Assembly: GCF_002310495.1 (NCBI RefSeq)
Contig: NZ_CP023344.1
Location: forward strand, 310,001-374,000
Direction: 5' to 3'
DNA length: 64,000 nucleotides
From: Nibricoccus aquaticus
GTDB lineage: Bacteria > Verrucomicrobiota > Verrucomicrobiia > Opitutales > Opitutaceae
In this document: one piece after another, positions 1 through 64,000 of the stretch
Position numbering within the stretch: position 1 is the first letter of the stretch
Layout: every line of letters starts with the position of its first letter
Program-made: the position numbers and the translations under genes
The notes under the pieces: generated by a model
Told to the model about the DNA's origin: nothing
What the model saw: the letters and a program-made list of their open reading frames with translations, nothing else
Database searches by the model: none

Positions 1-303
1 GGAGACATCTTCAGTCTGAAGGATCTCGATCAACAGCCTCAAATCCGCGGCGTCCAAGCCCGGCCAAACTACCCGTTTGAAATGCGCCGTGCTGGTTTGA
101 ATGGAGAAGTCGTTCTTCGCTATGTGGTCGATACCAATGGCGATGTCCGCGACGTCGAAGTCGTACGCTCCAGCCAGCGCGAATTCGAGTCCGCCGCACA
201 ACAAGCCGTTCTCAAGTGGAAGTATAAAGCTGGTCGCAAAGGCGGCAAAGCCGTTGCCGTGCGCATGCAGATCCCGATCGTTTTCAACCTTAACGACGAA
301 TAA
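1..303 (+). CDS. TonB-family energy transducer, C-terminal part only
   Basis: The gene enters the window already open; 100 residues and the stop are visible. They form a TonB C-terminal domain: a YPFEMRRAGLNG-type start, the GEVVLRYVVDTNGDVRDVEVV strand pair compressed around a VDTNG turn, the helix ending AVLKWKY, and the closing strand IPIVF. This domain contacts TonB boxes of outer-membrane receptors or their equivalents and passes on energy from ExbB/ExbD. The N-terminal anchor and proline-rich stretch lie outside the window. The next gene, a secreted TPR protein, begins 12 bases after the stop and is probably cotranscribed. The domain is clear; the partner receptor is unknown. Confidence 0.85.
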   Translation, partial: GDIFSLKDLDQQPQIRGVQARPNYPFEMRRAGLNGEVVLRYVVDTNGDVRDVEVVRSSQREFESAAQQAVLKWKYKAGRKGGKAVAVRMQIPIVFNLNDE

Positions 304-315
304 TCCGCCCCCTTC

Positions 316-1686
316 ATGTCACTCTTCTCGTCGCCTCTTTCTCGTGGAGTCCGCTCAAGCCTTCTAGCTGCAGTTTTAGCGCTGGCTGCTCCGCTCGCCT
401 CCTTCGCCCAAACGCCGCCCCCCGCTGCCCCCAAACGGGAACTCACTGAAAAAGTTCACCAAGCGGCTCAGGTTCTCCAAAAGCTCATCGATGAGCAAAA
501 ATGGGACGAGCTGATCGCTCAAACTACGACCATTCTCGCCACCGTTGAACCAGCTAGCTTCGATACCGCCTATCTCTCCCAGCTTAAAGTGCAGGGCCTG
601 CTTGGTAAGGCTGATTACAAAGGAGCCATCGCTCCTCTCGAGACAGCGCTAAGTCTATCCGAGCGCTACAATTTTTTCGGTGATAAAGATCTCGAACTCA
701 TCTGGCTCCTCTCTCAGCTCTACGGCCAGATCGCCTCGGCCGCCGAACCCAACTCGGCCGTCCAGCGCGAAAACTACGCCAAGGCTTACACCACCCTCCG
801 CCGCTGGCTTGATCGCACTCCCAAGCCAAACCCCGACGCCCAATATTTCGCGGCATCGATCCTCTACAATCAAGCCCTCTACGATAATAAAGTAGATAAG
901 GCCATACTCCAGCAGGCCCAGGTCGAAGCCGAAAAAGGTCTTCGCATGAGCATCAAGCCCAAGGAGCAGTTCTATGCCTTGCTCATGGCGATCTCCCAAC
1001 AACTCGGCGACTTTCCAAAAACGGCCGAATACCTCGAACTTCTCGTCAAAGAGTATCCCAAAAATAAATCCTACTGGCAGAACCTCCTGAACGCTTACCT
1101 CGTTCAAGACACCAAGGGGTACGTCAGCGCCATCAATACCTTGGAACGCGCTCAGAAGCTCGGCCTGTTGAACGAAAAGCGCGACAACTTCACACTCGTC
1201 GGCCTTCACCTCAACGCCCAGGAATATGCCATCGCCGCCGACCTCTTCGAAGCCGGTCTCCGCAACGGCACCTTGGAATCCGAACAAAAAAACTGGGAGC
1301 TCCTCGCCACCTGCTACCAGCAGACCCGCAAAGACGCCAAGGCCATCGCAACATTAAAAGAAGCCATCAAACTCTTCCCCAAGGCCGCCACCCTCGATCT
1401 TCAAGTCGGCAATCTTTACTACATGGGCGACAAGTACGAAGACGCTCTTGTGTACATGAAGTCGGCCGTCACCAAAGGCCTCGATAAGCCCCAGCAGCTT
1501 CAAGCACTCAGCTATATCGCATACCTCGGCCTCGAGCTCAAGAAGCTCGACGACGCCAAATGGGCTGCCGACAAAGCCATCGAGCTCGATCCCAATTCCA
1601 AAGGAGCCAAAGATCTCCAGGCCGCCGTCAACACAGCCATCGAAGAGCGTAACGCTCAGTTGAAAGCCACTACCGTCACCCGCTAA
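316..1686 (+). CDS. Secreted TPR-repeat protein
   Basis: 456 residues. It begins with a signal peptide: a short basic start, a hydrophobic Leu/Ala core at about residues 14-28 and an AFA-like SFAQ cleavage area near residue 32. The rest is alpha helical with TPR-like pairs, clearest at about 330-430 (for example LQVGNLYYMGDKYEDALVYM and AWAADKAIELDPNSKGA). TPR proteins of this type act as periplasmic scaffolds. It sits directly behind a TonB gene and before two membrane-anchored coiled-coil genes, so I infer a role in the same TonB/ExbBD envelope machine. No Shine-Dalgarno is visible; the leader is CCGCCCCCTTC. Exact function unknown. Confidence 0.8.
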   Translation: MSLFSSPLSRGVRSSLLAAVLALAAPLASFAQTPPPAAPKRELTEKVHQAAQVLQKLIDEQKWDELIAQTTTILATVEPASFDTAYLSQLKVQGLLGKADYKGAIAPLETALSLSERYNFFGDKDLELIWLLSQLYGQIASAAEPNSAVQRENYAKAYTTLRRWLDRTPKPNPDAQYFAASILYNQALYDNKVDKAILQQAQVEAEKGLRMSIKPKEQFYALLMAISQQLGDFPKTAEYLELLVKEYPKNKSYWQNLLNAYLVQDTKGYVSAINTLERAQKLGLLNEKRDNFTLVGLHLNAQEYAIAADLFEAGLRNGTLESEQKNWELLATCYQQTRKDAKAIATLKEAIKLFPKAATLDLQVGNLYYMGDKYEDALVYMKSAVTKGLDKPQQLQALSYIAYLGLELKKLDDAKWAADKAIELDPNSKGAKDLQAAVNTAIEERNAQLKATTVTR

Positions 1687-1701
1687 CCCCCCTTTACTAC
1701 A

Positions 1702-2244
1702 ATGAAGAAAGTCTACTTCCTGATCCCCGTCATCGGCTGTATCGTATTCGCCGGTATCTACTGGAACTTCCTTTCGCACCACGCCGAAGTGCAGCGCGCA
1801 AAGCAGGCCATCGTCGAAAAAGCGAAGAAGGAAAAACTAGCCAAAGAACTCGCCGACCGCGAAAAAGCCTACGCTGACGCCATCGCCCTCGCCGACCGTC
1901 GCAAAAAGGAAAAAGAAGCCCGCGAGGAAAAGACCCGCCTCGATAACGAAGCCCGTCAGGCACTGCTCGACGAAAGCCAGAAAGCTTTCCAAGAACAGCG
2001 CCGCCAGGAAGCCGTCGTCAAACGCCTCACCGACGAGATCAAAGCCGAGAAAGAGACCGTCGCCAAAATCAAGGAGCAGATCAAAGCCTATCAGGCCGAA
2101 ATCGACGCCCAGCAAGTTTACGTCAAGCAAGCCCAGGCTAACGAAAAGAGCTTCGAGCTCATCCTAGCCAAGATAGACGCCGTCGATAAAGCCGCCGCTG
2201 ACGCTGCCGCAGCCGCTGCCCTCGCCGCCAAGAATAAAAGCTAA
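1702..2244 (+). CDS. Membrane-anchored coiled-coil protein, paralogue of the next gene
   Basis: 180 residues. One N-terminal membrane segment (residues 4-23, YFLIPVIGCIVFAGIYW core) is followed by a long charged coiled coil rich in Ala, Lys and Glu (about 30-150) and an Ala-rich tail ending in KNKS. The topology suggests a single inner-membrane anchor with a periplasmic helical rod. It lies 15 bases after the TPR gene and 27 bases before a gene with the same architecture and a similar start (MKKVYFLIPVI against MKRSYYIVPVI). The pair looks like a tandem duplication. I recognise no named family; association with the TonB/TPR module is inferred from position only. Confidence 0.65.
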   Translation: MKKVYFLIPVIGCIVFAGIYWNFLSHHAEVQRAKQAIVEKAKKEKLAKELADREKAYADAIALADRRKKEKEAREEKTRLDNEARQALLDESQKAFQEQRRQEAVVKRLTDEIKAEKETVAKIKEQIKAYQAEIDAQQVYVKQAQANEKSFELILAKIDAVDKAAADAAAAAALAAKNKS

Positions 2245-2271
2245 ACCCAATCCAGCCCCCACTCTCCCGTC

Positions 2272-2808
2272 ATGAAGCGTTCGTATTACATCGTCCCCGT
2301 CATCCTCCTAGCCCTCTTCGGCGGCCTTTACTGGCAGCACATGGGCGAGATGACCACCAAGGCAAACGAGCTTAAGGCCAAAAATCTTCGCATCAAAGCC
2401 GAGGAAGACGCCAAGAAACAGGAAGCCGAGCGCAAGGCCCGTGAAGACGCCGACAAGCGCATCGCCGTCCGCGAGGCCGAAGAGAAGAAAAAGGAAGACG
2501 ACAAAGAGGCGAAAAAGAAGGCCGACATCGAAAAGATCATCGCCGACACCAAACGCTTCAACGCCCAGCTCGCCGACTTCACCAAACAGGCAGCCACCTT
2601 GGACAAAGAGCTCATCGCTCTCCGCGCCGAAAAAGAAAAACTCGGCCGCGACTCCTTCGACATGGCCAAGAAAGTCGAACTCGCGATGGTCGATAAGCGC
2701 ACCGCCGAATTCCAAGTCCAGCGCATGGCTGACATGGTCGCGAAACGCGCCAGCGACAGCACCATGACCAAGCTGCCCACGCCTCCCCCGGCTCCAGCCG
2801 CCAAGTAA
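2272..2808 (+). CDS. Membrane-anchored coiled-coil protein, second copy
   Basis: 178 residues with the same plan as its upstream neighbour: basic start, a membrane segment at about 5-22, a Lys/Glu-rich coiled coil at about 30-150, and here a Pro/Ala tail (TPPPAPAAK). The sequence beyond the anchor has diverged considerably, so the two may form a heteromeric rod. It is the last gene before a strong hairpin terminator, which marks the end of the TonB-TPR-coiled-coil operon. No Shine-Dalgarno precedes the ATG; the leader is CCCCCACTCTCCCGTC. Function not known. Confidence 0.65.
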   Translation: MKRSYYIVPVILLALFGGLYWQHMGEMTTKANELKAKNLRIKAEEDAKKQEAERKAREDADKRIAVREAEEKKKEDDKEAKKKADIEKIIADTKRFNAQLADFTKQAATLDKELIALRAEKEKLGRDSFDMAKKVELAMVDKRTAEFQVQRMADMVAKRASDSTMTKLPTPPPAPAAK

Positions 2809-2823
2809 CTCTCAAGATCAATC

Positions 2824-2864
2824 AGCCGCCGGGACATTGGAAACTTTGTCCCGGCGGCTTTTTT
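2824..2864 (+). terminator. Rho-independent terminator of the TonB/TPR operon
   Basis: A perfect 13-bp stem, AGCCGCCGGGACA (2824-2836) paired with TGTCCCGGCGGCT (2847-2859), encloses a 10-base loop and is followed by a run of T. It lies 16 bases after the stop of the second coiled-coil gene. Confidence 0.93.
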
Positions 2865-2969
2865 GTCTCCACATACTTCGCAATCGCCCTCGACGCCCGT
2901 TCCTCCGCTCCAAGAATAGTTCGCTGCATCCACTCAGTCCCTTCGTCTCTTTCATTTTCCACGCATACC

Positions 2970-3677
2970 GTGTCCGCCAACGTGCCTGATCCCGTAGCCG
3001 TCAACTCCATGTTCTCCCGTATCGCGCGTCGCTACGACATCGCGAACCACCTGCTCAGCGGCTGCATGGACTTCGGCTGGCGCCGTAAGCTCGTCGCCGC
3101 CGTCAAGCGCTCCGCCCCACGCGACATCCTCGATCTCGCCACCGGCAGCGGCGACGTCGCCTTCGCCTTGGGCAATAAACTTCCCTCTACCGTTCCCATT
3201 ACCGGCATGGATTTCTGCCAGCCGATGCTCGATGAGGCCGAAATCAAAAAGCGCCAGAGCCGCCGCTTCGACAACGTCACCTTCCGCCAAGGCGACGGCC
3301 TCGCGCTCCCACTGCCCGACGCCTGCATGGACGCTGTCACCATTTCCTTTGGCCTGCGCAACATGTCCGACCGCCACAAAGCCCTCACCGAAATGCACCG
3401 CGTACTCCGTCCTCGCGGTCGCCTCTTCGTCCTGGAGTTCTCCCAACCCTCGCGCTGGTTTCGCCCGCTCTACTTTTTTTACCTTCGCCACGTTCTCCCA
3501 CTCATCGCCGGCGGCATCACCGGAGACCGGGCCGCCTACGTTTATCTCAACGAAACCATCGAGCAGTTCCCTGGACGCGAAGCTCTCGCCACCGAGATCC
3601 GCGCCGCCGGCTTCACCTCGGTCACCGCGCGAGGCCTCACGCTTGGCAGCGTCGCCCTGCATGAGGCGCAAAAGTAA
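2970..3677 (+). CDS. ubiE: Demethylmenaquinone/ubiquinone C-methyltransferase
   Basis: 235 residues, the usual length of UbiE/MenG. It shows the family start MFSRIARRYDIANHLLSGCMDF-type region (residues 14-35), the SAM-binding glycine motif DLATGSGDVAF (about 52-62), and the later signature around GLRNMSDRHKAL and RGRLFVLEFS (about 128-160). It methylates the quinone ring in the last step of menaquinone or ubiquinone synthesis. The start is a GTG at 2970; an ATG at 3009 is possible but would remove conserved N-terminal residues. The gene follows the terminator of the previous operon and is convergent with the glycosidase gene, six bases apart. Confidence 0.92.
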   Translation: MSANVPDPVAVNSMFSRIARRYDIANHLLSGCMDFGWRRKLVAAVKRSAPRDILDLATGSGDVAFALGNKLPSTVPITGMDFCQPMLDEAEIKKRQSRRFDNVTFRQGDGLALPLPDACMDAVTISFGLRNMSDRHKALTEMHRVLRPRGRLFVLEFSQPSRWFRPLYFFYLRHVLPLIAGGITGDRAAYVYLNETIEQFPGREALATEIRAAGFTSVTARGLTLGSVALHEAQK

Positions 3678-3683
3678 CCGGCC

Positions 3684-5948
3684 TCACAGCTTCGCCACCA
3701 GCGGCGTTTCCCACTTCACCGGCTGCGCCCACTCCGGTTGAAACCCCGGAGCTTCCAGCCGCACGCGCGGCGGTTGTCCGGTCCACGCCCCATCGATCTT
3801 CACAAACCAGTGCCCGCCGCGCCTCGTGAATAAAATCGTCACCGGTCCCCACGCCGTCGCCGTCGGCCCGTAGGAAAACTGTTCGCTCTTCTCGAACCAC
3901 CGTTTCGGCACGCCAGCACCCACGACGAGATGCTCGCTTTCCTCACGCACGAAGAGCGCCCGCATCATCAAAATCCACTCCGCCGCCGCCCACGCGTGCT
4001 GACCGTCGCCCATGCAACCGCCACCCGTCCTAGGATGGATCGCCTCCGGCCAGTGCCCCGTCGGCGATGCGTGTTTTGCCACCGAGTCGATCAACCCCAG
4101 ATAGCGCTCATCGCCGTGCCGCAAAAACGTCTGCGCCAGCGCGAGCGTCAGATAAGCATTCACTCCGGAGTGGATGATGTCCTGGAAAAATCCGCCGTCA
4201 TGCCGGCAATTTTTCCACAACCAATCCGCCGTCTTCACGAAAGTCTGCGCGCCCGCCTCGTCGATATGCAGCGGATAATCCGCCACCAGCGAACCGATCG
4301 CGCCCGCGTCCATCCGCCGGTATGGCGACGCCGGCATCCCGGACTCCGCCACACTCTTCGGAAGCGCCGCCAGGCTGTTGCGCAAGTCGAACCAGAACGC
4401 CGTCGCCTCATTCGTGTAACGCGCCGCACGCGTGATGTCACCGCGCCGCTCATACATCGCACCTATCGCCTTCAGCCCGGCGATGCCCCAAAAATCATCC
4501 CAATAATAATAGTCGTTCGGCCCCAGATGCTCCGCGCTGAAGCCCGGTGGCAGCAGCCCCGCGTGGCGTCCGCCTTTTGATTTCGCTCGCTTGCGCGTGA
4601 CCCACTGCGCGCCTCGTTCAAATGACCGCATCAGCGTCGCCGGGAGCAGCGAACCCGTCGCGCGCTCCAGCCGGTCCGCGATCCACAGCACCTGCCCGTT
4701 CGCATCCCACTCCCCTTCCTGCGAATGAAAATAGCCGTCACTGCGCTGCCTCGCAGGAAATCTTTCCAACGCCCGCCGCGCCCGGTCGTGGAGATTAGCC
4801 GCGATCAGCCCATTCATAATCAGGCACGCGTCACGAAACCAAAAACGCCGGTATGTGTACGGCCCGGGATAAATCTCGCCGGGAGACAAAAGTACCAGCG
4901 TGCGCAGCGCCGATTCGTGCAAGAAAATCCAGTCCGCCTGCGGCGCGTTCAGCTTCGGTGTTCCCGCCAACGCATCGTTCCAACTGAGCGTGATCGGATG
5001 CGCAGTGTTCTCCGCTACCAACGGCATCGACGCAGCCACTACACGCGGCTCTCCCGCAGAAACCGGATAAATCACGCCGCCTGTGGCCAGGCCTGCGGAA
5101 CACTTCACTCCGGTCTCAGCTTCGCGCGGTGCTTCTCCAGCGGCAATCGCTGGGTCATCACGCAACTGCCCGGATATGTCGCCCGTCTCGAACGTAGAAA
5201 ACTGCCAGCGCGAGGGCGCCGCATTAAAGCGGATTGGCGGAGCTGCACCGATTGCGAGACGGTTGTCCGTCGTTCGCTGGATCTCGTCGATGAAACTGAT
5301 GCCCTCCGGATTCGCCGGGCGCACCGCCAGCACGAGCCGTCCACGTTGCTGCGACGAGATGCGTCCCTCCAACCGCAATTCCGGCCGGCCATCGTCCCCC
5401 ACTTCCACCCACGCCCGGCTTTCCAAGTCTAACCCTTCACGACTCGTCTGCGTGATCACTTCGAGCCCGCGTTCGAAGGCCAGTCGTTGCCGCGCCTCTT
5501 TTGTCTGCGACGGATAAAACGCTTCCCCCTCATCGGGCAGAAACCACCAGTCGAGCGACCAGCGATCCTCACGCGGCGTCACCATTCCGCGCGGATCGAT
5601 GATCGGAAACGTCTCCAATCCCGGCACGCCGACAGCGGTCCAGTTACGATGCGTAAGATTCACATGACTGAACGAAAACGCGCGCGGCAAAAATGAATCG
5701 TCTCCCGGATCGAACTGACGCGCCACCCAGTACGGCCAGACCCAGTCGAGATTGTTTTGAATGACCTTCGTGTTGATCAATCCGCGCGCATGAAAAACCA
5801 CGCCGGCACGAATCAACTCAATGGGTTCCTGCACTTCCGATGGCTGCGAAAACTGCCGCAACCGCGCGAGAAACTCGAACGGATCAATGAACCCGCGTGA
5901 GCGGGCCGCACGCCGGAGCAGATAGCGCCAAGGAAGCCAGGATTGCAT
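3684..5948 (-). CDS. Six-hairpin (alpha/alpha)6 glycosidase-like protein
   Basis: 754 residues from the ATG at 5948; a TTG three codons upstream is the longer alternative. The N-terminal third is beta rich. The C-terminal half (about 365-690) is helical with motifs typical of six-hairpin glycosidases: YTYRRFWFRDACLIMNGLI, DGYFHSQEGEWDANGQVLW, and GHWPEAIHPRTGGGCMGDGQHAW. These resemble glucoamylase, trehalase and debranching-enzyme folds, with likely acid/base residues in RDA and QEGEWD. No signal peptide is evident, so a cytoplasmic alpha-glucan or storage-sugar substrate is plausible but not proven. The gene stands alone, convergent with ubiE. Exact GH family uncertain. Confidence 0.75.
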   Translation of the reverse strand: MQSWLPWRYLLRRAARSRGFIDPFEFLARLRQFSQPSEVQEPIELIRAGVVFHARGLINTKVIQNNLDWVWPYWVARQFDPGDDSFLPRAFSFSHVNLTHRNWTAVGVPGLETFPIIDPRGMVTPREDRWSLDWWFLPDEGEAFYPSQTKEARQRLAFERGLEVITQTSREGLDLESRAWVEVGDDGRPELRLEGRISSQQRGRLVLAVRPANPEGISFIDEIQRTTDNRLAIGAAPPIRFNAAPSRWQFSTFETGDISGQLRDDPAIAAGEAPREAETGVKCSAGLATGGVIYPVSAGEPRVVAASMPLVAENTAHPITLSWNDALAGTPKLNAPQADWIFLHESALRTLVLLSPGEIYPGPYTYRRFWFRDACLIMNGLIAANLHDRARRALERFPARQRSDGYFHSQEGEWDANGQVLWIADRLERATGSLLPATLMRSFERGAQWVTRKRAKSKGGRHAGLLPPGFSAEHLGPNDYYYWDDFWGIAGLKAIGAMYERRGDITRAARYTNEATAFWFDLRNSLAALPKSVAESGMPASPYRRMDAGAIGSLVADYPLHIDEAGAQTFVKTADWLWKNCRHDGGFFQDIIHSGVNAYLTLALAQTFLRHGDERYLGLIDSVAKHASPTGHWPEAIHPRTGGGCMGDGQHAWAAAEWILMMRALFVREESEHLVVGAGVPKRWFEKSEQFSYGPTATAWGPVTILFTRRGGHWFVKIDGAWTGQPPRVRLEAPGFQPEWAQPVKWETPLVAKL

Positions 5949-6126
5949 GAGGATCAAGAGTTGGATGAAGAAACAAAACCAGTGACGGGCGGAAACCTCT
6001 CAACGGTGAACGATGAAAAATTTCGGCCCGAGACCACGACCAACCGCGGTATGAAACCACGCTGGCCGTCCGATACGGATCGCCTGCCCAGACGGGCGGT
6101 AAGCAGCCCGCGACCATGCCCGTCGC

Positions 6127-6645
6127 TTACGACTGAAGCTTCGCCGCGAGATCAGCCGCAGCGGACGTCATGCGCTGCCACGCCGTGTTCAACTCTGCTT
6201 TCACAGAGTTCCACGTTTCTTCCGTGGCATTATCGAGCGCGTTGATTTTCTGGCTCAACACTTCGCGTGCCTCAGCCACTTCCTTGCGCGCCGCCGCGAT
6301 CGCCGGTTTGGCGTCCTCTTTGGCGGCGTCTTTTTTAGCATTCCACTCGATGATTTTCGCATCGAGCGACGCTTCGGCCGCCTTCATGTGTTCGCGCACC
6401 ATCTCGCGCTGCTTGAAAGTCGCATCCTTGGATTTTTCCCACGCATCGCTGACCGCATCGCGGGTCGCCGCAGCCGCCGACTTCGCGGTCGCCTTGGTTT
6501 CCTGCCACGCCTCTTTGGCGGGCGAGCTAGGCTGACTCGCCTCAGGCGAGGCTGCGGTCATCTTGTCGTGACAGCCCGCGAGAAAAAACAGCGAGCAGGC
6601 CAGCAGTGAGGAAACTTTAATTGATGAAGTGAGTGATGTTTTCAT
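6127..6645 (-). CDS. Helical lipoprotein
   Basis: 172 residues. A lipoprotein signal peptide ends in the lipobox LAGC with Cys24 as the predicted acylated residue. The mature part is Ala/Lys/Glu rich and wholly helical, with apolipoprotein-like amphipathic repeats (TKATAKSAAAATRDAVSDAW, DAAKEDAKPAIAAARKEVAE). This composition recalls envelope stress or hydrophilin-like lipoproteins. It lies downstream of the DUF1328 gene on the same strand, 85 bases away, in a neighbourhood of stress-type genes. No specific family recognised. Confidence 0.65.
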   Translation of the reverse strand: MKTSLTSSIKVSSLLACSLFFLAGCHDKMTAASPEASQPSSPAKEAWQETKATAKSAAAATRDAVSDAWEKSKDATFKQREMVREHMKAAEASLDAKIIEWNAKKDAAKEDAKPAIAAARKEVAEAREVLSQKINALDNATEETWNSVKAELNTAWQRMTSAAADLAAKLQS

Positions 6646-6730
6646 GATAAGAAGATCGAGTGCGTGAGTTTCGCGTTAATTAAATATGTACGTGAGCGTT
6701 CCAAATCGCCGAACGCGGAGCACCCGGTTT

Positions 6731-6904
6731 TCAAACCGGTGGACGCCCGCGGAGCGCGCTTGCCAGAGCAGAAATGACCAGCAGCACGAGGAAGACGAAG
6801 AAAAGAATCTTCGCGATGCCCACCGCCGTGCCAGCGATGCCGGTGAAACCGAGTACGCCTGCGATGAGTGCGAAAATAAAGAAGAGTAGTGACCAGCCGA
6901 GCAT
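6731..6904 (-). CDS. Small DUF1328 (UPF0391/YtjA-like) membrane protein
   Basis: 57 residues, too short for most ORF callers. The protein starts [20 protein letters not shown] and has two membrane segments (about 3-22 and 29-50), with the family's [18 protein letters not shown] link, and ends in a basic RGRPPV tail. This matches the DUF1328 family of tiny stress-linked inner-membrane proteins. It has one of the few clear ribosome binding sites here: GAGGAA six bases before the ATG. A palindrome, CACCCGGTTTTCAAACCGGT, overlaps the stop. Known homologues are often induced by osmotic or envelope stress; that is family knowledge, not shown here. Confidence 0.85.
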
Positions 6905-7235
6905 AGGAATTTCCTCTAAGGTTGAGTGTTGTTGAGCGGAGGGATTGAGCTGAACCGCCCTCCACCTTCGCTATCCTCGTGCCACTCAATCCCGTTCGCC
7001 GCCGAGCGCGCTGCGCACAAACGGCTTACATCACGTAACGCCCAAAACCGCCCACTCCGACTTTACGCCTTCAGCGCAGAATGCACCCACGCTCATTCAG
7101 CCCGACGTGCAGTGTGCAGCGATATGCACCACCGGAAAATCGCCACGTGCCCACAACATTCATACGTGTACACCCTTCGCATCCTCAACGCCAGGATCTC
7201 TCGAGCGAGCGCTCGACGCACGCTTACCGGCGGCT
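6905..7235. other. 331-bp gap upstream of the DUF1328 gene
   Basis: No convincing gene on either strand. It must hold the promoter of the leftward DUF1328 gene, whose leader contains the GAGGAA ribosome site. I saw no clear sigma-70 hexamer pair, tRNA or terminator. Short reading frames here lack plausible starts and codon bias. Confidence 0.5.
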
Positions 7236-8348
7236 TCACGCGAGCGGCAGCGTGATCCAAAACGCCGCGCCTTTGCCCGGGTCCGACTTGCAGTCGATCG
7301 TGCCGCCCATCGCCTTGATCATATCATGCGCGATCGAGAGCCCGAGCCCCGTGCTCGATTCGCCACCGGTCGGCCGCGCGCTCAGTCGGCGGTACGGTTT
7401 GAACAGATCCTTGCAGTCATCGACAGTGAGCCCCGGCCCTTGATCGAGCACGGTCACGCGCAATCGGTCTGGAGAATTTTCGTCGGCCGTCACGCTGATC
7501 GTCACACTCGTGCCGGGCAGCGAAAACTTGATCGCGTTGGAGATGAGATTGCCCAGCACCTGGCCCAGTGCGTGGAAATCTGCCTGCACTGCAGGCAGCC
7601 CGTCCAGATCGCTCACGCACGTGAGCCGCTGCTGCTTCGCGTGCGCCGGAGCCACGTTGATGCGGATCACCTGTTTGATGACATCGCCCAGATCGACCGG
7701 CTCCAGCTGCAACTGCCCGAGCTTCGCATCCGCTGCGCTGCGCTCCAGCCGGTCCTGGATGAATTTCAACAACCCGTCACAACATTCGAGGATCGTATCG
7801 ACAAGCTCGGCACGTGGGTCAGGGGCCTTCAACCCTTCGTCACGGAGCATGAACGCGCTGAAACGCACCGAGGAGATCGGGTTTTTCAGATCGTGAGCCA
7901 CCACGCTCATCAGCTCGTTTTTCTGCACGATGATGCGCTGGAGTTCATCGCGGGTGCGCTTCAGATCCACATGCGTGCGCACGCGCGCGAGCAGCTCGGC
8001 CGTGTTGAATGGCTTGCTGATGAAATCAACCGCGCCCTCGGTCAGTGCCTTCGCCGCAATCTCTGATTCGTTCGCTGCCGTCAGGAAAATCACCGGCAGG
8101 TGCAGCATGCCCGGGTCTTTTTTGATGCGTCGGCACACTTCCATGCCATCGATCCCCGGCATCATCAGATCGAGCAGCACCAGATCGGGGAGACGCGCCT
8201 GCAAACGTTCGAGCGCCATTTCGCCACTCGTGGCGATCAACACTTCGTAGCCTTCACGTGTGAGCGTGGCCCCGAGTAGTTGCACATTGCGCGCGACGTC
8301 GTCCACCACGAGCACGACACCTCCATGTCCGGGAGCGGTACGATTCAT
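7236..8348 (-). CDS. Receiver-histidine kinase hybrid (REC-HisKA-HATPase)
   Basis: 370 residues without membrane segments. An N-terminal receiver (about 10-130) has the acidic pair D16/D17, phosphoacceptor D60 in LVLLDLMMPG and the lysine of SKPF. It is followed by HisKA with the phosphorylated His152 in VVAHDLKNP, an N box LGNLISNAIKF, and the G boxes DQGPGL and STGLGLSIA. A receiver at the N-terminus means the kinase is switched by phosphotransfer from a partner. That partner is probably the upstream hybrid kinase, whose stop overlaps this start by four bases (ATGA), so the two are translationally coupled. Confidence 0.92.
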   Translation of the reverse strand: MNRTAPGHGGVVLVVDDVARNVQLLGATLTREGYEVLIATSGEMALERLQARLPDLVLLDLMMPGIDGMEVCRRIKKDPGMLHLPVIFLTAANESEIAAKALTEGAVDFISKPFNTAELLARVRTHVDLKRTRDELQRIIVQKNELMSVVAHDLKNPISSVRFSAFMLRDEGLKAPDPRAELVDTILECCDGLLKFIQDRLERSAADAKLGQLQLEPVDLGDVIKQVIRINVAPAHAKQQRLTCVSDLDGLPAVQADFHALGQVLGNLISNAIKFSLPGTSVTISVTADENSPDRLRVTVLDQGPGLTVDDCKDLFKPYRRLSARPTGGESSTGLGLSIAHDMIKAMGGTIDCKSDPGKGAAFWITLPLA

Positions 8349-10483
8349 GACGAGGCCTCCCGTGCGAGCCGGTCGATGCCTGTGACGAGTTCGGGAAACG
8401 TCTTCATGGTTTTTTCCTGCGCTTGAATGTCAAAAGCCTGCACTTCCGCGAGGAGTTTCGCTGCGTAATCCGCAAGTGGCGCGCACGCGGCGGCGTTGCC
8501 AGCGACGATGAGTTCGCGCGCGAACGCCTCCGTCTCACGCGCCCCCATTGATTTTGAGAGGATCGGCCAGGTGTTTTTCTCCAGCGTGCGCAGGTGTCCG
8601 ACCAGATCCCTCCAGCGCGCGGCATCCACCAGCACATTGATCGCCTCCAGCGAGACCGGCAGCGGCGATGCGCTCTGGCGCACGCCCTCCGCCGGCAGCA
8701 GTCGCGCGAGCTCGGTGTAGAGCAAAGCGCGCGTGAGCGGCTTGCGCAGATAACCTTCAAAAATTTTCCGCAGATTGAGCTCTTCCGTCAGCAGACTGGA
8801 GGCCGTCACCGCGATCATCGGAATGGACGCCAGCTCGGGAAACTCCCGGATCGCATTGCGCGCCGAATGCCCATCGAGGTCCGGCATTCGCATATCCATG
8901 AGGATGATGTCGGGCCGGTATTTTTTAGCCATCGCGACGCCTTCCAGACCCCCGCTCGCGTAAAGCAACCGGTGCCTCGTTCCCTCAAAATACCCCAGCA
9001 TCAAATCGCGATTCAGCGACACATCGTCCACGACCAGGATCAAGCTGGGCCGCAGATGATCGAGGTTTTCACCTTCCGACGGCATGCGATCCTCATCAGG
9101 AAGCGCCGCAGAAATCGCAACCTTCACAAACTCAAATAGGAAGGTGGATCCCTGTCCTGGCACGCTCTCCACGCGCACGCTTCCGTTGAGCAGATGCGAG
9201 AGCCGGCGTGTGATGCTCAACCCCAATCCAGTGCCGCCCGCCTGCGCCGTCTGGCTGTTCCTCACTTGTCGAAACGGCTCGAAGATCAGCTCGTGGTGTT
9301 CGGGCGCGATGCCCACCCCTGTATCCGCCACGCTCAGATAAAGCGTCACCGATGTCTCGTCTCCCTCGGTCAACCGGCTCCATGTGCGGACGTGGACCGT
9401 GCCCTGCGACGTGAACTTCAGTGCGTTGCCCACCACATTGAATAAAATCTGCCTCAGCCGCACCGAGTCGAAAATCACCGCAGGCGGCACCGAGGCATCC
9501 ACCGTGAACTCCAGCTTCACGCCTCGCTCGCCCGCCTGCTGCTCGAAGATCGTCGCTATCCCGTGGAAAACTCCGCGCAAAGACATCGGCTTCAGCGTGA
9601 GATCCAGTTTGCCTGCTTCGATCTTCGAAAGATCGAGGATGTCGTTGATTAACGAGAGCAGCGCCTTGCCGCTGGTATTGATCGCATCGATGTACTGGCG
9701 CTGCTTGGGCGTCGTCACGATGCCCCGCAGCAACTCCGCGAAACCGAGCACCGCATTCATCGGCGTGCGGATCTCGTGGCTCATGTTCGCGAGAAACTCG
9801 CTCTTCTCGCGGTCGGCCTGCTCAGCCTTTTCTTTCGCGCGCAACAGCTCGGCCTCGCGCTTCAGCGCGCTGAACGCGCGGCGCATAAACGCGAACGAAT
9901 TGATCCCCAGCACCAGCGCCATGCCGCCCGAGAGCACGATCATCAGCGCCGTCGTCCAAAGTTCGCGGCGCATGTTTTCCCGCCGCTGGTCGAGCAGCGC
10001 CGTTTCCTCGGAGTGCATCACGCGGACGAGCGCATCGATCTCCGCCATCTGCCGCAGACCGGCATCGTTGGTCGGCGCTTCGTCGCGGCGCACATAAATC
10101 TCCACGCTCTTGCGCAGCGCGGCGAGCCGCAGCTCCACCAGCCGGCTCAGCTCATCGCTGCGCGCCGCCTGCCGCTGGCTGTCCGCCACGATCTCACTCA
10201 GCTCCGCCAGACTTTTCCTCACCGCGGTCTCCGACTCGAAATAAGACTCCCGATACGCTGTCGAGCCGCTGATCAGGAAGGCGCGTTGATCGAGCTCCGC
10301 ATCCTTGATCAGCGACGCCGTCTGGCTCGTCATCTCCATCACGCGGTAAGTGTGGTTGACCCATCGCACACGATCGTACGCGCGCCAGCCCGCCCACAAA
10401 CCGGTCAGCACCGAGAGCACGAGCAGCAAAGCCGCGACACCAAGCAGCCCGGCATGCCAGAAACGGAGGATCGTGTTCTTCAT
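8345..10483 (-). CDS. Membrane hybrid histidine kinase with receiver
   Basis: 712 residues from the ATG at 10483, chosen because GGAG lies seven bases upstream; a GTG at 10549 would be longer. Two membrane segments (about 8-34 and 177-200) bracket a helical periplasmic CHASE3-like sensor. HisKA carries His236 in LANMSHEIRTPMNAVLG, then HATPase with N, G1 and G2 boxes, then a receiver (LILVVDDVSLN, phosphoacceptor in ILMDMRMPD). The last 100 residues are helical and resemble an Hpt module, but I find no phosphorylatable histidine in the expected helix. Coupled to the downstream receiver-kinase gene. Confidence 0.92.
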   Translation of the reverse strand: MKNTILRFWHAGLLGVAALLLVLSVLTGLWAGWRAYDRVRWVNHTYRVMEMTSQTASLIKDAELDQRAFLISGSTAYRESYFESETAVRKSLAELSEIVADSQRQAARSDELSRLVELRLAALRKSVEIYVRRDEAPTNDAGLRQMAEIDALVRVMHSEETALLDQRRENMRRELWTTALMIVLSGGMALVLGINSFAFMRRAFSALKREAELLRAKEKAEQADREKSEFLANMSHEIRTPMNAVLGFAELLRGIVTTPKQRQYIDAINTSGKALLSLINDILDLSKIEAGKLDLTLKPMSLRGVFHGIATIFEQQAGERGVKLEFTVDASVPPAVIFDSVRLRQILFNVVGNALKFTSQGTVHVRTWSRLTEGDETSVTLYLSVADTGVGIAPEHHELIFEPFRQVRNSQTAQAGGTGLGLSITRRLSHLLNGSVRVESVPGQGSTFLFEFVKVAISAALPDEDRMPSEGENLDHLRPSLILVVDDVSLNRDLMLGYFEGTRHRLLYASGGLEGVAMAKKYRPDIILMDMRMPDLDGHSARNAIREFPELASIPMIAVTASSLLTEELNLRKIFEGYLRKPLTRALLYTELARLLPAEGVRQSASPLPVSLEAINVLVDAARWRDLVGHLRTLEKNTWPILSKSMGARETEAFARELIVAGNAAACAPLADYAAKLLAEVQAFDIQAQEKTMKTFPELVTGIDRLAREASS

Positions 10484-10572
10484 ATAAATACTCCGGCAAA
10501 GTGCCGTCGCACCCGAGTACGACTCACGGACTCGGGAGTTGTCTAACACTTCCTCCCCGGGAAACGAAAATA

Positions 10573-10667
10573 GCGCTTACCGCCACGCTTGGACCTGCTG
10601 CAAACAGCAAGGCCGCAAACCCACGCCTCACCGCGATCGCACCTGACTGCGCGATTCCGGTAAGCGC
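10573..10667. repeat. 10-bp inverted repeat pair in an intergenic gap
   Basis: GCGCTTACCG at 10573-10582 is the exact reverse complement of CGGTAAGCGC at 10658-10667. The pair lies between the DUF892 gene end and the hybrid kinase start. It could be an operator, part of a folded leader, or chance. Confidence 0.35.
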
Positions 10668-10702
10668 ATATACAACGCTCAAAAACTGAATACGCGCCCG
10701 GA

Positions 10703-11227
10703 TCACGCAGCCGTTTCCGCGCGCTGGTTCACGCCTCGCGCGAACCAACCACCCGTGGCGACCTTAGTCAGTCGCTGGTCAACATTACCCGCGTGCCGCA
10801 CGAGGTCACCGTAGATGTCGGCCACACGATCTTCGCCGAGCACCTTCGCGAACTGCCGCGCCGTCCCGTAGCCCGCGATCTGGTAATGCGCGATGCGCTG
10901 GGCGTTCGCTATGAGCGCCGCGTCGATCACGTACGGGTCGCCGTATTTCGAAATCGTATCGCGCGCCTCGCGGATCAAGCCGCGCATCGCTTCACAAGTC
11001 ACACCCGATGGCTCCACATTCAGATGCGTGCAGGCGTGCTCCAGCCAGCTGATGTTCGCATCCACCAGCTCGGTGATGTCGGTAATCTCTTTGCGGAGTT
11101 CATCATCGGTCGCGCTGCTGAGTAAGCTGGGCAGGATTTCGCGATACTGCGTCTCGGCGTTGTAGAGATCGCGCGTTTGCGCGATGAGCAGATCTTTCAG
11201 TGTGTTGAGTGAGGAGGTCGATGGCAT
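10703..11227 (-). CDS. DUF892 (YciE/YciF-like) ferritin-fold protein
   Basis: 174 residues, the normal size for DUF892. It begins with the family signature LNTLKDLLIAQTRDLYNAETQY and continues as a four-helix bundle with the expected carboxylates (E in NAETQ, E in TELVD, H in WLEHACTHL, H in RIAHYQIAGYG). DUF892 proteins are ferritin-like and usually belong to the general stress response; metal content is often assumed rather than proven. Its neighbour on the same strand, 51 bases upstream, looks like a divergent relative. No Shine-Dalgarno. Confidence 0.9.
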   Translation of the reverse strand: MPSTSSLNTLKDLLIAQTRDLYNAETQYREILPSLLSSATDDELRKEITDITELVDANISWLEHACTHLNVEPSGVTCEAMRGLIREARDTISKYGDPYVIDAALIANAQRIAHYQIAGYGTARQFAKVLGEDRVADIYGDLVRHAGNVDQRLTKVATGGWFARGVNQRAETAA

Positions 11228-11278
11228 GGCGGATAGGAGCTGAGGTTGGAGGTGAAATATTTTTCGCTAACGCGGACT

Positions 11279-11791
11279 TCAGGCCGCCGCGAACACTTGT
11301 TCCTGTATGCGCGGACGCGCGGCAAACGCGTTCAAGTTAAGCTCAAGCCCGATCCACTCCCGTGCCCAGGCGCGCAGATGATCTGACAGGCCGTCAAGGC
11401 GCAGACGTAGGGCCGAGTCAGCGACCGATGAGCAATACATCTCCATGTAGCGTGCCGCGCGTCGCATGATGCTGATCGCGCCTGCCACCCCGAGTCGGCT
11501 GGTCTCTGCGCGACGGATCTTTTCACCCGCCTCGGCCAGCACGCCGTTCAAAACCGCCTGCGGCTCGCTCCCGTCCCTGGATTCAGGGATACCCGCTTCG
11601 CGCAACATCGCCTCGATCGGCGTGAAACCCACGCAGTTGATCCGCGCGACCAAGCCCGACAGAGAATCTATATTGTGCGACTCGATCTCCCGCGAAAGCC
11701 GATTCAGATCCTTTTCCAAAGCGAGCGCGCTGGCGTGCAGCGTGTGAAGATCGTCCGACAGCAACTGGAGGAAGAGTTGTTCGCGAGTCAT
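11279..11791 (-). CDS. Four-helix protein, possibly a divergent DUF892 relative
   Basis: 170 residues from the ATG at 11791; a TTG at 11806 would add five. The protein is predicted all helical (for example EQLFLQLLSDDLHTLHASAL, LEKDLNRLSREIES, GAISIMRRAARYMEMYCSSV). The spacing of helices recalls the DUF892 protein encoded just downstream, but the carboxylate and histidine ligands are not clearly kept, so it may be a degenerate paralogue. Same strand as DUF892 with a 51-base gap, so probably cotranscribed. No family assigned with confidence. Confidence 0.6.
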   Translation of the reverse strand: MTREQLFLQLLSDDLHTLHASALALEKDLNRLSREIESHNIDSLSGLVARINCVGFTPIEAMLREAGIPESRDGSEPQAVLNGVLAEAGEKIRRAETSRLGVAGAISIMRRAARYMEMYCSSVADSALRLRLDGLSDHLRAWAREWIGLELNLNAFAARPRIQEQVFAAA

Positions 11792-12109
11792 GGTGTGGAG
11801 ATTCAATTTTGGCAGTTTAAGAAAAACTGTTCACCCCTTTCGCACTCCGCGTGCCAGTGTTTCGGATACGCACTTAAGTAGCTGATGGAAAACAGCTCGT
11901 GCTCCGTTCAAATCCAGCCTGACGCTTTCTCCTCCACCCGCCTGGTGCATCTTGCAACCGCGCTCCCGCGCCCATGCCTGCGCTTTGCACCGGCCTGACG
12001 GTGCACCGCCCGACGCCCGCTCACTCTAAAAAATCTTCTCCCCGGGTTTTCGTCTGAGAATCCACTCGCCCTCACCCACTGGCAGACTTCGTGCGAAACG
12101 CTCCGCACC
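11792..12109. other. 318-bp divergent intergenic region
   Basis: It separates the leftward DUF892-type pair from the rightward VTT gene and so should carry promoters in both directions. The part next to the leftward gene is A/T rich (around AATTTTGGCAGTTTAAG). I could not identify firm -35/-10 pairs, and saw no gene, tRNA or terminator. Confidence 0.45.
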
Positions 12110-12802
12110 ATGTCCACTCCCGCCTCCCCCGCTCTTCGACGCCGTCGCATCACGATCATCGCGGTCGCGCTCGGCATCGCCGCGCTATTCGCCGTGCTCA
12201 CGCACTTCGGCGGCGGAGCACGCTGGAAGGAGGCCATGGACGCGCTGCCGGCGGCCGCCTTGCTAGCGTGTTTCGCCGTGCTGCCGCTGACCGGTTTTCC
12301 TGTCACGCTTCTGCTGCTCGCCGTCGGCGCGCGCTTCGGTTTCTGGCCAGGACTCGCCGCCACCGCCGCCGCCACCGCGTTCCATCTGGTCGCGAGCTAC
12401 CCGTTGTCGAAAGTCGTCCGCCGCCCCGTCACCGCCCTGCTCGAAAAAGCCGGCTGGTCACTCCCGCAGCTCGACCGCGGCTCGGCGTGGACCTTCTCCA
12501 CCTGGCTCGCTCTCGCGCCCGGCCTCTCGTACGCGCTGAAAAATTACACACCCGCACTCGCCGGCGTCCCCTTCGCCATCTACTTCCTGAGCTACTATCC
12601 GATCCACGTGATCACCTCCGTGCTTGGACTGCTCATCGGCGGAGCCACGATGAACTTTTCCTGGCCGCTGGCTTTCGGCGTGCTCGCCTACGGGATCATC
12701 ATGGCCGTCCTCACCAAAATGCTCGCCACCCGCCTCCGCGAAAACCGCGCCGCCAGCAACACCTTCGCCGCACACTCCTCCACCGCTGCACCCGCAGCCT
12801 GA
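12110..12802 (+). CDS. TVP38/TMEM64-type (VTT domain) membrane protein
   Basis: 230 residues with about six hydrophobic segments (for example 14-32, 48-72, 75-98, 150-175, 180-198). It carries VTT/SNARE-associated features: LPLTGFPVTLLLLAVGARFGFWPG, corresponding to the re-entrant region, and the later FAIYFLSYYPIHVITSVLGLLIG. DedA/TVP38 proteins are implicated in lipid carrier or phospholipid movement across the inner membrane. Its neighbours include a phosphodiesterase-EEP fusion and a GT4 glycosyltransferase, which supports lipid-related work by inference. The extremely GC-rich reading frame on this strand at 12091 is a shadow. Confidence 0.85.
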   Translation: MSTPASPALRRRRITIIAVALGIAALFAVLTHFGGGARWKEAMDALPAAALLACFAVLPLTGFPVTLLLLAVGARFGFWPGLAATAAATAFHLVASYPLSKVVRRPVTALLEKAGWSLPQLDRGSAWTFSTWLALAPGLSYALKNYTPALAGVPFAIYFLSYYPIHVITSVLGLLIGGATMNFSWPLAFGVLAYGIIMAVLTKMLATRLRENRAASNTFAAHSSTAAPAA

Positions 12803-12823
12803 AAAATTCCCCCGCCTCCTTTT

Positions 12824-13693
12824 ATGCAAAAAATCCAGATCAACCACCACACGCGCTACAGCTATTCCGCGCCCGTCATCCTCGGGCCGCATCGCCTCTT
12901 CATCCGCCCGCGCGAAGGCCACGACATCCTCATCGCCAGTTCCCGTCTCGAAATTTCCCCCACGCCCGCCTCCATCACCTGGCACCGCGATGTCCACGGC
13001 AACTCCGTCGCCACCGTCGTCTTCGGCGAACCCGCCGACTCCCTCTCCATCCTCAGCGAGGTCATCGTCGAACACTACGACGAGCAGCCCCTCGACTTCG
13101 TCATCGAAGACCGCGCCGCGAAATTCCCCTTCGTGCTCACGCCCGCCGAGCGCATGGACCTCATGCCGTATCTCACGCCGTCCTACCCCGAGGATCAGTC
13201 GCAACTCGATCAATGGACCCAAAGCTTCTGGAAAGCCGGTAACACGGCCGACACCTCCGCGCTGCTCAACGAGATCAACCGCAGCATCGCCAATAACTTT
13301 TCCTACGCCCGCCGCGAAGAGCCCGGCGTCCAGCGCCCCTCCAAAACACTCGCCACACAAAGCGGCTCCTGCCGCGACTTCGCCACGCTCATGATCGAGA
13401 CCTGCCGCTTCCTAGGCCTGCCCGCGCGTTTCGTCAGCGGCTACGCCTCCACCGAAGACATCCCCGCCGCTCTCGGCTCCACGCACGCCTGGGCCGAGGT
13501 CTATCTGCCCGGCGCAGGCTGGAAAGGTTTCGACAGCACCGGAGGCGTCATCGTCGGCCCGAAACACATCGCCATCGCCGTCGGCCGAGATCCCGAATCG
13601 CTCCCGCCCATCTCCGGTTCCTTCGACATCGGCAACAACCTCAACGTGACCTCCTCCATGGAGGTCACCGTCGAGGTCAAACGACAGGACTGA
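12824..13693 (+). CDS. Transglutaminase-like cysteine peptidase family protein
   Basis: 289 residues. The N-terminal beta domain (1-85) fits the bacterial transglutaminase N-terminal family, with HHTRYSYSAPVILGPHRLFI. The catalytic core follows, with a clear triad: Cys183 in GSCRDFATLMIETCR, His221 in STHAWAEVYLPG and Asp237 in GFDSTGG. Such proteins are usually cytoplasmic and act as proteases or amide hydrolases; substrates are mostly unknown. It starts 21 bases after the VTT gene. The last 17 bases overlap the 3' end of the convergent phosphodiesterase fusion gene. Confidence 0.92.
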   Translation: MQKIQINHHTRYSYSAPVILGPHRLFIRPREGHDILIASSRLEISPTPASITWHRDVHGNSVATVVFGEPADSLSILSEVIVEHYDEQPLDFVIEDRAAKFPFVLTPAERMDLMPYLTPSYPEDQSQLDQWTQSFWKAGNTADTSALLNEINRSIANNFSYARREEPGVQRPSKTLATQSGSCRDFATLMIETCRFLGLPARFVSGYASTEDIPAALGSTHAWAEVYLPGAGWKGFDSTGGVIVGPKHIAIAVGRDPESLPPISGSFDIGNNLNVTSSMEVTVEVKRQD

Positions 13694-16148
13694 TCCCCGC
13701 GCTCACCGCCGTCCGGGGACTGCCCTCGGACGGCGCGCTCGTTTTCTCAGGCACGATCAGTTTCAAATCCGCCGCCAGTGGCAGGTGATCGGAAGCGATG
13801 CGTGTGAGATCGTCTTCGAGCACCTTCACGCCGCACACCTCGAAATGCTTCGAGGCAAAAATGTGATCGATCCGCCGCAACGGCCAGCGCGCCGGAAAAG
13901 TCCTCCGCGCGGTATGCCCCGGCGCATGCGCCTGCACATCGTTCATCAGCGCCGACAGTTTCCTATAAGCCGCCGAGCCCGGAGGAAAATTCATGTCGCC
14001 GCACAGGATCACCGGTTTGTCCGTGCCGATCCCACCGAGCCACTCCGGCGCGAGCAAATCAGCCACTTGCGACGCCTGCTCCGCCGAGCCCAGTCCGAGA
14101 TGCGTCGTCAACAACTGCACCTCTTCTCCCAGCCACGGCACCGTCACCCACAAAGCTTCCCGCGGCTCTCCCCTTATCCGTCCGCCCCGTGGCAACACCG
14201 CGCGCCGCACCAGCCGGATCGGCTCGCGCGACAGTACTCCATGCCCGTACTTGGAATTCCCCGACGTCACCGCCGGGCAAAAGTACGCGTGCATCCCCAG
14301 CTTCTCCGCGATAATCGCCAGCTGATCCTCGCCACGCGAACGCTCACGCCCGCAGTCGAGCTCCTGCAACGCGATCACATCCGCATCCAGCCGCTCCAGC
14401 ACGCGCGCGATCCGAGCCGGCGAAACCCGCCCATCGCCGCCGTGGCAGCTGTGGACGTTGTACGTCACCACCCGCATCGCCACCGCCGTTGCAGACGGCT
14501 GCCGTCGCTGCGCCGCCACAACCGCGCCCGTTTCCGAACGCCCGAGCGCACGCAACGCCGCCGCCCGTAAGACCGAGGGACGGATAAAATGCCGCGCCTC
14601 TTCCGGCAGCCATACGTTTGCCGGCAGCAGTGCGAAACCCTGCGCCTCCGCCGCCGTCGGCCCCGCGTGCGAGCCATTCTCCTGCGCAAAGGTCCAGCAT
14701 TCGCCCTTCGTTCCCCAACCGAGAACAACCAGATCGCCCGCGTGCGGATTGTGGCAGAGATGCGCCAGATCCTTCGCGATCTCACTGCGCAATGGCTCCG
14801 CGCAAGGCAGTCCCTCAGGCAGATCCGGCAGCACCTGCTCCCCACCCGCATGAAGCCAGTCCACCCGCCCGTCTTCGCGCCGTAGCAAAACGCCCCCTAC
14901 ACCATCCCGCAGCAGCGCCGCCGCCAGCCGCCGCTTGCCGGTTTCACCGAGATCGCGCCCAAAATAAACATGCCCCACCGGCCCGAGCGCGGCCACGGCG
15001 AACTCCTGCTTCTCAAAAACACTCAGCTGCGACTCCGCCCGGTGCGTCTCCTCGCGCTTTTCTTTTTTCGGCCCCCCGAGCCAGTGCCCGGGCGATGGCC
15101 GCCGCTGCGGCCGCGCCGCCTCCGCCGCTTTCACCGCGTCTTGATTCGGCCAGTGCTTCCGCACCAGTCCTTCCAGCCCGCCCTCCACCACGCCCGCCAG
15201 CGCCTTCGTGCGCACCTGCCCGTGATCGCTAAAAATCCACACGTCATAATCCCGCCGCCCTGAGCGCCGCGCCGCGCGGTGCAGCTCCCGGATCGCACGA
15301 TCGATGCCCTTCAACGTCCAGTGCGCGAACGCCGAGTCCGGCCCGCGCCGGTGCGACTGCTCGTCGTACCCGAGGAAATTCACATGCACCACCGGCAGCC
15401 CGCGCGTCACATCGAGCCGCGCGCCGAGCGTCACCATTTCACGCAGTCCCACGCAGACAAAAACGCGTGCCAGCAGGAAAAACAGCTCTCGCTTCAAGCT
15501 CCGCCCCTGCACAAACACACCGCGCAACGCGTCGAAAAAACCGATCACGATCTCCAGCAGCAGCAGCCCGACCAGCCGCGCAAACGCCCCGAAGTGCAAA
15601 AATGCAAACGTCACCAGCGTCCTCAGTTTTCCGGTACGCCACATGTCGCCGAGTCCGATGCTAGCGCCGCAGAAATGGCTTTCCTCCTGCGCCGCTCCAC
15701 CCGTGTAGATGTTGCTCCACGAACTGCCGCCCGTGAGCAACCCAGTCGCCTGCGTTTGCAGATCCGCCTCGATTCGCTTCGCCCAGTCCGGATGCATCAT
15801 CATGCCGATCCCGCCCACGCGTTTGTCGAGAAAGCTGAACGCCGGCACCGCCCCGCGCACCCCGTAATAAAGCTCCGCCTGCACCGCCGGCGTGCTCGAT
15901 GGCAGCCCTGGATAAAAGGTGTGCAGCTGATGCCCGCGATTGAGCAGTCGCTTCAAAAACGGCATCCGCCCGCGCGCGATCGCTCGCTCCAGTTGCTCAC
16001 GCGCCAGCCCGTCGATCTGGATCATCAGCAGCCCGTGAGCGTGCGGCGCATCTGCAGTCACGCCGAGCTTCAGCCCGCGCACGGCCCATTCGTTGCGACT
16101 GAAACGACGGCGCATCCGCCACCACGCGGCTTCGATACGGGTAAGCAT
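13677..16148 (-). CDS. Alkaline-phosphatase-fold phosphodiesterase fused to an EEP phosphatase
   Basis: 823 residues combining two hydrolases. Residues about 35-480 look like a type I phosphodiesterase/nucleotide pyrophosphatase: IQIDGLA, nucleophile region GLPSSTPAVQ, metal ligands in YDEQSHRRG and FSDHGQ. Two hydrophobic stretches (about 180-215 and 222-240) interrupt it and may anchor it in the membrane. Residues 558-810 are a complete endonuclease/exonuclease/phosphatase domain: YNVHSCHGG, ALQELD, HLGLG, CGDMNFPP, RRIDHIF and IASDHLPL. Both active sites appear intact. Next to VTT and GT4 genes this suggests phospholipid or head-group turnover. Met558 at 14477 could be an internal start for a free EEP protein. 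Confidence 0.85.
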   Translation of the reverse strand: MLTRIEAAWWRMRRRFSRNEWAVRGLKLGVTADAPHAHGLLMIQIDGLAREQLERAIARGRMPFLKRLLNRGHQLHTFYPGLPSSTPAVQAELYYGVRGAVPAFSFLDKRVGGIGMMMHPDWAKRIEADLQTQATGLLTGGSSWSNIYTGGAAQEESHFCGASIGLGDMWRTGKLRTLVTFAFLHFGAFARLVGLLLLEIVIGFFDALRGVFVQGRSLKRELFFLLARVFVCVGLREMVTLGARLDVTRGLPVVHVNFLGYDEQSHRRGPDSAFAHWTLKGIDRAIRELHRAARRSGRRDYDVWIFSDHGQVRTKALAGVVEGGLEGLVRKHWPNQDAVKAAEAARPQRRPSPGHWLGGPKKEKREETHRAESQLSVFEKQEFAVAALGPVGHVYFGRDLGETGKRRLAAALLRDGVGGVLLRREDGRVDWLHAGGEQVLPDLPEGLPCAEPLRSEIAKDLAHLCHNPHAGDLVVLGWGTKGECWTFAQENGSHAGPTAAEAQGFALLPANVWLPEEARHFIRPSVLRAAALRALGRSETGAVVAAQRRQPSATAVAMRVVTYNVHSCHGGDGRVSPARIARVLERLDADVIALQELDCGRERSRGEDQLAIIAEKLGMHAYFCPAVTSGNSKYGHGVLSREPIRLVRRAVLPRGGRIRGEPREALWVTVPWLGEEVQLLTTHLGLGSAEQASQVADLLAPEWLGGIGTDKPVILCGDMNFPPGSAAYRKLSALMNDVQAHAPGHTARRTFPARWPLRRIDHIFASKHFEVCGVKVLEDDLTRIASDHLPLAADLKLIVPEKTSAPSEGSPRTAVSAGISPVV

Positions 16149-16156
16149 GGCGCGCG

Positions 16157-17458
16157 TCAGGAGGCTGCCAGTTGCGAGAGCGGAGCCGTGATAGCTTTCA
16201 CCGCCGCGCCGACTTTGTCAGCGACCAGCTGGCCCTCGATCGCGAGACGCTCCTTCGTGCGTTCCCATAACGATTGCTCCTCGATGCGCGGCTGGTCGCG
16301 GCGATGAGCGGCGATCACTTCGCGATAAAATTCCAGCGCTTTCACCGACGTGACCACCCGGTCGAAATTCGCCGCCTGCTCCCGCGCGCCCTTGCTCCAC
16401 TTCTTCCGAAGCTCCGCGCTGCGCACCACTTGATTAAGCGCGCGTGAAAAATCCACCGTGCTCGCATCCGCCTTCAGCAAGCGGCCGTTTTCCTTGTCGC
16501 GCACGATTTCGCGCGCACCGGACGCATCGAGCGCGATCACCGGATTTCCCGCCGCCATCGCCTCGGCGAGCACCATGCCCTGCGTCTCGCTCTGCGAGGC
16601 AAACGCGAAGACATCCATCGCCGCGTACGCATCGTGCAGCGCCTTGCCCGTGAGCTTCCCCGCGAACCGCACACGGTCCGCAACGTTATGCGTGGCCATG
16701 ATTTTTTCCATCTCCTCGCGCGACGGACCATCCCCGACAACCAGCAGCCACGCGTTCTTCTCCCGCTTGAGCGTGCGCACCACCGCCTCCGAGAGAAACG
16801 TCAGATTCTTTTCCGGCGCCAGCCGCCCCAGATGACCGATCACCACCGCATCGCTCGGGATGTTCCACTGCTTCCTGCCACGCGCGCGGCTGCCCGAGGC
16901 GAGTGCCTTCGTGTCGATGCCCGTCGGCACCACGCGGATCGGCGTCGTCACGCCGCGGCTCACGAGCAGCTCCGCAATGCTCTCGCTCGGCGCGATCACA
17001 CCATGGCAGCGATTCGCAAAACGCGTCGAGAGCTCGATCACGAATTCCTTCAACCGCGGCGAATCAAACGGCACGTAATGCGTGTACTGCTCGTACAGCG
17101 TATGGTGCGTGAACACCACCGGAGCACCCGTCATCGCCGAGGCGCGCAGCGCCGTGTCCCCGAGCAGAAATGGATGATGCGCGTGCAACAGGTCCGGCTT
17201 GAACCCCGTGATGCGCTCCGTCGATTCCGTGCTGAGCGGCAGGCTAACCGAGAAGTCGCTGCCATTAAAATTTTGCAGCGCTGGGACGCGCTCCACCGAA
17301 CGCTCGATGCGCTCCGGCGCACCGCCTTCGGCAAATTGCGGGGCCACCACGAGCACGCGCTGACGCAGCCGGCGATAGTCTTCTAGAAAGGTCTGGACCG
17401 ATTTGGCGACGCCGCCGACGTGCGGCAAAAACGTGTTGGTGAAGAAACAAATTTTCAT
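16157..17458 (-). CDS. GT4-family glycosyltransferase
   Basis: 433 residues with a GT-B fold. The start MKICFFTNTFLPHVGGVAKS is the classic GT4 N-terminus with the GG loop. The donor site shows GHLGRLAPEKNL, a DGPSREEME turn and the EX7E-type segment SQSETQGMVLAEAMAAGNPVIA. Relatives include diacylglycerol glucosyltransferases and mannosyltransferases of lipid or glycan synthesis. The next gene leftward, the phosphodiesterase-EEP fusion, starts nine bases after the stop, so the two form an operon. The acceptor is probably a lipid, by inference only. Confidence 0.9.
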   Translation of the reverse strand: MKICFFTNTFLPHVGGVAKSVQTFLEDYRRLRQRVLVVAPQFAEGGAPERIERSVERVPALQNFNGSDFSVSLPLSTESTERITGFKPDLLHAHHPFLLGDTALRASAMTGAPVVFTHHTLYEQYTHYVPFDSPRLKEFVIELSTRFANRCHGVIAPSESIAELLVSRGVTTPIRVVPTGIDTKALASGSRARGRKQWNIPSDAVVIGHLGRLAPEKNLTFLSEAVVRTLKREKNAWLLVVGDGPSREEMEKIMATHNVADRVRFAGKLTGKALHDAYAAMDVFAFASQSETQGMVLAEAMAAGNPVIALDASGAREIVRDKENGRLLKADASTVDFSRALNQVVRSAELRKKWSKGAREQAANFDRVVTSVKALEFYREVIAAHRRDQPRIEEQSLWERTKERLAIEGQLVADKVGAAVKAITAPLSQLAAS

Positions 17459-17877
17459 GACTGGAAGTGAAGAGATGCCTGCGTGCTTTCGCGGGTTGTC
17501 TGAGTGAGTTTCGATAACTGCGCTCCCTATCTCATGATGCGTGCCAGCGACTGCCCTGCGCGCGTTCTCAGAGGAGAACTCACATCAAAAAGCTTTTCCC
17601 TCCTTACGGACGCTGCGCTTTGCAGCCCGCGCAAAACACCCGCCCGGGCGGAATGCACTCAGGCAAACTCTCACGAGTTCTCGCTGTAGGCGGTGCCCTC
17701 ACCCCGCACAACCTTCATCCGCTTTTGTCCTTCAGACACCACGCCACGCTACGCACGTTCGGCTGCGCGCAGCCTCCAGCCCAACAAAAAGCCCGCGAGC
17801 ATCACTCGCGGGCTTGCATCAAAAAGATCGGCTTAAGTTTCCGTCAGACGCTCACGCGCCTTCACCCATGTCGCCGC
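17459..17877. other. 419-bp gap with one terminator
   Basis: It lies between the start of the leftward glycosyltransferase gene and the end of the leftward NtrC-type gene. It holds the terminator at 17786-17815 and must hold the promoter of the glycosyltransferase operon. The leader next to 17458 is pyrimidine rich on the coding strand. No gene or RNA could be supported. Confidence 0.5.
17786..17815 (-). terminator. Terminator of the NtrC-type regulator
   Basis: Read leftward, AAGCCCGCGAG (17805-17815) pairs with CTCGCGGGCTT (17789-17799) around a five-base loop and is followed by a run of T. It lies 62 bases past the stop of the response regulator. Confidence 0.9.
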
Positions 17878-19254
17878 TCACGCCTCGACTCGTTTCGACG
17901 TGTCGATCGTCGTCGTCACCATACCCAGGCGCTTGCGCTTCCGATACAGTGTCGCGATGTCGATACCCATGATCTTCGCCGCCTGATCGAGACTATCGAC
18001 CTTCGCGACCACGCGCCGGATGTGCTCTTCCTCGAGGCGGTCGATCGTCACAAAATGCCCCGGCCGCACCGCCGATGACTCCTCGCTCTTCGAGGTGAAT
18101 TCCTCCGGCAGATCAGCGGGCTCAATTTCCTCGCCCGACGAAAGAATCACCGCGCGCTCCACAACATTGCGCAGCTCACGGAGATTTCCCGGCCACGTAT
18201 AATCCGCCAGCGCGAGCGCCGCTTCGCGCGAAAACTTCAACTTCGGCTGCCCTTTCGCTGCGGCGAAAAACTTCAGATAATTTTCCATCAACACCGGCAT
18301 ATCTCCGGGACGATCCACGAGTGCGGGCATCTCCACGCCGATCACCTTAAGTCGGTAAAACAGATCTTCGCGGAAACGTCCCTCAGCGACTTCCTTCGCG
18401 AGATCGCGGTTGGTCGCCGCGATGAGCCGCACATTCGCCTTCCGCGTACGCGTGTCGCCCACGCGCTCGTATTCACGATCCTGCAACAAGCGCAGCAGCT
18501 TCGGCTGGATCTCCAGCGGCACCTCTCCGATTTCATCGAGGAAGAGCGTGCCTCCATCCGCCGTCGCGACTTTGCCCCAAGTATCTTTGAGCGCGCCCGT
18601 GAACGATCCTTTCACGTGACCGAAGAGTTCACTCTCGAGCAGCTCCTTGGAAAGACTCGGGCAGTTGATCGTCACGAACGGCTTGTCCGCGCGGGCACTG
18701 CGTTCGTGAACCGAGCGCGCCAGCACCGTCTTGCCCGTGCCGCTTGGCCCGAGGATGAGCACCGTCGCCTCCGACGGCGCCGCACGAAACGCCATGTCGA
18801 ACGCCTTCTTCATCGCGGGCTCATTCGACTCTAGCAGCAACGCCGGTTGATTCGACGCCACGCGGCCTTCGAGCTCGCGCACCTTTGTCGTCAACTTCCG
18901 CTGCTGCTCCAGCTTCGCCAGCTTCTGTTTAATGTCCTCCGGGATAAAAGGCTTTTGGATGTAATCATGCGCCCCGCGCCGCATCGCCTCGACCGCCGCC
19001 TCGACCGATGTCTGCGCCGTAAAAACGATCACCGGAATCTCCACTCCGAGTTCGGGCAGCTTCGGCAAAAAATCCAACCCGCTCTCCGGTCCGAGCATCA
19101 CATCGAGAAACATCGCATGGATCGGCTCCTCCTCGAGGATGCGCTCGGCCTGCTTGGTGTTGTTGGCGATGAACGTCTCATGCCCCATCGCGCGCAACGC
19201 ATACGAGGTGGATTTCTGGACGCTCACTTGGTCATCGACGATGAGGATGTTCAT
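17878..19254 (-). CDS. NtrC-family sigma-54-dependent response regulator
   Basis: 458 residues from the ATG at 19254; the longer frame to 19347 adds 31 residues that are not receiver-like. The receiver (1-120) begins [11 protein letters not shown] with phosphoacceptor D51. The AAA+ domain has Walker [18 protein letters not shown] in place of the usual GAFTGA loop, and Walker [13 protein letters not shown] Fis-type helix-turn-helix closes the protein ([20 protein letters not shown]). It activates RNA polymerase with sigma-54. No sensor kinase is adjacent, so its partner is encoded elsewhere. The A-to-S change in the loop is common in this family and should remain active. Confidence 0.95.
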
Positions 19255-19529
19255 AAGGGTTCGGGTATTGTGAGCCTGATAACGCGAAGTTCGTGCCGCG
19301 CTCCGGCAACTCACGGCAAATTGCATTTGGCGCAAGCCTTCATCCAAGAAAAATTCCCCCGATAAATTTTCTGCCCAATGACTTAGGAAAGATCACTCAC
19401 GCAAAAAAATCTTAAAGCCCGTTCCTCCCTTCCTTCATCCACTCACTCCATTAACTGCATGTTGCAGTCCCGATTTCCGACCCGTGCTGCAAAACGCCTT
19501 AGCCGTAATCCTGCCGTTTCCGCACCCAC

Positions 19530-21767
19530 TCACGTCATGTTCATCGGGTCGACATCGAGCACCTGCGTCACGTCGTCCGGCCACGTGAAATCCGCGCGCA
19601 GCTTCGTCAGCTCCGCCACCACCTTCGTCACCTGCGCCGTGAAGTACCATAGCTGCCACCGGTACTCATCCTTGATCTTCTCGATCGGCGACGGCGACGG
19701 CCCGCGCAACTCAACCTTGTCGCCGAGCGCCGCCTCCACGCGTTTCGCCCACTGCTCCGCGAAAAATTGCAGCTTCTCCGGATTCGGCCCGCGAAACCCG
19801 TGATGGATCAGATGCCGGTAAGGCGGATACCTGAAATCTTTCCGCATCTTCAACTCGCTCGCCGCGAACCCCGCGAAGTCCGCCTGCCGCGAAAACTGGA
19901 TCGCCTCCGCCTGCGGCGTGAACGTCTGCACCACCACTTCGCCCGCGCGATCGCCCCGTCCCGCCCGTCCCGCCACCTGCACGAGCAACTGAAACGTCCG
20001 CTCGTTCGCCCGAAAATCCGGGATGTGCATCGAGATGTCCGCGTCGATCAAGCCGACCAATGTCACATTAGGAAAATCCAGTCCCTTCCCGATCATCTGC
20101 GTGCCTACAAGCACATCGATTTTCCCCGCGCGAAAATCCCCCAGCACCTGCCGGAACAGATGCTTCTTCGACATCGTGTCGGCATCCATGCGCTCGATAC
20201 GCGCGCGCGGCACCACCCGCCGCACCGCTTCCTCCACGCGCTGCGTGCCCAGCCCGCGCCAGCGGATTTTCACCGACCGGCACTTCGGACACGACATCGG
20301 CGCCGGCCGCTCCGCTCCGCACAAATGACACCGCAGCCGCTCATCGCTGCGGTGGTACGTCATCGTGATGCTGCAATGCTCGCACTCCTCCACATGCCCG
20401 CAATCCGTACACATCATCGACGACGAGTAACCGCGCCGGTTGATGAATAAAATCGTCTGCTCCCGCTTCTCGAAACGGCTCTGCATCGCGTTCACGAGCT
20501 TGCGCGAGAGCGTCGTCATCCCACGCGAGTTCATGATCTCGATCTTCATATCGACGACATTGATGTGCGGCAGCTTCCGGTCATCCACGCGCTGCGTGAG
20601 CTGAAGCAGTTGATACTTCCCCGCCTCTGCATTCGCGAACGACTCCAGCGACGGCGTCGCCGATCCCAGCACGCACAACGCCCCCGCCAGCTTCGCGCGC
20701 ATTACCGCCACATCCCGCCCGTGATAACGCGGCGTCTCGTCCTGCTTGTACGCCGGCTCGTGCTCTTCATCGACCACGACTAGTCGCAAATTTTGCACCG
20801 GCGCAAAAATCGCCGAACGCGCGCCCACCACCACGCGAGCCTCGCCCGACGCCAGCGCGTGCCACCCGTCGATCCGCTCGCCTTCGCTCAGATGACTGTG
20901 CCACACGACCGTCTTCTGCCCCGGTGCGATCGCCTCCAATCGCCCGCGCAACCGCGCCACCGTCTGCGGCGTCAGCGCCACTTCCGGCACGAGAAAAATC
21001 ACCCCGCCTCCCGCCGCGAGCGCATCGTGCACAGCGTGCAGATATACCTCCGTCTTCCCCGAGCCCGTGACGCCGTGCAGCAACGTCACGCCAAATTTAT
21101 CCGCCTTCAAACTCGCCGCCAGCGCCTCGCCCGCCGCGCGTTGCTGCGGATTCAGCAACGGGGGCATCGCCGCCACCACTTCGCCGCTCCCCCACTCGTC
21201 CGCATACGCCACGCGCTCCACCCGCCGCGCTTCCTCGCGCAGCACCCCGCGCTTCACCAGCGCCGCCACCACCGCCGCCGTGAGATCGAGCCGCGTGAGC
21301 ACCAGCGATTTTTTCACCGGCTTAAACTGCTGCACCATGAACCGGTACAACTTAGCCTGCTGCGGCGCCCGCTTCGTCAGTTTCTCCAGCTCCGCCTCCG
21401 GCAACTTCTCCGCCATCACGAGCATTTTCTCGATCTTCAGCCCCGCGTCATTGCGCACCGCCGCCGGCAACATCGTCTCGATGATCGTATCGATTCCACA
21501 CGCGTAATACGCCGCCATCCACTTCGCCAGACTCAGCAAATCCGGCGTCAACGCCGGAAACGGCTGCACCAGCTGCGCCACGTTTTTTAGTTTCTCGACC
21601 GGAAAATCCTTCGGCGCGCCGATCTCGCCCACGATCCCCAGATGCAGCCGGTTCACGATCGGCACGCGTACCAACGATCCAACGACCACTGCCGCGCCGA
21701 GCGACTCCGGCACCCGGTAGTGCAGGACTTTATCGAACCCAGCGAGAGGATGAACACCGACGTACAT
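19530..21767 (-). CDS. priA: Primosomal replication restart helicase PriA
   Basis: 745 residues from the ATG at 21767 (MYVGVHPLAG); upstream in-frame codons to 21818 do not resemble PriA. The N-terminal DNA-binding domain has YRVPESLGAAVVVGSLVRVP. The helicase has Walker A GVTGSGKTEVYLHAV, DEEH, and motif VVGARSAIF. A cysteine-rich zinc region (CTDCGHVEECEHC, then CHLCG and CPKC) sits between the two motor halves. It reloads the replisome at stalled forks. The gene is divergent from the Fur-family gene across 120 bases. Confidence 0.96.
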   Translation of the reverse strand: MYVGVHPLAGFDKVLHYRVPESLGAAVVVGSLVRVPIVNRLHLGIVGEIGAPKDFPVEKLKNVAQLVQPFPALTPDLLSLAKWMAAYYACGIDTIIETMLPAAVRNDAGLKIEKMLVMAEKLPEAELEKLTKRAPQQAKLYRFMVQQFKPVKKSLVLTRLDLTAAVVAALVKRGVLREEARRVERVAYADEWGSGEVVAAMPPLLNPQQRAAGEALAASLKADKFGVTLLHGVTGSGKTEVYLHAVHDALAAGGGVIFLVPEVALTPQTVARLRGRLEAIAPGQKTVVWHSHLSEGERIDGWHALASGEARVVVGARSAIFAPVQNLRLVVVDEEHEPAYKQDETPRYHGRDVAVMRAKLAGALCVLGSATPSLESFANAEAGKYQLLQLTQRVDDRKLPHINVVDMKIEIMNSRGMTTLSRKLVNAMQSRFEKREQTILFINRRGYSSSMMCTDCGHVEECEHCSITMTYHRSDERLRCHLCGAERPAPMSCPKCRSVKIRWRGLGTQRVEEAVRRVVPRARIERMDADTMSKKHLFRQVLGDFRAGKIDVLVGTQMIGKGLDFPNVTLVGLIDADISMHIPDFRANERTFQLLVQVAGRAGRGDRAGEVVVQTFTPQAEAIQFSRQADFAGFAASELKMRKDFRYPPYRHLIHHGFRGPNPEKLQFFAEQWAKRVEAALGDKVELRGPSPSPIEKIKDEYRWQLWYFTAQVTKVVAELTKLRADFTWPDDVTQVLDVDPMNMT

Positions 21768-21887
21768 ATCGCGAAAAGACCGGCGATGACGCCGCCCACT
21801 CATCCCCGACGCAAGCACGCCGACACCTCACTTTTCGCATTCCTCCCCATTCTTGACAGACACCACCGCCAACTTGAACGTCCCAGC
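21768..21887. promoter_or_regulatory. Divergent promoter region of priA and the Fur-family gene
   Basis: 120 bases between two divergent starts. A perfect TTGACA hexamer occurs at 21853-21858 pointing toward the Fur-family gene, but the position of the matching -10 has only GAACGT, so the promoter is unproven. No clear Fur-box palindrome was seen. Confidence 0.35.
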
Positions 21888-22349
21888 GTGAGCAACGAAG
21901 CCGCCCGCGATAAATTCCAAAACTACCTCGCCAAAAAAGGTCTTCGCGTCACCGAGCAACGTCTCGCGATCTTCGAAGCCGCCTTCGGCCAGAAAGAGCA
22001 CTTCACCGCCGAGGAACTCCTCGACCACGCCCGCGCCATCGACGACTCCGTCTCCCGCGCCACCGTTTACCGCACGCTTCCGATCATGGTCGAAGCCTCG
22101 CTCGTCCGCGAAGTCGATATCGGCAAAAACCTGAAGTACTACCTCCCCAACGCCGAAAACAATCCTCAGGTCGCCCAGGTCATCTGCATGGATTGCGACA
22201 AGATCTTCGAAATCGCCGCCCCCTTCATGGAATGGTACGGCAACTCCGTCTCCACCAAACTCGGCCTCACCCCCGTCACGCAACGTCTCCAGGTGAACGC
22301 GCACTGCAACGCGCTCAAGCAAACCGGCACCTGCAAAAACCGCAGCTGA
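21888..22349 (+). CDS. Fur-family regulator with atypical metal ligands
   Basis: 153 residues from a GTG at 21888. The winged helix is standard: GLRVTEQRLAIFEAAF, HFTAEELLDHA with His38, and the recognition helix VSRATVYRTLPIMVEA. The dimerisation domain is unusual. The expected His-His-Asp-His stretch before the first cysteine pair reads NNPQVAQV, so regulatory-site histidines are missing. Cys100 and Cys103 (CMDC) are kept, but the second structural pair is Cys140 and Cys149 with eight residues between, not CxxC. It may bind metal differently or respond to another signal. Zur, Fur or PerR identity cannot be assigned. Confidence 0.85.
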   Translation: MSNEAARDKFQNYLAKKGLRVTEQRLAIFEAAFGQKEHFTAEELLDHARAIDDSVSRATVYRTLPIMVEASLVREVDIGKNLKYYLPNAENNPQVAQVICMDCDKIFEIAAPFMEWYGNSVSTKLGLTPVTQRLQVNAHCNALKQTGTCKNRS

Positions 22350-22370
22350 CCGCCGCAGCCTCTCGCCTCG

Positions 22371-22739
22371 ATGGGAAAAAAATCCGATCCCGCCTTCGAA
22401 ATCGCCTTCTTCGAATCGGTCCTCCGCCGCGACCCGACCTACGCCGACGTCATCGAAATCCTAGGCGGCCTCTACACAAAAACCGGCCGCATCGAGGACG
22501 GCCTGAAAATGGACCGCAAACTCGTCCGCCTCCTCCCCAAAAATGCGACCGCCCACTACAACCTCGCGTGCAGCCTCGCCCTCTGCAAACGCAAGACCGA
22601 CGCCCTTCGCTCCCTCAAAGACGCCATCGCCCTCGGCTACGACGACCTCGACTGGATGTCGCAAGACCCCGACCTCGAAATCCTGAAAGCCGACCCCGCT
22701 TTCAAAAAACTCCTCGGCCAGCTCAAACCCCAGAGCTGA
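22371..22739 (+). CDS. Small TPR-repeat protein
   Basis: 122 residues, all helical, with about two TPR units: FEIAFFESVLRRDPTYADV, ILGGLYTKTGRIEDGLKMD, and NATAHYNLACSLALCKRKTD. The end, ILKADPAFKKLLGQL, is common in short TPR proteins of Verrucomicrobiota and Planctomycetota. No signal peptide, so it is cytoplasmic and probably a protein-interaction adaptor. It follows the Fur-family gene by 21 bases and is likely cotranscribed. No partner can be named. Confidence 0.8.
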   Translation: MGKKSDPAFEIAFFESVLRRDPTYADVIEILGGLYTKTGRIEDGLKMDRKLVRLLPKNATAHYNLACSLALCKRKTDALRSLKDAIALGYDDLDWMSQDPDLEILKADPAFKKLLGQLKPQS

Positions 22740-22752
22740 AGAGATCGGGTAG

Positions 22753-22772
22753 CCGCGTCATTTAAGACGCGG
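22753..22772. repeat. Intergenic hairpin
   Basis: CCGCGTC (22753-22759) and GACGCGG (22766-22772) pair around the six-base loop ATTTAA between the TPR gene and nadA. There is no T run, so it is not an ordinary terminator. It resembles other small GC-rich hairpins in the window. Confidence 0.55.
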
Positions 22773-22817
22773 AGTTCGCGACGTCCATTCACACCCCAGA
22801 GTTGCCAGCTCCGCCCC

Positions 22818-22843
22818 ACTGGTCATTGGTCACTGGTCATTTT
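22818..22843. repeat. Triplicated TGGTCA word before nadA
   Basis: Three head-to-tail copies of TGGTCA(T/C) lie just upstream of nadA. A related CATTGGTCATT occurs at 29252-29262. The function is unknown. Confidence 0.5.
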
Positions 22844-22858
22844 CCTCCATTTCTAAAA

Positions 22859-23839
22859 ATGCCCGTCCTCGACTACGAGCCACACGTCCTCGCCCCCCGC
22901 ACCGCCGCACCCGCGCTGACGCCCATCCAGCAGGAAATCCTCGCCCTCAAACGCGAACGCAACGCCGTCATCCTCGCGCACAACTACCAGATCGAGGCCA
23001 TCCAGCAGGTCGCCGATTACGTCGGCGATTCCCTCGGCCTCGCCTATCAGGCCCAAGCCTCCAAAGCCGACGCCATCCTCTTCTGCGGCGTCCACTTCAT
23101 GGCCGAGACAGCCAAAATCGTTAACCCCACGCGCACCGTCCTTCTCCCCGATCTTGACGCCGGCTGCTCCCTCTCCGACTCCTGCCCCGCCGACCGCCTC
23201 GCCGCCTACAAAGCCGCGAATCCCAACGTGTACGTCGTCGCCTACATCAACTGCTCCGCCGCCGTGAAGGCCCTCTGCGACGTCATCTGCACCAGCGGCA
23301 ACGCCGTCAAAATCGTCAACCAGATACCCGCCGACCGCGAAATCCTCTTCGTCCCCGACCAAAACCTCGGCCAGTGGGTCGCGCAAAAAACCGGCCGCAA
23401 GATGCGCCTCTGGCCCGGCTCCTGTTACGCCCACGTCCAGTTCACCGTGAAGGCGCTCGAAAAAGTCCGCGCCAAATTTCCCCACGCCCCCGTCGTCGCG
23501 CATCCCGAATGCGTCCAAGCCGTCCGCGACCTCGCCGACGAAGTCTGCTCCACCGAGCTCATGGTGAAATTCGCCAAGGAACAGACCGCGAAAGAAATCA
23601 TCGTCATCACCGAGTCCGGCATGTTGCACCGCCTCCAGCGCGAGGTCCCCGACAAAACCTTCATCGCCGGCCCGACCGACACCTGCGCCTGCAACGACTG
23701 CCGCTTCATGAAAATGAACACGATCGAGAAAGTCCGCGACGCGCTCAAAAACATGACCCCGCAGATTGAGCTCCCCGCCGACATCCGCTCCGCCGCGTTG
23801 ATCCCCCTCCAACGCATGTTGGACTGGAGCAAACGCTGA
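22859..23839 (+). CDS. nadA: Quinolinate synthase
   Basis: 326 residues from the ATG at 22859; the frame is open to 22802 but the extra residues come from the repeat-containing leader. It has the NadA start ILALKRERNAVILAHNYQ and VGDSLGLA, and the cysteines expected to hold the [4Fe-4S] cluster around GCSLSDSC, CYAHVQF and TDTCACNDC. It condenses iminoaspartate with dihydroxyacetone phosphate in de novo NAD synthesis. nadB and nadC are not adjacent. The family length and motifs are normal. Confidence 0.96.
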   Translation: MPVLDYEPHVLAPRTAAPALTPIQQEILALKRERNAVILAHNYQIEAIQQVADYVGDSLGLAYQAQASKADAILFCGVHFMAETAKIVNPTRTVLLPDLDAGCSLSDSCPADRLAAYKAANPNVYVVAYINCSAAVKALCDVICTSGNAVKIVNQIPADREILFVPDQNLGQWVAQKTGRKMRLWPGSCYAHVQFTVKALEKVRAKFPHAPVVAHPECVQAVRDLADEVCSTELMVKFAKEQTAKEIIVITESGMLHRLQREVPDKTFIAGPTDTCACNDCRFMKMNTIEKVRDALKNMTPQIELPADIRSAALIPLQRMLDWSKR

Positions 23840-23851
23840 CCCGTCCCCTTC

Positions 23852-23883
23852 CGATGGCGTCGCGACGCCCCAGTCGCGCATAA
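23852..23883. repeat. REP-like hairpin element, copy A
   Basis: CGATGGCGTCGCGACGCCCC followed by AGTCGCGCATAA. The stem is CGCGAC (23861-23866) with GTCGCG (23873-23878) around a six-base loop. It matches the element at 48219-48249 at about 27 of 33 positions, including the flanking CGATGG and TAA. Confidence 0.6.
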
Positions 23884-23941
23884 ACCACCTTCGCCTCCGC
23901 GCCCCCAACCGCGTGGGCAACGCCTCTACGCGGCCGCGACC

Positions 23942-23957
23942 AGGGCCAAACGGCCCT
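23942..23957. repeat. Intergenic hairpin
   Basis: AGGGCC (23942-23947) pairs with GGCCCT (23952-23957) around AAAC. It lies in the 187-bp gap between nadA and the pseudopilin operon, downstream of the element at 23852. There is no T tract. Confidence 0.5.
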
Positions 23958-24026
23958 ACCCGACCCGGGTCCAATGCCCCGCCATCGCCCCTACCGCGAT
24001 CCCGCGTGACCCGCTAGACTGCTCCC

Positions 24027-24710
24027 GTGAATACCACGGAAAGCTCTCCCTCCCGCCCCCGCCAGCACGCACCTTTCACCCGCATCACAGGAGCCCGCCT
24101 ACGACGCGGCCTCTCCCTAGTCGAGGTGATGGTTGCCGCCACGATCTTCACCATCTTCGCCGTATCCGCCACCGGGCTTTTTATTCAGAATCAGCGAGCG
24201 TCGGTTGGGCTTCGCTACCGGACTCAGGTCACTAACACCGCGCTCAACATCCTCGAGCAACTCAGGCTGAAAAATTACAATGAGCTGAAAGCCCTGCGCG
24301 CTGCCGCCCTCCTCGCTCCCACAGGAACACACACCACGACCGTCCTTGTCGGCGATCCACTCTACGTCCCGCCCACGGTCAACCCATACGCATCCCTCAA
24401 CCTGCCTGCCGGACTTCGACCTGAAGAGCTAATCCTCAACGTCCTCGACGGTACCGTCATCAGCATCAATCGAACTAACATCAAACTGCCGATGGAAAGC
24501 GGCCTTAACACCACGAAACTGGATACACGTTACTGGCTTTCGATGAAGTATAACGAGTCACTCAGCACCCCCATCGTTCAGGCCATAGAAATCGCACTCA
24601 TTTACCAATGGAAAATGCCGCAACGCACCAACTGGCAGGAAGGCACCATCCGTCTAGTCGTCATCAACCCTCAGGCAGTGAAAAACGTAGCCTCAGCTGC
24701 GGCCCTTTGA
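24027..24710 (+). CDS. Type IV pilin-like pseudopilin
   Basis: 227 residues from a GTG. A basic leader ends in a prepilin peptidase site, RRG followed by LSLVEVMVAATIFTIFAV, with the conserved Glu at position +5 of the mature protein. One N-terminal helix and a globular domain follow. Prepilin peptidase would cut after Gly and the protein would enter a type IV pilus or type II secretion pseudopilus. It is the first gene of a three-gene set; the next gene overlaps nothing but starts two bases later. No pilus motor genes are in the window, so assembly proteins are elsewhere. Confidence 0.85.
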   Translation: MNTTESSPSRPRQHAPFTRITGARLRRGLSLVEVMVAATIFTIFAVSATGLFIQNQRASVGLRYRTQVTNTALNILEQLRLKNYNELKALRAAALLAPTGTHTTTVLVGDPLYVPPTVNPYASLNLPAGLRPEELILNVLDGTVISINRTNIKLPMESGLNTTKLDTRYWLSMKYNESLSTPIVQAIEIALIYQWKMPQRTNWQEGTIRLVVINPQAVKNVASAAAL

Positions 24711-24712
24711 TT

Positions 24713-25387
24713 ATGAAAACCTTCCCCCTCCGCTCACGCTCCCGCAAACGCGGTTACACACTCACCGAAGTCTTGATTGCCCTGGGCATCAGCGTCGCTC
24801 TCGGTGGCGCCGCCACTTGGTTTATGATGGAAGGCGCCCGCGCCTCACTCAAAGCCACCAATAACTCCGTCAACGATCTCGCGCAATGGAGCATCTTCGT
24901 CGCGATCTCGGTCGATTCCAAAACCGCCAACGGCATGTCCGTTTACTCGACGTTCACGCCAGCCGATATGGCCGACAGCACCAAACGCCTGAACAAGGAT
25001 GGCCGCGGCAACGTCCTCATCCTCACGAAAAGCAGCCAGGACGCCGGCTCGTCCCGCGCCGCCTATGACAAAATCACTGGCTACATTTACAGCCCGACAA
25101 CCAAAAATCTCCGGAAATTTGAATACACCGTCACCGCCGCAGAGAAAGGCGACCTGGCCACCAATGTCCTCCCCGCCACCCTCGAAGAGATCCTCGTCAA
25201 CAATTACACGACCCTCGTTCCTCACATCATCGGCGAAAACCTCACGCCCCCCGTCACAGGATTCGGCGTATTTCTCGTCCGCGAGCGCGGCCACTCCGGC
25301 ATCCTCTCCATCGAAGCAGCTCAGGGCATCGATGCCCGCACCGTGAATAAAAAACTCATCGAAGCCTCCTTCTTCATCCGCGGTTGA
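24713..25387 (+). CDS. Second pseudopilin
   Basis: 224 residues from the ATG at 24713. The leader KTFPLRSRSRKRG precedes the processed motif YTLTEVLIALGISVALGGA, with Gly before and Glu at +5, as in type IV prepilins. The mature part has a single N-terminal helix and a mixed globular domain with no recognised catalytic motif. It begins two bases after the previous pseudopilin gene ends and is followed 15 bases later by the PilX-like giant. The set probably makes a minor-pilin complex. Confidence 0.85.
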   Translation: MKTFPLRSRSRKRGYTLTEVLIALGISVALGGAATWFMMEGARASLKATNNSVNDLAQWSIFVAISVDSKTANGMSVYSTFTPADMADSTKRLNKDGRGNVLILTKSSQDAGSSRAAYDKITGYIYSPTTKNLRKFEYTVTAAEKGDLATNVLPATLEEILVNNYTTLVPHIIGENLTPPVTGFGVFLVRERGHSGILSIEAAQGIDARTVNKKLIEASFFIRG

Positions 25388-25402
25388 TCCGCCTCCTCAA
25401 AC

Positions 25403-28400
25403 ATGAAAACCAATTCTCAAGGCTCCATTCTTTCGGGTGTGCTGATGTCCACCCTCTTCGTCGCCATCATCTCTGCATCCGTGTTGAGCCTCATCAACAC
25501 CCAGCGCCGCGTGAACCTCCAACGCGAGGTCCAGCTCCAGGCCAACGCCGCAGCAGAGACCGCCCTCGATTACGCCTACTCATATATCATCAACGATATT
25601 CAGCAAAACACCCTCGCCAACGCGGGCACCATCCCCTCGACCGGCTACAGAACTTTCACCTTTCCCACCGCCGTTGAGGACTTCCTCCTCGGCACCATCA
25701 CCCTCCAGTCCGGCCTCCAGGCCAAACCCGGCGTCACCACACTCACCGGCCTTGAGGTCCGCGTCCTCGCTCCTCGCAATAAAAAGCGCTACCGCGTTGA
25801 CGGCAAAGACCCCGCCAACGCCACCGACCCGAATAAAGATCAGTGGGTAAACGAAAGCCTCGTCCCCATCGTCGCCAGAATCACCGCCCGTCACGGCACC
25901 CAGGAGTACACCGCCTATGTCCACAAGGGCATCTCCTCCCGCGAAATCGCCCTCTTCCAGTACTCCATTTTCTTCCAGGGCCAGCTCCACCTCCACCGCG
26001 GCTTCCGCCCGATGGGTGGCGTTCACGCCAACGGCAACCTCTTCCTCAACGCCCACAACGGCGACGGTGCCATCTATAACGGTGCCGTCACTACCGCCGC
26101 TAACTTCTACCGCGGCTCTACCTTCGACAGCGGCGGCACCGGTGCCGACTCCTTCGGCTACACCCCCGTCAATGCCGCCGGCCAGCTCGACTTCACCATC
26201 GCCGGCGTGAACCCCGTCGCCACCGGCGGCTCCGGTGATCTAAAAATCTACACCGAAAGCCCCGGCAACGTGCACACATACGTGCCTCTCACCAACACCC
26301 TGGACAGCCGCCTCGTCTCGTGGAAAGACGACGCCACCGCTCTCTTCAAAGGTCACCTCGAAGACAAAGCCCACCTGGTCCCTGAGCTCACCCCCGTGGG
26401 CTCCGAAGGCTACCGCCAGGACGTCAAAGCCACCACCGGCGTCAATGAGTTCAACAACTCACCCTACGCTCTCATCGAGCCCAATCTCCCCGTCAGCCAC
26501 GCCTCGCACAAAGCCACCTTGGAAAACTCCCTCCAGGCCAAGGCCAGCCTGATCTTCATCATCGAGCATAACGACCTCACTCCTGCAGCAAACCTGCGCA
26601 CCACCGACGGAGTACCGCCCTCGGCTACAAGCTCCATTGCCGGAGTCGGCAGCGGCAACCCGCTGACCGCCAAAAACGACTATCTCATCGACCCCGACGA
26701 CGACAACGTCATCGGCGGAAACGAACCCCGCATCTCCAACCCATGGAAAACATTCATCGTTCGCGCCTACAAAGTCTCGGCGACTTGGGATCGCAGCTTG
26801 GGCACAGACATTCATGGCCTCGATTCAGGCGGTAATCCTTATCTCATCGCCGTCCCCCTGCCCACCGGTGTCATCGGTGCCGCAAATGCGTCAGTCACTT
26901 CAATCGCAAGCGATGGCGTATTCGAAGACTTCGATGTGACCCTGACCGCCGCCTCGGCTAGCGCCTACACAGGGGCCGGGGTCGATCAGATTAAACTGAT
27001 TCCATCAATTTCCTCCGTCGCCGCCAATCGCACCCTCATCAATCACAACGATCAACGCGTCAGGGTAGATAAAGGCCTCTTCGACTCCCGCATGGGTCGC
27101 GCCGTGGTCCCACTCACGATCGATATAGCGAAACTCAAGTACGTCCTCGAAGCCCCCATTGGTCTCCTCTCAGGTGCCGACCTCGATTTCCGCAACCAAT
27201 TCAACCCAGCCCAAAACATCGGCACCGTGACCGCCCCGCGCACACTTTGGAACGGCCTCGTGTATGTGGAATTTCCCACCTCACTTAATCTTCAGAACGC
27301 CGCCGCCATCCTGCCCACCAACATCCTTCCCGTCACCGGTGCAGGCAACACTGGCAAAAGCCGGCGCTTCGACTACGGCGTGAAGGAGAAACGTCATCCT
27401 GACCGCTGGTTTATCACCGATCACGCATCCCGCGGCGACCGTGCGGACAGCATAGTCACTGCAACCAATCCGAAACCCGGCATCGTCCCCATCGCGCCAG
27501 AACTTCGTGATTACCCCGATTCCAATCACGTGACGCAGAGACCATACGGGCTGCTGCCTCCAACTTCGACCCTGCCCGTCGTCAACATCTTGGCCGCCGA
27601 CTACGGTAAAACCTCCACTATCCTCAACGAGCGTTACGCCATCCCCGCCCTCCAGATCATCAATGGCCGCGAGCTGCCGCATCCAAATACCGGCAACGAC
27701 GAGGAAGGCTTCACCATCGCCACCAACGGCCCCGTTTACCTCGTGGGTAACTATAACTCCGACGGCAACTATCTCACGGGCACTAGCATTACGAACTCCG
27801 CTCCCGATGCCTACTCTGAGAAAGATACCGCCATCACTGAGATTCCCGCCGCCATCTTCTGCGACACCTTCACTATTCTCTCCAACGGTTGGGGATGGAG
27901 CGACGCCACGGTCACCTTAAGTAATCGCAACCGCAGTTTCTACGGAGCCAATAATTCATCCACCGTCGCTAACGCCGAGCCCGGCCGTGTCGGCGGTCCT
28001 CCCGGCCGCCCCATCCGGATTCGTCCATTGTTCAGCCATCCGACAGCCAGAAAGAACGACGGAACCGTAGTCACTCATCCTGCCACTAGTAAATACGTCG
28101 AGATCTCCGCCTGCGTCGCCACTGGTGAATTCCCCATCTTCGAGTTCTTCACCCACTGCTTGGAAAACTGGGCCGGCAGCGGCGCCCCCACCCCCATCAT
28201 TATCAAAGGCTCGATGGTCGGCATGTTTCACAGCGAACTCCAGCACATCAAACAGGCCTACGGCCGCAGTACCGGGTCCGACATCCAGGCCTACTGGCAG
28301 GAACACGGTGCCAACGCCTTCGTCTCCTCTCGCTACCACCGCATGCTCTACGAAGGGAATTTCCCGCCCGGAACCCCGATGGCTTACGTCACCTCTCCCC

Positions 28401-28468
28401 GAGAATTCCGCCTCCTCCGTCAGGGAGACGTTACCGACAACACAGTCATCAGCGACTCCGGCTTCTAA
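25403..28468 (+). CDS. Giant PilX-like secreted protein
   Basis: 1021 residues. The N-terminus (QGSILSGVLMSTLFVAIISA) has a membrane helix of the PilX type, followed by an amphipathic helix (NAAAETALDYAYSYI), as in minor pilins that lack the Glu +5 motif. The remaining 950 residues are beta-rich and Gly/Asn/Ser/Thr-rich without a family I recognise. Length is several times that of PilX (about 200). By analogy with PilY1/PilX assemblies it may sit at a pilus tip or act as an adhesin. It ends two bases before the convergent rdgB stop; no hairpin terminator is evident between them. Confidence 0.75.
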   Translation: MKTNSQGSILSGVLMSTLFVAIISASVLSLINTQRRVNLQREVQLQANAAAETALDYAYSYIINDIQQNTLANAGTIPSTGYRTFTFPTAVEDFLLGTITLQSGLQAKPGVTTLTGLEVRVLAPRNKKRYRVDGKDPANATDPNKDQWVNESLVPIVARITARHGTQEYTAYVHKGISSREIALFQYSIFFQGQLHLHRGFRPMGGVHANGNLFLNAHNGDGAIYNGAVTTAANFYRGSTFDSGGTGADSFGYTPVNAAGQLDFTIAGVNPVATGGSGDLKIYTESPGNVHTYVPLTNTLDSRLVSWKDDATALFKGHLEDKAHLVPELTPVGSEGYRQDVKATTGVNEFNNSPYALIEPNLPVSHASHKATLENSLQAKASLIFIIEHNDLTPAANLRTTDGVPPSATSSIAGVGSGNPLTAKNDYLIDPDDDNVIGGNEPRISNPWKTFIVRAYKVSATWDRSLGTDIHGLDSGGNPYLIAVPLPTGVIGAANASVTSIASDGVFEDFDVTLTAASASAYTGAGVDQIKLIPSISSVAANRTLINHNDQRVRVDKGLFDSRMGRAVVPLTIDIAKLKYVLEAPIGLLSGADLDFRNQFNPAQNIGTVTAPRTLWNGLVYVEFPTSLNLQNAAAILPTNILPVTGAGNTGKSRRFDYGVKEKRHPDRWFITDHASRGDRADSIVTATNPKPGIVPIAPELRDYPDSNHVTQRPYGLLPPTSTLPVVNILAADYGKTSTILNERYAIPALQIINGRELPHPNTGNDEEGFTIATNGPVYLVGNYNSDGNYLTGTSITNSAPDAYSEKDTAITEIPAAIFCDTFTILSNGWGWSDATVTLSNRNRSFYGANNSSTVANAEPGRVGGPPGRPIRIRPLFSHPTARKNDGTVVTHPATSKYVEISACVATGEFPIFEFFTHCLENWAGSGAPTPIIIKGSMVGMFHSELQHIKQAYGRSTGSDIQAYWQEHGANAFVSSRYHRMLYEGNFPPGTPMAYVTSPREFRLLRQGDVTDNTVISDSGF

Positions 28469-28470
28469 AA

Positions 28471-29109
28471 TCAAACCGAGCCATTAGCCCCCAACCACCC
28501 CATCAGCCGCCCCGCCGCCCGCGCCCGGTGGCTGATCTGGTTCTTCAAAGCCTCGCCCAATTCGGCGAGGCTTTCTTTTTCCCCCACCGGCACGAACAAC
28601 GGATCGTACCCAAAACCCGCCCCTCCCCGCGGCTCCACCAACAACGTCCCATACACCCGCTCCTCCACCACCTGCTCCACCCCGCCCGGCCCCAGCAACA
28701 CCAGCACGCACACAAAATGCGCCCCACGTTTTCCGTCCGGCACCCCGCGCATCACTTCCACCAACTTCCTTAAATTCGCCGCCGGATTGCCCTCCGGCCC
28801 CGCGAAGTACGCCGACTCCACGCCCGGAGTTCCGCCCAGCGCATCGACACAAATCCCGCTATCATCCGCCAGCACCCACAGCGTGTCCTTGGAAACTGGC
28901 GACGCCTCCAGCTTCGCCCGCAACGCCACCGCCTTCTTCCGCGCGTTACCGACAAACGTCCCCGTGTCCTCAACCACTTCGGGCATCCCTCCCACCGCCT
29001 TCGCCGAGACAAACTCAACCGCCACGCCCCCCTCCGCCCGCGCCCGATCCGCGATCGCCTGAAACTCCTGCACCTTGTGCGCATTCCCCGACGCTAGATA
29101 GATCTTCAT
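28471..29109 (-). CDS. rdgB: Non-canonical purine NTP pyrophosphatase (RdgB/HAM1)
   Basis: 212 residues. The start MKIYLASGNAHKVQEFQAIA carries the SGNxHK motif. Later motifs are EDTGTFVGNARKKA, ADDSGICVDALGGTPGVESA with the substrate-contacting Asp, and GFGYDPLFVP, followed by SHRARA near the end. It hydrolyses ITP, dITP and XTP to monophosphates, keeping deaminated purines out of DNA. Family length is normal. It is the last gene of the leftward series that begins with the MBL hydrolase, but a 148-bp repeat-rich gap separates it from ribD. Confidence 0.95.
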   Translation of the reverse strand: MKIYLASGNAHKVQEFQAIADRARAEGGVAVEFVSAKAVGGMPEVVEDTGTFVGNARKKAVALRAKLEASPVSKDTLWVLADDSGICVDALGGTPGVESAYFAGPEGNPAANLRKLVEVMRGVPDGKRGAHFVCVLVLLGPGGVEQVVEERVYGTLLVEPRGGAGFGYDPLFVPVGEKESLAELGEALKNQISHRARAAGRLMGWLGANGSV

Positions 29110-29128
29110 AAAAATTCTCTCTGCCGGA

Positions 29129-29212
29129 GCGGCTTCACGCCGCGATCCCTGGAGGGAAGACCTCCGTGTCGTCCGCCTTCTCCGAGGTAGGGCGGGTTAG
29201 CCCTAACCCGCC
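29129..29212. repeat. Cluster of three hairpins between rdgB and ribD
   Basis: Three perfect stems lie in a row: GCGGC/GCCGC (29129-29143, loop TTCAC), GGAGG/CCTCC (29151-29165, loop GAAGA) and GGCGGGTTAG/CTAACCCGCC (29191-29212, loop CC). None has a T tract. They fill most of this gap and look like a composite REP-type element. Confidence 0.6.
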
Positions 29213-29257
29213 GGTTGGACATCGTCCGCTTTCCAGCTAACCGCGCCAGTTCATTGG

Positions 29258-30412
29258 TCATTGCGCCGCGCCCCCCTCATCCACCTGCATCCGCTGCGGA
29301 TAAACCACCCGCCCGCGCATCAACTGATCGTCTCCGAAAACCTCGTGCCGCACGTCCGCCAGCCGCACCGCCTGCTCCAGCTTCTCCGTCCTCAACCCCG
29401 AAAACCCCGCCTTCGCCCGCTCATCGCCCAGCAACAACGGCGCCCGGTACATGAAATAATAATCCACCTCCCGCTCCTGCAAAAATTCACTCACCAGCTG
29501 CGCCCCGCCTTCGAGATACACCCCCGTGATTTTTTCCTCCACGCACTTCTTCCGAAACTCCGCGATCGGCACCCGCTGCGTCGCCGAAGGCAACGCCCAC
29601 ACTTGCACCCCCTGATCGCGCAGCTTCCGCACGTATCCGAGTCCCGCATGCTCCGTCGTCACCACGATCGTCCGCTCGCGAAATCCATCCGTATAAACCT
29701 GCGGCATCACCCGGTCCGACACCGACCGCAATAGTCCGTCGAAAACAAACCGCCACGGACACCACTCCTCCACACCTTCCACCCGCACCGTGAGCTTCGG
29801 ATTGTCCTTCATCACCGTCCCTGCTCCCACCGCGATCGCCGGAAAAAGCCGCCGCCACTTCATCACATCCGCTCGCGCCAATTCCCCCGTGATCCACTTC
29901 GACTCACCTGTGCGCGTCGCGATCTTCCCATCCAGCGTCACCGCCGACTTCGCCGCGATGAGCGGCGTCCGCCGCGCGATCCAGTGATTAAAAATCAAAT
30001 TCAAATCCGCGCATTCCCGCTCCAGCACGCCGCTGACGACCTCCACGCCCGCCTCACTCAACACGCCAAACCCGCGCCCCGCGTGCGCCACAAACGGATC
30101 AGTCGCCCCCACCACCACACGCGCGATCCCCGCCTCTTTAATCGCTTCGCAGCAAGCCCCCGTCCGCCCATGCGTCGAGCACGGCTCCAGCGTCACGTAC
30201 AACACCGCCTTCGGCTTCGGCCTGCGTCCGAGCTTCGCGAGCGCCACCCGCTCCGCATGAGGCCCGCCATCCTGCGCGTGAAACCCCTCCGCCACGATCT
30301 CGTCATCCTCCACGATCACCGCCCCCACCAGCGGATTCGGATGCGTCATTCCCCACGCATTCCGCGCCAACTCCACCGCCCGCTTCATGAACTTTTCGTC
30401 GTTCGCACTCAT
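29258..30412 (-). CDS. ribD: Riboflavin biosynthesis deaminase/reductase
   Basis: 384 residues with both RibD domains. The deaminase (1-150) has PNPLVGAVIV, the zinc ligands His52 in PHAERVAL, Cys78 and Cys87 in PCSTHGRTGACC, and Glu54 as the proton shuttle. The reductase (about 150-370) has KSAVTLDGKIATRTGESKWI and GAGTVMKDNPKLTVR, typical NADPH/substrate segments. It converts the pyrimidine product of GTP cyclohydrolase II to the ribitylamino compound in two steps. Its start overlaps the MBL hydrolase stop by four bases, so the two are coupled. Confidence 0.96.
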   Translation of the reverse strand: MSANDEKFMKRAVELARNAWGMTHPNPLVGAVIVEDDEIVAEGFHAQDGGPHAERVALAKLGRRPKPKAVLYVTLEPCSTHGRTGACCEAIKEAGIARVVVGATDPFVAHAGRGFGVLSEAGVEVVSGVLERECADLNLIFNHWIARRTPLIAAKSAVTLDGKIATRTGESKWITGELARADVMKWRRLFPAIAVGAGTVMKDNPKLTVRVEGVEEWCPWRFVFDGLLRSVSDRVMPQVYTDGFRERTIVVTTEHAGLGYVRKLRDQGVQVWALPSATQRVPIAEFRKKCVEEKITGVYLEGGAQLVSEFLQEREVDYYFMYRAPLLLGDERAKAGFSGLRTEKLEQAVRLADVRHEVFGDDQLMRGRVVYPQRMQVDEGGAAQ

Positions 30413-31044
30413 GGCCGCACGTAAGGATTCCCACGCTTCTCCTTCGCCACCGTTGTCGTCCCTCCATGTCCCGGATACAGCACCGTTGCCTCCGGCAGCG
30501 TATAAATCTGCTCGCGGATCGACTTCTCCAGCAGCGGAAAACTCCCGCCCTCAAAATCCGTCCGCCCCACACTTCCCGCGAAAATCGCGTCCCCCACAAA
30601 TGCCACGCCCTCCTTCGCGAAATAAAACAACACGCTCCCCGGACAATGCCCCGGCACATAACGCACCTCAGCCTCCGCCACCGCAGCCATCCGCTTCTCG
30701 CCCACCGTGAACCAGCCCTCCGGCTTCACCACTTTGAGTCCCAGCGGAAACCCCATCCGCGCCTCCACCACTTCCGGCTGCTCCATCATCGCACGATCCG
30801 CCTCGTGAGCAAAAACCTTCACCCCCGTCGCCGCCGCGATCTCCTCCACACCCTGGATGTGATCGAAATGCCCATGCGTCAGCCACACCTCCTTCAACAC
30901 ACATTTCTCCTTCTCCAAAATCTTCGCCACCATCGCCCACACCCCTAGCGGCGCATCAATCAAAACCGCCTCGCCCCCCGCCTCCGGCGTCAGCAAATAC
31001 GCATTCGTCTGCACCATGCCAGCGGTCATCACATGAATCTTCAT
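30409..31044 (-). CDS. MBL-fold metallohydrolase, glyoxalase II-like
   Basis: 211 residues. The zinc-binding motif THGHFDH is at 56-62, with further ligands in PGHCPGSVLFY (about 132) and the final His in YPGHGG (about 192), and Asp in FVGDAIF. This matches the small YcbL/GloB-like group that hydrolyses thioesters such as lactoylglutathione or other thiol conjugates. It is the first gene of a pair with ribD. The region upstream faces the divergent FAD oxidase gene. Confidence 0.92.
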   Translation of the reverse strand: MKIHVMTAGMVQTNAYLLTPEAGGEAVLIDAPLGVWAMVAKILEKEKCVLKEVWLTHGHFDHIQGVEEIAAATGVKVFAHEADRAMMEQPEVVEARMGFPLGLKVVKPEGWFTVGEKRMAAVAEAEVRYVPGHCPGSVLFYFAKEGVAFVGDAIFAGSVGRTDFEGGSFPLLEKSIREQIYTLPEATVLYPGHGGTTTVAKEKRGNPYVRP

Positions 31045-31152
31045 CGGTAATCACCGCAGCACACGATCACCGCCCTCGACGCGCAAGCCCGCTCTGAACT
31101 CCCGCACTTGCCAGTCAGTCCTTCTGCGGACAATCGCATCAGCGCGTCTCGT

Positions 31153-32595
31153 ATGAATAACCACCCCGCGAGCGACCCCGCCGATCCGCTCCTCGTCAAC
31201 GACCTCCACTCCGCGCTCAACCCCACCCGCGTCGCCCGTATCCTCACGCCTCGCGGCCTCGACGAAATCGTCGCGCTCGTCCGCGAGTCCATCACGGCCA
31301 ATGCCGCACTCTCCCTCTGCGGCGGACGCCACGCCATGGGCGGCCAGCAATTCGGCACCGACACCTGGCTCGTCGATCTGAGTCATCACAACAACGTCCT
31401 CACCTTCGACACCGAGCGCGGTCTCCTCACCGCCGAGTCCGGCATTCAATGGCCCGCCATCATCGCCGCCTGCGCCGCCCACGCCCGCCCCGGCCAGCCC
31501 GCCTGGAGCATCCGCCAGAAACAAACCGGCGCCGACCGCCTCTCCCTCGGCGGCGCCCTCTCCGCCAATATCCACGGCCGCGGCCTCCGCTACCCGCCCA
31601 TCGTCAGCGACGTCGAAGCATTCACGCTCATCGACGCCCGCGGCGACATCCGCCGCTGCTCGCGTAGTGAAAATCCGGATCTCTTCCGCCTCGTCATCGG
31701 CGGCTACGGTCTCTTCGGCATCATCGCCGACGTCACCCTGCGCCTCATCCCGCGCGCCAAAGTCGAGCGCCGCGTCGAGATCCTCACCCTCGACGCTCTC
31801 GTCCGCGTCCCCGAGGAACGCGACACCTCCACCTGGCTCTTCGGCGACTTCCAATACGCCATCGACGAAAACTCTCCCGACTTCCTGAAGCTCGGCGTCT
31901 TCTCCGCCTACCACCGCATCGCCGACGACGAGTCCGTCCCCGACGAACAAAAACAACTCCGCGCCGACGACTGGGAACGCCTCATCCACCTCGCCCACAC
32001 CGACCGCGCCCGCGTCTTCCAGGAATACTCCCGCTATTATCTCTCCACCGACCGACAGCGCTACTGGAGCGACACCCACCAACTCAGCACCTACCTCGAT
32101 CACTACCACGTCGCCCAGGATGAACGCTCCGGCCACGCCCACACCCACCGCGCGAGCGAGATGATCAGCGAGCTCTACGTTCCCCGCGCCTCCCTGACCG
32201 CCTTCATGGAAAAAGCCGCCGCGCTCCTCCGCACCTCCGGCATGGCCGTGATCTACGGCACCATCCGCCTCATCGAGCGCGACGAAGAAACCTTCCTCGC
32301 CTGGGCCCGCGAACCCTGGGCCTGCGTCATCTTCAATCTCCACGTCGATCACACGCCCGACGGACTCGCCCGCGCCGCCGACACGTTCCGAGCCCTCATC
32401 GACACCGCGCTCGCCTTCAATGGCAGCTACTTCCTCACCTACCACCGCTGGGCGCGCCGTGATCAGATCGAGCGCGCCTACCCGCAATTCCGCGAATTTC
32501 TCCGCCTCAAAGATCTCCATGATCCGCACCACCGCTTCCAAAGTGACTCGTGGCGCCACCACCGCACGCTCTTCGCCGCCCCCTCCGACACTTGA
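31153..32595 (+). CDS. FAD-linked oxidase (FAD_binding_4/PCMH type)
   Basis: 480 residues from the ATG at 31153; a TTG at 31108 is the longer option. The N-terminal FAD domain has VARILTPRGLDEIVALVRES, the GGRHAMGGQQFG pyrophosphate loop, and later GGALSANIHGRGLRYPPIV and GGYGLFGIIADVTLRLIPRA. The C-terminal part has no obvious Fe-S cysteines. Relatives oxidise hydroxy acids or sugar lactones. The substrate is not clear. No membrane segment or signal peptide. A long antisense frame at 31051-32562 is a shadow of this gene. Confidence 0.9.
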   Translation: MNNHPASDPADPLLVNDLHSALNPTRVARILTPRGLDEIVALVRESITANAALSLCGGRHAMGGQQFGTDTWLVDLSHHNNVLTFDTERGLLTAESGIQWPAIIAACAAHARPGQPAWSIRQKQTGADRLSLGGALSANIHGRGLRYPPIVSDVEAFTLIDARGDIRRCSRSENPDLFRLVIGGYGLFGIIADVTLRLIPRAKVERRVEILTLDALVRVPEERDTSTWLFGDFQYAIDENSPDFLKLGVFSAYHRIADDESVPDEQKQLRADDWERLIHLAHTDRARVFQEYSRYYLSTDRQRYWSDTHQLSTYLDHYHVAQDERSGHAHTHRASEMISELYVPRASLTAFMEKAAALLRTSGMAVIYGTIRLIERDEETFLAWAREPWACVIFNLHVDHTPDGLARAADTFRALIDTALAFNGSYFLTYHRWARRDQIERAYPQFREFLRLKDLHDPHHRFQSDSWRHHRTLFAAPSDT

Positions 32596-32660
32596 GCGTT
32601 CAATGTTGAGTGTTGAGAGTTAAGCGTTCCCCGGCTCGCGCCCCGCCTTTGCGTCTTCGC
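32593..32660. repeat. Short word repeats between the oxidase gene and leuB
   Basis: A GTTGAGTGTTGAGAGTT run (about 32604-32621) is followed by TTTGCGTCTTCGC at 32648-32660. The second word recurs within the 47.4-48.2 kb repeat region. No gene is present in this 162-bp gap. Confidence 0.5.
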
Positions 32661-32757
32661 CCGCATGATCTCTGTGTCCCAACCCGTACTCCGCTCTACT
32701 CGCTACTAACTTTCCGCCTTCCCTCCCGCTACTCCCGCTCGCTAACGTCCGCCCTTT

Positions 32758-33858
32758 ATGCCGACTCTTAAATTCGCCGTTCTTTCTGGAGACTACATCG
32801 GACCCGAGGTCATGACCGAGGCCCTGCGCGTGCTGGAGCACGTCGCGAAAAAAGAAAACCTCACGCTCTCCTACCAGCACGCCGACGTCGGCGGCGCCGG
32901 CATCGACAACCACGGCAAAGCCCTCCCCGACTCCACGCTCGCCACCTGCCAGCAGGCCGACGCCATTCTCTTCGGCTCCGTCGGCGGACCGAAATGGGAA
33001 AAGCTCCCGCCCAAAGAACAGCCCGAGCGCGCCGCCCTCCTCCCGCTCCGCAAGGCCTTCAATCTCTTCGCCAACATCCGCCCCGGACTCCTCTACAAAG
33101 ACCTCGCCGACGCCTCCCCGCTCAAGTCCGAGCGCATCCCCAACGGCATCGACATCGTCTGCATCCGCGAACTCACCGGCGGCATCTACTTCGGCGCCAA
33201 GTCCACCATCACCCTCGAAAACGGCGAGCAGCAGGCCACCGACACGATGGTTTACAAAACCTCCGAGATCGAACGCATCGCCGAGGCCGCCGCCCAGACC
33301 GCACGCACGCGCAGCAAAAAAATCTGCTCCGTCGACAAGGCCAACGTCCTCGAAACCTCCGTCCTCTGGCGCAAGACCGTCACCGCCTACTTCGCGAAAA
33401 ACCACCCCGACCTCGCGCTGAGCCACATGTACGTGGACAACGCCGCCATGCAGCTCGCGCGCGACCCGAACCAGTTCGACGTGCTCTTCACCGAAAACAT
33501 GTTTGGCGACATCCTCTCCGACGAGATGGCCGTCATCTGCGGCTCGCTCGGCATGATGAGCTCCGCCTCCCTCGGCACGATCCAGAACTCCCACGGCAAA
33601 CCCTTCGGCCTCTTCGAACCCGCCGGCGGCACCGCGCCCGACATTGCCGGCAAAGGCATCGCCAATCCCTGCGCGCAAATCCTCTCCGCCGCGCTCATGT
33701 TCCGCTACAGTTTCGGCCTCGACGCCATCGCCGCGAAGATCGAAGCCGCCGTCCGCAAGACCGTCACCGTGGACCTCGTCCGCACCGGCGACATCGCCTT
33801 CGGCAAACCCGCCGTCGGCACCAAAGCCATGGCCGACGCCATCATCAAAAACCTGTAG
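32758..33858 (+). CDS. leuB: 3-Isopropylmalate dehydrogenase
   Basis: 366 residues, the usual length. It has GDYIGPEVMTEALRVLE at the start, the substrate region LFGSVGGPKWEKLP and the conserved basic residues in VCIRELTGGIYFG, and the metal/NAD site FGDILSDEMAVICGSLGM and EPAGGTAPDIAGKGIANP. It oxidises and decarboxylates 3-isopropylmalate in leucine synthesis. leuA and leuCD are not adjacent. The leader is pyrimidine rich (GTCCGCCCTTT) without a Shine-Dalgarno. Confidence 0.97.
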   Translation: MPTLKFAVLSGDYIGPEVMTEALRVLEHVAKKENLTLSYQHADVGGAGIDNHGKALPDSTLATCQQADAILFGSVGGPKWEKLPPKEQPERAALLPLRKAFNLFANIRPGLLYKDLADASPLKSERIPNGIDIVCIRELTGGIYFGAKSTITLENGEQQATDTMVYKTSEIERIAEAAAQTARTRSKKICSVDKANVLETSVLWRKTVTAYFAKNHPDLALSHMYVDNAAMQLARDPNQFDVLFTENMFGDILSDEMAVICGSLGMMSSASLGTIQNSHGKPFGLFEPAGGTAPDIAGKGIANPCAQILSAALMFRYSFGLDAIAAKIEAAVRKTVTVDLVRTGDIAFGKPAVGTKAMADAIIKNL

Positions 33859-33864
33859 TTCAAA

Positions 33865-33885
33865 TTAACCGCAGAGGCGCGGAGG
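33865..33885 (-). repeat. GCG-word element framing the GxxExxY gene, left copy
   Basis: TTAACCGCAGAGGCGCGGAG plus one G abuts the ATG of the GxxExxY gene. Read on the minus strand it is two CTCNGCG words and a GTTAA tail. It matches the right-hand copy in inverted orientation at 18 of 21 positions. Confidence 0.8.
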
Positions 33886-34305
33886 ATGGAATTAGAGTCA
33901 AAAGCTCTGACCGATAAAATCATCGCAGCCGCGATCGAGGTGCACCGCCACCTCGGTCCCGGCCTGCTGGAGTCTGCCTACGAGGTCTGCCTCGCCGACG
34001 AACTGGAGCGTTCCGGCTTCACTCTGCAACGCCAGATGCCGCTTCCAATCTCCTACAAAGGCCGCCAGCTCGACGCCGCCTATCGCCTCGATTTAGTCGT
34101 CAACAACTCAGTGCTCCTCGAACTCAAATCAGTCTCCCACCTGGAGCCTATCCACGAAGCTCAAGTCCTGACCTACCTCCGTCTCAGTCGACTCCCAATA
34201 GCTCTCCTCATCAATTTCAACGTCCCGTTACTCCGCCACGGCCTCAAACGTTTCGCCCTGACTCAGTCCCTTCCGAACTCCGCGCCCTCCACGCCTCCGC
34301 GGTGA
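33886..34305 (+). CDS. GxxExxY protein, PD-(D/E)XK nuclease-like
   Basis: 139 residues. The family motif is G26-LLE29-SAY32 within VHRHLGPGLLESAYE. A nuclease-like core follows: Asp69 in YRLDLVV, then Glu79 and Lys81 in LLELKSV, spaced like the PD-(D/E)XK site. The family is widespread but its function is unknown. The gene is enclosed by inverted copies of one repeat. The left copy ends at the start codon and supplies a GGAGG too close to serve as a normal ribosome site. The right copy encodes the last residues NSAPSTPPR and the stop. This suggests it moves or spreads together with the repeat. Confidence 0.88.
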   Translation: MELESKALTDKIIAAAIEVHRHLGPGLLESAYEVCLADELERSGFTLQRQMPLPISYKGRQLDAAYRLDLVVNNSVLLELKSVSHLEPIHEAQVLTYLRLSRLPIALLINFNVPLLRHGLKRFALTQSLPNSAPSTPPR

Positions 34306-34306
34306 A
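34276..34306 (+). repeat. GCG-word element framing the GxxExxY gene, right copy
   Basis: It begins AACTCCGCGCCCTCCACGCC and continues TCCGCGGTGAA. It is the inverted counterpart of 33865-33885 and closely matches 48109-48136. It overlaps the end of the coding region, including the stop codon. Confidence 0.8.
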
Positions 34307-34331
34307 ATAAAAAAATCGCTTCGCCCTCCTC

Positions 34332-36875
34332 CTAAAACGGCGCAGCCGACCCCGCCCGATCCAACGACGCCCTCACCACCCGCGTCAGCGTCGTCATGTC
34401 GAAAGGCTTCGGCAAAAAGTTCACGCCTTCTCTCAGCGCGAAATTCTTCCCCGCCATCTCCGGGCTGTATCCGCTCATATAAATCACCCGCAGCCCCGGC
34501 TGCTCCTGACGCAGCCGCAACGCCAGATCCACCCCACTGATCCCGCCCGGCATCACCACGTCGGTCAGCAGCAACTTGATCTTCCCGGTATGCTGAGCCC
34601 ACGCCTCCAGCGCCTTCGCCCCATGCTCCGCCTCGATCACCTGATATCCCTGCCGCACAAGAGCGAACCGCGCCACCGCGCGCACCTCCGCTTCATCCTC
34701 CACCAATAAAATCATCTCTCCGCCCCCCGCCGCACCCGCCGGCTCCTCCAGCCCGACCACCACCGCCAGCGCCACCCCCTCCAGCGCCGGCACATGCACG
34801 TGGAAACGCGTCCCCGCGCCCACCACACTCTCCACCGAGATCCATCCGCGATGCTGCTGCACGATCCCGTACACCGTCGCCAGCCCTAGCCCCGTCCCCT
34901 TGCCAAACTCCTTCGTCGTGAAAAACGGCTCGAAGATCTTCGGGAGTGTCTCCGGAGGAATCCCCGTTCCCGTATCCGCCACCGTCAGACGCACAAAACT
35001 TCCCGCCCGCCCCTCCGGTCGTTTCCGCGCCGTCTCCGCGTCGATCTCCACCCGCGCCGTCTCGATCCTCAGGCGCCCACCCTTGGGCATCGCGTCGCGC
35101 GCATTCACCACGAGATTCAAAATCACCTGCTCCATCATCCCCGTGTCCGCCTGCACGCCGATCGCCCCCGGCGCGCACGCCAGCTCCACCGTCACATCCT
35201 CGCCCACGATCCGCCGCACCATGCTGCCCATGCCTTCGACCACTTCGTTGATGTTGAGATCGCGCAACTGCAGTACCTGCCTCCGGCTGAATGCCAGCAG
35301 CTGCCTCGTCAGGTTCGCCGCCCGATCCGCCGCCAGCGAAATATCCTCCAGCGATTGGTCTGTCTCCGGGTCGCGCGGCCCCGCGCATTGCAACAACGAG
35401 ATCTGCCCCTTGATCACCGTCAGCAGATTATTGAAATCGTGCGCCACGCCACCCGACAGTTGCCCGATCGCCTCCATCTTCTGCACCTGGCGCAGCTGCT
35501 CCTCCAGCCGCTTGCGCTCCGTCATATCCATCACCATCGCCAGCGCACCCGCATAGCCGCCTTTCTCATCATGGATCGGCGACGCGCTGAGCGACGCCCA
35601 CAGATCGGAGCCATCTTTGCACCGGAAACGAAAATCATGATCCTCCCGCAGCCCCCGTCTCCGCCGCGCGAGCACCTCATTCGCCTCCGCACGCGCAGCC
35701 TCGTCCATGAAATCGAAAACCTTCCGCCCGAGCATCTCCGCCTCCGACGCATAACCCAGCATCTCCGCCATCCGCCTGTTCACGAATGTCGTGCGATCTT
35801 CCGCGTCGATCAGCCAGATGCCCTCATGCGCCGTCTCCACGATCAATCGGTACTTCGCCTCGCTGTCTCGCAGTGCGACCTCCGCCTCCCGCTGCTCCGT
35901 CACATCCATGATCGTGCCTCCCGCTTTGATGCGATTCCCCTTCTCGTCGAAAATCGCCTCCACGATCGCGTCGAAATACCTCACCGGCCCGTGCGCCGGA
36001 TTGGAGCGGAACTTCTCCGTCTTGATGGACCTGAGTACCGGCATCTCCGCCGCTGTATTGAGAATCATCGGACGATCGTCCGGATGCAGCATCTCCAGAA
36101 ACTCCGGAAGCGGCGCCGGTCCCAGCGCTGGATCGCGGTTAAACATCCGGCACAGCTGCTCCGACCACCAGTTCTCCTTCGTCGCCATATCCGACTCCCA
36201 GCTCCCCATCTTCGCCCGCGCCTGCGCCGCCTTCAGCCGCACTTCGCTCTGCTTCAGCCGCTGCGTCGCCTCGCCCAACCGCTCCTCCGCCGTATGCCGC
36301 ATGGTCACATCGCGCGTGAAGACCGCCACGCCTTCCGCCCTCGGGTAGATTCTGCCTTCAAACCATTTTTCCCACGGCGCGAAATACGCATCGAAGGTTC
36401 CCGCCTTCCGCGTCTGCGCGACCTGCAAACACGCCTTCTGATAATCGCTGCCGACCGTCTCCGGCACCGCCTCCCAAATCACCCGCCCCAGCAATTCCGA
36501 CGCCGGCCTCCCTAACATCAACTCCGCCTGCCGGCTCACATGCGTGTACCGCCAGGCATGATCGAACAGGAAAAACGCCTCGCTCCCCCCCTCTAGCATC
36601 ATCTCCAGCCGCTTCGCCTCCTCCTCGATTCCGGTCGTTTGCGCCTCCACCTCTCCGCTTTTCCGCATCTCTCCCCGCACCCACCAAAACAGCAGCCCCC
36701 CGCTCACGACCACGAAGAACCATCCTTTGTACGTCTGCACCACCGTCAGTGCCGTCGTCGTATTCCCCCAAAGCGCCATCACGATCTGGTCCGACAACAA
36801 AATCCACGCCCCCGCCACGACCATGTAGGCACCTGCGATGCGCCAGGCGATCCGTGCGGGATTTTTCGGATTCAT
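34332..36875 (-). CDS. Membrane PAS hybrid histidine kinase with receiver
   Basis: 847 residues from the ATG at 36875; an upstream start to 36908 adds 11. Two membrane helices (about 10-32 and 50-68), three PAS domains (about 92-205, 220-340, 345-465), HisKA with the phosphorylated His in [12 protein letters not shown], HATPase with NLVVNARDAMPKGG and GTGLGLATVYGIV, and a C-terminal receiver (ILLVEDEAEV, phosphoacceptor in LLLTDVVMPG). The PAS-HDFNN layout is typical of soluble-ligand or redox-sensing kinases. It is the last of five leftward signalling genes. Confidence 0.93.
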   Translation of the reverse strand: MNPKNPARIAWRIAGAYMVVAGAWILLSDQIVMALWGNTTTALTVVQTYKGWFFVVVSGGLLFWWVRGEMRKSGEVEAQTTGIEEEAKRLEMMLEGGSEAFFLFDHAWRYTHVSRQAELMLGRPASELLGRVIWEAVPETVGSDYQKACLQVAQTRKAGTFDAYFAPWEKWFEGRIYPRAEGVAVFTRDVTMRHTAEERLGEATQRLKQSEVRLKAAQARAKMGSWESDMATKENWWSEQLCRMFNRDPALGPAPLPEFLEMLHPDDRPMILNTAAEMPVLRSIKTEKFRSNPAHGPVRYFDAIVEAIFDEKGNRIKAGGTIMDVTEQREAEVALRDSEAKYRLIVETAHEGIWLIDAEDRTTFVNRRMAEMLGYASEAEMLGRKVFDFMDEAARAEANEVLARRRRGLREDHDFRFRCKDGSDLWASLSASPIHDEKGGYAGALAMVMDMTERKRLEEQLRQVQKMEAIGQLSGGVAHDFNNLLTVIKGQISLLQCAGPRDPETDQSLEDISLAADRAANLTRQLLAFSRRQVLQLRDLNINEVVEGMGSMVRRIVGEDVTVELACAPGAIGVQADTGMMEQVILNLVVNARDAMPKGGRLRIETARVEIDAETARKRPEGRAGSFVRLTVADTGTGIPPETLPKIFEPFFTTKEFGKGTGLGLATVYGIVQQHRGWISVESVVGAGTRFHVHVPALEGVALAVVVGLEEPAGAAGGGEMILLVEDEAEVRAVARFALVRQGYQVIEAEHGAKALEAWAQHTGKIKLLLTDVVMPGGISGVDLALRLRQEQPGLRVIYMSGYSPEMAGKNFALREGVNFLPKPFDMTTLTRVVRASLDRAGSAAPF

Positions 36876-37013
36876 CACAGTTAAAAAAAGACCCCGGCGA
36901 GGTGCCACCCAGTCTCAGCCGTCAAAGTCCTGTCCCCACCCAGACACCCTCCGTCGCCCCGCGCAAGACCCCGTTCGCTCGCCACACCCCGGCCCGCCCC
37001 TCCGGCAAACACC

Positions 37014-39458
37014 TCACCCCTCCAGACTCCGCCTGACCGTCTCCGCCGTCGTTCGCACCGAATGCGGCTTCATCATCAACTCACGGATGCCCAGCTCTCG
37101 AATCCGTTCCACCGTAAGCGTCCCCACATACCCCGTGGTCAGAATAACCGGCAGGCCCGGCCGGATGTGCAGGAGCTCTCGCACCAGCTCGATTCCCGTC
37201 ATCCCCGGCATCGTTTGATCCGTCACCACCAGATCGAATCCACCCGGATTCTCCGCAAAAAGTCTGAGCGCCTCCCGCGGCACGCAGCAGATATCCACCG
37301 CGTAACCCAGCCGCTCGAGCATCTTCTGCCCCATCTCGGCCAGCGCCTGCTCGTCATCCACGTAGAGAATGCGCTGTCCGTTACCGCGCGGCACCGGAGC
37401 GCCCTCCACTTCCCCCAAAACCGGCATCGCCCCATGCGCCGGGAAATAGAGATGAAACGTCGTCCCTTCCCCCCGCTGACTATAAACGGTGATCGCTCCG
37501 TCATGCCCTTGCATGATGCCGTGCACCACCGCCAGCCCCAGACCCGTTCCCTCGCCCGGACCTTTGGTCGTGAAAAACGGCTCGAAAATCCGTGCCTGTG
37601 TCGCCTGGTCCATTCCGCTCCCCGTGTCGCTCACCGACAGCCGCACATACCGGCCCGGTCGCAACGCCGGCCGCGCCTGCACGAACTCACGATCTACATC
37701 GAAATCCTCCAACCGGATCTCCAGACGCCCTGCTTGATCTCTCATCGCATGCCACGCGTTGGTCCCAAGATTCATCAGCACTTGATGGATCTGTGTCGCA
37801 TCCGCCAGCACGCTCGAGCACTCCCTCGCAGACAGGTATTTGATCTCAATCGTCGCCGGCAGCGTCGCCCGCAACAATGTCAGCACCTCGCCCACGATCG
37901 TCCCCATCTGCACCACCGACCGCTGCTGCGGCTGCTGACGGCTGAACGTTAAAATCTGCCTCACCAGCGATGTCGCCCGCCTCGCCGCTTTGACAATCGC
38001 ATCAAGCGAATTACGCACAGCGTCATTTTCTCCCGCATCCATTTTTGCGATCTCGGAGTAACCGTAAATCGCCGTGAGGATGTTGTTGAAATCATGCGCC
38101 ACGCCGCCCGCGAGCGTCCCGATCGCCTCCATTTTCTGCGAATGCCGGTACTGCTCCTCCAGTTGCTGCCGCTCGATGTATTGTCCGAGCTGCGTGCCGA
38201 GCGTCGCCAGCAGCGTCAGCATCTTTCCATCCGGCTGCACGCAGCGCGCGTTATAAAACTCCACCACCGCCAGCACCTCTCCCTGCCACAACACCGGGAA
38301 ACCCATCCCGCTCTGCATCCCCGCCTCTTCCGCGATCTCCCGCCGCAGAAAAGCCGTGTCCTGCGACAGGCGCGAAATCCACGCCGGTGCCCGCGTCGCC
38401 CAGACCCTCCCCGGCAATCCCTGTCCCTGCACAAACACGCGCTTCCGGCTCTCCTCAGCGAAACGCTCCATCGCCCCGCGCGCCGAGGGCGCATGCCACA
38501 GCTCCACGCATTGCAGCACCTTCCCCGCTGTATCCACTTTCCAAAGCATGCCTGCGTCCCACCTCAGCATCCGGCAGATGATCTCTAGGATCTTCACTGC
38601 CGTCACCCGCAACGCCGCGCCATCCGCCAGCGCCCGCGTCACCGCATACTCCAGCTCCATCCGAATCTCCGCCTGCTTGCGTTCGGTGATATTCACGCCC
38701 GTCGTCAAAATGCAGGACTCCGTTCCGTCCTCCACGACCTCGGACGACAACAAAACGCTCAACGGCTCCCCCGTCCTCGTGTGCATGTCCATCTCATAGT
38801 TCAGCACTGAGTCCGTCGCTCCAATCAACGCCCGGTACCGGCTCAGCACGACCGGATCGACCAGGTTCAGCGCCAGCGACGTCTTCCCCACCGCCTCTTC
38901 ACGCGGACACCGGAACAGCTCCGAGAACGCCCGGTTCACCTCCAGAATCACGCCATCGCTTTTCCGGCTGATCATGAGCGCCGCCGGACTTGAGTGAAAT
39001 GCCTTGGAAAACCGCTCTTCACTCCGCTGCAAAGCCTCCGCCGCCGCCTTGCTTTCCCTCTTCTGGCGCCGGTCTTTCAACGCCTGCGTCACCGCCTGCC
39101 CAAGCCGTGCCAGCCGGTCCTTGAGCAGATAATCCACCGCCCCACGCTTGATGCACTCCACCGCCTTCTCGTCACCGATCGATCCCGAAACAACAATGCA
39201 CGGGACATCCAGATCCCTGAGACGAACCTCATCGAGCGCCCGCAGCCCGTCGAACGCCGGAAGATTAAAGTCCGCCAGAATCAGATCCAGCGAAGCATCG
39301 AGCCGCGCGCAAAACCCCTCCTTGTCCTGAACGCGTTCCCACTCCGGCTCGAAGCCCGCCCGCTTCAACTCGCGCATCATGATCTCAGCGTCGACCGCCC
39401 GGTCCTCCAAAAGCAGGACCCGTATCTTTGCTTTCAAATGAGTTTCCTGCGGATTCAT
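37014..39458 (-). CDS. REC-PAS-GAF-kinase-REC hybrid sensor
   Basis: 814 residues, no membrane helix. Order: receiver (about 12-128, D63 in [13 protein letters not shown]), PAS (150-265), GAF (270-430), HisKA with [12 protein letters not shown], HATPase with [10 protein letters not shown] and [13 protein letters not shown], and a second receiver ([10 protein letters not shown], phosphoacceptor in [13 protein letters not shown]). A receiver at each end makes it a phosphorelay node that both takes input and passes it on. It follows the small receiver gene by 21 bases in the leftward signalling cluster. The ligand of the GAF domain is unknown. Confidence 0.93.
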
Positions 39459-39479
39459 CGGGCGAAAAGAGCCGCTCCC

Positions 39480-39923
39480 TCAGCTCACGTTGTGATTCAC
39501 CAGCAGCCAGTAATGACCGGCCTCCGCCACCGCTACGGAGAACTTCTCGAAATCCACCGGCTTCACAATGTAACTGTTCACCCGAAGCCGGTAGCTCTCG
39601 ATCACATCGCGCTGCTCCTGTGACGACGTCAGCACCACCACCGGCACCATGCTGATCACCTCGTTCGCCCGGATCGCAGCCAGCACCTCCAGCCCGTTCA
39701 TCTTCGGCAGCTTCAAATCGAGCAGCACCACCTTCGGCATCTGCTTCAGATCCCGCCCCGCATAAGCGCCCATGCCGGTCAGCCAGTCCAGCGCCTCCTG
39801 CCCGTCTTTCACATGAACTAGGTGATTGGCGAGGTGCCGCTTTTTCAACGCCCGCAACGTCAGCTCGGCATCGCGCGGATTGTCTTCGACCAGCAGGATT
39901 TCGACTTCGGAGGGAGTATTCAT
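39480..39923 (-). CDS. Stand-alone response regulator (Rcp1-like receiver)
   Basis: 147 residues made of one receiver domain. The acidic residues are in [14 protein letters not shown], the phosphoacceptor is D69 in [13 protein letters not shown], and the switch Thr and Lys lie in [12 protein letters not shown] and [12 protein letters not shown]. The long beta3-alpha3 region and the NPRDAEL motif are typical of Rcp1-like receivers that pair with phytochrome-type kinases. Its start overlaps the stop of the ETR1-like kinase by four bases, making that kinase the obvious partner. Confidence 0.95.
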
Positions 39924-42900
39924 AAAATGGTTTCCGTGGCTTCCGGCAGAGTGAAATAAAACGTCGCGCCAGCCCCGAGTCGTCCCTCCGCCCAGACTTT
40001 GCCGCCGTGACGGTGGATGATCCGTTGCACCAAAGCCAGCCCTACGCCCGTTCCCTCAAATTCATCCTCACTATGCAGCCGCTGGAAAACGCCAAAAAGC
40101 TTCGCCCGGTATTTCTCATCAAAACCCACGCCATTGTCCTTCACATAAAACGTCGCCACCCCGCCCTCGCTCATCGCTCCCAGCTCGATCACCGGCTTTG
40201 CCTGGTGCGCGGTAAACTTAACCGCATTCCCGAGCAGATTGACGAGAACCTGCCGCAGCGTCGCGCGATCACCCGGCACCTTGGGCAGCGGTTTCAACAC
40301 CAACTCCGGCGCATGCTTCACCGTCTCCGTGATGAGTCCGTCAAAAACGCTCTGCGCCAGATCGGCCATATCAACCACCGTCGCTTCAAGCTCCTTCCGG
40401 CTCATGCGCGAAAAACCCAGCAAATCGTCGATCAGCTGCCCCATCCGTTTCGATTCGCTGCAGATAATTGACAGCGCCCGGCGGCCTTCGTCATCCAGCC
40501 GCTCCGCACAATCCTCCTGCAAGATGCGCGCGAACCCGTCTATACCCCGTAGCGGTGCCCGCAAGTCATGCGAGACCGAATACGAGAACGCCTCCAGCTC
40601 CTTGTTAGCGGACTCCAGCTGGGCCGTCCTCAGCGTCACACGCTGCTCAAGCTCCGCATTGAGCTGACGAACCGCTTCCTCCGCCTGCTTCAGCGTCTCC
40701 ACGTCGGTGTTCGTTCCAAACCACCTCACGATGCGCCCCTCCGAATCCCGCAACGGTTCCACCCGGGTTAAAAAGGTGCGGAATCGCCCATCCGCTCCTC
40801 GCAACGGGAACTCCATGTCGAGCGGCTTTCCGGCGGCAATCGCCGCTTCCCATCGCTCCATGACCGTGGGCAGCGCAGCGGGATGATGGACGCTCTGCCA
40901 CCCCCACCCCTCCATCTGCTCTGGAACGGTGCCCGTGTACTCGTACCAGCGGCGGTTGTACCATGAAATAAACCCGTCGGGCCGCGCGATCCACGCCAGT
41001 TGCGGGATCGAATTAGCCATCGTCCGAAATTGCTCCTCATTCTCCCGCAGGGCCTGCTCCGCACGTTTTCGCTCGGTGATGTCGAGGTTGGTCCCAACCA
41101 CCCACTCCACGTCACCCCGGCTATTCGTACGCACATCCTCAACCGCTTCGATCGTCCGCTCCTGTCCATCACGTCCCCGCTTGATTCCGAACTCACGAAA
41201 GCCGCGGGCCTTGTTCCGGACGGTTGCATGGAGTAACTCCTCCTGGCGCAAAAGATCCTGCGGCAGAACCGCGCCGCTCCATATGGAGTAAGGCACAATC
41301 CCGTCGGGCGTCGGAGGCACGCCGTAGACTCGAAACATCTGTGCATCCCATCGGATTTGATGAGTGTTTACGTTCCACTCCCAGATCCCGACACCCGTCG
41401 CCTCAGTGGCCAGACGCATCCTTTCCTCGTTTTCCCGCAAGGTATTTTCCACCCGCGTCCGCTCGGTGATGTCGCGGGCCACCTTCGAGGCACCGATGAT
41501 TTTCCCCGAAGGATCTTTGATCGCGGACACGACGATAGAGACGTCAATCAAACGGCCGTCCTTGCGCACCCGCACCGTGTCGAAGTGCCTGACGCTCTCC
41601 CCGCTCCGGATGCGTTCGAGAATATCCCTCTCCTCGTGCTGCCGATCCGCAGGGATCAGCCGCGTAATCGGCTGCCCCAGTATCTCCGCGGCCGCATACC
41701 CGAAGATTTTTTCCGCCCCCGTGTTCCAACTGGTGACGACACCGGAAAGATCCTTGCCGATGATCGCATCTTCCGACGACTCGACGATCGCGGCCAGACG
41801 TGCCGCCGCGGCTTCCCCCCGCCTCTGCTCGCTCATATCCCGCAGTACGCTGAGCACACAGGCCTCGCCCTTCAAAGTGATCAGCCGGGACGACAGCGTG
41901 AAGTCCATCTCCCGGCCGTCAGCCATGCGGAGTTTGGTTTCATAGTTCAGGCATTCGCCGCGCTCGTTGATCGCCCGCATAAAGATCAACCGCTCCCCCT
42001 CGCTCACCCAGTTGGTATAAAACGGCGCCGGCTTGCCCACCACTTCGTGGGCCGTTCGCTGCCACAGGGAGCACAGCGCGTCGTTGGCCCGGACCACAGT
42101 GCGGTCGGACATCCGGGTGATCACCAGGCAGTCTGGGCTCATCAAAAATGCCTTCGAGAATAACTCCTCGCTTTCACGAAACGCCTCCTCCGCCCGCTTC
42201 CGCTCCGTGATGTCGGCCCGGATCGCCACATACTGCCGCGGTTTCCCTGCCTCGTCCAGAAACGGCACGATCGTGGTCGCCACCCAATAAAAGGACCCAT
42301 CCTTCGCGCGATTTTTGATCTCACCGCGCCAGACCTCGCCCTTCGCGATGGTCGTCCACAAGTCGCGAATGAACGCTTTCGAGTGATGCCCCGAATTGAT
42401 GATCCGGTGATCCCGTCCGATCAGCTCCTTCCTCGAATACTTTGAAATCGTGCAGAACTTGTCGTTCACGAAGGTGATTTTCCCCTGCGGATCGGTGATC
42501 GCCACGATCGCGTGCTCATCGAGCGCCGCCCGCAGATCCGCCACTTCCCGGGACGACACGCTCAACTCCTGCTCCGTGCGTCTGCTCTCGGCAAACTGCC
42601 TCAACAAATCCTCGTTCGCACCATTCAACTGCGCGGTGCGCTCCGCCACCCGCTGCTCCAGTTCCGCGTTCAGCGTGCGCAGACTCTCCTCCGCCTGCCG
42701 CCGCTGCGCCACTTCCTGCCCCAGCGCCAGGTTCAGCCGCTTCAGCTCACCCGGAGTCGGCAGCGTGACCAACACCGGCAGCAGCCTCATCAATAAAATC
42801 GCCGTCAACACCGACACCGCCGCCGTCACCGCTTTGAGCCCGCCCGCCAGCCAGTACTCCGCATGCCAGATGTTCCAGATCTCCAGCACATGCGTCGTCC

Positions 42901-43126
42901 CGCACGCGATGATGAACGCCGCAAAACACACCAGCATCCACCCGAAATCCATCTCACGCCGCTTCCTCACAAAATAAACCAGCGCCACCGGGATCGAGTA
43001 ATACGCCAGCGCGATGAACGCATCCGCCACCGCGTGCAACCACACCAGCCCCGGCGTCCATTGGTAACAATGTCCGTGCGGCATGAATCCCGCCTTCGTG
43101 CAAAAATTGCCCCACCAGTCGTTCAT
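39920..43126 (-). CDS. Ethylene-receptor-like multi-PAS histidine kinase
   Basis: 1068 residues from the ATG at 43126. The membrane domain (about 27-120) has three helices and matches the ethylene-binding domain of plant ETR1 and cyanobacterial Etr1 in order and spacing: D35 in [13 protein letters not shown], then C75 and H79 in [10 protein letters not shown], which correspond to Asp25, Cys65 and His69 of ETR1 with a constant offset of ten. Cys and His hold Cu(I) in ETR1. A coiled coil and five PAS domains (about 205-820) follow, then HisKA with His853 in [13 protein letters not shown] and HATPase with NLLGNAVKF. Coupled to the Rcp1-like receiver gene. Confidence 0.93.
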
Positions 43127-43193
43127 GGCTCCTGCCCCCCGGTTCTCACCGCCAGCGCCCGCCACAACTTGTCGGGATTGGAATACGCAGCGT

Positions 43194-43961
43194 TCATATC
43201 TTGTCGGCTGCGCGCTGCTCGACCGCTCTGCGCCCCGCCTGCGCGCCCGGCTCCGATTTGAACAACGCCCAGGTCATGTTCAGCCCCGCCGTGACTTTGC
43301 TGAAGTTCTCGAATCCCACCGGCTTCACCAGGTACGCCTCCGCCCCCAGCCGCAGACATTCCTCCACATCCCGATGCAGTCGCGAAGCCGTCAATACAAC
43401 GACAGGGACATTTCGCGTCGCCGGCTCCTCCTTGATCCGCCGCAAGACCTCGAGGCCCGAAACCTTCGGCAGATGCAGATCGAGCAGCACCAGCGCGGGC
43501 AGCTCATTCGGACTCCGTTCCGCAAACGCCCCTTCGCGCGAAAGATAATCCAGCGCCTGCGCGCCGTCCTTCACCGTGTACACCGGATTGGTGAATTTCG
43601 CCTTCTTAAAAGCCCGGACCGCCAGCTGCGCATCCACCACACTATCCTCCACCATCAAAATTTCTCCCAGCCCCGCTTTCGCCACAACGTTTGCGACCCC
43701 GACCTCCTCCCCGCTCGCTCTCGCCAGCAAGCTCGCGATGGGCACCTCCAGCGCCTTGGCCAGCGCCTCCACGCTCTTCAACGTCAGGTTCCGCGCGCCA
43801 CGCTCGATATCCGTGATGTACGTCCGGTGAAGGCCCGCCCGCCAGCCGAGTTCCTCCTGCGTGATTCCCAGGCTCTCGCGCGAGGCTCGCACGGCCGCGC
43901 CAAACTGGACTTGCAGGGGAACAATACGCCTCGGGGGGTAGTTTCGTTTCGCCACGTTCAT
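43194..43961 (-). CDS. XRE helix-turn-helix fused to a receiver domain
   Basis: 255 residues from the ATG at 43961; upstream in-frame codons to 44081 look non-coding. Residues 16-75 are an XRE/Cro HTH ([38 protein letters not shown]). Residues 98-230 are a receiver with [14 protein letters not shown], phosphoacceptor D161 in [13 protein letters not shown], and [11 protein letters not shown]. The receiver is close to the stand-alone one at 39480. DNA binding before the receiver is the reverse of the usual order. It is the first gene of the leftward cluster and is probably its regulator. Confidence 0.92.
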
Positions 43962-44294
43962 GTCGAGGGTAACACCGAAGTCCACAGACTCTAAGTGACA
44001 TTCGCCTCTGGGAAACCTGTGCCACCTGCCACGGCTGAACTTCACTGACCCACAGTATCGCCACCCCCGTCCGGACTGCAAGCGCCCCGGTCACTTCCCC
44101 TCCTGCCTCCCTGCGACGTGAAGGCATCTCCCTCCCCAAAATCTCCTTCCCCCAAGCGCACCCACCCTCTTTGCTCCCCCTTCCCATTTTTCCCGACCAC
44201 CCAGCGCGCCGCCCTCCGTACTCCGACCTACTCGCCACCCGCCGCCTCCGTTTCCGACTCTCACTCGTCACCTTTCCCTCTTCACTCTTCCTCC
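43962..44294. other. 333-bp divergent region between the signalling cluster and alaS
   Basis: It should hold the promoter of the five-gene signalling cluster and that of alaS. A doubled GCCAC word (GTGCCACCTGCCACGGC, about 44019-44035) is a possible operator. The alaS leader is strongly pyrimidine rich (CTCTTCACTCTTCCTCC just before the ATG). The frame open from 44118 into alaS is not conserved coding sequence. Confidence 0.45.
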
Positions 44295-47168
44295 ATGACC
44301 TCCGCCGAGATCCGCCAGAGCTTCCTCGATTTCTTCGCCTCAAAAGGCCACACGATCGTCCCTTCGTCGTCGCTCCTGCCCGACTCCCCCGGACTCCTCT
44401 TCACCAACGCCGGCATGAACCAGTTCGTGCCCATCTTCCTCGGTGACCGCGCCCCCGACGTCTCCAAATGGGCCGGCGCCCGCCCCTCGAAAGACACCCG
44501 CGCCGCCGACACCCAGAAATGCATCCGCGCCGGCGGCAAACACAACGACCTCGAAGACGTCGGCTACGACACTTACCACCACACGCTCTTCGAGATGCTC
44601 GGCAACTGGTCCTTCGGCGACTACTTCAAAAAAGAGTCACTCACCTGGGGCTGGGAACTCCTCACCAAAGTCTGGGGCATCCCCGCCAAACGCCTCTTCG
44701 CCACCGTCTACGCCCCCAAGCCCGGCGACCCCTCCGAATTCGACCACGAAGCCGCCGCCATCTGGACCGAACTCTTCAAAAAAGAAGGCCTCGATCCCGC
44801 CATCCACATCGTCCACGGCAACCGCAAGGATAACTTCTGGCAGATGGGCGACACCGGCCCCTGCGGCCCTTGCTCCGAGATCCATTTCAACCTCCTCCCC
44901 TCCGACGACGAAGCCGCCGGCCGCAAAGGCGTGAACTCCTCCAGCCCCCGCTGCATCGAGATCTGGAATCACGTCTTCATCCAGTTCAACGCCAACGCCG
45001 ACGGCACCTTCTCCCCCCTCGCCGCCAAACACGTCGACACCGGCATGGGCTTCGAACGCGTCGCCGGCATCATGGCCACGACGAAAAACTTCACCGACTT
45101 CTCCCCCGAGCCCTCCAACTACAACGCCGACGTCTTCAAACCCCTCTTCGACAAAGTCACCGAACTCTCCGGCAAAACCTTCCAAGGCACCGTCCCCGAA
45201 AAACGCGAAGGCCTCAGCGAACAAGAGAACATCGACATCGCCTTCCGCGTCCTCGCCGACCACGCCCGCACCATCAGTTGCTCCATCGCCGACGGCATTC
45301 TTCCGGGCAACGAAGGCCGCAACTACGTCATCCGCCGCATCCTCCGCCGCGGCATTTTGTACGGCAAAAAACTCGGCCTCAAAGTCGGCTTCTTCGAACA
45401 ACTCGTCGCCCCCGTCGTCGAGTCCCTCGGCAACGTCTTCCCCGAACTGAAGCAACAACAAGACCTCGTCCGTCGTGTGATTAAATCCGAAGAAGAATCC
45501 TTCGGCCGCACGCTCGATCGCGGGCTAGAACAATTTGAACAGGGTTTGCTCGGCGAACTTTCGCGCTTGATCGGCGAAAAATATCCAACCGGCTCGCTCG
45601 AGGTCAGCTACCGTGGACGGCAGCATGCGCATGTCCGACTGACGAACAAAGAGGAACCACCGAAGAAGCATTTCGCTCTCAAGGACCCGCTTCAATCATC
45701 GCTATCGGAACACCGTATCTCTGCTGCCGTGTTCCCTGGCAAAGCCGCCTTCGAGCTCTACGACACCTTCGGCTTCCCCCTCGACATGACGCAGTTGCTC
45801 GCTACCGAGCGCGGCCTCACCGTCGACACCACCGAGTTCGAACGCTTGATGGAGCAGCAGAAAGAACGCGGCCGCGCCTCGACGAAAAAGGAAATCGTCG
45901 TTGCCGCCACTGAAGGCGCTGAATCCGCCGCCTACGAAGCCTCGCTCTTCACCGGCTACACGATCGACACCACCAAACCCGTCGACGCCATCCTCACCGA
46001 CATCGTCAAGACCGACAAAGACACCTTCGTCGTCTTCGACCGCACACCCTTCTACGCCGAGATGGGCGGACAAGCCGGCGACACCGGCACCGCCGTCATC
46101 GCCGGCCAGACCGTCGAGATCACCGACACGATCAAAGACAAATCTGGCCGCTACCTCCACAAGCTCGCCTCTGCTCCCGCGCAGCTCCCCGCCGCCGGTG
46201 CGACCGCGCACCTCACCGTCGAAAACTCCCGCCGCCGCGCCATCAGCCGCCACCACAGCGCCGCGCACTTGATCCACTGGGCGCTCCGCAAAGTCCTCGG
46301 CACCCACGTCCGCCAGGCCGGCACCTCGAAGACGCCCGACCGCATGCGCTTCGACTTCTCCCACTTCGAAGCCGTCACCCCCGCGCAACTCCGCGAAGTC
46401 GAGCAGCTCGTCAACGAGAAGGTCCTCGATAACGCCAAAGTCGAAACCTACGAAACCGAATTCGACAAAAAACCCGAAGGCACCCTCGCCTTCTTCGGCG
46501 ACAAGTACGGCAAATTCGTCCGCGTCGTCGACATCGGCGGCTACAGCCGCGAACTCTGCGGCGGCACCCACGTTTCCACGACCGGCGAAATCGGCCTCAT
46601 CAAAGTCGTCAGCGAAGCCGCCATCGCCGCCGGCACCCGCCGCATCGAAGCCGTCGCCGGCCAGGCCGCCCTCGACTACATCGCCCAACGCGAAGCCGCC
46701 CTCACCGCCGTCTCCACCGCGCTCGCCGCCAGCCCGCTCGAAGTCGCCAAGAAACTCGAATCCCTCCTCGCCCAGCAGAAGGAAACCGAGAAGCAGCTGA
46801 AGGTCTTCCAACAAAAAGCCATCAACGAACTCGCCGCCGAACTCGCGTCGAAAGCGGCCGATCGCGACGGCCTTAAATTCGTCAGCGCCGTCGTCACGGT
46901 CGACGCCCCCGAAACCCTCCGCAGCCTCGGCAGCCAGGTCCTCGCCAAACTCGGCGAAGGCGTGGTCCAGCTCGGCGCCGTCGTCGCTCCCGACAAAGTC
47001 TCCCTCGTCGCATTTGCGTCACCCGCCGCGATCAAAGCCGGCCACCAAGCTGGCAAAATCATCGCCGACCTGTCCGGAAAACTCGGCGGCAAAGGCGGCG
47101 GCAAACCCGACTTCGCCATGGGCGGCGGCAAAGACACCGCCAAACTCCCCGAAGTCCTCAAAGGTTGA
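44295..47168 (+). CDS. alaS: Alanyl-tRNA synthetase with internal insertion
   Basis: 957 residues from the ATG at 44295. The catalytic core has FTNAGMNQFVPIFLG, DTQKCIRAGGKHNDLEDVG and FFEMLGNWSFGDYF-type segments; the editing site has HHSAAHL and CGGTH; a C-terminal oligomerisation domain ends at GGKGGGKPDFAMGGGK. It charges tRNA-Ala. Between RTLDRGLEQFEQ and GKAAFELYDTFGFPLD there are about 65 residues where most AlaRS proteins have 10-20. That DNA (about 45549-45730) has lower GC and non-C-ending codons unlike the rest of the gene, yet stays in frame. Confidence 0.96.
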   Translation: MTSAEIRQSFLDFFASKGHTIVPSSSLLPDSPGLLFTNAGMNQFVPIFLGDRAPDVSKWAGARPSKDTRAADTQKCIRAGGKHNDLEDVGYDTYHHTLFEMLGNWSFGDYFKKESLTWGWELLTKVWGIPAKRLFATVYAPKPGDPSEFDHEAAAIWTELFKKEGLDPAIHIVHGNRKDNFWQMGDTGPCGPCSEIHFNLLPSDDEAAGRKGVNSSSPRCIEIWNHVFIQFNANADGTFSPLAAKHVDTGMGFERVAGIMATTKNFTDFSPEPSNYNADVFKPLFDKVTELSGKTFQGTVPEKREGLSEQENIDIAFRVLADHARTISCSIADGILPGNEGRNYVIRRILRRGILYGKKLGLKVGFFEQLVAPVVESLGNVFPELKQQQDLVRRVIKSEEESFGRTLDRGLEQFEQGLLGELSRLIGEKYPTGSLEVSYRGRQHAHVRLTNKEEPPKKHFALKDPLQSSLSEHRISAAVFPGKAAFELYDTFGFPLDMTQLLATERGLTVDTTEFERLMEQQKERGRASTKKEIVVAATEGAESAAYEASLFTGYTIDTTKPVDAILTDIVKTDKDTFVVFDRTPFYAEMGGQAGDTGTAVIAGQTVEITDTIKDKSGRYLHKLASAPAQLPAAGATAHLTVENSRRRAISRHHSAAHLIHWALRKVLGTHVRQAGTSKTPDRMRFDFSHFEAVTPAQLREVEQLVNEKVLDNAKVETYETEFDKKPEGTLAFFGDKYGKFVRVVDIGGYSRELCGGTHVSTTGEIGLIKVVSEAAIAAGTRRIEAVAGQAALDYIAQREAALTAVSTALAASPLEVAKKLESLLAQQKETEKQLKVFQQKAINELAAELASKAADRDGLKFVSAVVTVDAPETLRSLGSQVLAKLGEGVVQLGAVVAPDKVSLVAFASPAAIKAGHQAGKIIADLSGKLGGKGGGKPDFAMGGGKDTAKLPEVLKG

Positions 47169-47211
47169 CACGCCGCTGTGCGGAATATGGGACCAACAAA
47201 AAACTCAGCTT

Positions 47212-47349
47212 ATGAAGTTTCAACGGATTGAATTTTCATGGCGCGCAGCGTTCATCGGTTTCTACCTGACTCCGGAGCGCGACAAGCTCTGGGTGACGCT
47301 GCTACCGTTCGCGCCGCTTTATTTCAAAAAAGTTAAGCCTCAGACATGA
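47212..47349 (+). CDS. Possible 45-residue protein
   Basis: A short frame from ATG 47212 encodes MKFQRIEFSWRAAFIGFYLT and continues with a hydrophobic LLPFAPLYF end. Codon use is less GC-ending than neighbouring genes. It lies 43 bases after alaS. The start and aromatic-rich sequence look protein-like, but I recognise no family and the frame could be a remnant. Confidence 0.4.
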   Translation: MKFQRIEFSWRAAFIGFYLTPERDKLWVTLLPFAPLYFKKVKPQT

Positions 47350-47386
47350 ACGGACGTAAACTCCGTTCCTGAATCTGACGAAGCCA

Positions 47387-47405
47387 CCCGCGAAGACGCA
47401 AAGAC
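47387..47405 (-). repeat. TCTTCGCG word element, inverted copy
   Basis: CCCGCGAAGACGCAAAGAC. Its 17 bases CGCGAAGACGCAAAGAC are the exact reverse complement of 47494-47510. Confidence 0.75.
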
Positions 47406-47446
47406 CTGAACCTTCCCATTCGGACTCTTTGCTTCCTCCCTTTGCA

Positions 47447-47520
47447 GCTTAGCGCCTTCGCGATTCAATTCCTCACTTCGCATCCGACCTTAGCGTCTTT
47501 GCGTCTTCGCGCTTAACTCA
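47447..47520 (+). repeat. TCTTCGCG word elements with TTAA-like tails
   Basis: Two elements lie in tandem: one ends CTTAGCGCCTTCGCGATTCA, the next reads TTAGCGTCTTTGCGTCTTCG followed by CGCTTAACTCA. The second contains GTCTTTGCGTCTTCGCG at 47494-47510, exactly inverted at 47389-47405. This 207-bp gap before the DUF5069 gene holds no other feature. Confidence 0.75.
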
Positions 47521-47556
47521 CCGACGCATACCTTCCGCCCGTATCGTTCACTCACC

Positions 47557-48009
47557 ATGATTTCCTACGCCACACCCGATCTCACCCAACACCCGCCCCG
47601 CAGCCCGCGCGTTCAACTCGGCGGCTACATCGTCCTCCCCCGCATCATCGACAAAGCCCGCGCCCACGCCGCCGGCAAAACCGGCGAATTCAAATACAAC
47701 AACCCCCTCGATAAACGCCTCTTCACCTTCGCCGGCATCGACGCCGACGCCTTCCTCGCCGCCGCCAAATCCGGCCTGAGCGACACCGAAATGCTCGCGT
47801 GGTTTAACCAAAACTCCGCCAACAAGCGCACCGACTTCGAAATCGCCACCTGGTCCAACTGGCTGCTCAACCTCCCTCCGGGCGATGCCGTCCGCCATCA
47901 GATGGCCGCGGATCTCATCAAAGAAAAAGCACCCGGCCGCGAAGACATCCGCACCCTCTTCGACCGCCTCGACCTCGACGACTACCTCACCTTCGGCGGC
48001 CGCCCCTGA
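47557..48009 (+). CDS. DUF5069 family protein
   Basis: 150 residues. The start LTQHPPRSPRVQLGGYIVLP followed by RIIDKARAHAAGKTGEF and NPLDKRLFTFAGID is the DUF5069 signature. The family is common in Verrucomicrobiota and Planctomycetota. It has no known activity and no signal peptide or catalytic motif I can point to. The gene stands alone between two repeat-rich gaps. Confidence 0.88.
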   Translation: MISYATPDLTQHPPRSPRVQLGGYIVLPRIIDKARAHAAGKTGEFKYNNPLDKRLFTFAGIDADAFLAAAKSGLSDTEMLAWFNQNSANKRTDFEIATWSNWLLNLPPGDAVRHQMAADLIKEKAPGREDIRTLFDRLDLDDYLTFGGRP

Positions 48010-48016
48010 GTGAGAG

Positions 48017-48050
48017 TTTTTGAACCACAGAGAAACAGAGTTCACAGAGA
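48017..48050 (-). repeat. TCTGTG word element, reversed
   Basis: Read leftward it has three TCTGTG-type words followed by GTTCAAAAA, the same layout as the rightward elements at 48331 and 48439. Confidence 0.7.
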
Positions 48051-48108
48051 AAAGACCGGGCCCTTTTCCGCGCTCTCTCCTCTTATCTGATTGTTCTCCG
48101 CCTCCGTT

Positions 48109-48136
48109 CTCCGCGCCCTCCGCGCCTCCGCGGTAA
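48109..48136 (+). repeat. CTCCGCG word element
   Basis: It starts TCTCCGCGCCCTCCGCGCCT and ends CCGCGGTAA. It has three CTCCGCG words and is nearly identical to the repeat at the 3' end of the GxxExxY gene 14 kb away. Confidence 0.8.
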
Positions 48137-48218
48137 ACTAAAATCCGACTCCGTCCTTCGCCCCGCCCTTGGCGCCATCGCGTCTTCGCGATTCACCCCA
48201 ACCCGCTTCCCCCAGTTC

Positions 48219-48249
48219 GATGGAGGCGCGACGCGCCCGTCGCGCCTAA
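48219..48249. repeat. REP-like hairpin element, copy B
   Basis: GGCGCGAC (48225-48232) pairs with GTCGCGCC (48239-48246) around GCGCCC. Flanks CGATGG and TAA are shared with the copy at 23852. Confidence 0.65.
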
Positions 48250-48330
48250 CCGCATCGCGATTCACGCCCAAAGCACACCGGAGACATCGCGCCTTCAACA
48301 AACAACCTCTCCCTCCGATATCCGGTCCCC

Positions 48331-48356
48331 ATCTGTGCTATCTGTGGTTAAAAAAA
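48331..48356 (+). repeat. TCTGTG word element
   Basis: ATCTGTGCTATCTGTGGTTA followed by a run of A. The word ATCTGTG occurs twice before GTTAAAAA. Confidence 0.8.
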
Positions 48357-48433
48357 TTCCGACCTCCTCCACCCCGCTCCAGCCTTGGCCTCTTCGCATC
48401 TTCGCAATTCCCCCAACCACCGCTCTCCATCCA

Positions 48434-48469
48434 TCCGGATCTGTGCCATCTGTGGTTAAAAAATCCGGA
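48434..48469 (+). repeat. TCTGTG word element with inverted flanks
   Basis: ATCTGTGCCATCTGTGGTTA plus A-run at 48439-48463. It is framed by TCCGGAT (48434-48440) and ATCCGGA (48463-48469), an exact 7-bp inverted pair. Confidence 0.8.
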
Positions 48470-48474
48470 CCAAA

Positions 48475-50478
48475 CTACTCCAGCCGCCGCCCCGCCCCAT
48501 AGTTCACCGTGTAAGGCCGTGCCTGCACGATCACCACGTGCGCATCCTCACCCGCGAGCAGGAACTCCACATCCACCGCGTTCACCGTCCCACCCCAACG
48601 CGGTCTCATCTCGTCATGGATTTTCCCGAGCACCTTCGCCAGCTCCGCGATCTGCTTCTCGCTCAAGATCGCCTTCCCGCCCGTCCGCGAACTCCGCGCC
48701 AGCACCTCGCTTTCCACGTCCTCGCTATACGTGTAGATTAAAACCTGCTCGGGAACTTCATCGCCATGCGCGCCTGTCACGCTCCCTCCGCGCGTCTGCA
48801 CATTCACCAAAAATCCCGGCCGCCCCTCCGTGAACGGATTTGCCGTGATCGCCACGCCATTCGCCAATGCCCCATCGACGAACGGCTGCGCCAGAATCGC
48901 CATCGCCACGCGCCGGTGATCCACCCGATACCACGAACGCTCCTCAAACGCGCCCGCCAACCACACGCTCGCCCACACCTCGCGAATCGCCTTCGCCAGC
49001 TGCTCCGGCGTCGCGCCCGCCTTCACCACGACCGAGCGATACAGCCCCGCGCCGCTGAACCCCGCCAGATCCTCCGCATTCGTGCTCGAGCGCAAAATCC
49101 ATTTCGCCGTCGGCGCCGTCGCCTGGATCTTCGCATGAACGCTCGCGAGCAACTCCGCATCCACCTCCTTCGTTTCGATCAACGCGCGCGCCTCCGCCAG
49201 CCGCGCCGTCCGCCCCGCGACATCCACCAGCATCGCCTCATCCATCAACAAGCCATCCACACACCGCTCCGCCCCCGTCGCCCGAAAATGCTTCAGATAA
49301 TGCGCCATCGGAATCACGAACCCGCCCGGCGTCCGCACCTCTTTTCCCAGCCGCCCGACCTGCGCGAGTTGCGCCGCCTTCGCCCCCGCAAAATCCGCGT
49401 CATACAAACTCAGCTCCTTCAAATCCGACAACTTCACCGGCTTGCGATCCAGCTTCGGAATCAACGCCTCGCTCGGCCGCCGCTGCTTCCAGCTCGTCTC
49501 CGCCTCGCTCAACGACACCTCCCGCAACCCAAACTCCTGCGGCCCGACCGACAACTCCACCAACTTCCCCTCCAGCCTCGCCACATCCGCATAATCTAGC
49601 GCACCGCGCAGTCCCATATTCGGCGTCTTCCGTCCCGCACAAAGCACCGCGATATGTCCGAGTGGGGCTTGCAACGGCTGCGAGATCACCGCCGCCGAAA
49701 CCGGAATCTCCTCCGGCAACTGCTCCAGCACCAAAATCTGATCCGGCCGCACCGAGCCCGGCTCAAGCGCCCCGCGCACGATCCGCAAATACCCGCACGC
49801 CTTCCCTTCCGTCAGCGGCTGATACTTCACACCCGCAAAAACTTCCTCGGTCGAAACCACAGCCAACTTATCCCGCACCGCCTTCGTCAGCTCTTCGTGC
49901 AACCCCGACAGCGGCCGATACCGCAGCCGATCCCCGATCCACAGCGCGCCGCGCAGCTGCTGATAAAGCGCCAGCACTTTTTCCCCCGCGAGCGTGTCTC
50001 CACCGATCATCTCCAACGTCCAAAGATCCCCATCCAGATAATGAACGATCGAACCCAGCTCGAAGCGTCGATCCTCCCGCCGGTACTCACGGACATTAAA
50101 AACCGCATGCGACTCCACCGGCCGCCTCAGCGTCGATAGCTTCTCCGCCGCAAACGCGTAGTGCATATCGTACCGCTCCGAATCCACAAACCACAGCGTC
50201 CTCCCCGTCTCCCGATCGAGGAGAAACTTCACGACCTCCGTCCGCGCGACCGTCTGCGACGCCGGCCTCGCCGCCATCTTCGCCCACGCCTCCGCACTTT
50301 CGATGGTGTGTACCGATTCAATACGCCCTGCCACCTCGCCCGGTTTCGCCAAAGGCCGCACCGCTCTGCGCGCAACGACTTCGTTCGCCCCCACCGGCGC
50401 GCCTGCGGCCACCGCCGTCAATCCAGCCAGTCCCAGTCCCACGCCAGCAGCCAAAACCAACACGACCAGACTTCTCAT
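48475..50478 (-). CDS. PEP-synthase/PPDK N-terminal-like ATP-grasp protein with signal sequence
   Basis: 667 residues from the ATG at 50478; an ATG at 50511 adds 11. A signal-peptide-like start (RSLVVLVLAAGVGLGLAGLT, then AVAAGA) is followed by about 300 residues of unassigned sequence. The C-terminal half is the nucleotide-binding domain of the PEP synthase/PPDK family: GAKAAQLAQVG, RTPGGFVIP, ILRSSTNAEDLAGFSGAGLY, and the final VDVEFLLAGEDAHVVIVQARPYT. The phosphohistidine and PEP-binding domains are absent. ATP-grasp chemistry in a protein with an export signal is odd; either the hydrophobic start is an anchor or the site is repurposed. Confidence 0.8.
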   Translation of the reverse strand: MRSLVVLVLAAGVGLGLAGLTAVAAGAPVGANEVVARRAVRPLAKPGEVAGRIESVHTIESAEAWAKMAARPASQTVARTEVVKFLLDRETGRTLWFVDSERYDMHYAFAAEKLSTLRRPVESHAVFNVREYRREDRRFELGSIVHYLDGDLWTLEMIGGDTLAGEKVLALYQQLRGALWIGDRLRYRPLSGLHEELTKAVRDKLAVVSTEEVFAGVKYQPLTEGKACGYLRIVRGALEPGSVRPDQILVLEQLPEEIPVSAAVISQPLQAPLGHIAVLCAGRKTPNMGLRGALDYADVARLEGKLVELSVGPQEFGLREVSLSEAETSWKQRRPSEALIPKLDRKPVKLSDLKELSLYDADFAGAKAAQLAQVGRLGKEVRTPGGFVIPMAHYLKHFRATGAERCVDGLLMDEAMLVDVAGRTARLAEARALIETKEVDAELLASVHAKIQATAPTAKWILRSSTNAEDLAGFSGAGLYRSVVVKAGATPEQLAKAIREVWASVWLAGAFEERSWYRVDHRRVAMAILAQPFVDGALANGVAITANPFTEGRPGFLVNVQTRGGSVTGAHGDEVPEQVLIYTYSEDVESEVLARSSRTGGKAILSEKQIAELAKVLGKIHDEMRPRWGGTVNAVDVEFLLAGEDAHVVIVQARPYTVNYGAGRRLE

Positions 50479-50651
50479 ATTTACGGAGAGCAGACGGATG
50501 CCGGCGTTCATGCTTAACGAACTACCCCGCGCTCATTATTCCGACAAGCGGCAACCCGACTTGGCAATTTCCCGCGTAGACACACCTTGCCTCGCATCGT
50601 CATCCCGCTCTCAACTTTCACCCGTCACTCTTCACCCTTCCACTTTTCTCC

Positions 50652-51221
50652 ATGTCCCTCACACCCGAGCAAAAACAGACCGTAGCCTCCTGGGTCGCCG
50701 CTGGCGACAACCTCTCCGCGATCCAGAAAAAACTCTCCGAGCAGCTCAAAATCTCCATGACCTACATGGACGTCCGCTTCCTCGTCGATGACCTCGACCT
50801 CTCGCTCAAAGACGCCGCCCCCAAAGTCGACACCTCTGACGTCTCCAAAGCCCAGTCCGCGAAGCCAAAATCTCCCGCCGCCAAAACCCCGCCCGCCGGA
50901 GCCAGCGGCCCTGCCGTTGCCGACCAAGACGTACCGGCCGATCTCGAAGACGGCGAACTCGCCGAAGACCCCAACGCCTTCCCCGAAGAGACTATCCCCG
51001 GCAACGTCACCGTCGAAGTAAACAAGGTGAACTTGATTCCCGGAGCACTCGCGAGCGGCACGGTCACCTTCAGCGACGGCGTCACCGCCGACTGGATCGT
51101 CGATAATCAAGGCCGCCCCGGCTTCACCAAAGTCAGCCAGCCCGGTTATCGCCCGACGCCGCAAGACGGCCAGGCCTTCATGCAAGAACTCAGCGCCGCT
51201 CTGCAAAAGCAGGGTTACTAA
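50652..51221 (+). CDS. Hypothetical two-domain protein
   Basis: 189 residues. The N-terminal 50 are helical (EQKQTVASWVAAGDNLSAIQ, then KKLSEQLKISMTYMDVRFLV), resembling a small HTH-like domain. A Pro/Ala/Lys linker (60-95) leads to a beta domain (about 115-189) with GTVTFSDGVTADWIVDNQGR and GYRPTPQDGQAFMQELSAAL. I recognise no named family. The leader is pyrimidine rich (TTCCACTTTTCTCC) with no Shine-Dalgarno. A bidirectional terminator follows. Confidence 0.7.
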   Translation: MSLTPEQKQTVASWVAAGDNLSAIQKKLSEQLKISMTYMDVRFLVDDLDLSLKDAAPKVDTSDVSKAQSAKPKSPAAKTPPAGASGPAVADQDVPADLEDGELAEDPNAFPEETIPGNVTVEVNKVNLIPGALASGTVTFSDGVTADWIVDNQGRPGFTKVSQPGYRPTPQDGQAFMQELSAALQKQGY

Positions 51222-51260
51222 ACCACGCGCACGTTTTCCTAAACGCGCTGCTCACCCACA

Positions 51261-51292
51261 AAAAAGCCCGGACCAATTGGCCCGGGCTTTTT
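51261..51292. terminator. Bidirectional terminator
   Basis: A long palindrome with AAAAAGCCCGG on the left and CCGGGCTTTTT on the right, one mismatch inside. It lies between two convergent genes and carries T runs on both strands, so it can stop transcription from each side. Confidence 0.93.
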
Positions 51293-51313
51293 GTTATCCA
51301 AATTTCAGTCAGC

Positions 51314-53167
51314 TCAGCGGCTAATGTCGTTCAAGAGCTGCTCCATGGAAGTATAGCCATTCAGCACCTTGAGCGCCCCGGCACAGCGTTCCTTGGCGGC
51401 GAGACCGGTATTTTCAGCGAGGAATACGATGTAGCTCGCGATGTTCTTCGAGAAGTTCAGCCGGCCTTCGTCGCTGATCGTATAAAAACGCGCGCGCTGC
51501 TGATAACCCGCCGGCGAGTGATCGCCGAGAGCGCTCTTCTCCGCTTTGCCATTAGCGGCGAGCACGTAGAGGAAGTTATACTCGAACCAGAACATGTGCT
51601 CCGGATCGGCCTTGAGCGCTTCGATCGCTGAACGAGCCGTCGCTTCGCTGGCGAAAACATCCGTCGGCTTGCCCGACTTCGTGAGCGCATCGACGACAAA
51701 CACGCGGGCAAATTTCTGCTCCGTCGCATCTGCGCTGAACACACCCTTGATCGCGAGCTCGACCGTAAATTTATACCAATCGCTCCAAAGCTTCTGGTCG
51801 TCCGCATTCTTCGAAGCGAAGAGCGCGCGGCCCATCTCGTAAGTGTAGCGACCGCTCGTCTTGATCTCGAGCTTGCTGCCCGTGACCTGACCCATGACCT
51901 GATAATTCTCAGCCGATTTTCCGGAGCCCGAGTGGAAACCGATGCTCGAACCAAACTGTTTGCAGACATTCCACTGCTTCTCGATGAGCACTTTCAGCGC
52001 AGCGTTGTCCGGATACGGCATGTTCTTTTGGAAACCAAAAGCCGGAGCCACGAAGCTGATCTTCATTCCCAGCGCTTCACAGAGCGCCAGCATGATCGCC
52101 GTCGTTTCCGGCGTCGTGAGACCGGGCAGTTCGTCGATTGAAAGTTCACGGAGATACGCGCGACCGGCGTCGGTCGTGAACAATTTCGCGCGGGCAGCGG
52201 CGTACTTCTCGTCGCGCACCTTCATCTTCTGCAACGACGGCCAGACGTAAGCGAGGAGCTTGGCGAACTCCGCTTCATTCAGCGTAAGACCCACCGAAGC
52301 GACCCGTGCTTTCACCTTTGTAACGAGTTCAGCAGGCACATTAGCCTTCACCCAACCCGCCGCATCGTCGGCGACTTTGGTCTGAGCCAGTTCAGGCGAA
52401 AGATCGAACGTGATGTAGCTCGCGAGCACGCAACCCGTGACGAGTTGATCTTCGCGCACATCGAACTTGCCGCCGATCGGCTGGTGGTCGGCGTTGAAGC
52501 TCCACGCGATGCCGTGACGATGGAAACCGGTCTTCAACTTCGAGAGCACACAGCCATGGCTCATGCCTTCGACGCTCTGACCCTGGTGACCTTCCGGAAC
52601 GTTGGTGCCGATGAACGGGAAAGGAACCGTATCCAGTTTTCCCGCCAGCATCGCATCGACGTCGTAAACAAGTTCGCGCGGGATCGAGTTCTGATTCGCC
52701 GTCACGCCGATCTCGAGCGCGCTCATCGCCCACTCAACCGCCGGCCAGTGCAATGTCGTGAAACGCGCACCGATGCCCAGCGTGCTCTGACCGAGCTTTT
52801 GCGAAGCGCTCGGGAAAATTGTGGAAGCCGGATTGTGCTCCTGGATGAGATTCTTGAGCTTCAGCAAATTCGCGAACGTGGCAGGAAACGCCGCGCCACC
52901 CGCAACCGCCACACCGCTCGCCAGCACCTTCACCGCGTCCACGCCGCCTTTGGCTTCGAGTTTCCAAGCCGTGTCGCCAGTCGTGTCCTCAACGAGCGTC
53001 CACTTGCCTGCCGCCGTTTCAAACTGGCTCTTCGGCCAGGCCTTCACGGCACCTTTCACGACATTCGCACTGAGCGTTGCCCAATCGAGGCAGAAGTCGG
53101 GACTCACACACGGATTGCTCGCGATGCGCAGGTTGTTTTGGAGCAGGAAGGAGTTGATGGAGCTCAT
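51314..53167 (-). CDS. Tagaturonate-epimerase-like (UxaE family) protein
   Basis: 617 residues, no signal peptide. Segments recall UxaE: LGIGARFTTLHWPAVEWAMS, then NQNSIPREL, corresponding to the GDRLGxATPAHVRA and AQQSIRE region; SFNADHQPI; and IGFHSGSGKSAENYQVMG with LEIKTSGRYTYE. UxaE interconverts tagaturonate and fructuronate using a metal ion. The protein is longer than characterised UxaE (about 500). The resemblance is from memory of the family, so the substrate may be another sugar acid. The gene is separated from the upstream coiled-coil gene by a terminator. Confidence 0.5.
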   Translation of the reverse strand: MSSINSFLLQNNLRIASNPCVSPDFCLDWATLSANVVKGAVKAWPKSQFETAAGKWTLVEDTTGDTAWKLEAKGGVDAVKVLASGVAVAGGAAFPATFANLLKLKNLIQEHNPASTIFPSASQKLGQSTLGIGARFTTLHWPAVEWAMSALEIGVTANQNSIPRELVYDVDAMLAGKLDTVPFPFIGTNVPEGHQGQSVEGMSHGCVLSKLKTGFHRHGIAWSFNADHQPIGGKFDVREDQLVTGCVLASYITFDLSPELAQTKVADDAAGWVKANVPAELVTKVKARVASVGLTLNEAEFAKLLAYVWPSLQKMKVRDEKYAAARAKLFTTDAGRAYLRELSIDELPGLTTPETTAIMLALCEALGMKISFVAPAFGFQKNMPYPDNAALKVLIEKQWNVCKQFGSSIGFHSGSGKSAENYQVMGQVTGSKLEIKTSGRYTYEMGRALFASKNADDQKLWSDWYKFTVELAIKGVFSADATEQKFARVFVVDALTKSGKPTDVFASEATARSAIEALKADPEHMFWFEYNFLYVLAANGKAEKSALGDHSPAGYQQRARFYTISDEGRLNFSKNIASYIVFLAENTGLAAKERCAGALKVLNGYTSMEQLLNDISR

Positions 53168-53216
53168 GGGAATAAGGACACGAGTCCAGCACGTCTAATC
53201 CTCCACGAGCGAGATG

Positions 53217-53252
53217 AAAAAAGCCCCGGCGTGCAAAGACGTCCGGGGCTTT
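53217..53252 (-). terminator. Terminator of the coiled-coil gene
   Basis: AAAGCCCCGG (53220-53229) pairs with CCGGGGCTTT (53243-53252) with a run of T when read leftward. It lies 26 bases after the stop of the long coiled-coil gene. Confidence 0.92.
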
Positions 53253-53277
53253 GAGTGCTTGGGCAAAAAAAGATCGC

Positions 53278-56200
53278 TCAGCCTGCCGCGTCGCGCTCCA
53301 GCAGCGCCTTCGCCTGTTCAAGCACCTGCTTGCGGCGCTTCTCGAACTGGATCGTCTGCTCGCCGAACTTCTTTTTCTCGTCCTGGAAAGCGATAACCTC
53401 GGCTTCCCAAAGTGAACGCTCCTGAGTCGTCTTGGCGGCTTCCTTCTTGAGTTTGCTTTCGTCCGCTTGCAGGCGCGACTCGATGTCGGACAACTCGGCC
53501 TCGCGCTTGGCGATGGTCTTGTTGGCCTGATCAATCTTCGCGAGATCGGCCTTGAGCTTCGCTTGGGCGACTTCCACTTCGGCACCGATCTTTTCGATCT
53601 CGGCCTGCTCGGCTTTGATCTTGGATTCGAGCTCTTTGACCTTGGCCTCCGAGGCCGCGATCTTCGCCATCTCAGCTTTGACCTTCGCCTCGCTCTGCGA
53701 GACGGCAAGTTTCGCCTGCTCCTGATCCTCTTCGACCGCGATGCGCTCCTTCTGAAGCTTGGTCTTTTCGGCCGCAACCGCCGCCTGCTCGCCTGCGAGC
53801 TTCTTGCGCTCTGCCGCGAGCGATGCGACATGCTCCTCAAGTTCGGTCTTCTCGATCGCGAGCTTCTGCTCAGCCTTTTTGAGACCGGCTTTTTCCGCAG
53901 TGATCGTCGTTTCGAGATCGGCCAGTTTGGCCTGCTCCTTCTCGACATCCTTCTTCGCCTTGGCGAGCAGCGCATCGGCTTCGGCCTGCGCTTTCGATAG
54001 TGCCGCTTTCGCTTCGGCTTCCTGCTGCTTCACTTTCGCTTCGCGACTGAAAATCGCCTCTTCGCGTTGAGCCAGACCATCGGTCTGCTTCTGGATTTCG
54101 ATGCGCTCCTTGGCGTAATGTTGCTCCGCCTTCTTGAGGGCCTCTTTCTCGGTGGAAAGTGATGCTTCGAGCTCGGCCAGCGCCTGCGACTCTTTTTCCG
54201 CCTCGGCCTTAGCTTTGGAAATAATCGCCGTGGCCTCGGACTGAGCCTTTTCCAATGCGGCTTTGCCCTTGGCCTCTTGATCCTTCAACGCCTTTTCGCG
54301 CAGGCCAAATTCTTCGGTCTGCTGGTTCAGCGCCGCCTGTTCAGCCGCGATCTTCTTCTCGGCCTGCTTGATTTGGTTTCGCTCGGTGAGCAGCGACTCT
54401 TCCATCTCGGCGAGCTTTTGCTGCTGCTTCTCGGAATCAGACTTGGCCTTCGCCACCAGTGCGGCGGCATCCGCCTGCGCCTTTTCAACCAGCGCCTTGG
54501 CCTTGGTTTCTTGAGACTTCACTGTGGCCTCACGGTCCGTGAGCGAGGCCTCCATTGACTCAAGTTCAGCCCGCTGCGCGACCAGCTGCTGTTCAGATTT
54601 CTTCAGTCCCGCTTTAGCGGTGACGATCGCACTCTCGCTCTCGGCAAGTTTCTTCTGCTCAGCCTCTGCTTCAGCTTTCGCCTTCTTCAACAAGGCATCC
54701 GCTTCCGCCTTCGATGCGGCAAACGCCGCCTTAGCCGCGGTCTCGTCTTCACGGAGCTTCTTTTCCTTCTCAACAAAAGCGGTTTCGCGCGCGCTGAGAG
54801 CCGCCGTATCTTTTCCAAACGCGTCCTTCTCGCTGCTCAGCTTCTTCTCGCCCTGCTTAAGCGATATGCGTTCGCCTTCGAGAGCCTCTTCGGCCTCGGC
54901 GATACGCTGCTTTTCTTTTTCCGCCTCAGCCTTGGCCTTCGCAAGAATCGCCGCGGACTCCGCCTGCGCCTTCTCCAGCGCCGACTTAACTTTGCCCTCC
55001 TGTGCGTGGAGCGCGGCTTCTTTTTCAGCCAGCGCAGCCGTCTGCTGCTCGATCTCGGCGGTATCCAGTGCAAGCTTCTGCTCGGTCTTCTTGAGTTTGG
55101 TACGCTCGGCGGCCAGCGCGGTCTCCGCTTCGGCCAGACGAGCCTGCTCTTTCGCCGCCTGTTCTTTCGCGGTGCTCACCAACGTCGTGGCCTCGGCCTG
55201 CGCCTTGGCCGTCAGCGCCTTCGCCTCAGCTTCTTGCTTGCGCAGGGACTCTTCACGCTTCGAAAAAACTTCCTGCTGCGCTTCCAGATCAGCGCGCTCG
55301 GTCGCGATTTTTTGCTCGGCCTTCTTCAAAGCGGAGCGTTCTCCCGCGATCGCCACTTCCGCATCCGCGAGCTTTTGTTGCTCGCGCTCGATCTCACTCG
55401 TGCGCGTGGCGGCGGCTTTGCGCTTCGACTCCAGCTCTTCGAGCGCCTTCGCCAGATTAGACTGCTCTTCGGCAAGCTTCTTTTGAGCTGCTGCGACGCT
55501 CTCACGTTCATTCTTCAACGCCTTGGATTCGTTCTCAAGTTTGCGGGCTTCGAGCTTGAGTTCCATGACGCGCATCTCCGCGTCACCGAGTTCCTCTCGC
55601 GCCTTTTCAAGCGCCTTGGCCTCTTCGGCCAGACGCTTCTTTTCCTCTTCGAGTCGTTCACGTTCGACCGAGTCCAAAGCGACCGCTTCCGTCTTCTTTT
55701 TGGCGGAAGACTGCTTCATCACCACCTGCTCAGTATCCAATTTCTCCTGATCGGCGGCGAGCTTCTCCTGAGCCTTGGCTAGAGCCGCCTCCCGCGCCGC
55801 AAGTTTCGACTCAGCCGTGGAAACGTCCGCCAGGCGCGCCAGCCCGTCGGCGACCTTGGCCCGCTCGGCGTCGAGACTCGACACCCGCTGCTCAAGTTTC
55901 TTGGCGTCTTCCGTGAGGCGCGTGCGCTCGGCCGCCAGAGACGCGCGCTCCTTCGCGAGTTCATCCCGGATCGCATCGCCTTCAATCCCGGGACGAGCGC
56001 GCTCTTTACGCGCCGCACTTGGAGGACTCGCTTTTGCCGACGCATCAGGACTGCCGGCGGCTGAACCATCCGAGAAAAACTCTTCGAGACTGCTCCAGTC
56101 CGCATTGCGCAAAGCCTCGCCCGCCCCCTCGCGCGTTCCAGCGAAATCAGTGATCCGCTTCATGAGCGCCTCAAGATCCAGCGGCGGTTGGAAAACATCC

Positions 56201-56496
56201 TTGATGCCCAGCCGGATACCGCGCACGACCGTCGGAAGATCCAGCCCATCAGCCACCAAAATAACCTTAGCGCGCGGCTGTGCCTTGCGCAGCGACTCGA
56301 CGAAATCCAGCCCGCTCGCATCCGCCCCACGGCAATCAGCGAGAATCACATCGACGCTTTCACGAGCGAGATAATCACGAACTTGGGAAGACTCACGCAG
56401 GGATAATGCATGGAAGAAAGCCCCGCCGAATACCAATGATCGGGCCTGACGGAGTACTTCGTTGTGCTGAATGAGCAAAATTTTCGCGCTGACCAT
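53278..56496 (-). CDS. Pseudo-receiver with giant repeated coiled coil
   Basis: 1072 residues. Residues 1-120 have a receiver fold (KILLIQHNEVLRQARSLVF; VDVILADCRGADASGLDFVE with D54; AKVILVADGLD; IKDVFQPP). The usual acidic pair is replaced by QHN and the conserved Lys before Pro by Gln, so phosphorylation is doubtful. After a short linker (120-170) the rest is coiled coil rich in Ala, Lys, Glu and Gln. Residues 391-872 are six tandem units of 78, 78, 85, 78, 78 and 85 residues, each starting KKAEQK-like; the longer ones have one extra heptad. No membrane segment. It is divergent from the PEGA/TonB fusion gene. Likely a long cytoplasmic rod or scaffold. Confidence 0.85.
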   Translation of the reverse strand: MVSAKILLIQHNEVLRQARSLVFGGAFFHALSLRESSQVRDYLARESVDVILADCRGADASGLDFVESLRKAQPRAKVILVADGLDLPTVVRGIRLGIKDVFQPPLDLEALMKRITDFAGTREGAGEALRNADWSSLEEFFSDGSAAGSPDASAKASPPSAARKERARPGIEGDAIRDELAKERASLAAERTRLTEDAKKLEQRVSSLDAERAKVADGLARLADVSTAESKLAAREAALAKAQEKLAADQEKLDTEQVVMKQSSAKKKTEAVALDSVERERLEEEKKRLAEEAKALEKAREELGDAEMRVMELKLEARKLENESKALKNERESVAAAQKKLAEEQSNLAKALEELESKRKAAATRTSEIEREQQKLADAEVAIAGERSALKKAEQKIATERADLEAQQEVFSKREESLRKQEAEAKALTAKAQAEATTLVSTAKEQAAKEQARLAEAETALAAERTKLKKTEQKLALDTAEIEQQTAALAEKEAALHAQEGKVKSALEKAQAESAAILAKAKAEAEKEKQRIAEAEEALEGERISLKQGEKKLSSEKDAFGKDTAALSARETAFVEKEKKLREDETAAKAAFAASKAEADALLKKAKAEAEAEQKKLAESESAIVTAKAGLKKSEQQLVAQRAELESMEASLTDREATVKSQETKAKALVEKAQADAAALVAKAKSDSEKQQQKLAEMEESLLTERNQIKQAEKKIAAEQAALNQQTEEFGLREKALKDQEAKGKAALEKAQSEATAIISKAKAEAEKESQALAELEASLSTEKEALKKAEQHYAKERIEIQKQTDGLAQREEAIFSREAKVKQQEAEAKAALSKAQAEADALLAKAKKDVEKEQAKLADLETTITAEKAGLKKAEQKLAIEKTELEEHVASLAAERKKLAGEQAAVAAEKTKLQKERIAVEEDQEQAKLAVSQSEAKVKAEMAKIAASEAKVKELESKIKAEQAEIEKIGAEVEVAQAKLKADLAKIDQANKTIAKREAELSDIESRLQADESKLKKEAAKTTQERSLWEAEVIAFQDEKKKFGEQTIQFEKRRKQVLEQAKALLERDAAG
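53881..55326 (-). repeat. Six tandem coding repeats of 78 or 85 codons
   Basis: The units encode residues 391-872 of the coiled-coil protein and share the order KKAEQK, E-rich arm, RExAL, QExKxKAALEKAQAEA, LAKAKAEAEKE, LAEAE. Unit lengths differ only by one heptad, so the helix register is kept. DNA identity is lower than protein similarity, indicating old duplications. Confidence 0.8.
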
Positions 56497-56716
56497 AAGT
56501 ATGTTTGTCGGGGAAAGTTAGGGGAACGTTAAGACTAATTCCGTCAATCCAACGTAAAATTAGGCAATACACCTTATCTAGCTTTCAAGCTTAACGTTAT
56601 GATACAAAACGACACTAAGACTTTAACCTTTACAGCCGAATGTTAGGGACTACGCCTCACCAGACATCCCCGTCGCGTGCGACTAGCACCTTCATTCTCC
56701 TTATTTCAGAACCTAA
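56497..56716. promoter_or_regulatory. AT-rich divergent promoter region with inverted repeat
   Basis: 220 bases of unusually AT-rich DNA between two divergent large genes. AACGTTAAG (56525-56533) and CTTAACGTT (56590-56598) form an exact 9-bp inverted pair 56 bases apart, and TAAGACT occurs twice. A TATGAT at 56598-56603 could be a -10 for the rightward gene, but no good -35 is at the right distance. The arrangement suits a shared regulator acting on both genes. Confidence 0.5.
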
Positions 56717-59464
56717 ATGAGCGCCACTGATTCCACCGGATATTTCATCGAACTAGGTGAAAACAACTTAATCATTGCCCGCACTAACCTCAGCCAGCGC
56801 CCGCGCACGGTCGATGAGCTGCGCGAAGTGTGGCTCGGCGATGCTGCCGCCGTCGATGGACTCATCGGCGAAATCAAACCCACCGGCTCCACTGGCAAAG
56901 CAGTCACGCTCCTCCGCCTCAAACCCCGCGCTTCATTTCTCGCCGATTCTGCTCAGGCGCAAAAAATAAAGACACCCATCGCCGTCGAAGAATTCCTCAA
57001 GGAATCACTCGGAGCCGAAAACGTTCCAGCCAACTGGGCTTGGGCCGCCTCGAAAGACGGCCGCCTCCCAGAAAACGGAGCTCAATGGGTGCTCGACGCC
57101 ACCCCCGTTTCCGCCACCGACGAAGCTCTCGCCAAAATCAAAGCGTGGTCATTTGAACTGCTCCGCTCCGAGTCCGCGCCCCTCTCGCTTGCCGGTGCCC
57201 TCGCCACCGCCGTGCGCACCGCTCAGGCCGGAGTCCCCGTCCTCTTCTGCGATGTCGCCGAAGCCCGCACCCACCTCTACCTGATCACCGCCCAGGGTAT
57301 CAGTGCCCACACTACCGCCGAGGCCGGCTTCGACGCCCTCGCCGGCTCCACCCAGGAGGCTCTCGGCCTCAAGTTCCGTGGCTCAGCCGCCCGCCTTCTC
57401 TTCAACGAGACCTACGATTTCGCCGACTCTGCGGCTAAAATCGTCGAGCCTCTCGCCTCCGGCATCAAAAACTCCCTGCCCTCACTAGGCGCAGTCGCCC
57501 CAGCCTCGATCGTCTGCGGCGGCATCCTCGCAAAACAGGCATGGATCACCCAGGCCCTCGCCTCCGCGCTCGGCCTCAAACCGTTCGCGCCCGACACCGC
57601 CGCGCTCGCATCAACCCTCGGCCTCTCATTCGGCGGTAATGTGAAAGCCGATACCGTCGCCCCCTCCTGGCTCGGCGTGCTCGGCGCGGTCGCCGCCTAC
57701 GATCAGCGCACCCCCGGGGCGGCCACTCCCTGGCACTCCGCGCTTACCGGCACACCTGTTGCCGCTCCTCCCTTCGTTCCCGCCATCGCCCCCGAACCAC
57801 CAAAGCCTGCGGTCGTCATCACGCCCCCCGCTAAACCTGCGGAACCCGCCAAGCCCGTCGTTCCCGCCATCAAACCGGCCGAGCCAGCTCCCGCCGCCAA
57901 ACCTGCGGCCGTCATCACGCCACCTGCCAAACCCGCCGAACCGGCCAAAGCCGCAGCTCCAGCCGCCGCCAAACCCGCTCAGCCCGCCACGCCAGTGGCC
58001 AAGCCCGCCGACCCGAAAGCACAGGGCAAACAACCCGACTCCAAAGCAGCTCCAGTCATTGCGAAACCCGCCCCCGCTCCCGCGCAAAAAGGCCCGGCCA
58101 AGCCCGAGCCAACCAAGCCATCGCCCGCGCCCGCTCCCTCAACCAAACCCGCGCTCGCTCCAGTTCCTTCCGCTGCACGCCCCGCGACCCCTGCTCCTTT
58201 CCCCAAGAAAAAGAGCAACACGCCAATCATCATCGCCGTCGCCGCCGCTGTGGTGATCGCCATCGTCGCCTTCTTCGTCGTTAGTGGCGGCAATAAGGCA
58301 AAGATAGAGGCTGATCGTCTCGCTGAGGTCGAACGCCGCGCCGCCGAAGAGGCCGCCGCCCGCCGCCAGGACGCCGAAAAGGCCAAGGCCAACGAAGAGC
58401 GCCTCAAAAAAGAAGCCGACGAGGCCCGCCAGAAAGCCCTCGCCGATGCCGAGGCCCTCCGCCTCCAGTCCGAACAAAATCTCAAATCCACCACCGAGCG
58501 CCTCCTCAACGCCCGCGGCGGTTTCAGCATCGCCACCGAGCCCGCCGGCGCATCCATCTCGCTCGGCGACCGCGCCCCCCGCACTTCCCCCGTCACTTGG
58601 AATGACCTCCGCCTCGGCCGCTACGACATCACCATCTCGCTCAATGGCTACGACAGCGAACAACGCTCCGTCGAAATCAAAGACAGCGCCATCACCGACC
58701 TCGGTGTGGTCGCCCTCAAACGCCAGGTCGGCAGTGTCGATCTGAACAGCGATCCCGCTGGTCTCGCTTATGAGATCAAACCCTCCGGCTCGCTCTTCGT
58801 AAACGCTGGCGACGTCCGCACCGGCCAGACTCCCGCCAAAGTCGAGGATCTCCCCGTCGGCAGCTACCAAGTCTCCATCAGCCGCGCCAACTGGCCCGCC
58901 TACACCTCCACGGTGAACATCGAGCGCAATGGCACCGCCCGCGTCCAAGGCACCTTCGTCGGCGGCAGCGTCACCATCACCAGCTCGCCAAGCGGCGCCA
59001 CCGTCCTGCGCGACAATCAGTCCCAAGTCGGCGTCACCCCGCTCACCATCAACGACCTCATCCCCGGCACCGTGACCTACACCGTCACCCAGCGCGGCAT
59101 GGACCCCGTCCCCCTCACCGGCAAAATCGAGCCAGGCAAAACCCTCGCGCTCAACGCCACCCTCCTCGACTCCGACCGCGTGATGAAACTCACCGAACTC
59201 GACGAGCGTCCCGTCCAGATCACCATCGTCGAACCCGAGCTCACCAGCGCCCAGCAAGCCGACGGCGGCTCCGTCCTTATCTCGCTCACCGTGGGCAAAG
59301 ACGGCGTCCCCTCCGACCTCAAAGTCGATCAAGCCTCCAATCCCAACCTCGGCCGCGTGTGCCTCACCGCCGCCGCCAAGTGGCGCTTCAAGCCAGGCAC
59401 CATCAAGGGCAAACCCGTCCGCTCACGCGTCTCGATCCCGTTCAAGTTCCAGCCACAAAGCTGA
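56717..59464 (+). CDS. Actin-fold/PEGA/TonB fusion membrane protein
   Basis: 915 residues in five parts. Residues 1-345 look like a PilM-type actin-fold domain (FIELGENNLIIART; VPVLFCDVAEARTHLYLITA; SIVCGGILAKQAWITQAL). Residues about 355-500 are a Pro/Ala/Lys-rich linker. A membrane helix follows at 502-524, then a coiled coil (530-595), three PEGA-type beta repeats (about 600-675, 677-750, 752-820: GGFSIATEPAGASISLGD, DLPVGSYQVSISRANWP, VTITSSPSGATVLRDN) and a TonB C-terminal domain (835-915, ending RVSIPFKFQ). The order implies a cytoplasmic head, a single membrane crossing and a periplasmic arm. I know no characterised protein with this layout. Confidence 0.88.
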   Translation: MSATDSTGYFIELGENNLIIARTNLSQRPRTVDELREVWLGDAAAVDGLIGEIKPTGSTGKAVTLLRLKPRASFLADSAQAQKIKTPIAVEEFLKESLGAENVPANWAWAASKDGRLPENGAQWVLDATPVSATDEALAKIKAWSFELLRSESAPLSLAGALATAVRTAQAGVPVLFCDVAEARTHLYLITAQGISAHTTAEAGFDALAGSTQEALGLKFRGSAARLLFNETYDFADSAAKIVEPLASGIKNSLPSLGAVAPASIVCGGILAKQAWITQALASALGLKPFAPDTAALASTLGLSFGGNVKADTVAPSWLGVLGAVAAYDQRTPGAATPWHSALTGTPVAAPPFVPAIAPEPPKPAVVITPPAKPAEPAKPVVPAIKPAEPAPAAKPAAVITPPAKPAEPAKAAAPAAAKPAQPATPVAKPADPKAQGKQPDSKAAPVIAKPAPAPAQKGPAKPEPTKPSPAPAPSTKPALAPVPSAARPATPAPFPKKKSNTPIIIAVAAAVVIAIVAFFVVSGGNKAKIEADRLAEVERRAAEEAAARRQDAEKAKANEERLKKEADEARQKALADAEALRLQSEQNLKSTTERLLNARGGFSIATEPAGASISLGDRAPRTSPVTWNDLRLGRYDITISLNGYDSEQRSVEIKDSAITDLGVVALKRQVGSVDLNSDPAGLAYEIKPSGSLFVNAGDVRTGQTPAKVEDLPVGSYQVSISRANWPAYTSTVNIERNGTARVQGTFVGGSVTITSSPSGATVLRDNQSQVGVTPLTINDLIPGTVTYTVTQRGMDPVPLTGKIEPGKTLALNATLLDSDRVMKLTELDERPVQITIVEPELTSAQQADGGSVLISLTVGKDGVPSDLKVDQASNPNLGRVCLTAAAKWRFKPGTIKGKPVRSRVSIPFKFQPQS

Positions 59465-59485
59465 CGCGAACCAATCACGCTTCAC

Positions 59486-59515
59486 AAAAAAGGCGGCACT
59501 CGGGCCGCCTTTTTT
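59486..59515 (+). terminator. Terminator after the PEGA/TonB fusion gene
   Basis: AAAAAAGGCGGC (59486-59497) pairs with GCCGCCTTTTTT (59504-59515) around a six-base loop, 21 bases after the stop. It may also serve the convergent lipoprotein gene. Confidence 0.95.
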
Positions 59516-59579
59516 ATTTTCCGCAAACAATCACGCTCCCGGCACCGGCCAAAGCCTTCACCAGTTCACGCCTCGCTCG

Positions 59580-60026
59580 TCACCGCTCCTCTTCGATCGC
59601 CGACACACGCCCGCCCGTAAACGTCACCTTCAGATAATCCCGATCTCTCCGGCTGGAGTAATTCATGTAGTACGGGAAAAACGGATCACCATAGCTGTAG
59701 TAGCGATGATAGTACCCGCGATACAGATACAGCCCTGCATCCGATTCATACGTCGTGTAACGCCACACCTCGCTCACACCCGCCGCATCCGTTTTCGTCG
59801 TGATCCGGTCAGGATCGCCCAGCGCCAGCTTCACCATCTCCGGCGTGAACCCCAGCGCCGCCCGCCCCTCCTTGATCGTCTGCTGATCGGACGCCGTCAG
59901 ACCCGCAAAAAGCTCCGGACTCCTCTGAATGCGCGCCTCAGGCGTCGCACACCCCGCCAGCGAAATCGCCGCCAGCAGCACCCCCACCAGCGAGGCTGCT
60001 CTGAAATGCACAAGATCGATTTTCAT
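59580..60026 (-). CDS. SmpA/OmlA-like lipoprotein
   Basis: 148 residues. A lipobox LAGC ends the signal peptide, Cys26 being the predicted lipidated residue. The domain has ALGFTPEMVKLALGDPDRIT, a BamE/SmpA-type motif, and EVWRYT, then a Tyr-rich stretch (YLYRGYYHRYYSYGDPFFPY) and a closing beta strand VTFTGGRVSAIE. BamE-fold lipoproteins are often small outer-membrane helpers, but most such copies have no known job. It is a paralogue of the next gene leftward-transcribed at 60116. Confidence 0.8.
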   Translation of the reverse strand: MKIDLVHFRAASLVGVLLAAISLAGCATPEARIQRSPELFAGLTASDQQTIKEGRAALGFTPEMVKLALGDPDRITTKTDAAGVSEVWRYTTYESDAGLYLYRGYYHRYYSYGDPFFPYYMNYSSRRDRDYLKVTFTGGRVSAIEEER

Positions 60027-60115
60027 GTCGTAAACCTATCGCGTCCCGCCCAGCCCGCAAGCAGCCGGACGGCTCAACTTCTCAAAATTAACACGACACA
60101 TCCCGAGCCCCCTCA

Positions 60116-60541
60116 TCATCGCGTACTCGTCTCGGTGGCCGTCACTTTACCGCCCTCGAACAACACCCGGATCTTATCCTCCTCGCGGTCTCCCGCCGTA
60201 CTCACGCCAATGCCACCGCCCACATTGGAACGCCCGCCACCTCCGCCGATACCGAGGCCGATGCTAAAAGCCGGCCCCTTGTCCCGATACGCCCACACCT
60301 CCGTCTGCCCCTTCTCGCTCGTCCGCAGATACCGCCGGTCCGGCTCACCCAGTGCCATCAGCACCATCGCCTGCGTGTAACCAACCTCCACCTTGCCCGC
60401 GCGGATCTTCGCCTGCGTCTCGGCCGGCAGCGCGTTAAACGACGCCTGGTTCTTCTTGATGCGCGAATCGGGCGACGAACAGGCGCTCAACATCGCCAAC
60501 GCGAGCACCGGAAACAAAACAAGGAAGCGGGAGGATTTCAT
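60116..60541 (-). CDS. Second SmpA/OmlA-like lipoprotein
   Basis: 141 residues. The signal ends in LSAC with Cys21. It shares the layout of the neighbouring lipoprotein: SRIKKNQASFNALPAETQAK, VEVGYTQAMVLMALGEPDRR, TEVWAYRD, and the final VLFEGGKVTATE. A Gly-rich loop (GLGIGGGGGRSNVGGG) replaces the Tyr-rich stretch of its paralogue. Same strand, 89 bases apart. Likely tandem duplicates at the outer membrane. Confidence 0.8.
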   Translation of the reverse strand: MKSSRFLVLFPVLALAMLSACSSPDSRIKKNQASFNALPAETQAKIRAGKVEVGYTQAMVLMALGEPDRRYLRTSEKGQTEVWAYRDKGPAFSIGLGIGGGGGRSNVGGGIGVSTAGDREEDKIRVLFEGGKVTATETSTR

Positions 60542-60615
60542 GGGGTGGGATTTTTTGCTGGTTAACCGAAAACGACTCTATCAGGACAGCGTATCCTCTC
60601 CCGAGTTCAACCCAC

Positions 60616-61050
60616 ATGAAGACTTTCAAGATCGCCATCGGCTCCGACCACGCCGGTTTCAAATACAAAGAGGCCATCAAGGCCATGCTCCTCGCCGAGG
60701 GCCACACCGTCCGCGACTTCGGCACCTACTCCGCCGAGTCCTGCGACTATCCCGACTTCATCCGCCCCACCGCCGAAGCCGTCGCTCGCGGCGAATTCGA
60801 GCGCGGCATCGTCCTCGGCGGCTCCGGCAACGGCGAAGCCATCGTCGCCAACAAAGTCAAAGGCGTCCGCTGCGGTCTCTGCTGGACCGAACAAGTCGCC
60901 ATCTGGAACCGCTCCCATAACGACGGCAACGTCCTCTCCCTCGGCGAACGCACCGTCACCGAACCCGAAGCCCTCAAGATCGTAAAAGTCTGGCTCGCCA
61001 CCGAATTCGAAGGCGGCCGCCACATCGCCCGCATCAAGAAGATCGAGTAA
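60616..61050 (+). CDS. rpiB: Ribose-5-phosphate isomerase B
   Basis: 144 residues. It has the RpiB/LacAB features IAIGSDHAGFKYKEAIKAML, ESCDYPDFIRPTAEAVARGE, GIVLGGSGNGEAIVANKVKG, the conserved WNRSHNDGNVLSLGERT, and a basic C-terminal end. The usual catalytic Cys of some RpiB enzymes is replaced by Ser in GGSGNG, as in the group of actinobacterial-type enzymes. It interconverts ribose-5-phosphate and ribulose-5-phosphate in the pentose phosphate pathway. Normal length. The leader is TTCAACCCAC without a Shine-Dalgarno. A terminator follows. Confidence 0.95.
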   Translation: MKTFKIAIGSDHAGFKYKEAIKAMLLAEGHTVRDFGTYSAESCDYPDFIRPTAEAVARGEFERGIVLGGSGNGEAIVANKVKGVRCGLCWTEQVAIWNRSHNDGNVLSLGERTVTEPEALKIVKVWLATEFEGGRHIARIKKIE

Positions 61051-61104
61051 CTTTCCGCCTCTCCCGCGCGCAAACTACACACCCGCGCCGCACGATATTC
61101 CCTC

Positions 61105-61136
61105 AGCCCTGCCGCCCCGAGCCGCAGGGCTTTTTA
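61105..61136 (+). terminator. Terminator of rpiB
   Basis: AGCCCTGC (61105-61112) pairs with GCAGGGCT (61124-61131) and is followed by T residues. It lies 54 bases after the rpiB stop. Confidence 0.85.
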
Positions 61137-61242
61137 TTTTCCACTCAATTTCCCATAAGTCCTATCCGTCCTATAAGTCCCATCGGCTCTCATCCGCCAC
61201 GCCTCGCGCCGCTGTTCCCATCCATCGTCCTAAACACCCCAC

Positions 61243-61785
61243 ATGTCACTCGAGCCGCCCAGCCCCACTACAGCCGCCCTCCGCTACTACCTCGCCCTCG
61301 ACGGCCAGGTCTCCGGCCCCCACGGACTCGACGCCCTCCGCGACATGGCCTCCGTCCACGCCTTCACCCGCGACACCCCCGCCACTCTCGAAGGCACCGA
61401 AAACTGGCAGCCCATCCACGCCCACGCCGAACTCGCCGCCGTCCTCTTCCCCGCCGCCGCGAAATTCCAGCTCAAGGCCAAAGCCATCACGCTCACGACC
61501 GACTCAGTCACCCCCGTCTCCGTCGAAGAAATCCTCCGCACCAATCTCTCCGCCGAAGCCCTCACCACGCCTCCGCCCGACTACATCGCCCAGCCCACGC
61601 GCCCACCCGGCCGCGCCCGCAATCGCGATTACGCCCTCTCCGCCCTCCTCGCCAACGCCCTCGGAGCGGCCGCCTGGTTTATCTTCCCGCACAACCCCGT
61701 CATCCTCGTCTTCCTCCTCTCCTATCTCACAATCGCCAACCTCGGCCTCTACTGGGTCATGTTTCACGTCATGGACCGCTACTGA
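61243..61785 (+). CDS. GYF-like membrane protein
   Basis: 180 residues. The N-terminal part (14-60) resembles the GYF_2/DUF4339 domain: YYLALDGQVSGPHGLDALRD, then a central ENWQPI. A linker follows, then two C-terminal membrane helices (about 130-148 and 150-172: AAAWFIFPHNPVILVFLLSY, LTIANLGLYWVMF). This puts a small cytoplasmic peptide-binding-like domain at the membrane. Function unknown. No Shine-Dalgarno (CTAAACACCCCAC before the ATG). Confidence 0.7.
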   Translation: MSLEPPSPTTAALRYYLALDGQVSGPHGLDALRDMASVHAFTRDTPATLEGTENWQPIHAHAELAAVLFPAAAKFQLKAKAITLTTDSVTPVSVEEILRTNLSAEALTTPPPDYIAQPTRPPGRARNRDYALSALLANALGAAAWFIFPHNPVILVFLLSYLTIANLGLYWVMFHVMDRY

Positions 61786-61842
61786 GCCCGCCCGCTCACG
61801 CCAGCTTCACGCTCCCTTCCGCTCGCTTGGAAAATCTTCCGC

Positions 61843-61869
61843 CATCCGCGTCCATTCGCGGTTAAAAAA
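61843..61869 (+). repeat. CGCG-word element
   Basis: CATCCGCGTCCATTCGCGGT followed by TAAAAAA. It has the layout of the TCTGTG elements at 48331 and 48439 with CGCG in place of TGTG. Confidence 0.7.
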
Positions 61870-62034
61870 TACCCACCTTCTTTCCACCGAGCTTCCCGCG
61901 CGACGAGGCAGTCGTCTCCACTTTTTTTGGCCTTTGTTTTTTGGCGTTTGCGATTTGCCTGCACCGCTCGCGGCGCAGGCAAAAATCTATCGCTTGCCCG
62001 AGCCGTTTTCGCCCCTCACCGTCGCGCTTTGGAC

Positions 62035-64000
62035 ATGGCATTTCCCACTCTTCCCGCCTGCCTCGCCCAACGTGATTTGCGCCCGGCCGAACTCGCCGCA
62101 AACACCGACGCCGCCCTCCTGCGTATCTACGCCTGGATGCACCTCGCGCGCACCGCCGATAACCGCATCCTCGATCTTTTCCGCCAGGGCTTGATCAAGG
62201 GCACCGTCACCGGCGGCCAGGGCAACGAAGGACTCATCGTTCCGCTCGCGCTCCTCGCCGACAAATCCATCGACGTCGTCTCCTTCACGCACCGCGGCTT
62301 CGGCGGCCACCTCCTCTGGAGCGGTCACCTCTGCGATCACCTCAACCAGTACTGCGCCAACGCTCAGAGCCCCACCAAAGCGCGCGAGGGCAACATCCAC
62401 CACGGCGATCCCGCCAACCGCTCGCTGCCGATGATCAGCCATCTCGGTGCCATGCTCTCCAACGTCCTCGGCTCCACCGATTCCCAGCGCCGCCTCGGCA
62501 AACCCGCCGTCGGCTTCACCCTCTTCGGCGACGGCGGCTCCAGCACCGGCGACATCCACGAATCCCTCAACCTCGCCTCGCTCCTCTCTCTCCCCGTTCT
62601 CTTCGTCATCGAGAACAACAAATACGCGTACTCCACGCCCGTCAGCGAACAGTTCACCGCAGGCACCGAACTCTGGAAACGCGCCGCCGGCTACGGCATC
62701 GAGGGCTTCAGCATCGACGCCACGGATACCGAAGCCTCCGCCAAAGCCCTCGCCGCCGCCATCGAAAAAGTCCGCACCACCGGCCGCCCTCTCCTCATCG
62801 AGGCACACACTCTCCGCCTTCGCGGCCACGCCGCCTACGACACCGGCGACTACCTTCTCCCCGGCGAAAGCGACGGTTTCTTCGCCCGCGATCCTCTTCC
62901 CAAACTCCGCGCCCGCCTCGCCGCTTCCGGCCACTCCGCGCAACTCGACTCCCTCGACGCCGAGCTCAACGCCTTCATCGAAGCCTGTATCAAAGTCTCC
63001 CTCGCCGTCCCGCGCCCCACACCCGACGGCATGGAGGCCGACCTCTTCGCGCCGGACTCCGCGCCGCTCCCGTGGAAAGCCGAGCCCGCCAAGCCTCAGC
63101 ACATCACCATGGCCCAGGCCATCGGCCTCGCTCACCGCAAGATCCTCTCCGAACGCCCCGAGTCCATCGTCATGGGTCAGGACATCGGCACCTACGGCGG
63201 CGCCTTCAAAGTCACCGACGGCCTCCTCAAAGACTTCGGCCGTGCCCGCGTCTTCAATACGCCCCTCGCCGAGAGCGCCTGCACCGGCTACGCCATCGGC
63301 CTCGCCCTCAACGGCCACCGCCCCATCGAAGAATTCCAGTTCGCCGACTTCTCCACTGAAGCCGTCACCCAGATCACCCAAAACGCCGCCACCTACCACT
63401 TCCGCTCCGGCGCCGCCGTCCCCCTCGTCCTCCGCCTCCCCACCGGCGGCGGTCTCACCTTCGGCTCCTTCCACTCGCAGGAACTCGACTCCTTCTTCCT
63501 CGCGATGCCCGGCCTCAAAGCCCTCTACCCAAGCACACCGCAAGACGCCTTCAACGCCCTCCTCGCCGCCTACGAAGACAACAACCCCGTCCTTCTCTTC
63601 GAACACAAAGGCCTCTACCGCCGCGGCAAATTCGACGTGTCCTGGGACGCCAACTACCGCGACATCTGGCACCCGCAGCAACTCCGCTCCGGCAACTTCG
63701 CCACCGTCGTCACCTACGGCGAAATGGTCCACCTCGCCCTCGACGCCACCGACTACCTCGCCACCGAGTACGAACGCACCTTCGACGTCTTCGACCTCCG
63801 CGCCCTCGCCCCCCTCAAGCTCGACGCCATCCGCTCCTCTCTCGCCGCCACCCATCGCCTGATCGTGATCCACGAAGGCCGCCGCACCCACGGCTTCGGC
63901 GCCGAACTCGTCGCCCGTCTCACCGAGGAAATGTTCTTCGATCTCGAAGCCGCCCCTCTGCGCATCGCCTCGCTCGACTTGCCTGTCCCCTTCGCCCCCG
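62035..64000 (+). CDS. Fused alpha-beta E1 component of a 2-oxoacid dehydrogenase, partial
   Basis: 655 residues are visible; the stop lies beyond the window, so common ORF listings miss it. The start ATG is at 62035. Residues 1-345 are E1 alpha: THRGFGGHLLWSGH, and the thiamine diphosphate motif GDG at 165-167 with NN at 194-195 (FGDGGSSTGD to VIENNKYAYS). Residues about 350 onward are E1 beta: ESIVMGQDIGTYGGAFKVTD, NTPLAESACTGYAIGLAL, EFQFADFSTEAV and VVTYGEMVHLALDA. Either a pyruvate or branched-chain 2-oxoacid dehydrogenase is possible. E2/E3 genes may follow. A 634-residue antisense frame here is only a shadow. Confidence 0.92.
   Translation, partial: MAFPTLPACLAQRDLRPAELAANTDAALLRIYAWMHLARTADNRILDLFRQGLIKGTVTGGQGNEGLIVPLALLADKSIDVVSFTHRGFGGHLLWSGHLCDHLNQYCANAQSPTKAREGNIHHGDPANRSLPMISHLGAMLSNVLGSTDSQRRLGKPAVGFTLFGDGGSSTGDIHESLNLASLLSLPVLFVIENNKYAYSTPVSEQFTAGTELWKRAAGYGIEGFSIDATDTEASAKALAAAIEKVRTTGRPLLIEAHTLRLRGHAAYDTGDYLLPGESDGFFARDPLPKLRARLAASGHSAQLDSLDAELNAFIEACIKVSLAVPRPTPDGMEADLFAPDSAPLPWKAEPAKPQHITMAQAIGLAHRKILSERPESIVMGQDIGTYGGAFKVTDGLLKDFGRARVFNTPLAESACTGYAIGLALNGHRPIEEFQFADFSTEAVTQITQNAATYHFRSGAAVPLVLRLPTGGGLTFGSFHSQELDSFFLAMPGLKALYPSTPQDAFNALLAAYEDNNPVLLFEHKGLYRRGKFDVSWDANYRDIWHPQQLRSGNFATVVTYGEMVHLALDATDYLATEYERTFDVFDLRALAPLKLDAIRSSLAATHRLIVIHEGRRTHGFGAELVARLTEEMFFDLEAAPLRIASLDLPVPFAP

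Follow-up and report, generated by a model that had tools for sequence, protein, structure and literature searches.

The 64,000-nucleotide stretch of the Nibricoccus aquaticus chromosome analysed here, referred to throughout as the window, carries in its gene gaps a series of short elements that raise the question of what they are and how they arose. An earlier note had described them as one family, in which a short word is given two or three times and followed by GTTAA or a close variant, and had proposed a mobile REP-like family, a nucleoid-protein site or the product of a dedicated enzyme. The doubled-word elements are real, as all eight named examples are present in the sequence. The three that had been read as leftward copies (33865, 47387 and 48017) are, however, the left arms of inverted pairs. 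The suggestion of a mobile REP-like family came close, but the elements terminate a unit that carries a gene, a complete example of which lies in the window, and their direction follows replication. In our judgement they are likely to be the arms, occurring in pairs or singly, that end mobile units of very small size. The features of the window that bear on this reading are listed below; junctions, arm classes and the names of neighbouring genes were assigned by eye.

33865 to 33885, minus strand: 5' arm of the GxxExxY unit, TTAACC with the words CGCAGAG and CGCGGAG; its end adjoins the ATG
33886 to 34305, plus strand: GxxExxY gene, PD-(D/E)XK nuclease family (TIGR04256, 147 bits; PF13366)
34278 to 34306, plus strand: 3' arm of the GxxExxY unit, CTCCGCG, CTCCACG, CTCCGCG and GTGAA; overlaps the stop codon of the gene
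47387 to 47405, minus strand: left arm, class K, CGCGAAG and CGCAAAG; inverted partner at 47489
47448 to 47467, plus strand: class K arm of two words with the tail ATTCA
47489 to 47516, plus strand: right arm, class K, with three words and the tail CTTAA; pairs in inverted orientation with 47387
48023 to 48049, minus strand: left arm with CACAGAG words (placed at 48017 in the earlier note)
48109 to 48137, plus strand: right arm, class C, with three CTCCGCG words and the tail GTAAA
48331 to 48351, plus strand: solo arm, class A, ATCTGTG twice and GTTAA
48439 to 48459, plus strand: solo arm, class A
61844 to 61865, plus strand: solo arm, class B, ATCCGCG, ATTCGCG and GTTAA

The complete unit spans 33865-34306 and sits after leuB. 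The arms at 48109 and 48023 face each other, but their words differ and the pairing was made by eye. A further word class, GCGTTGA-like and with a GTTAAGCG tail, was observed at 32596-32640, in the gap 5' of leuB.

The window's genome (designated G000; other G numbers denote relatives and L numbers single loci) was sampled over 1.66 Mb of its 4.73 Mb, comprising 80 stretches of 20 kb and the window, at a GC content of 62%. In this sample a regular expression for words followed by GTTAA found 53 elements against none across three shuffles and, without the tail condition, at least two words were matched 599 times against an average of 388 in the shuffles, bearing out the expectation that counts would exceed those in shuffled DNA. 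Similarly, in the same genome 45 of 821 GTTAA sites (5.5%) are preceded by a recurring 8-mer (at least seven of eight bases matching, 7-11 bases upstream), compared with 0.94% or less for ten of twelve control 5-mers, 1.1% for CTTAA and 1.9% for ATTAA. The shuffles and the control 5-mers together rule out a chance origin of the elements. When twelve tails were admitted the set grew to 116 elements, of which 106 are intergenic, as had been claimed, seven lie in predicted genes and three at the ends of stretches, in sequence that is 87% genic according to our own gene finder.

The single grammar proposed for these elements holds as a layout, but it is realized in several classes of word that differ in spacing. 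Written so that the tail comes last, the words are CTTNGCG in class K (34 elements, tail mainly ATTCA or CTTCA), ATCYGTG in class A (29 elements, tail GTTAAAAA), CTCYGYG in class C (20 elements), ATTNGCG in class B (17 elements) and ATCAGTG in class D (9 elements), with seven elements outside these classes; reversed, so as to read inward, the class words take the form CRCNRAK. An arm consists of two to four heptamer copies and is not a free-standing site, and two inverted arms bracket a unit of about 450 bp. We also observed CTCCG within the 20 bases adjoining the third word, upstream, in 23 of 52 class A, B and D arms of this genome (background 7.6% per 20 bases of intergenic DNA), to be read either as one more word, the fourth, or as the remnant of a Shine-Dalgarno sequence on the opposite strand.

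The association between arms and gene extends well beyond this chromosome. Using 340 short genes, all from G000, as a control set (99th percentile of the inverted-flank score, 12.0), 28 of 30 GxxExxY loci, fetched from 80 matches in the window's genome and its relatives, exceeded the control 99th percentile, as did 22 of 30 loci (from 103 matches) encoding the four-helix-bundle protein TIGR02436 of 23S-IVS type. Against mismatched pairs of the relatives set, the 95th percentile was passed by 21 of 30 GxxExxY and 22 of 30 IVS-type loci and the 99th by none of either 30, because words recur between loci. In the phylum sample 21 of 28 loci lay above the control-gene level, three mis-scored loci at contig ends being counted as misses. 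Of 80 named loci, whose titles include Verrucomicrobia, Cyanobacteria, Chloroflexi, Planctomycetes, Acidobacteria, Bacteroidetes, Methanothrix, Methanosarcinales and others, three were dropped at contig ends; an arm pair was detected in 56 of the 77 scored, compared with 15% of mismatched pairs, and at the stricter score of more than 15 in 47 of 77, compared with 5%, leaving 21 of the 77 in which the score found no arm pair. Among the three archaeal loci, L212 and L248 have arms and L205 does not. The arms therefore go with the gene family and not specifically with G000, in many phyla and in some Archaea. Solo copies could conceivably serve as nucleoid-protein sites, but this would not account for the occurrence of such words around a single nuclease family across many phyla. 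The genes of TIGR02436, which we take to be the S23/IVS protein family, are frequently bracketed in the same way, but with other words, and some of their arms have GTAG inside the word. Two-armed units have a median length of 448 bp (range 410-543, n=68).

Comparison of the arms within each unit shows which features are conserved. At least two CRCNRAK words were present in the 5' arm of 81, the 3' arm of 91 and both arms of 68 of 138 GxxExxY loci, against 19 (5' arm) and 25 (3' arm) when the same expression was applied to the opposite strand; 70 of the 138 lack two such words in one arm or both. The spacing pattern is the same in both arms at 49 of the 68 two-armed loci (11.5% of mismatched pairs). 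Across these 68 loci spacing lengths agree between arms in 93% of cases (mismatched pairs, 37%) and variable word positions in 70-99% (42-80%), whereas the spacer bases agree in merely 52% (34%). Since words and spacings agree and spacer bases do so poorly, it is the repetition, the word and the spacing that are conserved, and not full complementarity, which fits the earlier proposal that selection acts on word repetition over any single consensus.

It could be argued that the units are RNA-level parasites similar to the intervening sequence (IVS) of 23S rRNA, their arms pairing in mRNA so that RNase III excises the unit and the insertion is tolerated. Such a mechanism would fit the neighbouring genes, both of which are on the strand of the unit's gene at 54 of the 107 loci where the adjacent reading frames are long (both are opposite at 13 of 107), and the IVS-type proteins encoded by sister units; in Coxiella the IVS, an ORF with a stem at its borders, is cut by RNase III, according to passages of PMC4990558. 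It should be emphasized, however, that arm mismatches show no excess of sense-strand G:U (129, versus 152 for the mirror image, 104 loci), on which ground a stem in the sense RNA was rejected as the principal constraint, that words and spacings match while spacer bases agree poorly, and that no stem is possible for solo arms. We therefore regard RNA parasitism as improbable.

The arm code was also compared with the phylogeny of the enzyme. On a nuclease tree of 104 rows, 76 of them with a spacing label, spacing requires 34 changes against a mean of 47.4 in 200 shuffles (lowest 42), the last word base 3 against 10.6 (lowest 9) and the second word base 23 against 28.7 (lowest 24). The tree is poorly resolved, with 56 of 101 forks open, and two of the six spacing groups, 1-2 and 3-4, are singly unclustered on it. 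Thus, the arm code partly follows the nuclease tree.

Gain and loss, for which the comparison of orthologous gaps had been suggested, are visible at two sites. In one genus, 11 of whose 14 genomes were read at the gap between gatA and gatB, the unit is present in G065 and G096, G101 has arms around a shorter insert, and eight genomes have no unit, among them G074, whose flanks are 94-96% identical to those of G065. The gap of G074 (L289) holds another short word hairpin, of GAGTGATGAC type. In a second genus, read in 9 of 14 genomes, G055 has a unit and eight genomes do not; at this site G091 carries a solo A-like arm in place of a unit and G088 (L259), also devoid of a GxxExxY unit, a short word hairpin of ATGAACT type. 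The presence of other word hairpins at unit-free sites therefore indicates that gaps holding units or hairpins seem to turn over quickly. A copy of the G055 unit resides elsewhere in G058, 88% identical over 500 columns; the flanks of the two copies are unrelated, homology extends no further than the outer limits of the arms, and the G058 gap orthologous to the G055 site contains no unit. The arms of these two copies are long, with no clear word triples. The units thus have the inverted ends of a mobile element with terminal inverted repeats, and occur as present and absent states at orthologous sites and as copies at new ones. Target-site duplication was unreadable, as the empty gatA/gatB and G055 sites are too diverged, and none could be read in the comparison of G055 with G058 either.

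The same operon junctions are hit in different genera, sometimes with other word types, as if these were preferred sites. Units were observed at the gatA/gatB junction in G001, G002, G005, G009, G012, G065 and G096, at pheS/pheT in G003 and G010, and after leuB in G000, G002 and G065, the gene names being read by eye from the flanks except for the leuB of the window. After leuB the units of G000 and G065 have different word types, and in several congeners this site may hold inserts of other content. Elements matching one pattern number 293 in the 20 relatives with a GxxExxY gene and 2 in the 8 without (p=2.5e-4), a co-occurrence to be read with the caveat that genomes lacking the gene are mainly smaller and of other families. 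The same pattern reversed occurs 15 times in the relatives, 12 of them in G025.

Most copies in G000 are solo arms, and the survivor is almost always the arm that faces the origin. Cumulative GC skew places the origin of this genome at ~2.1 Mb and the terminus at ~4.45 Mb, with some local exceptions. The pattern TYNGYGNNNTYNGYGGTTAA follows replication at all 59 of its matches genome-wide, 38 on the plus strand at 37-2084 kb, 20 on the minus strand at 2309-4431 kb and one on the plus strand at 4705 kb, and every match is the origin-proximal arm; in the sample, GTTAA elements are oriented 52 to 1. The orientation of the elements, listed earlier as rightward or leftward, is thus non-random. Nine regular expressions of our choosing extended this to other word families of the sample, two finding no match and one matching a single intragenic place. 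Agreement with the polarity was found at 14 of 14 distinct places for GTAGCG words, the kind seen in IVS-type units (four in predicted genes), at 11 of 11 for AATGACC, 7 of 7 for ACAGGAT and 5 of 5 for AACG words; intergenic CRCNRAK arms obey the rule 52 to 7, and AGTTGA words 13 to 3 overall, the intergenic share being just 2 to 1. The AATGACC matches are tandem arrays, all of those in the sampled part lying on the leading strand (for example G000:C1 at ~716.9, 1335.5 and 1556.4 kb), which presumably resemble cyanobacterial heptamer repeats. Elements on the other strand account for 9 of 116, and 6 of these 9 belong, by eye, to inverted pairs or the GxxExxY unit. In G025, 35 of 46 elements agree with the local skew (p=5e-4), in 20 stretches picked around hits and where the skew is weak; the skew of G004 is too noisy for an origin to be placed.

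Gene direction was rejected as the cause of arm orientation, as genes by our own calls are 688 leading and 658 lagging. The elements prefer gaps between tandem genes on the lagging strand (41 versus 15; background 265 versus 241). The GC skew of G000 is extreme, at ~0.3 in many 20-kb blocks, with hardly any excess of genes on the leading strand. It is conceivable, and in our view unlikely, that the second arm simply decayed under such extreme strand-biased mutation, so that polarity reflects which arm fits the skew. The magnitude of the skew is in keeping with this proposal, as is the fact that the clearly biased families place CRCNRAK, GTAG, AATGACC or ACAGGAT on the leading strand, and both arms do persist in some class C (5 of 17) and class K (5 of 28) elements, scored as a second arm within 160 bases. 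Within the same distance, however, an eroded second arm is undetectable for most copies of the other classes (partner present in A, 1 of 29; B, 0 of 16; D, 0 of 8), whose mean second-arm scores equal those of controls, and the weakly skewed G025 is biased likewise. Alternatively, the solo arms could be functional, strand-polar chromosome sites that derive from old units and now serve a protein of the nucleoid, of segregation or of replication. The near-perfect replication polarity, the intergenic placement and the good conservation of the two words adjoining GTTAA are consistent with such a role; against it, a single polarity is common to different words, and a function of the whole chromosome would hardly be expected to go with the low copy number in many relatives (0-6 for one pattern in 20 of 28). 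We give this explanation little weight.

The reading of the elements as arms of mobile units directs attention to the enzyme they enclose. The window protein matches TIGR04256 at 147.1 bits (cut-off 35) and Pfam PF13366 (PDDEXK_3) at 143.3 bits (cut-off 22) in profile searches, and its D..ExK catalytic motif (D62, E72 and K74) is invariant in 28 aligned sequences. The fold model has a pLDDT of 97, and its best matches, weak and none below E 0.001, are lambda exonuclease and SSO0001, which we take to be a Cas4. G000 carries just two GxxExxY genes for its many solo arms, a point against this reading. Matches to the window protein (E 1e-5) occur in 8 of 72,556 plasmid and 0 of 50,697 phage records, and plasmids and phages were thus rejected as the usual vehicle. 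A literature search, mainly of openly accessible papers, found no paper tying GxxExxY to flanking repeats, although the NCBIfam entry may carry a remark on them; in the passages of PMC8934634 that mention it, GxxExxY appears only as a neighbour-gene label. Searches with the exact end sequences returned nothing on bacterial repeats, as judged by title.

These data show that arms flank the gene at most loci tested, tend to share word and spacing, track the gene at orthologous gaps and delimit a unit that occupies different positions in two related genomes. The full unit is ~450 bp long and comprises an outer end, mostly T-[TG]-[AC]-A-C, two to four heptamers with a unit-specific spacing, a small gene and the inverted array; the gene encodes the GxxExxY nuclease or, in sister units, a four-helix-bundle protein of 23S-IVS type. 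In many GxxExxY units the heptamers are of CRCNRAK form. We infer, in agreement with the arms, their code and the nuclease clades, that each PD-(D/E)XK nuclease would recognise its own arms by word and spacing and cut at both ends, and would in this way move the unit and, in trans, gene-less copies. The elements may then be, as had been suggested, the product of a dedicated enzyme, the GxxExxY nuclease being the putative candidate. Solo arms would be born when a replication fork, having copied the first arm, passes over the remainder and so cuts the unit short, or else by insertion of a single arm at the fork. IVS-type units share the layout without the nuclease, and thus the mover could be a host enzyme.

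Several known systems resemble parts of this architecture. REPINs, described in passages of PMC3116915 as paired, inverted, intergenic repeats whose singlets are taken as pair remnants, which are thought to co-evolve with an adjacent enzyme gene (RAYT), and for which fork single-stranded DNA is proposed by analogy to IS608, are the nearest working analogue of the units. The likeness lies in short paired intergenic repeats, singlets as remnants and the link to an enzyme gene; the enzyme here, however, is a PD-(D/E)XK nuclease and not a tyrosine (Y1) transposase, the gene lies between the arms, the ends are spaced heptamer arrays, and the polarity of solo arms in G000 is near-absolute. REP palindromes are reported to carry a GTAG or CGTC tag (PMC3733652); the five class consensuses of G000 are tandem spaced words with no such tag. 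The nearest relative of the four-helix-bundle units is the Coxiella 23S IVS with its S23 protein, a small ORF with complementary borders and a patchy distribution in passages of PMC4990558, both features recurring here. The units described here differ in adjoining protein genes, the window unit being located after leuB and the other flanks that can be named by eye being protein genes, and in their word arrays, and the GxxExxY units bear no sign of selection for an RNA stem. In Geobacter metallireducens, Aklujkar et al. 2009 (PMC2700814) described paired tandem-repeat 'global regulator binding sites', interpreted as putative binding sites of IHF/HU and as unique to that genome; class 2 of these consists of three TCTCCGTS[Y] repeats in opposite-strand pairs with varying separation, one of them possibly a vestige that has no partner. 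This grammar equals class C of G000, but the passages of PMC2700814 on these sites link no gene between the repeats.

MITEs are gene-less copies that have the ends of a gene-bearing unit, a relationship that the gene-less copies described here share. In contrast with MITEs, there is here no known transposase, and no target duplication was seen, the empty sites being too diverged.

We tentatively raise the possibility that these units constitute a categorically new and widespread class of minimal mobile DNA, in which an end code in lineage-specific dialects is read by a nuclease, fork-coupled birth and death leave origin-proximal halves, and two unrelated protein families, GxxExxY and the S23-type four-helix bundle, run one architecture. 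If true, this would also account for the Geobacter heptamer 'regulatory' repeats. The reading of the elements as arms of mobile units would in itself supply boundaries and a candidate enzyme for short repeats of many bacterial and some archaeal genomes, while giving a likely role to two 'hypothetical' protein families. As arm code and nuclease co-vary naturally, specificity would be directly testable, and the replication-polar half-elements could record replication-fork events.
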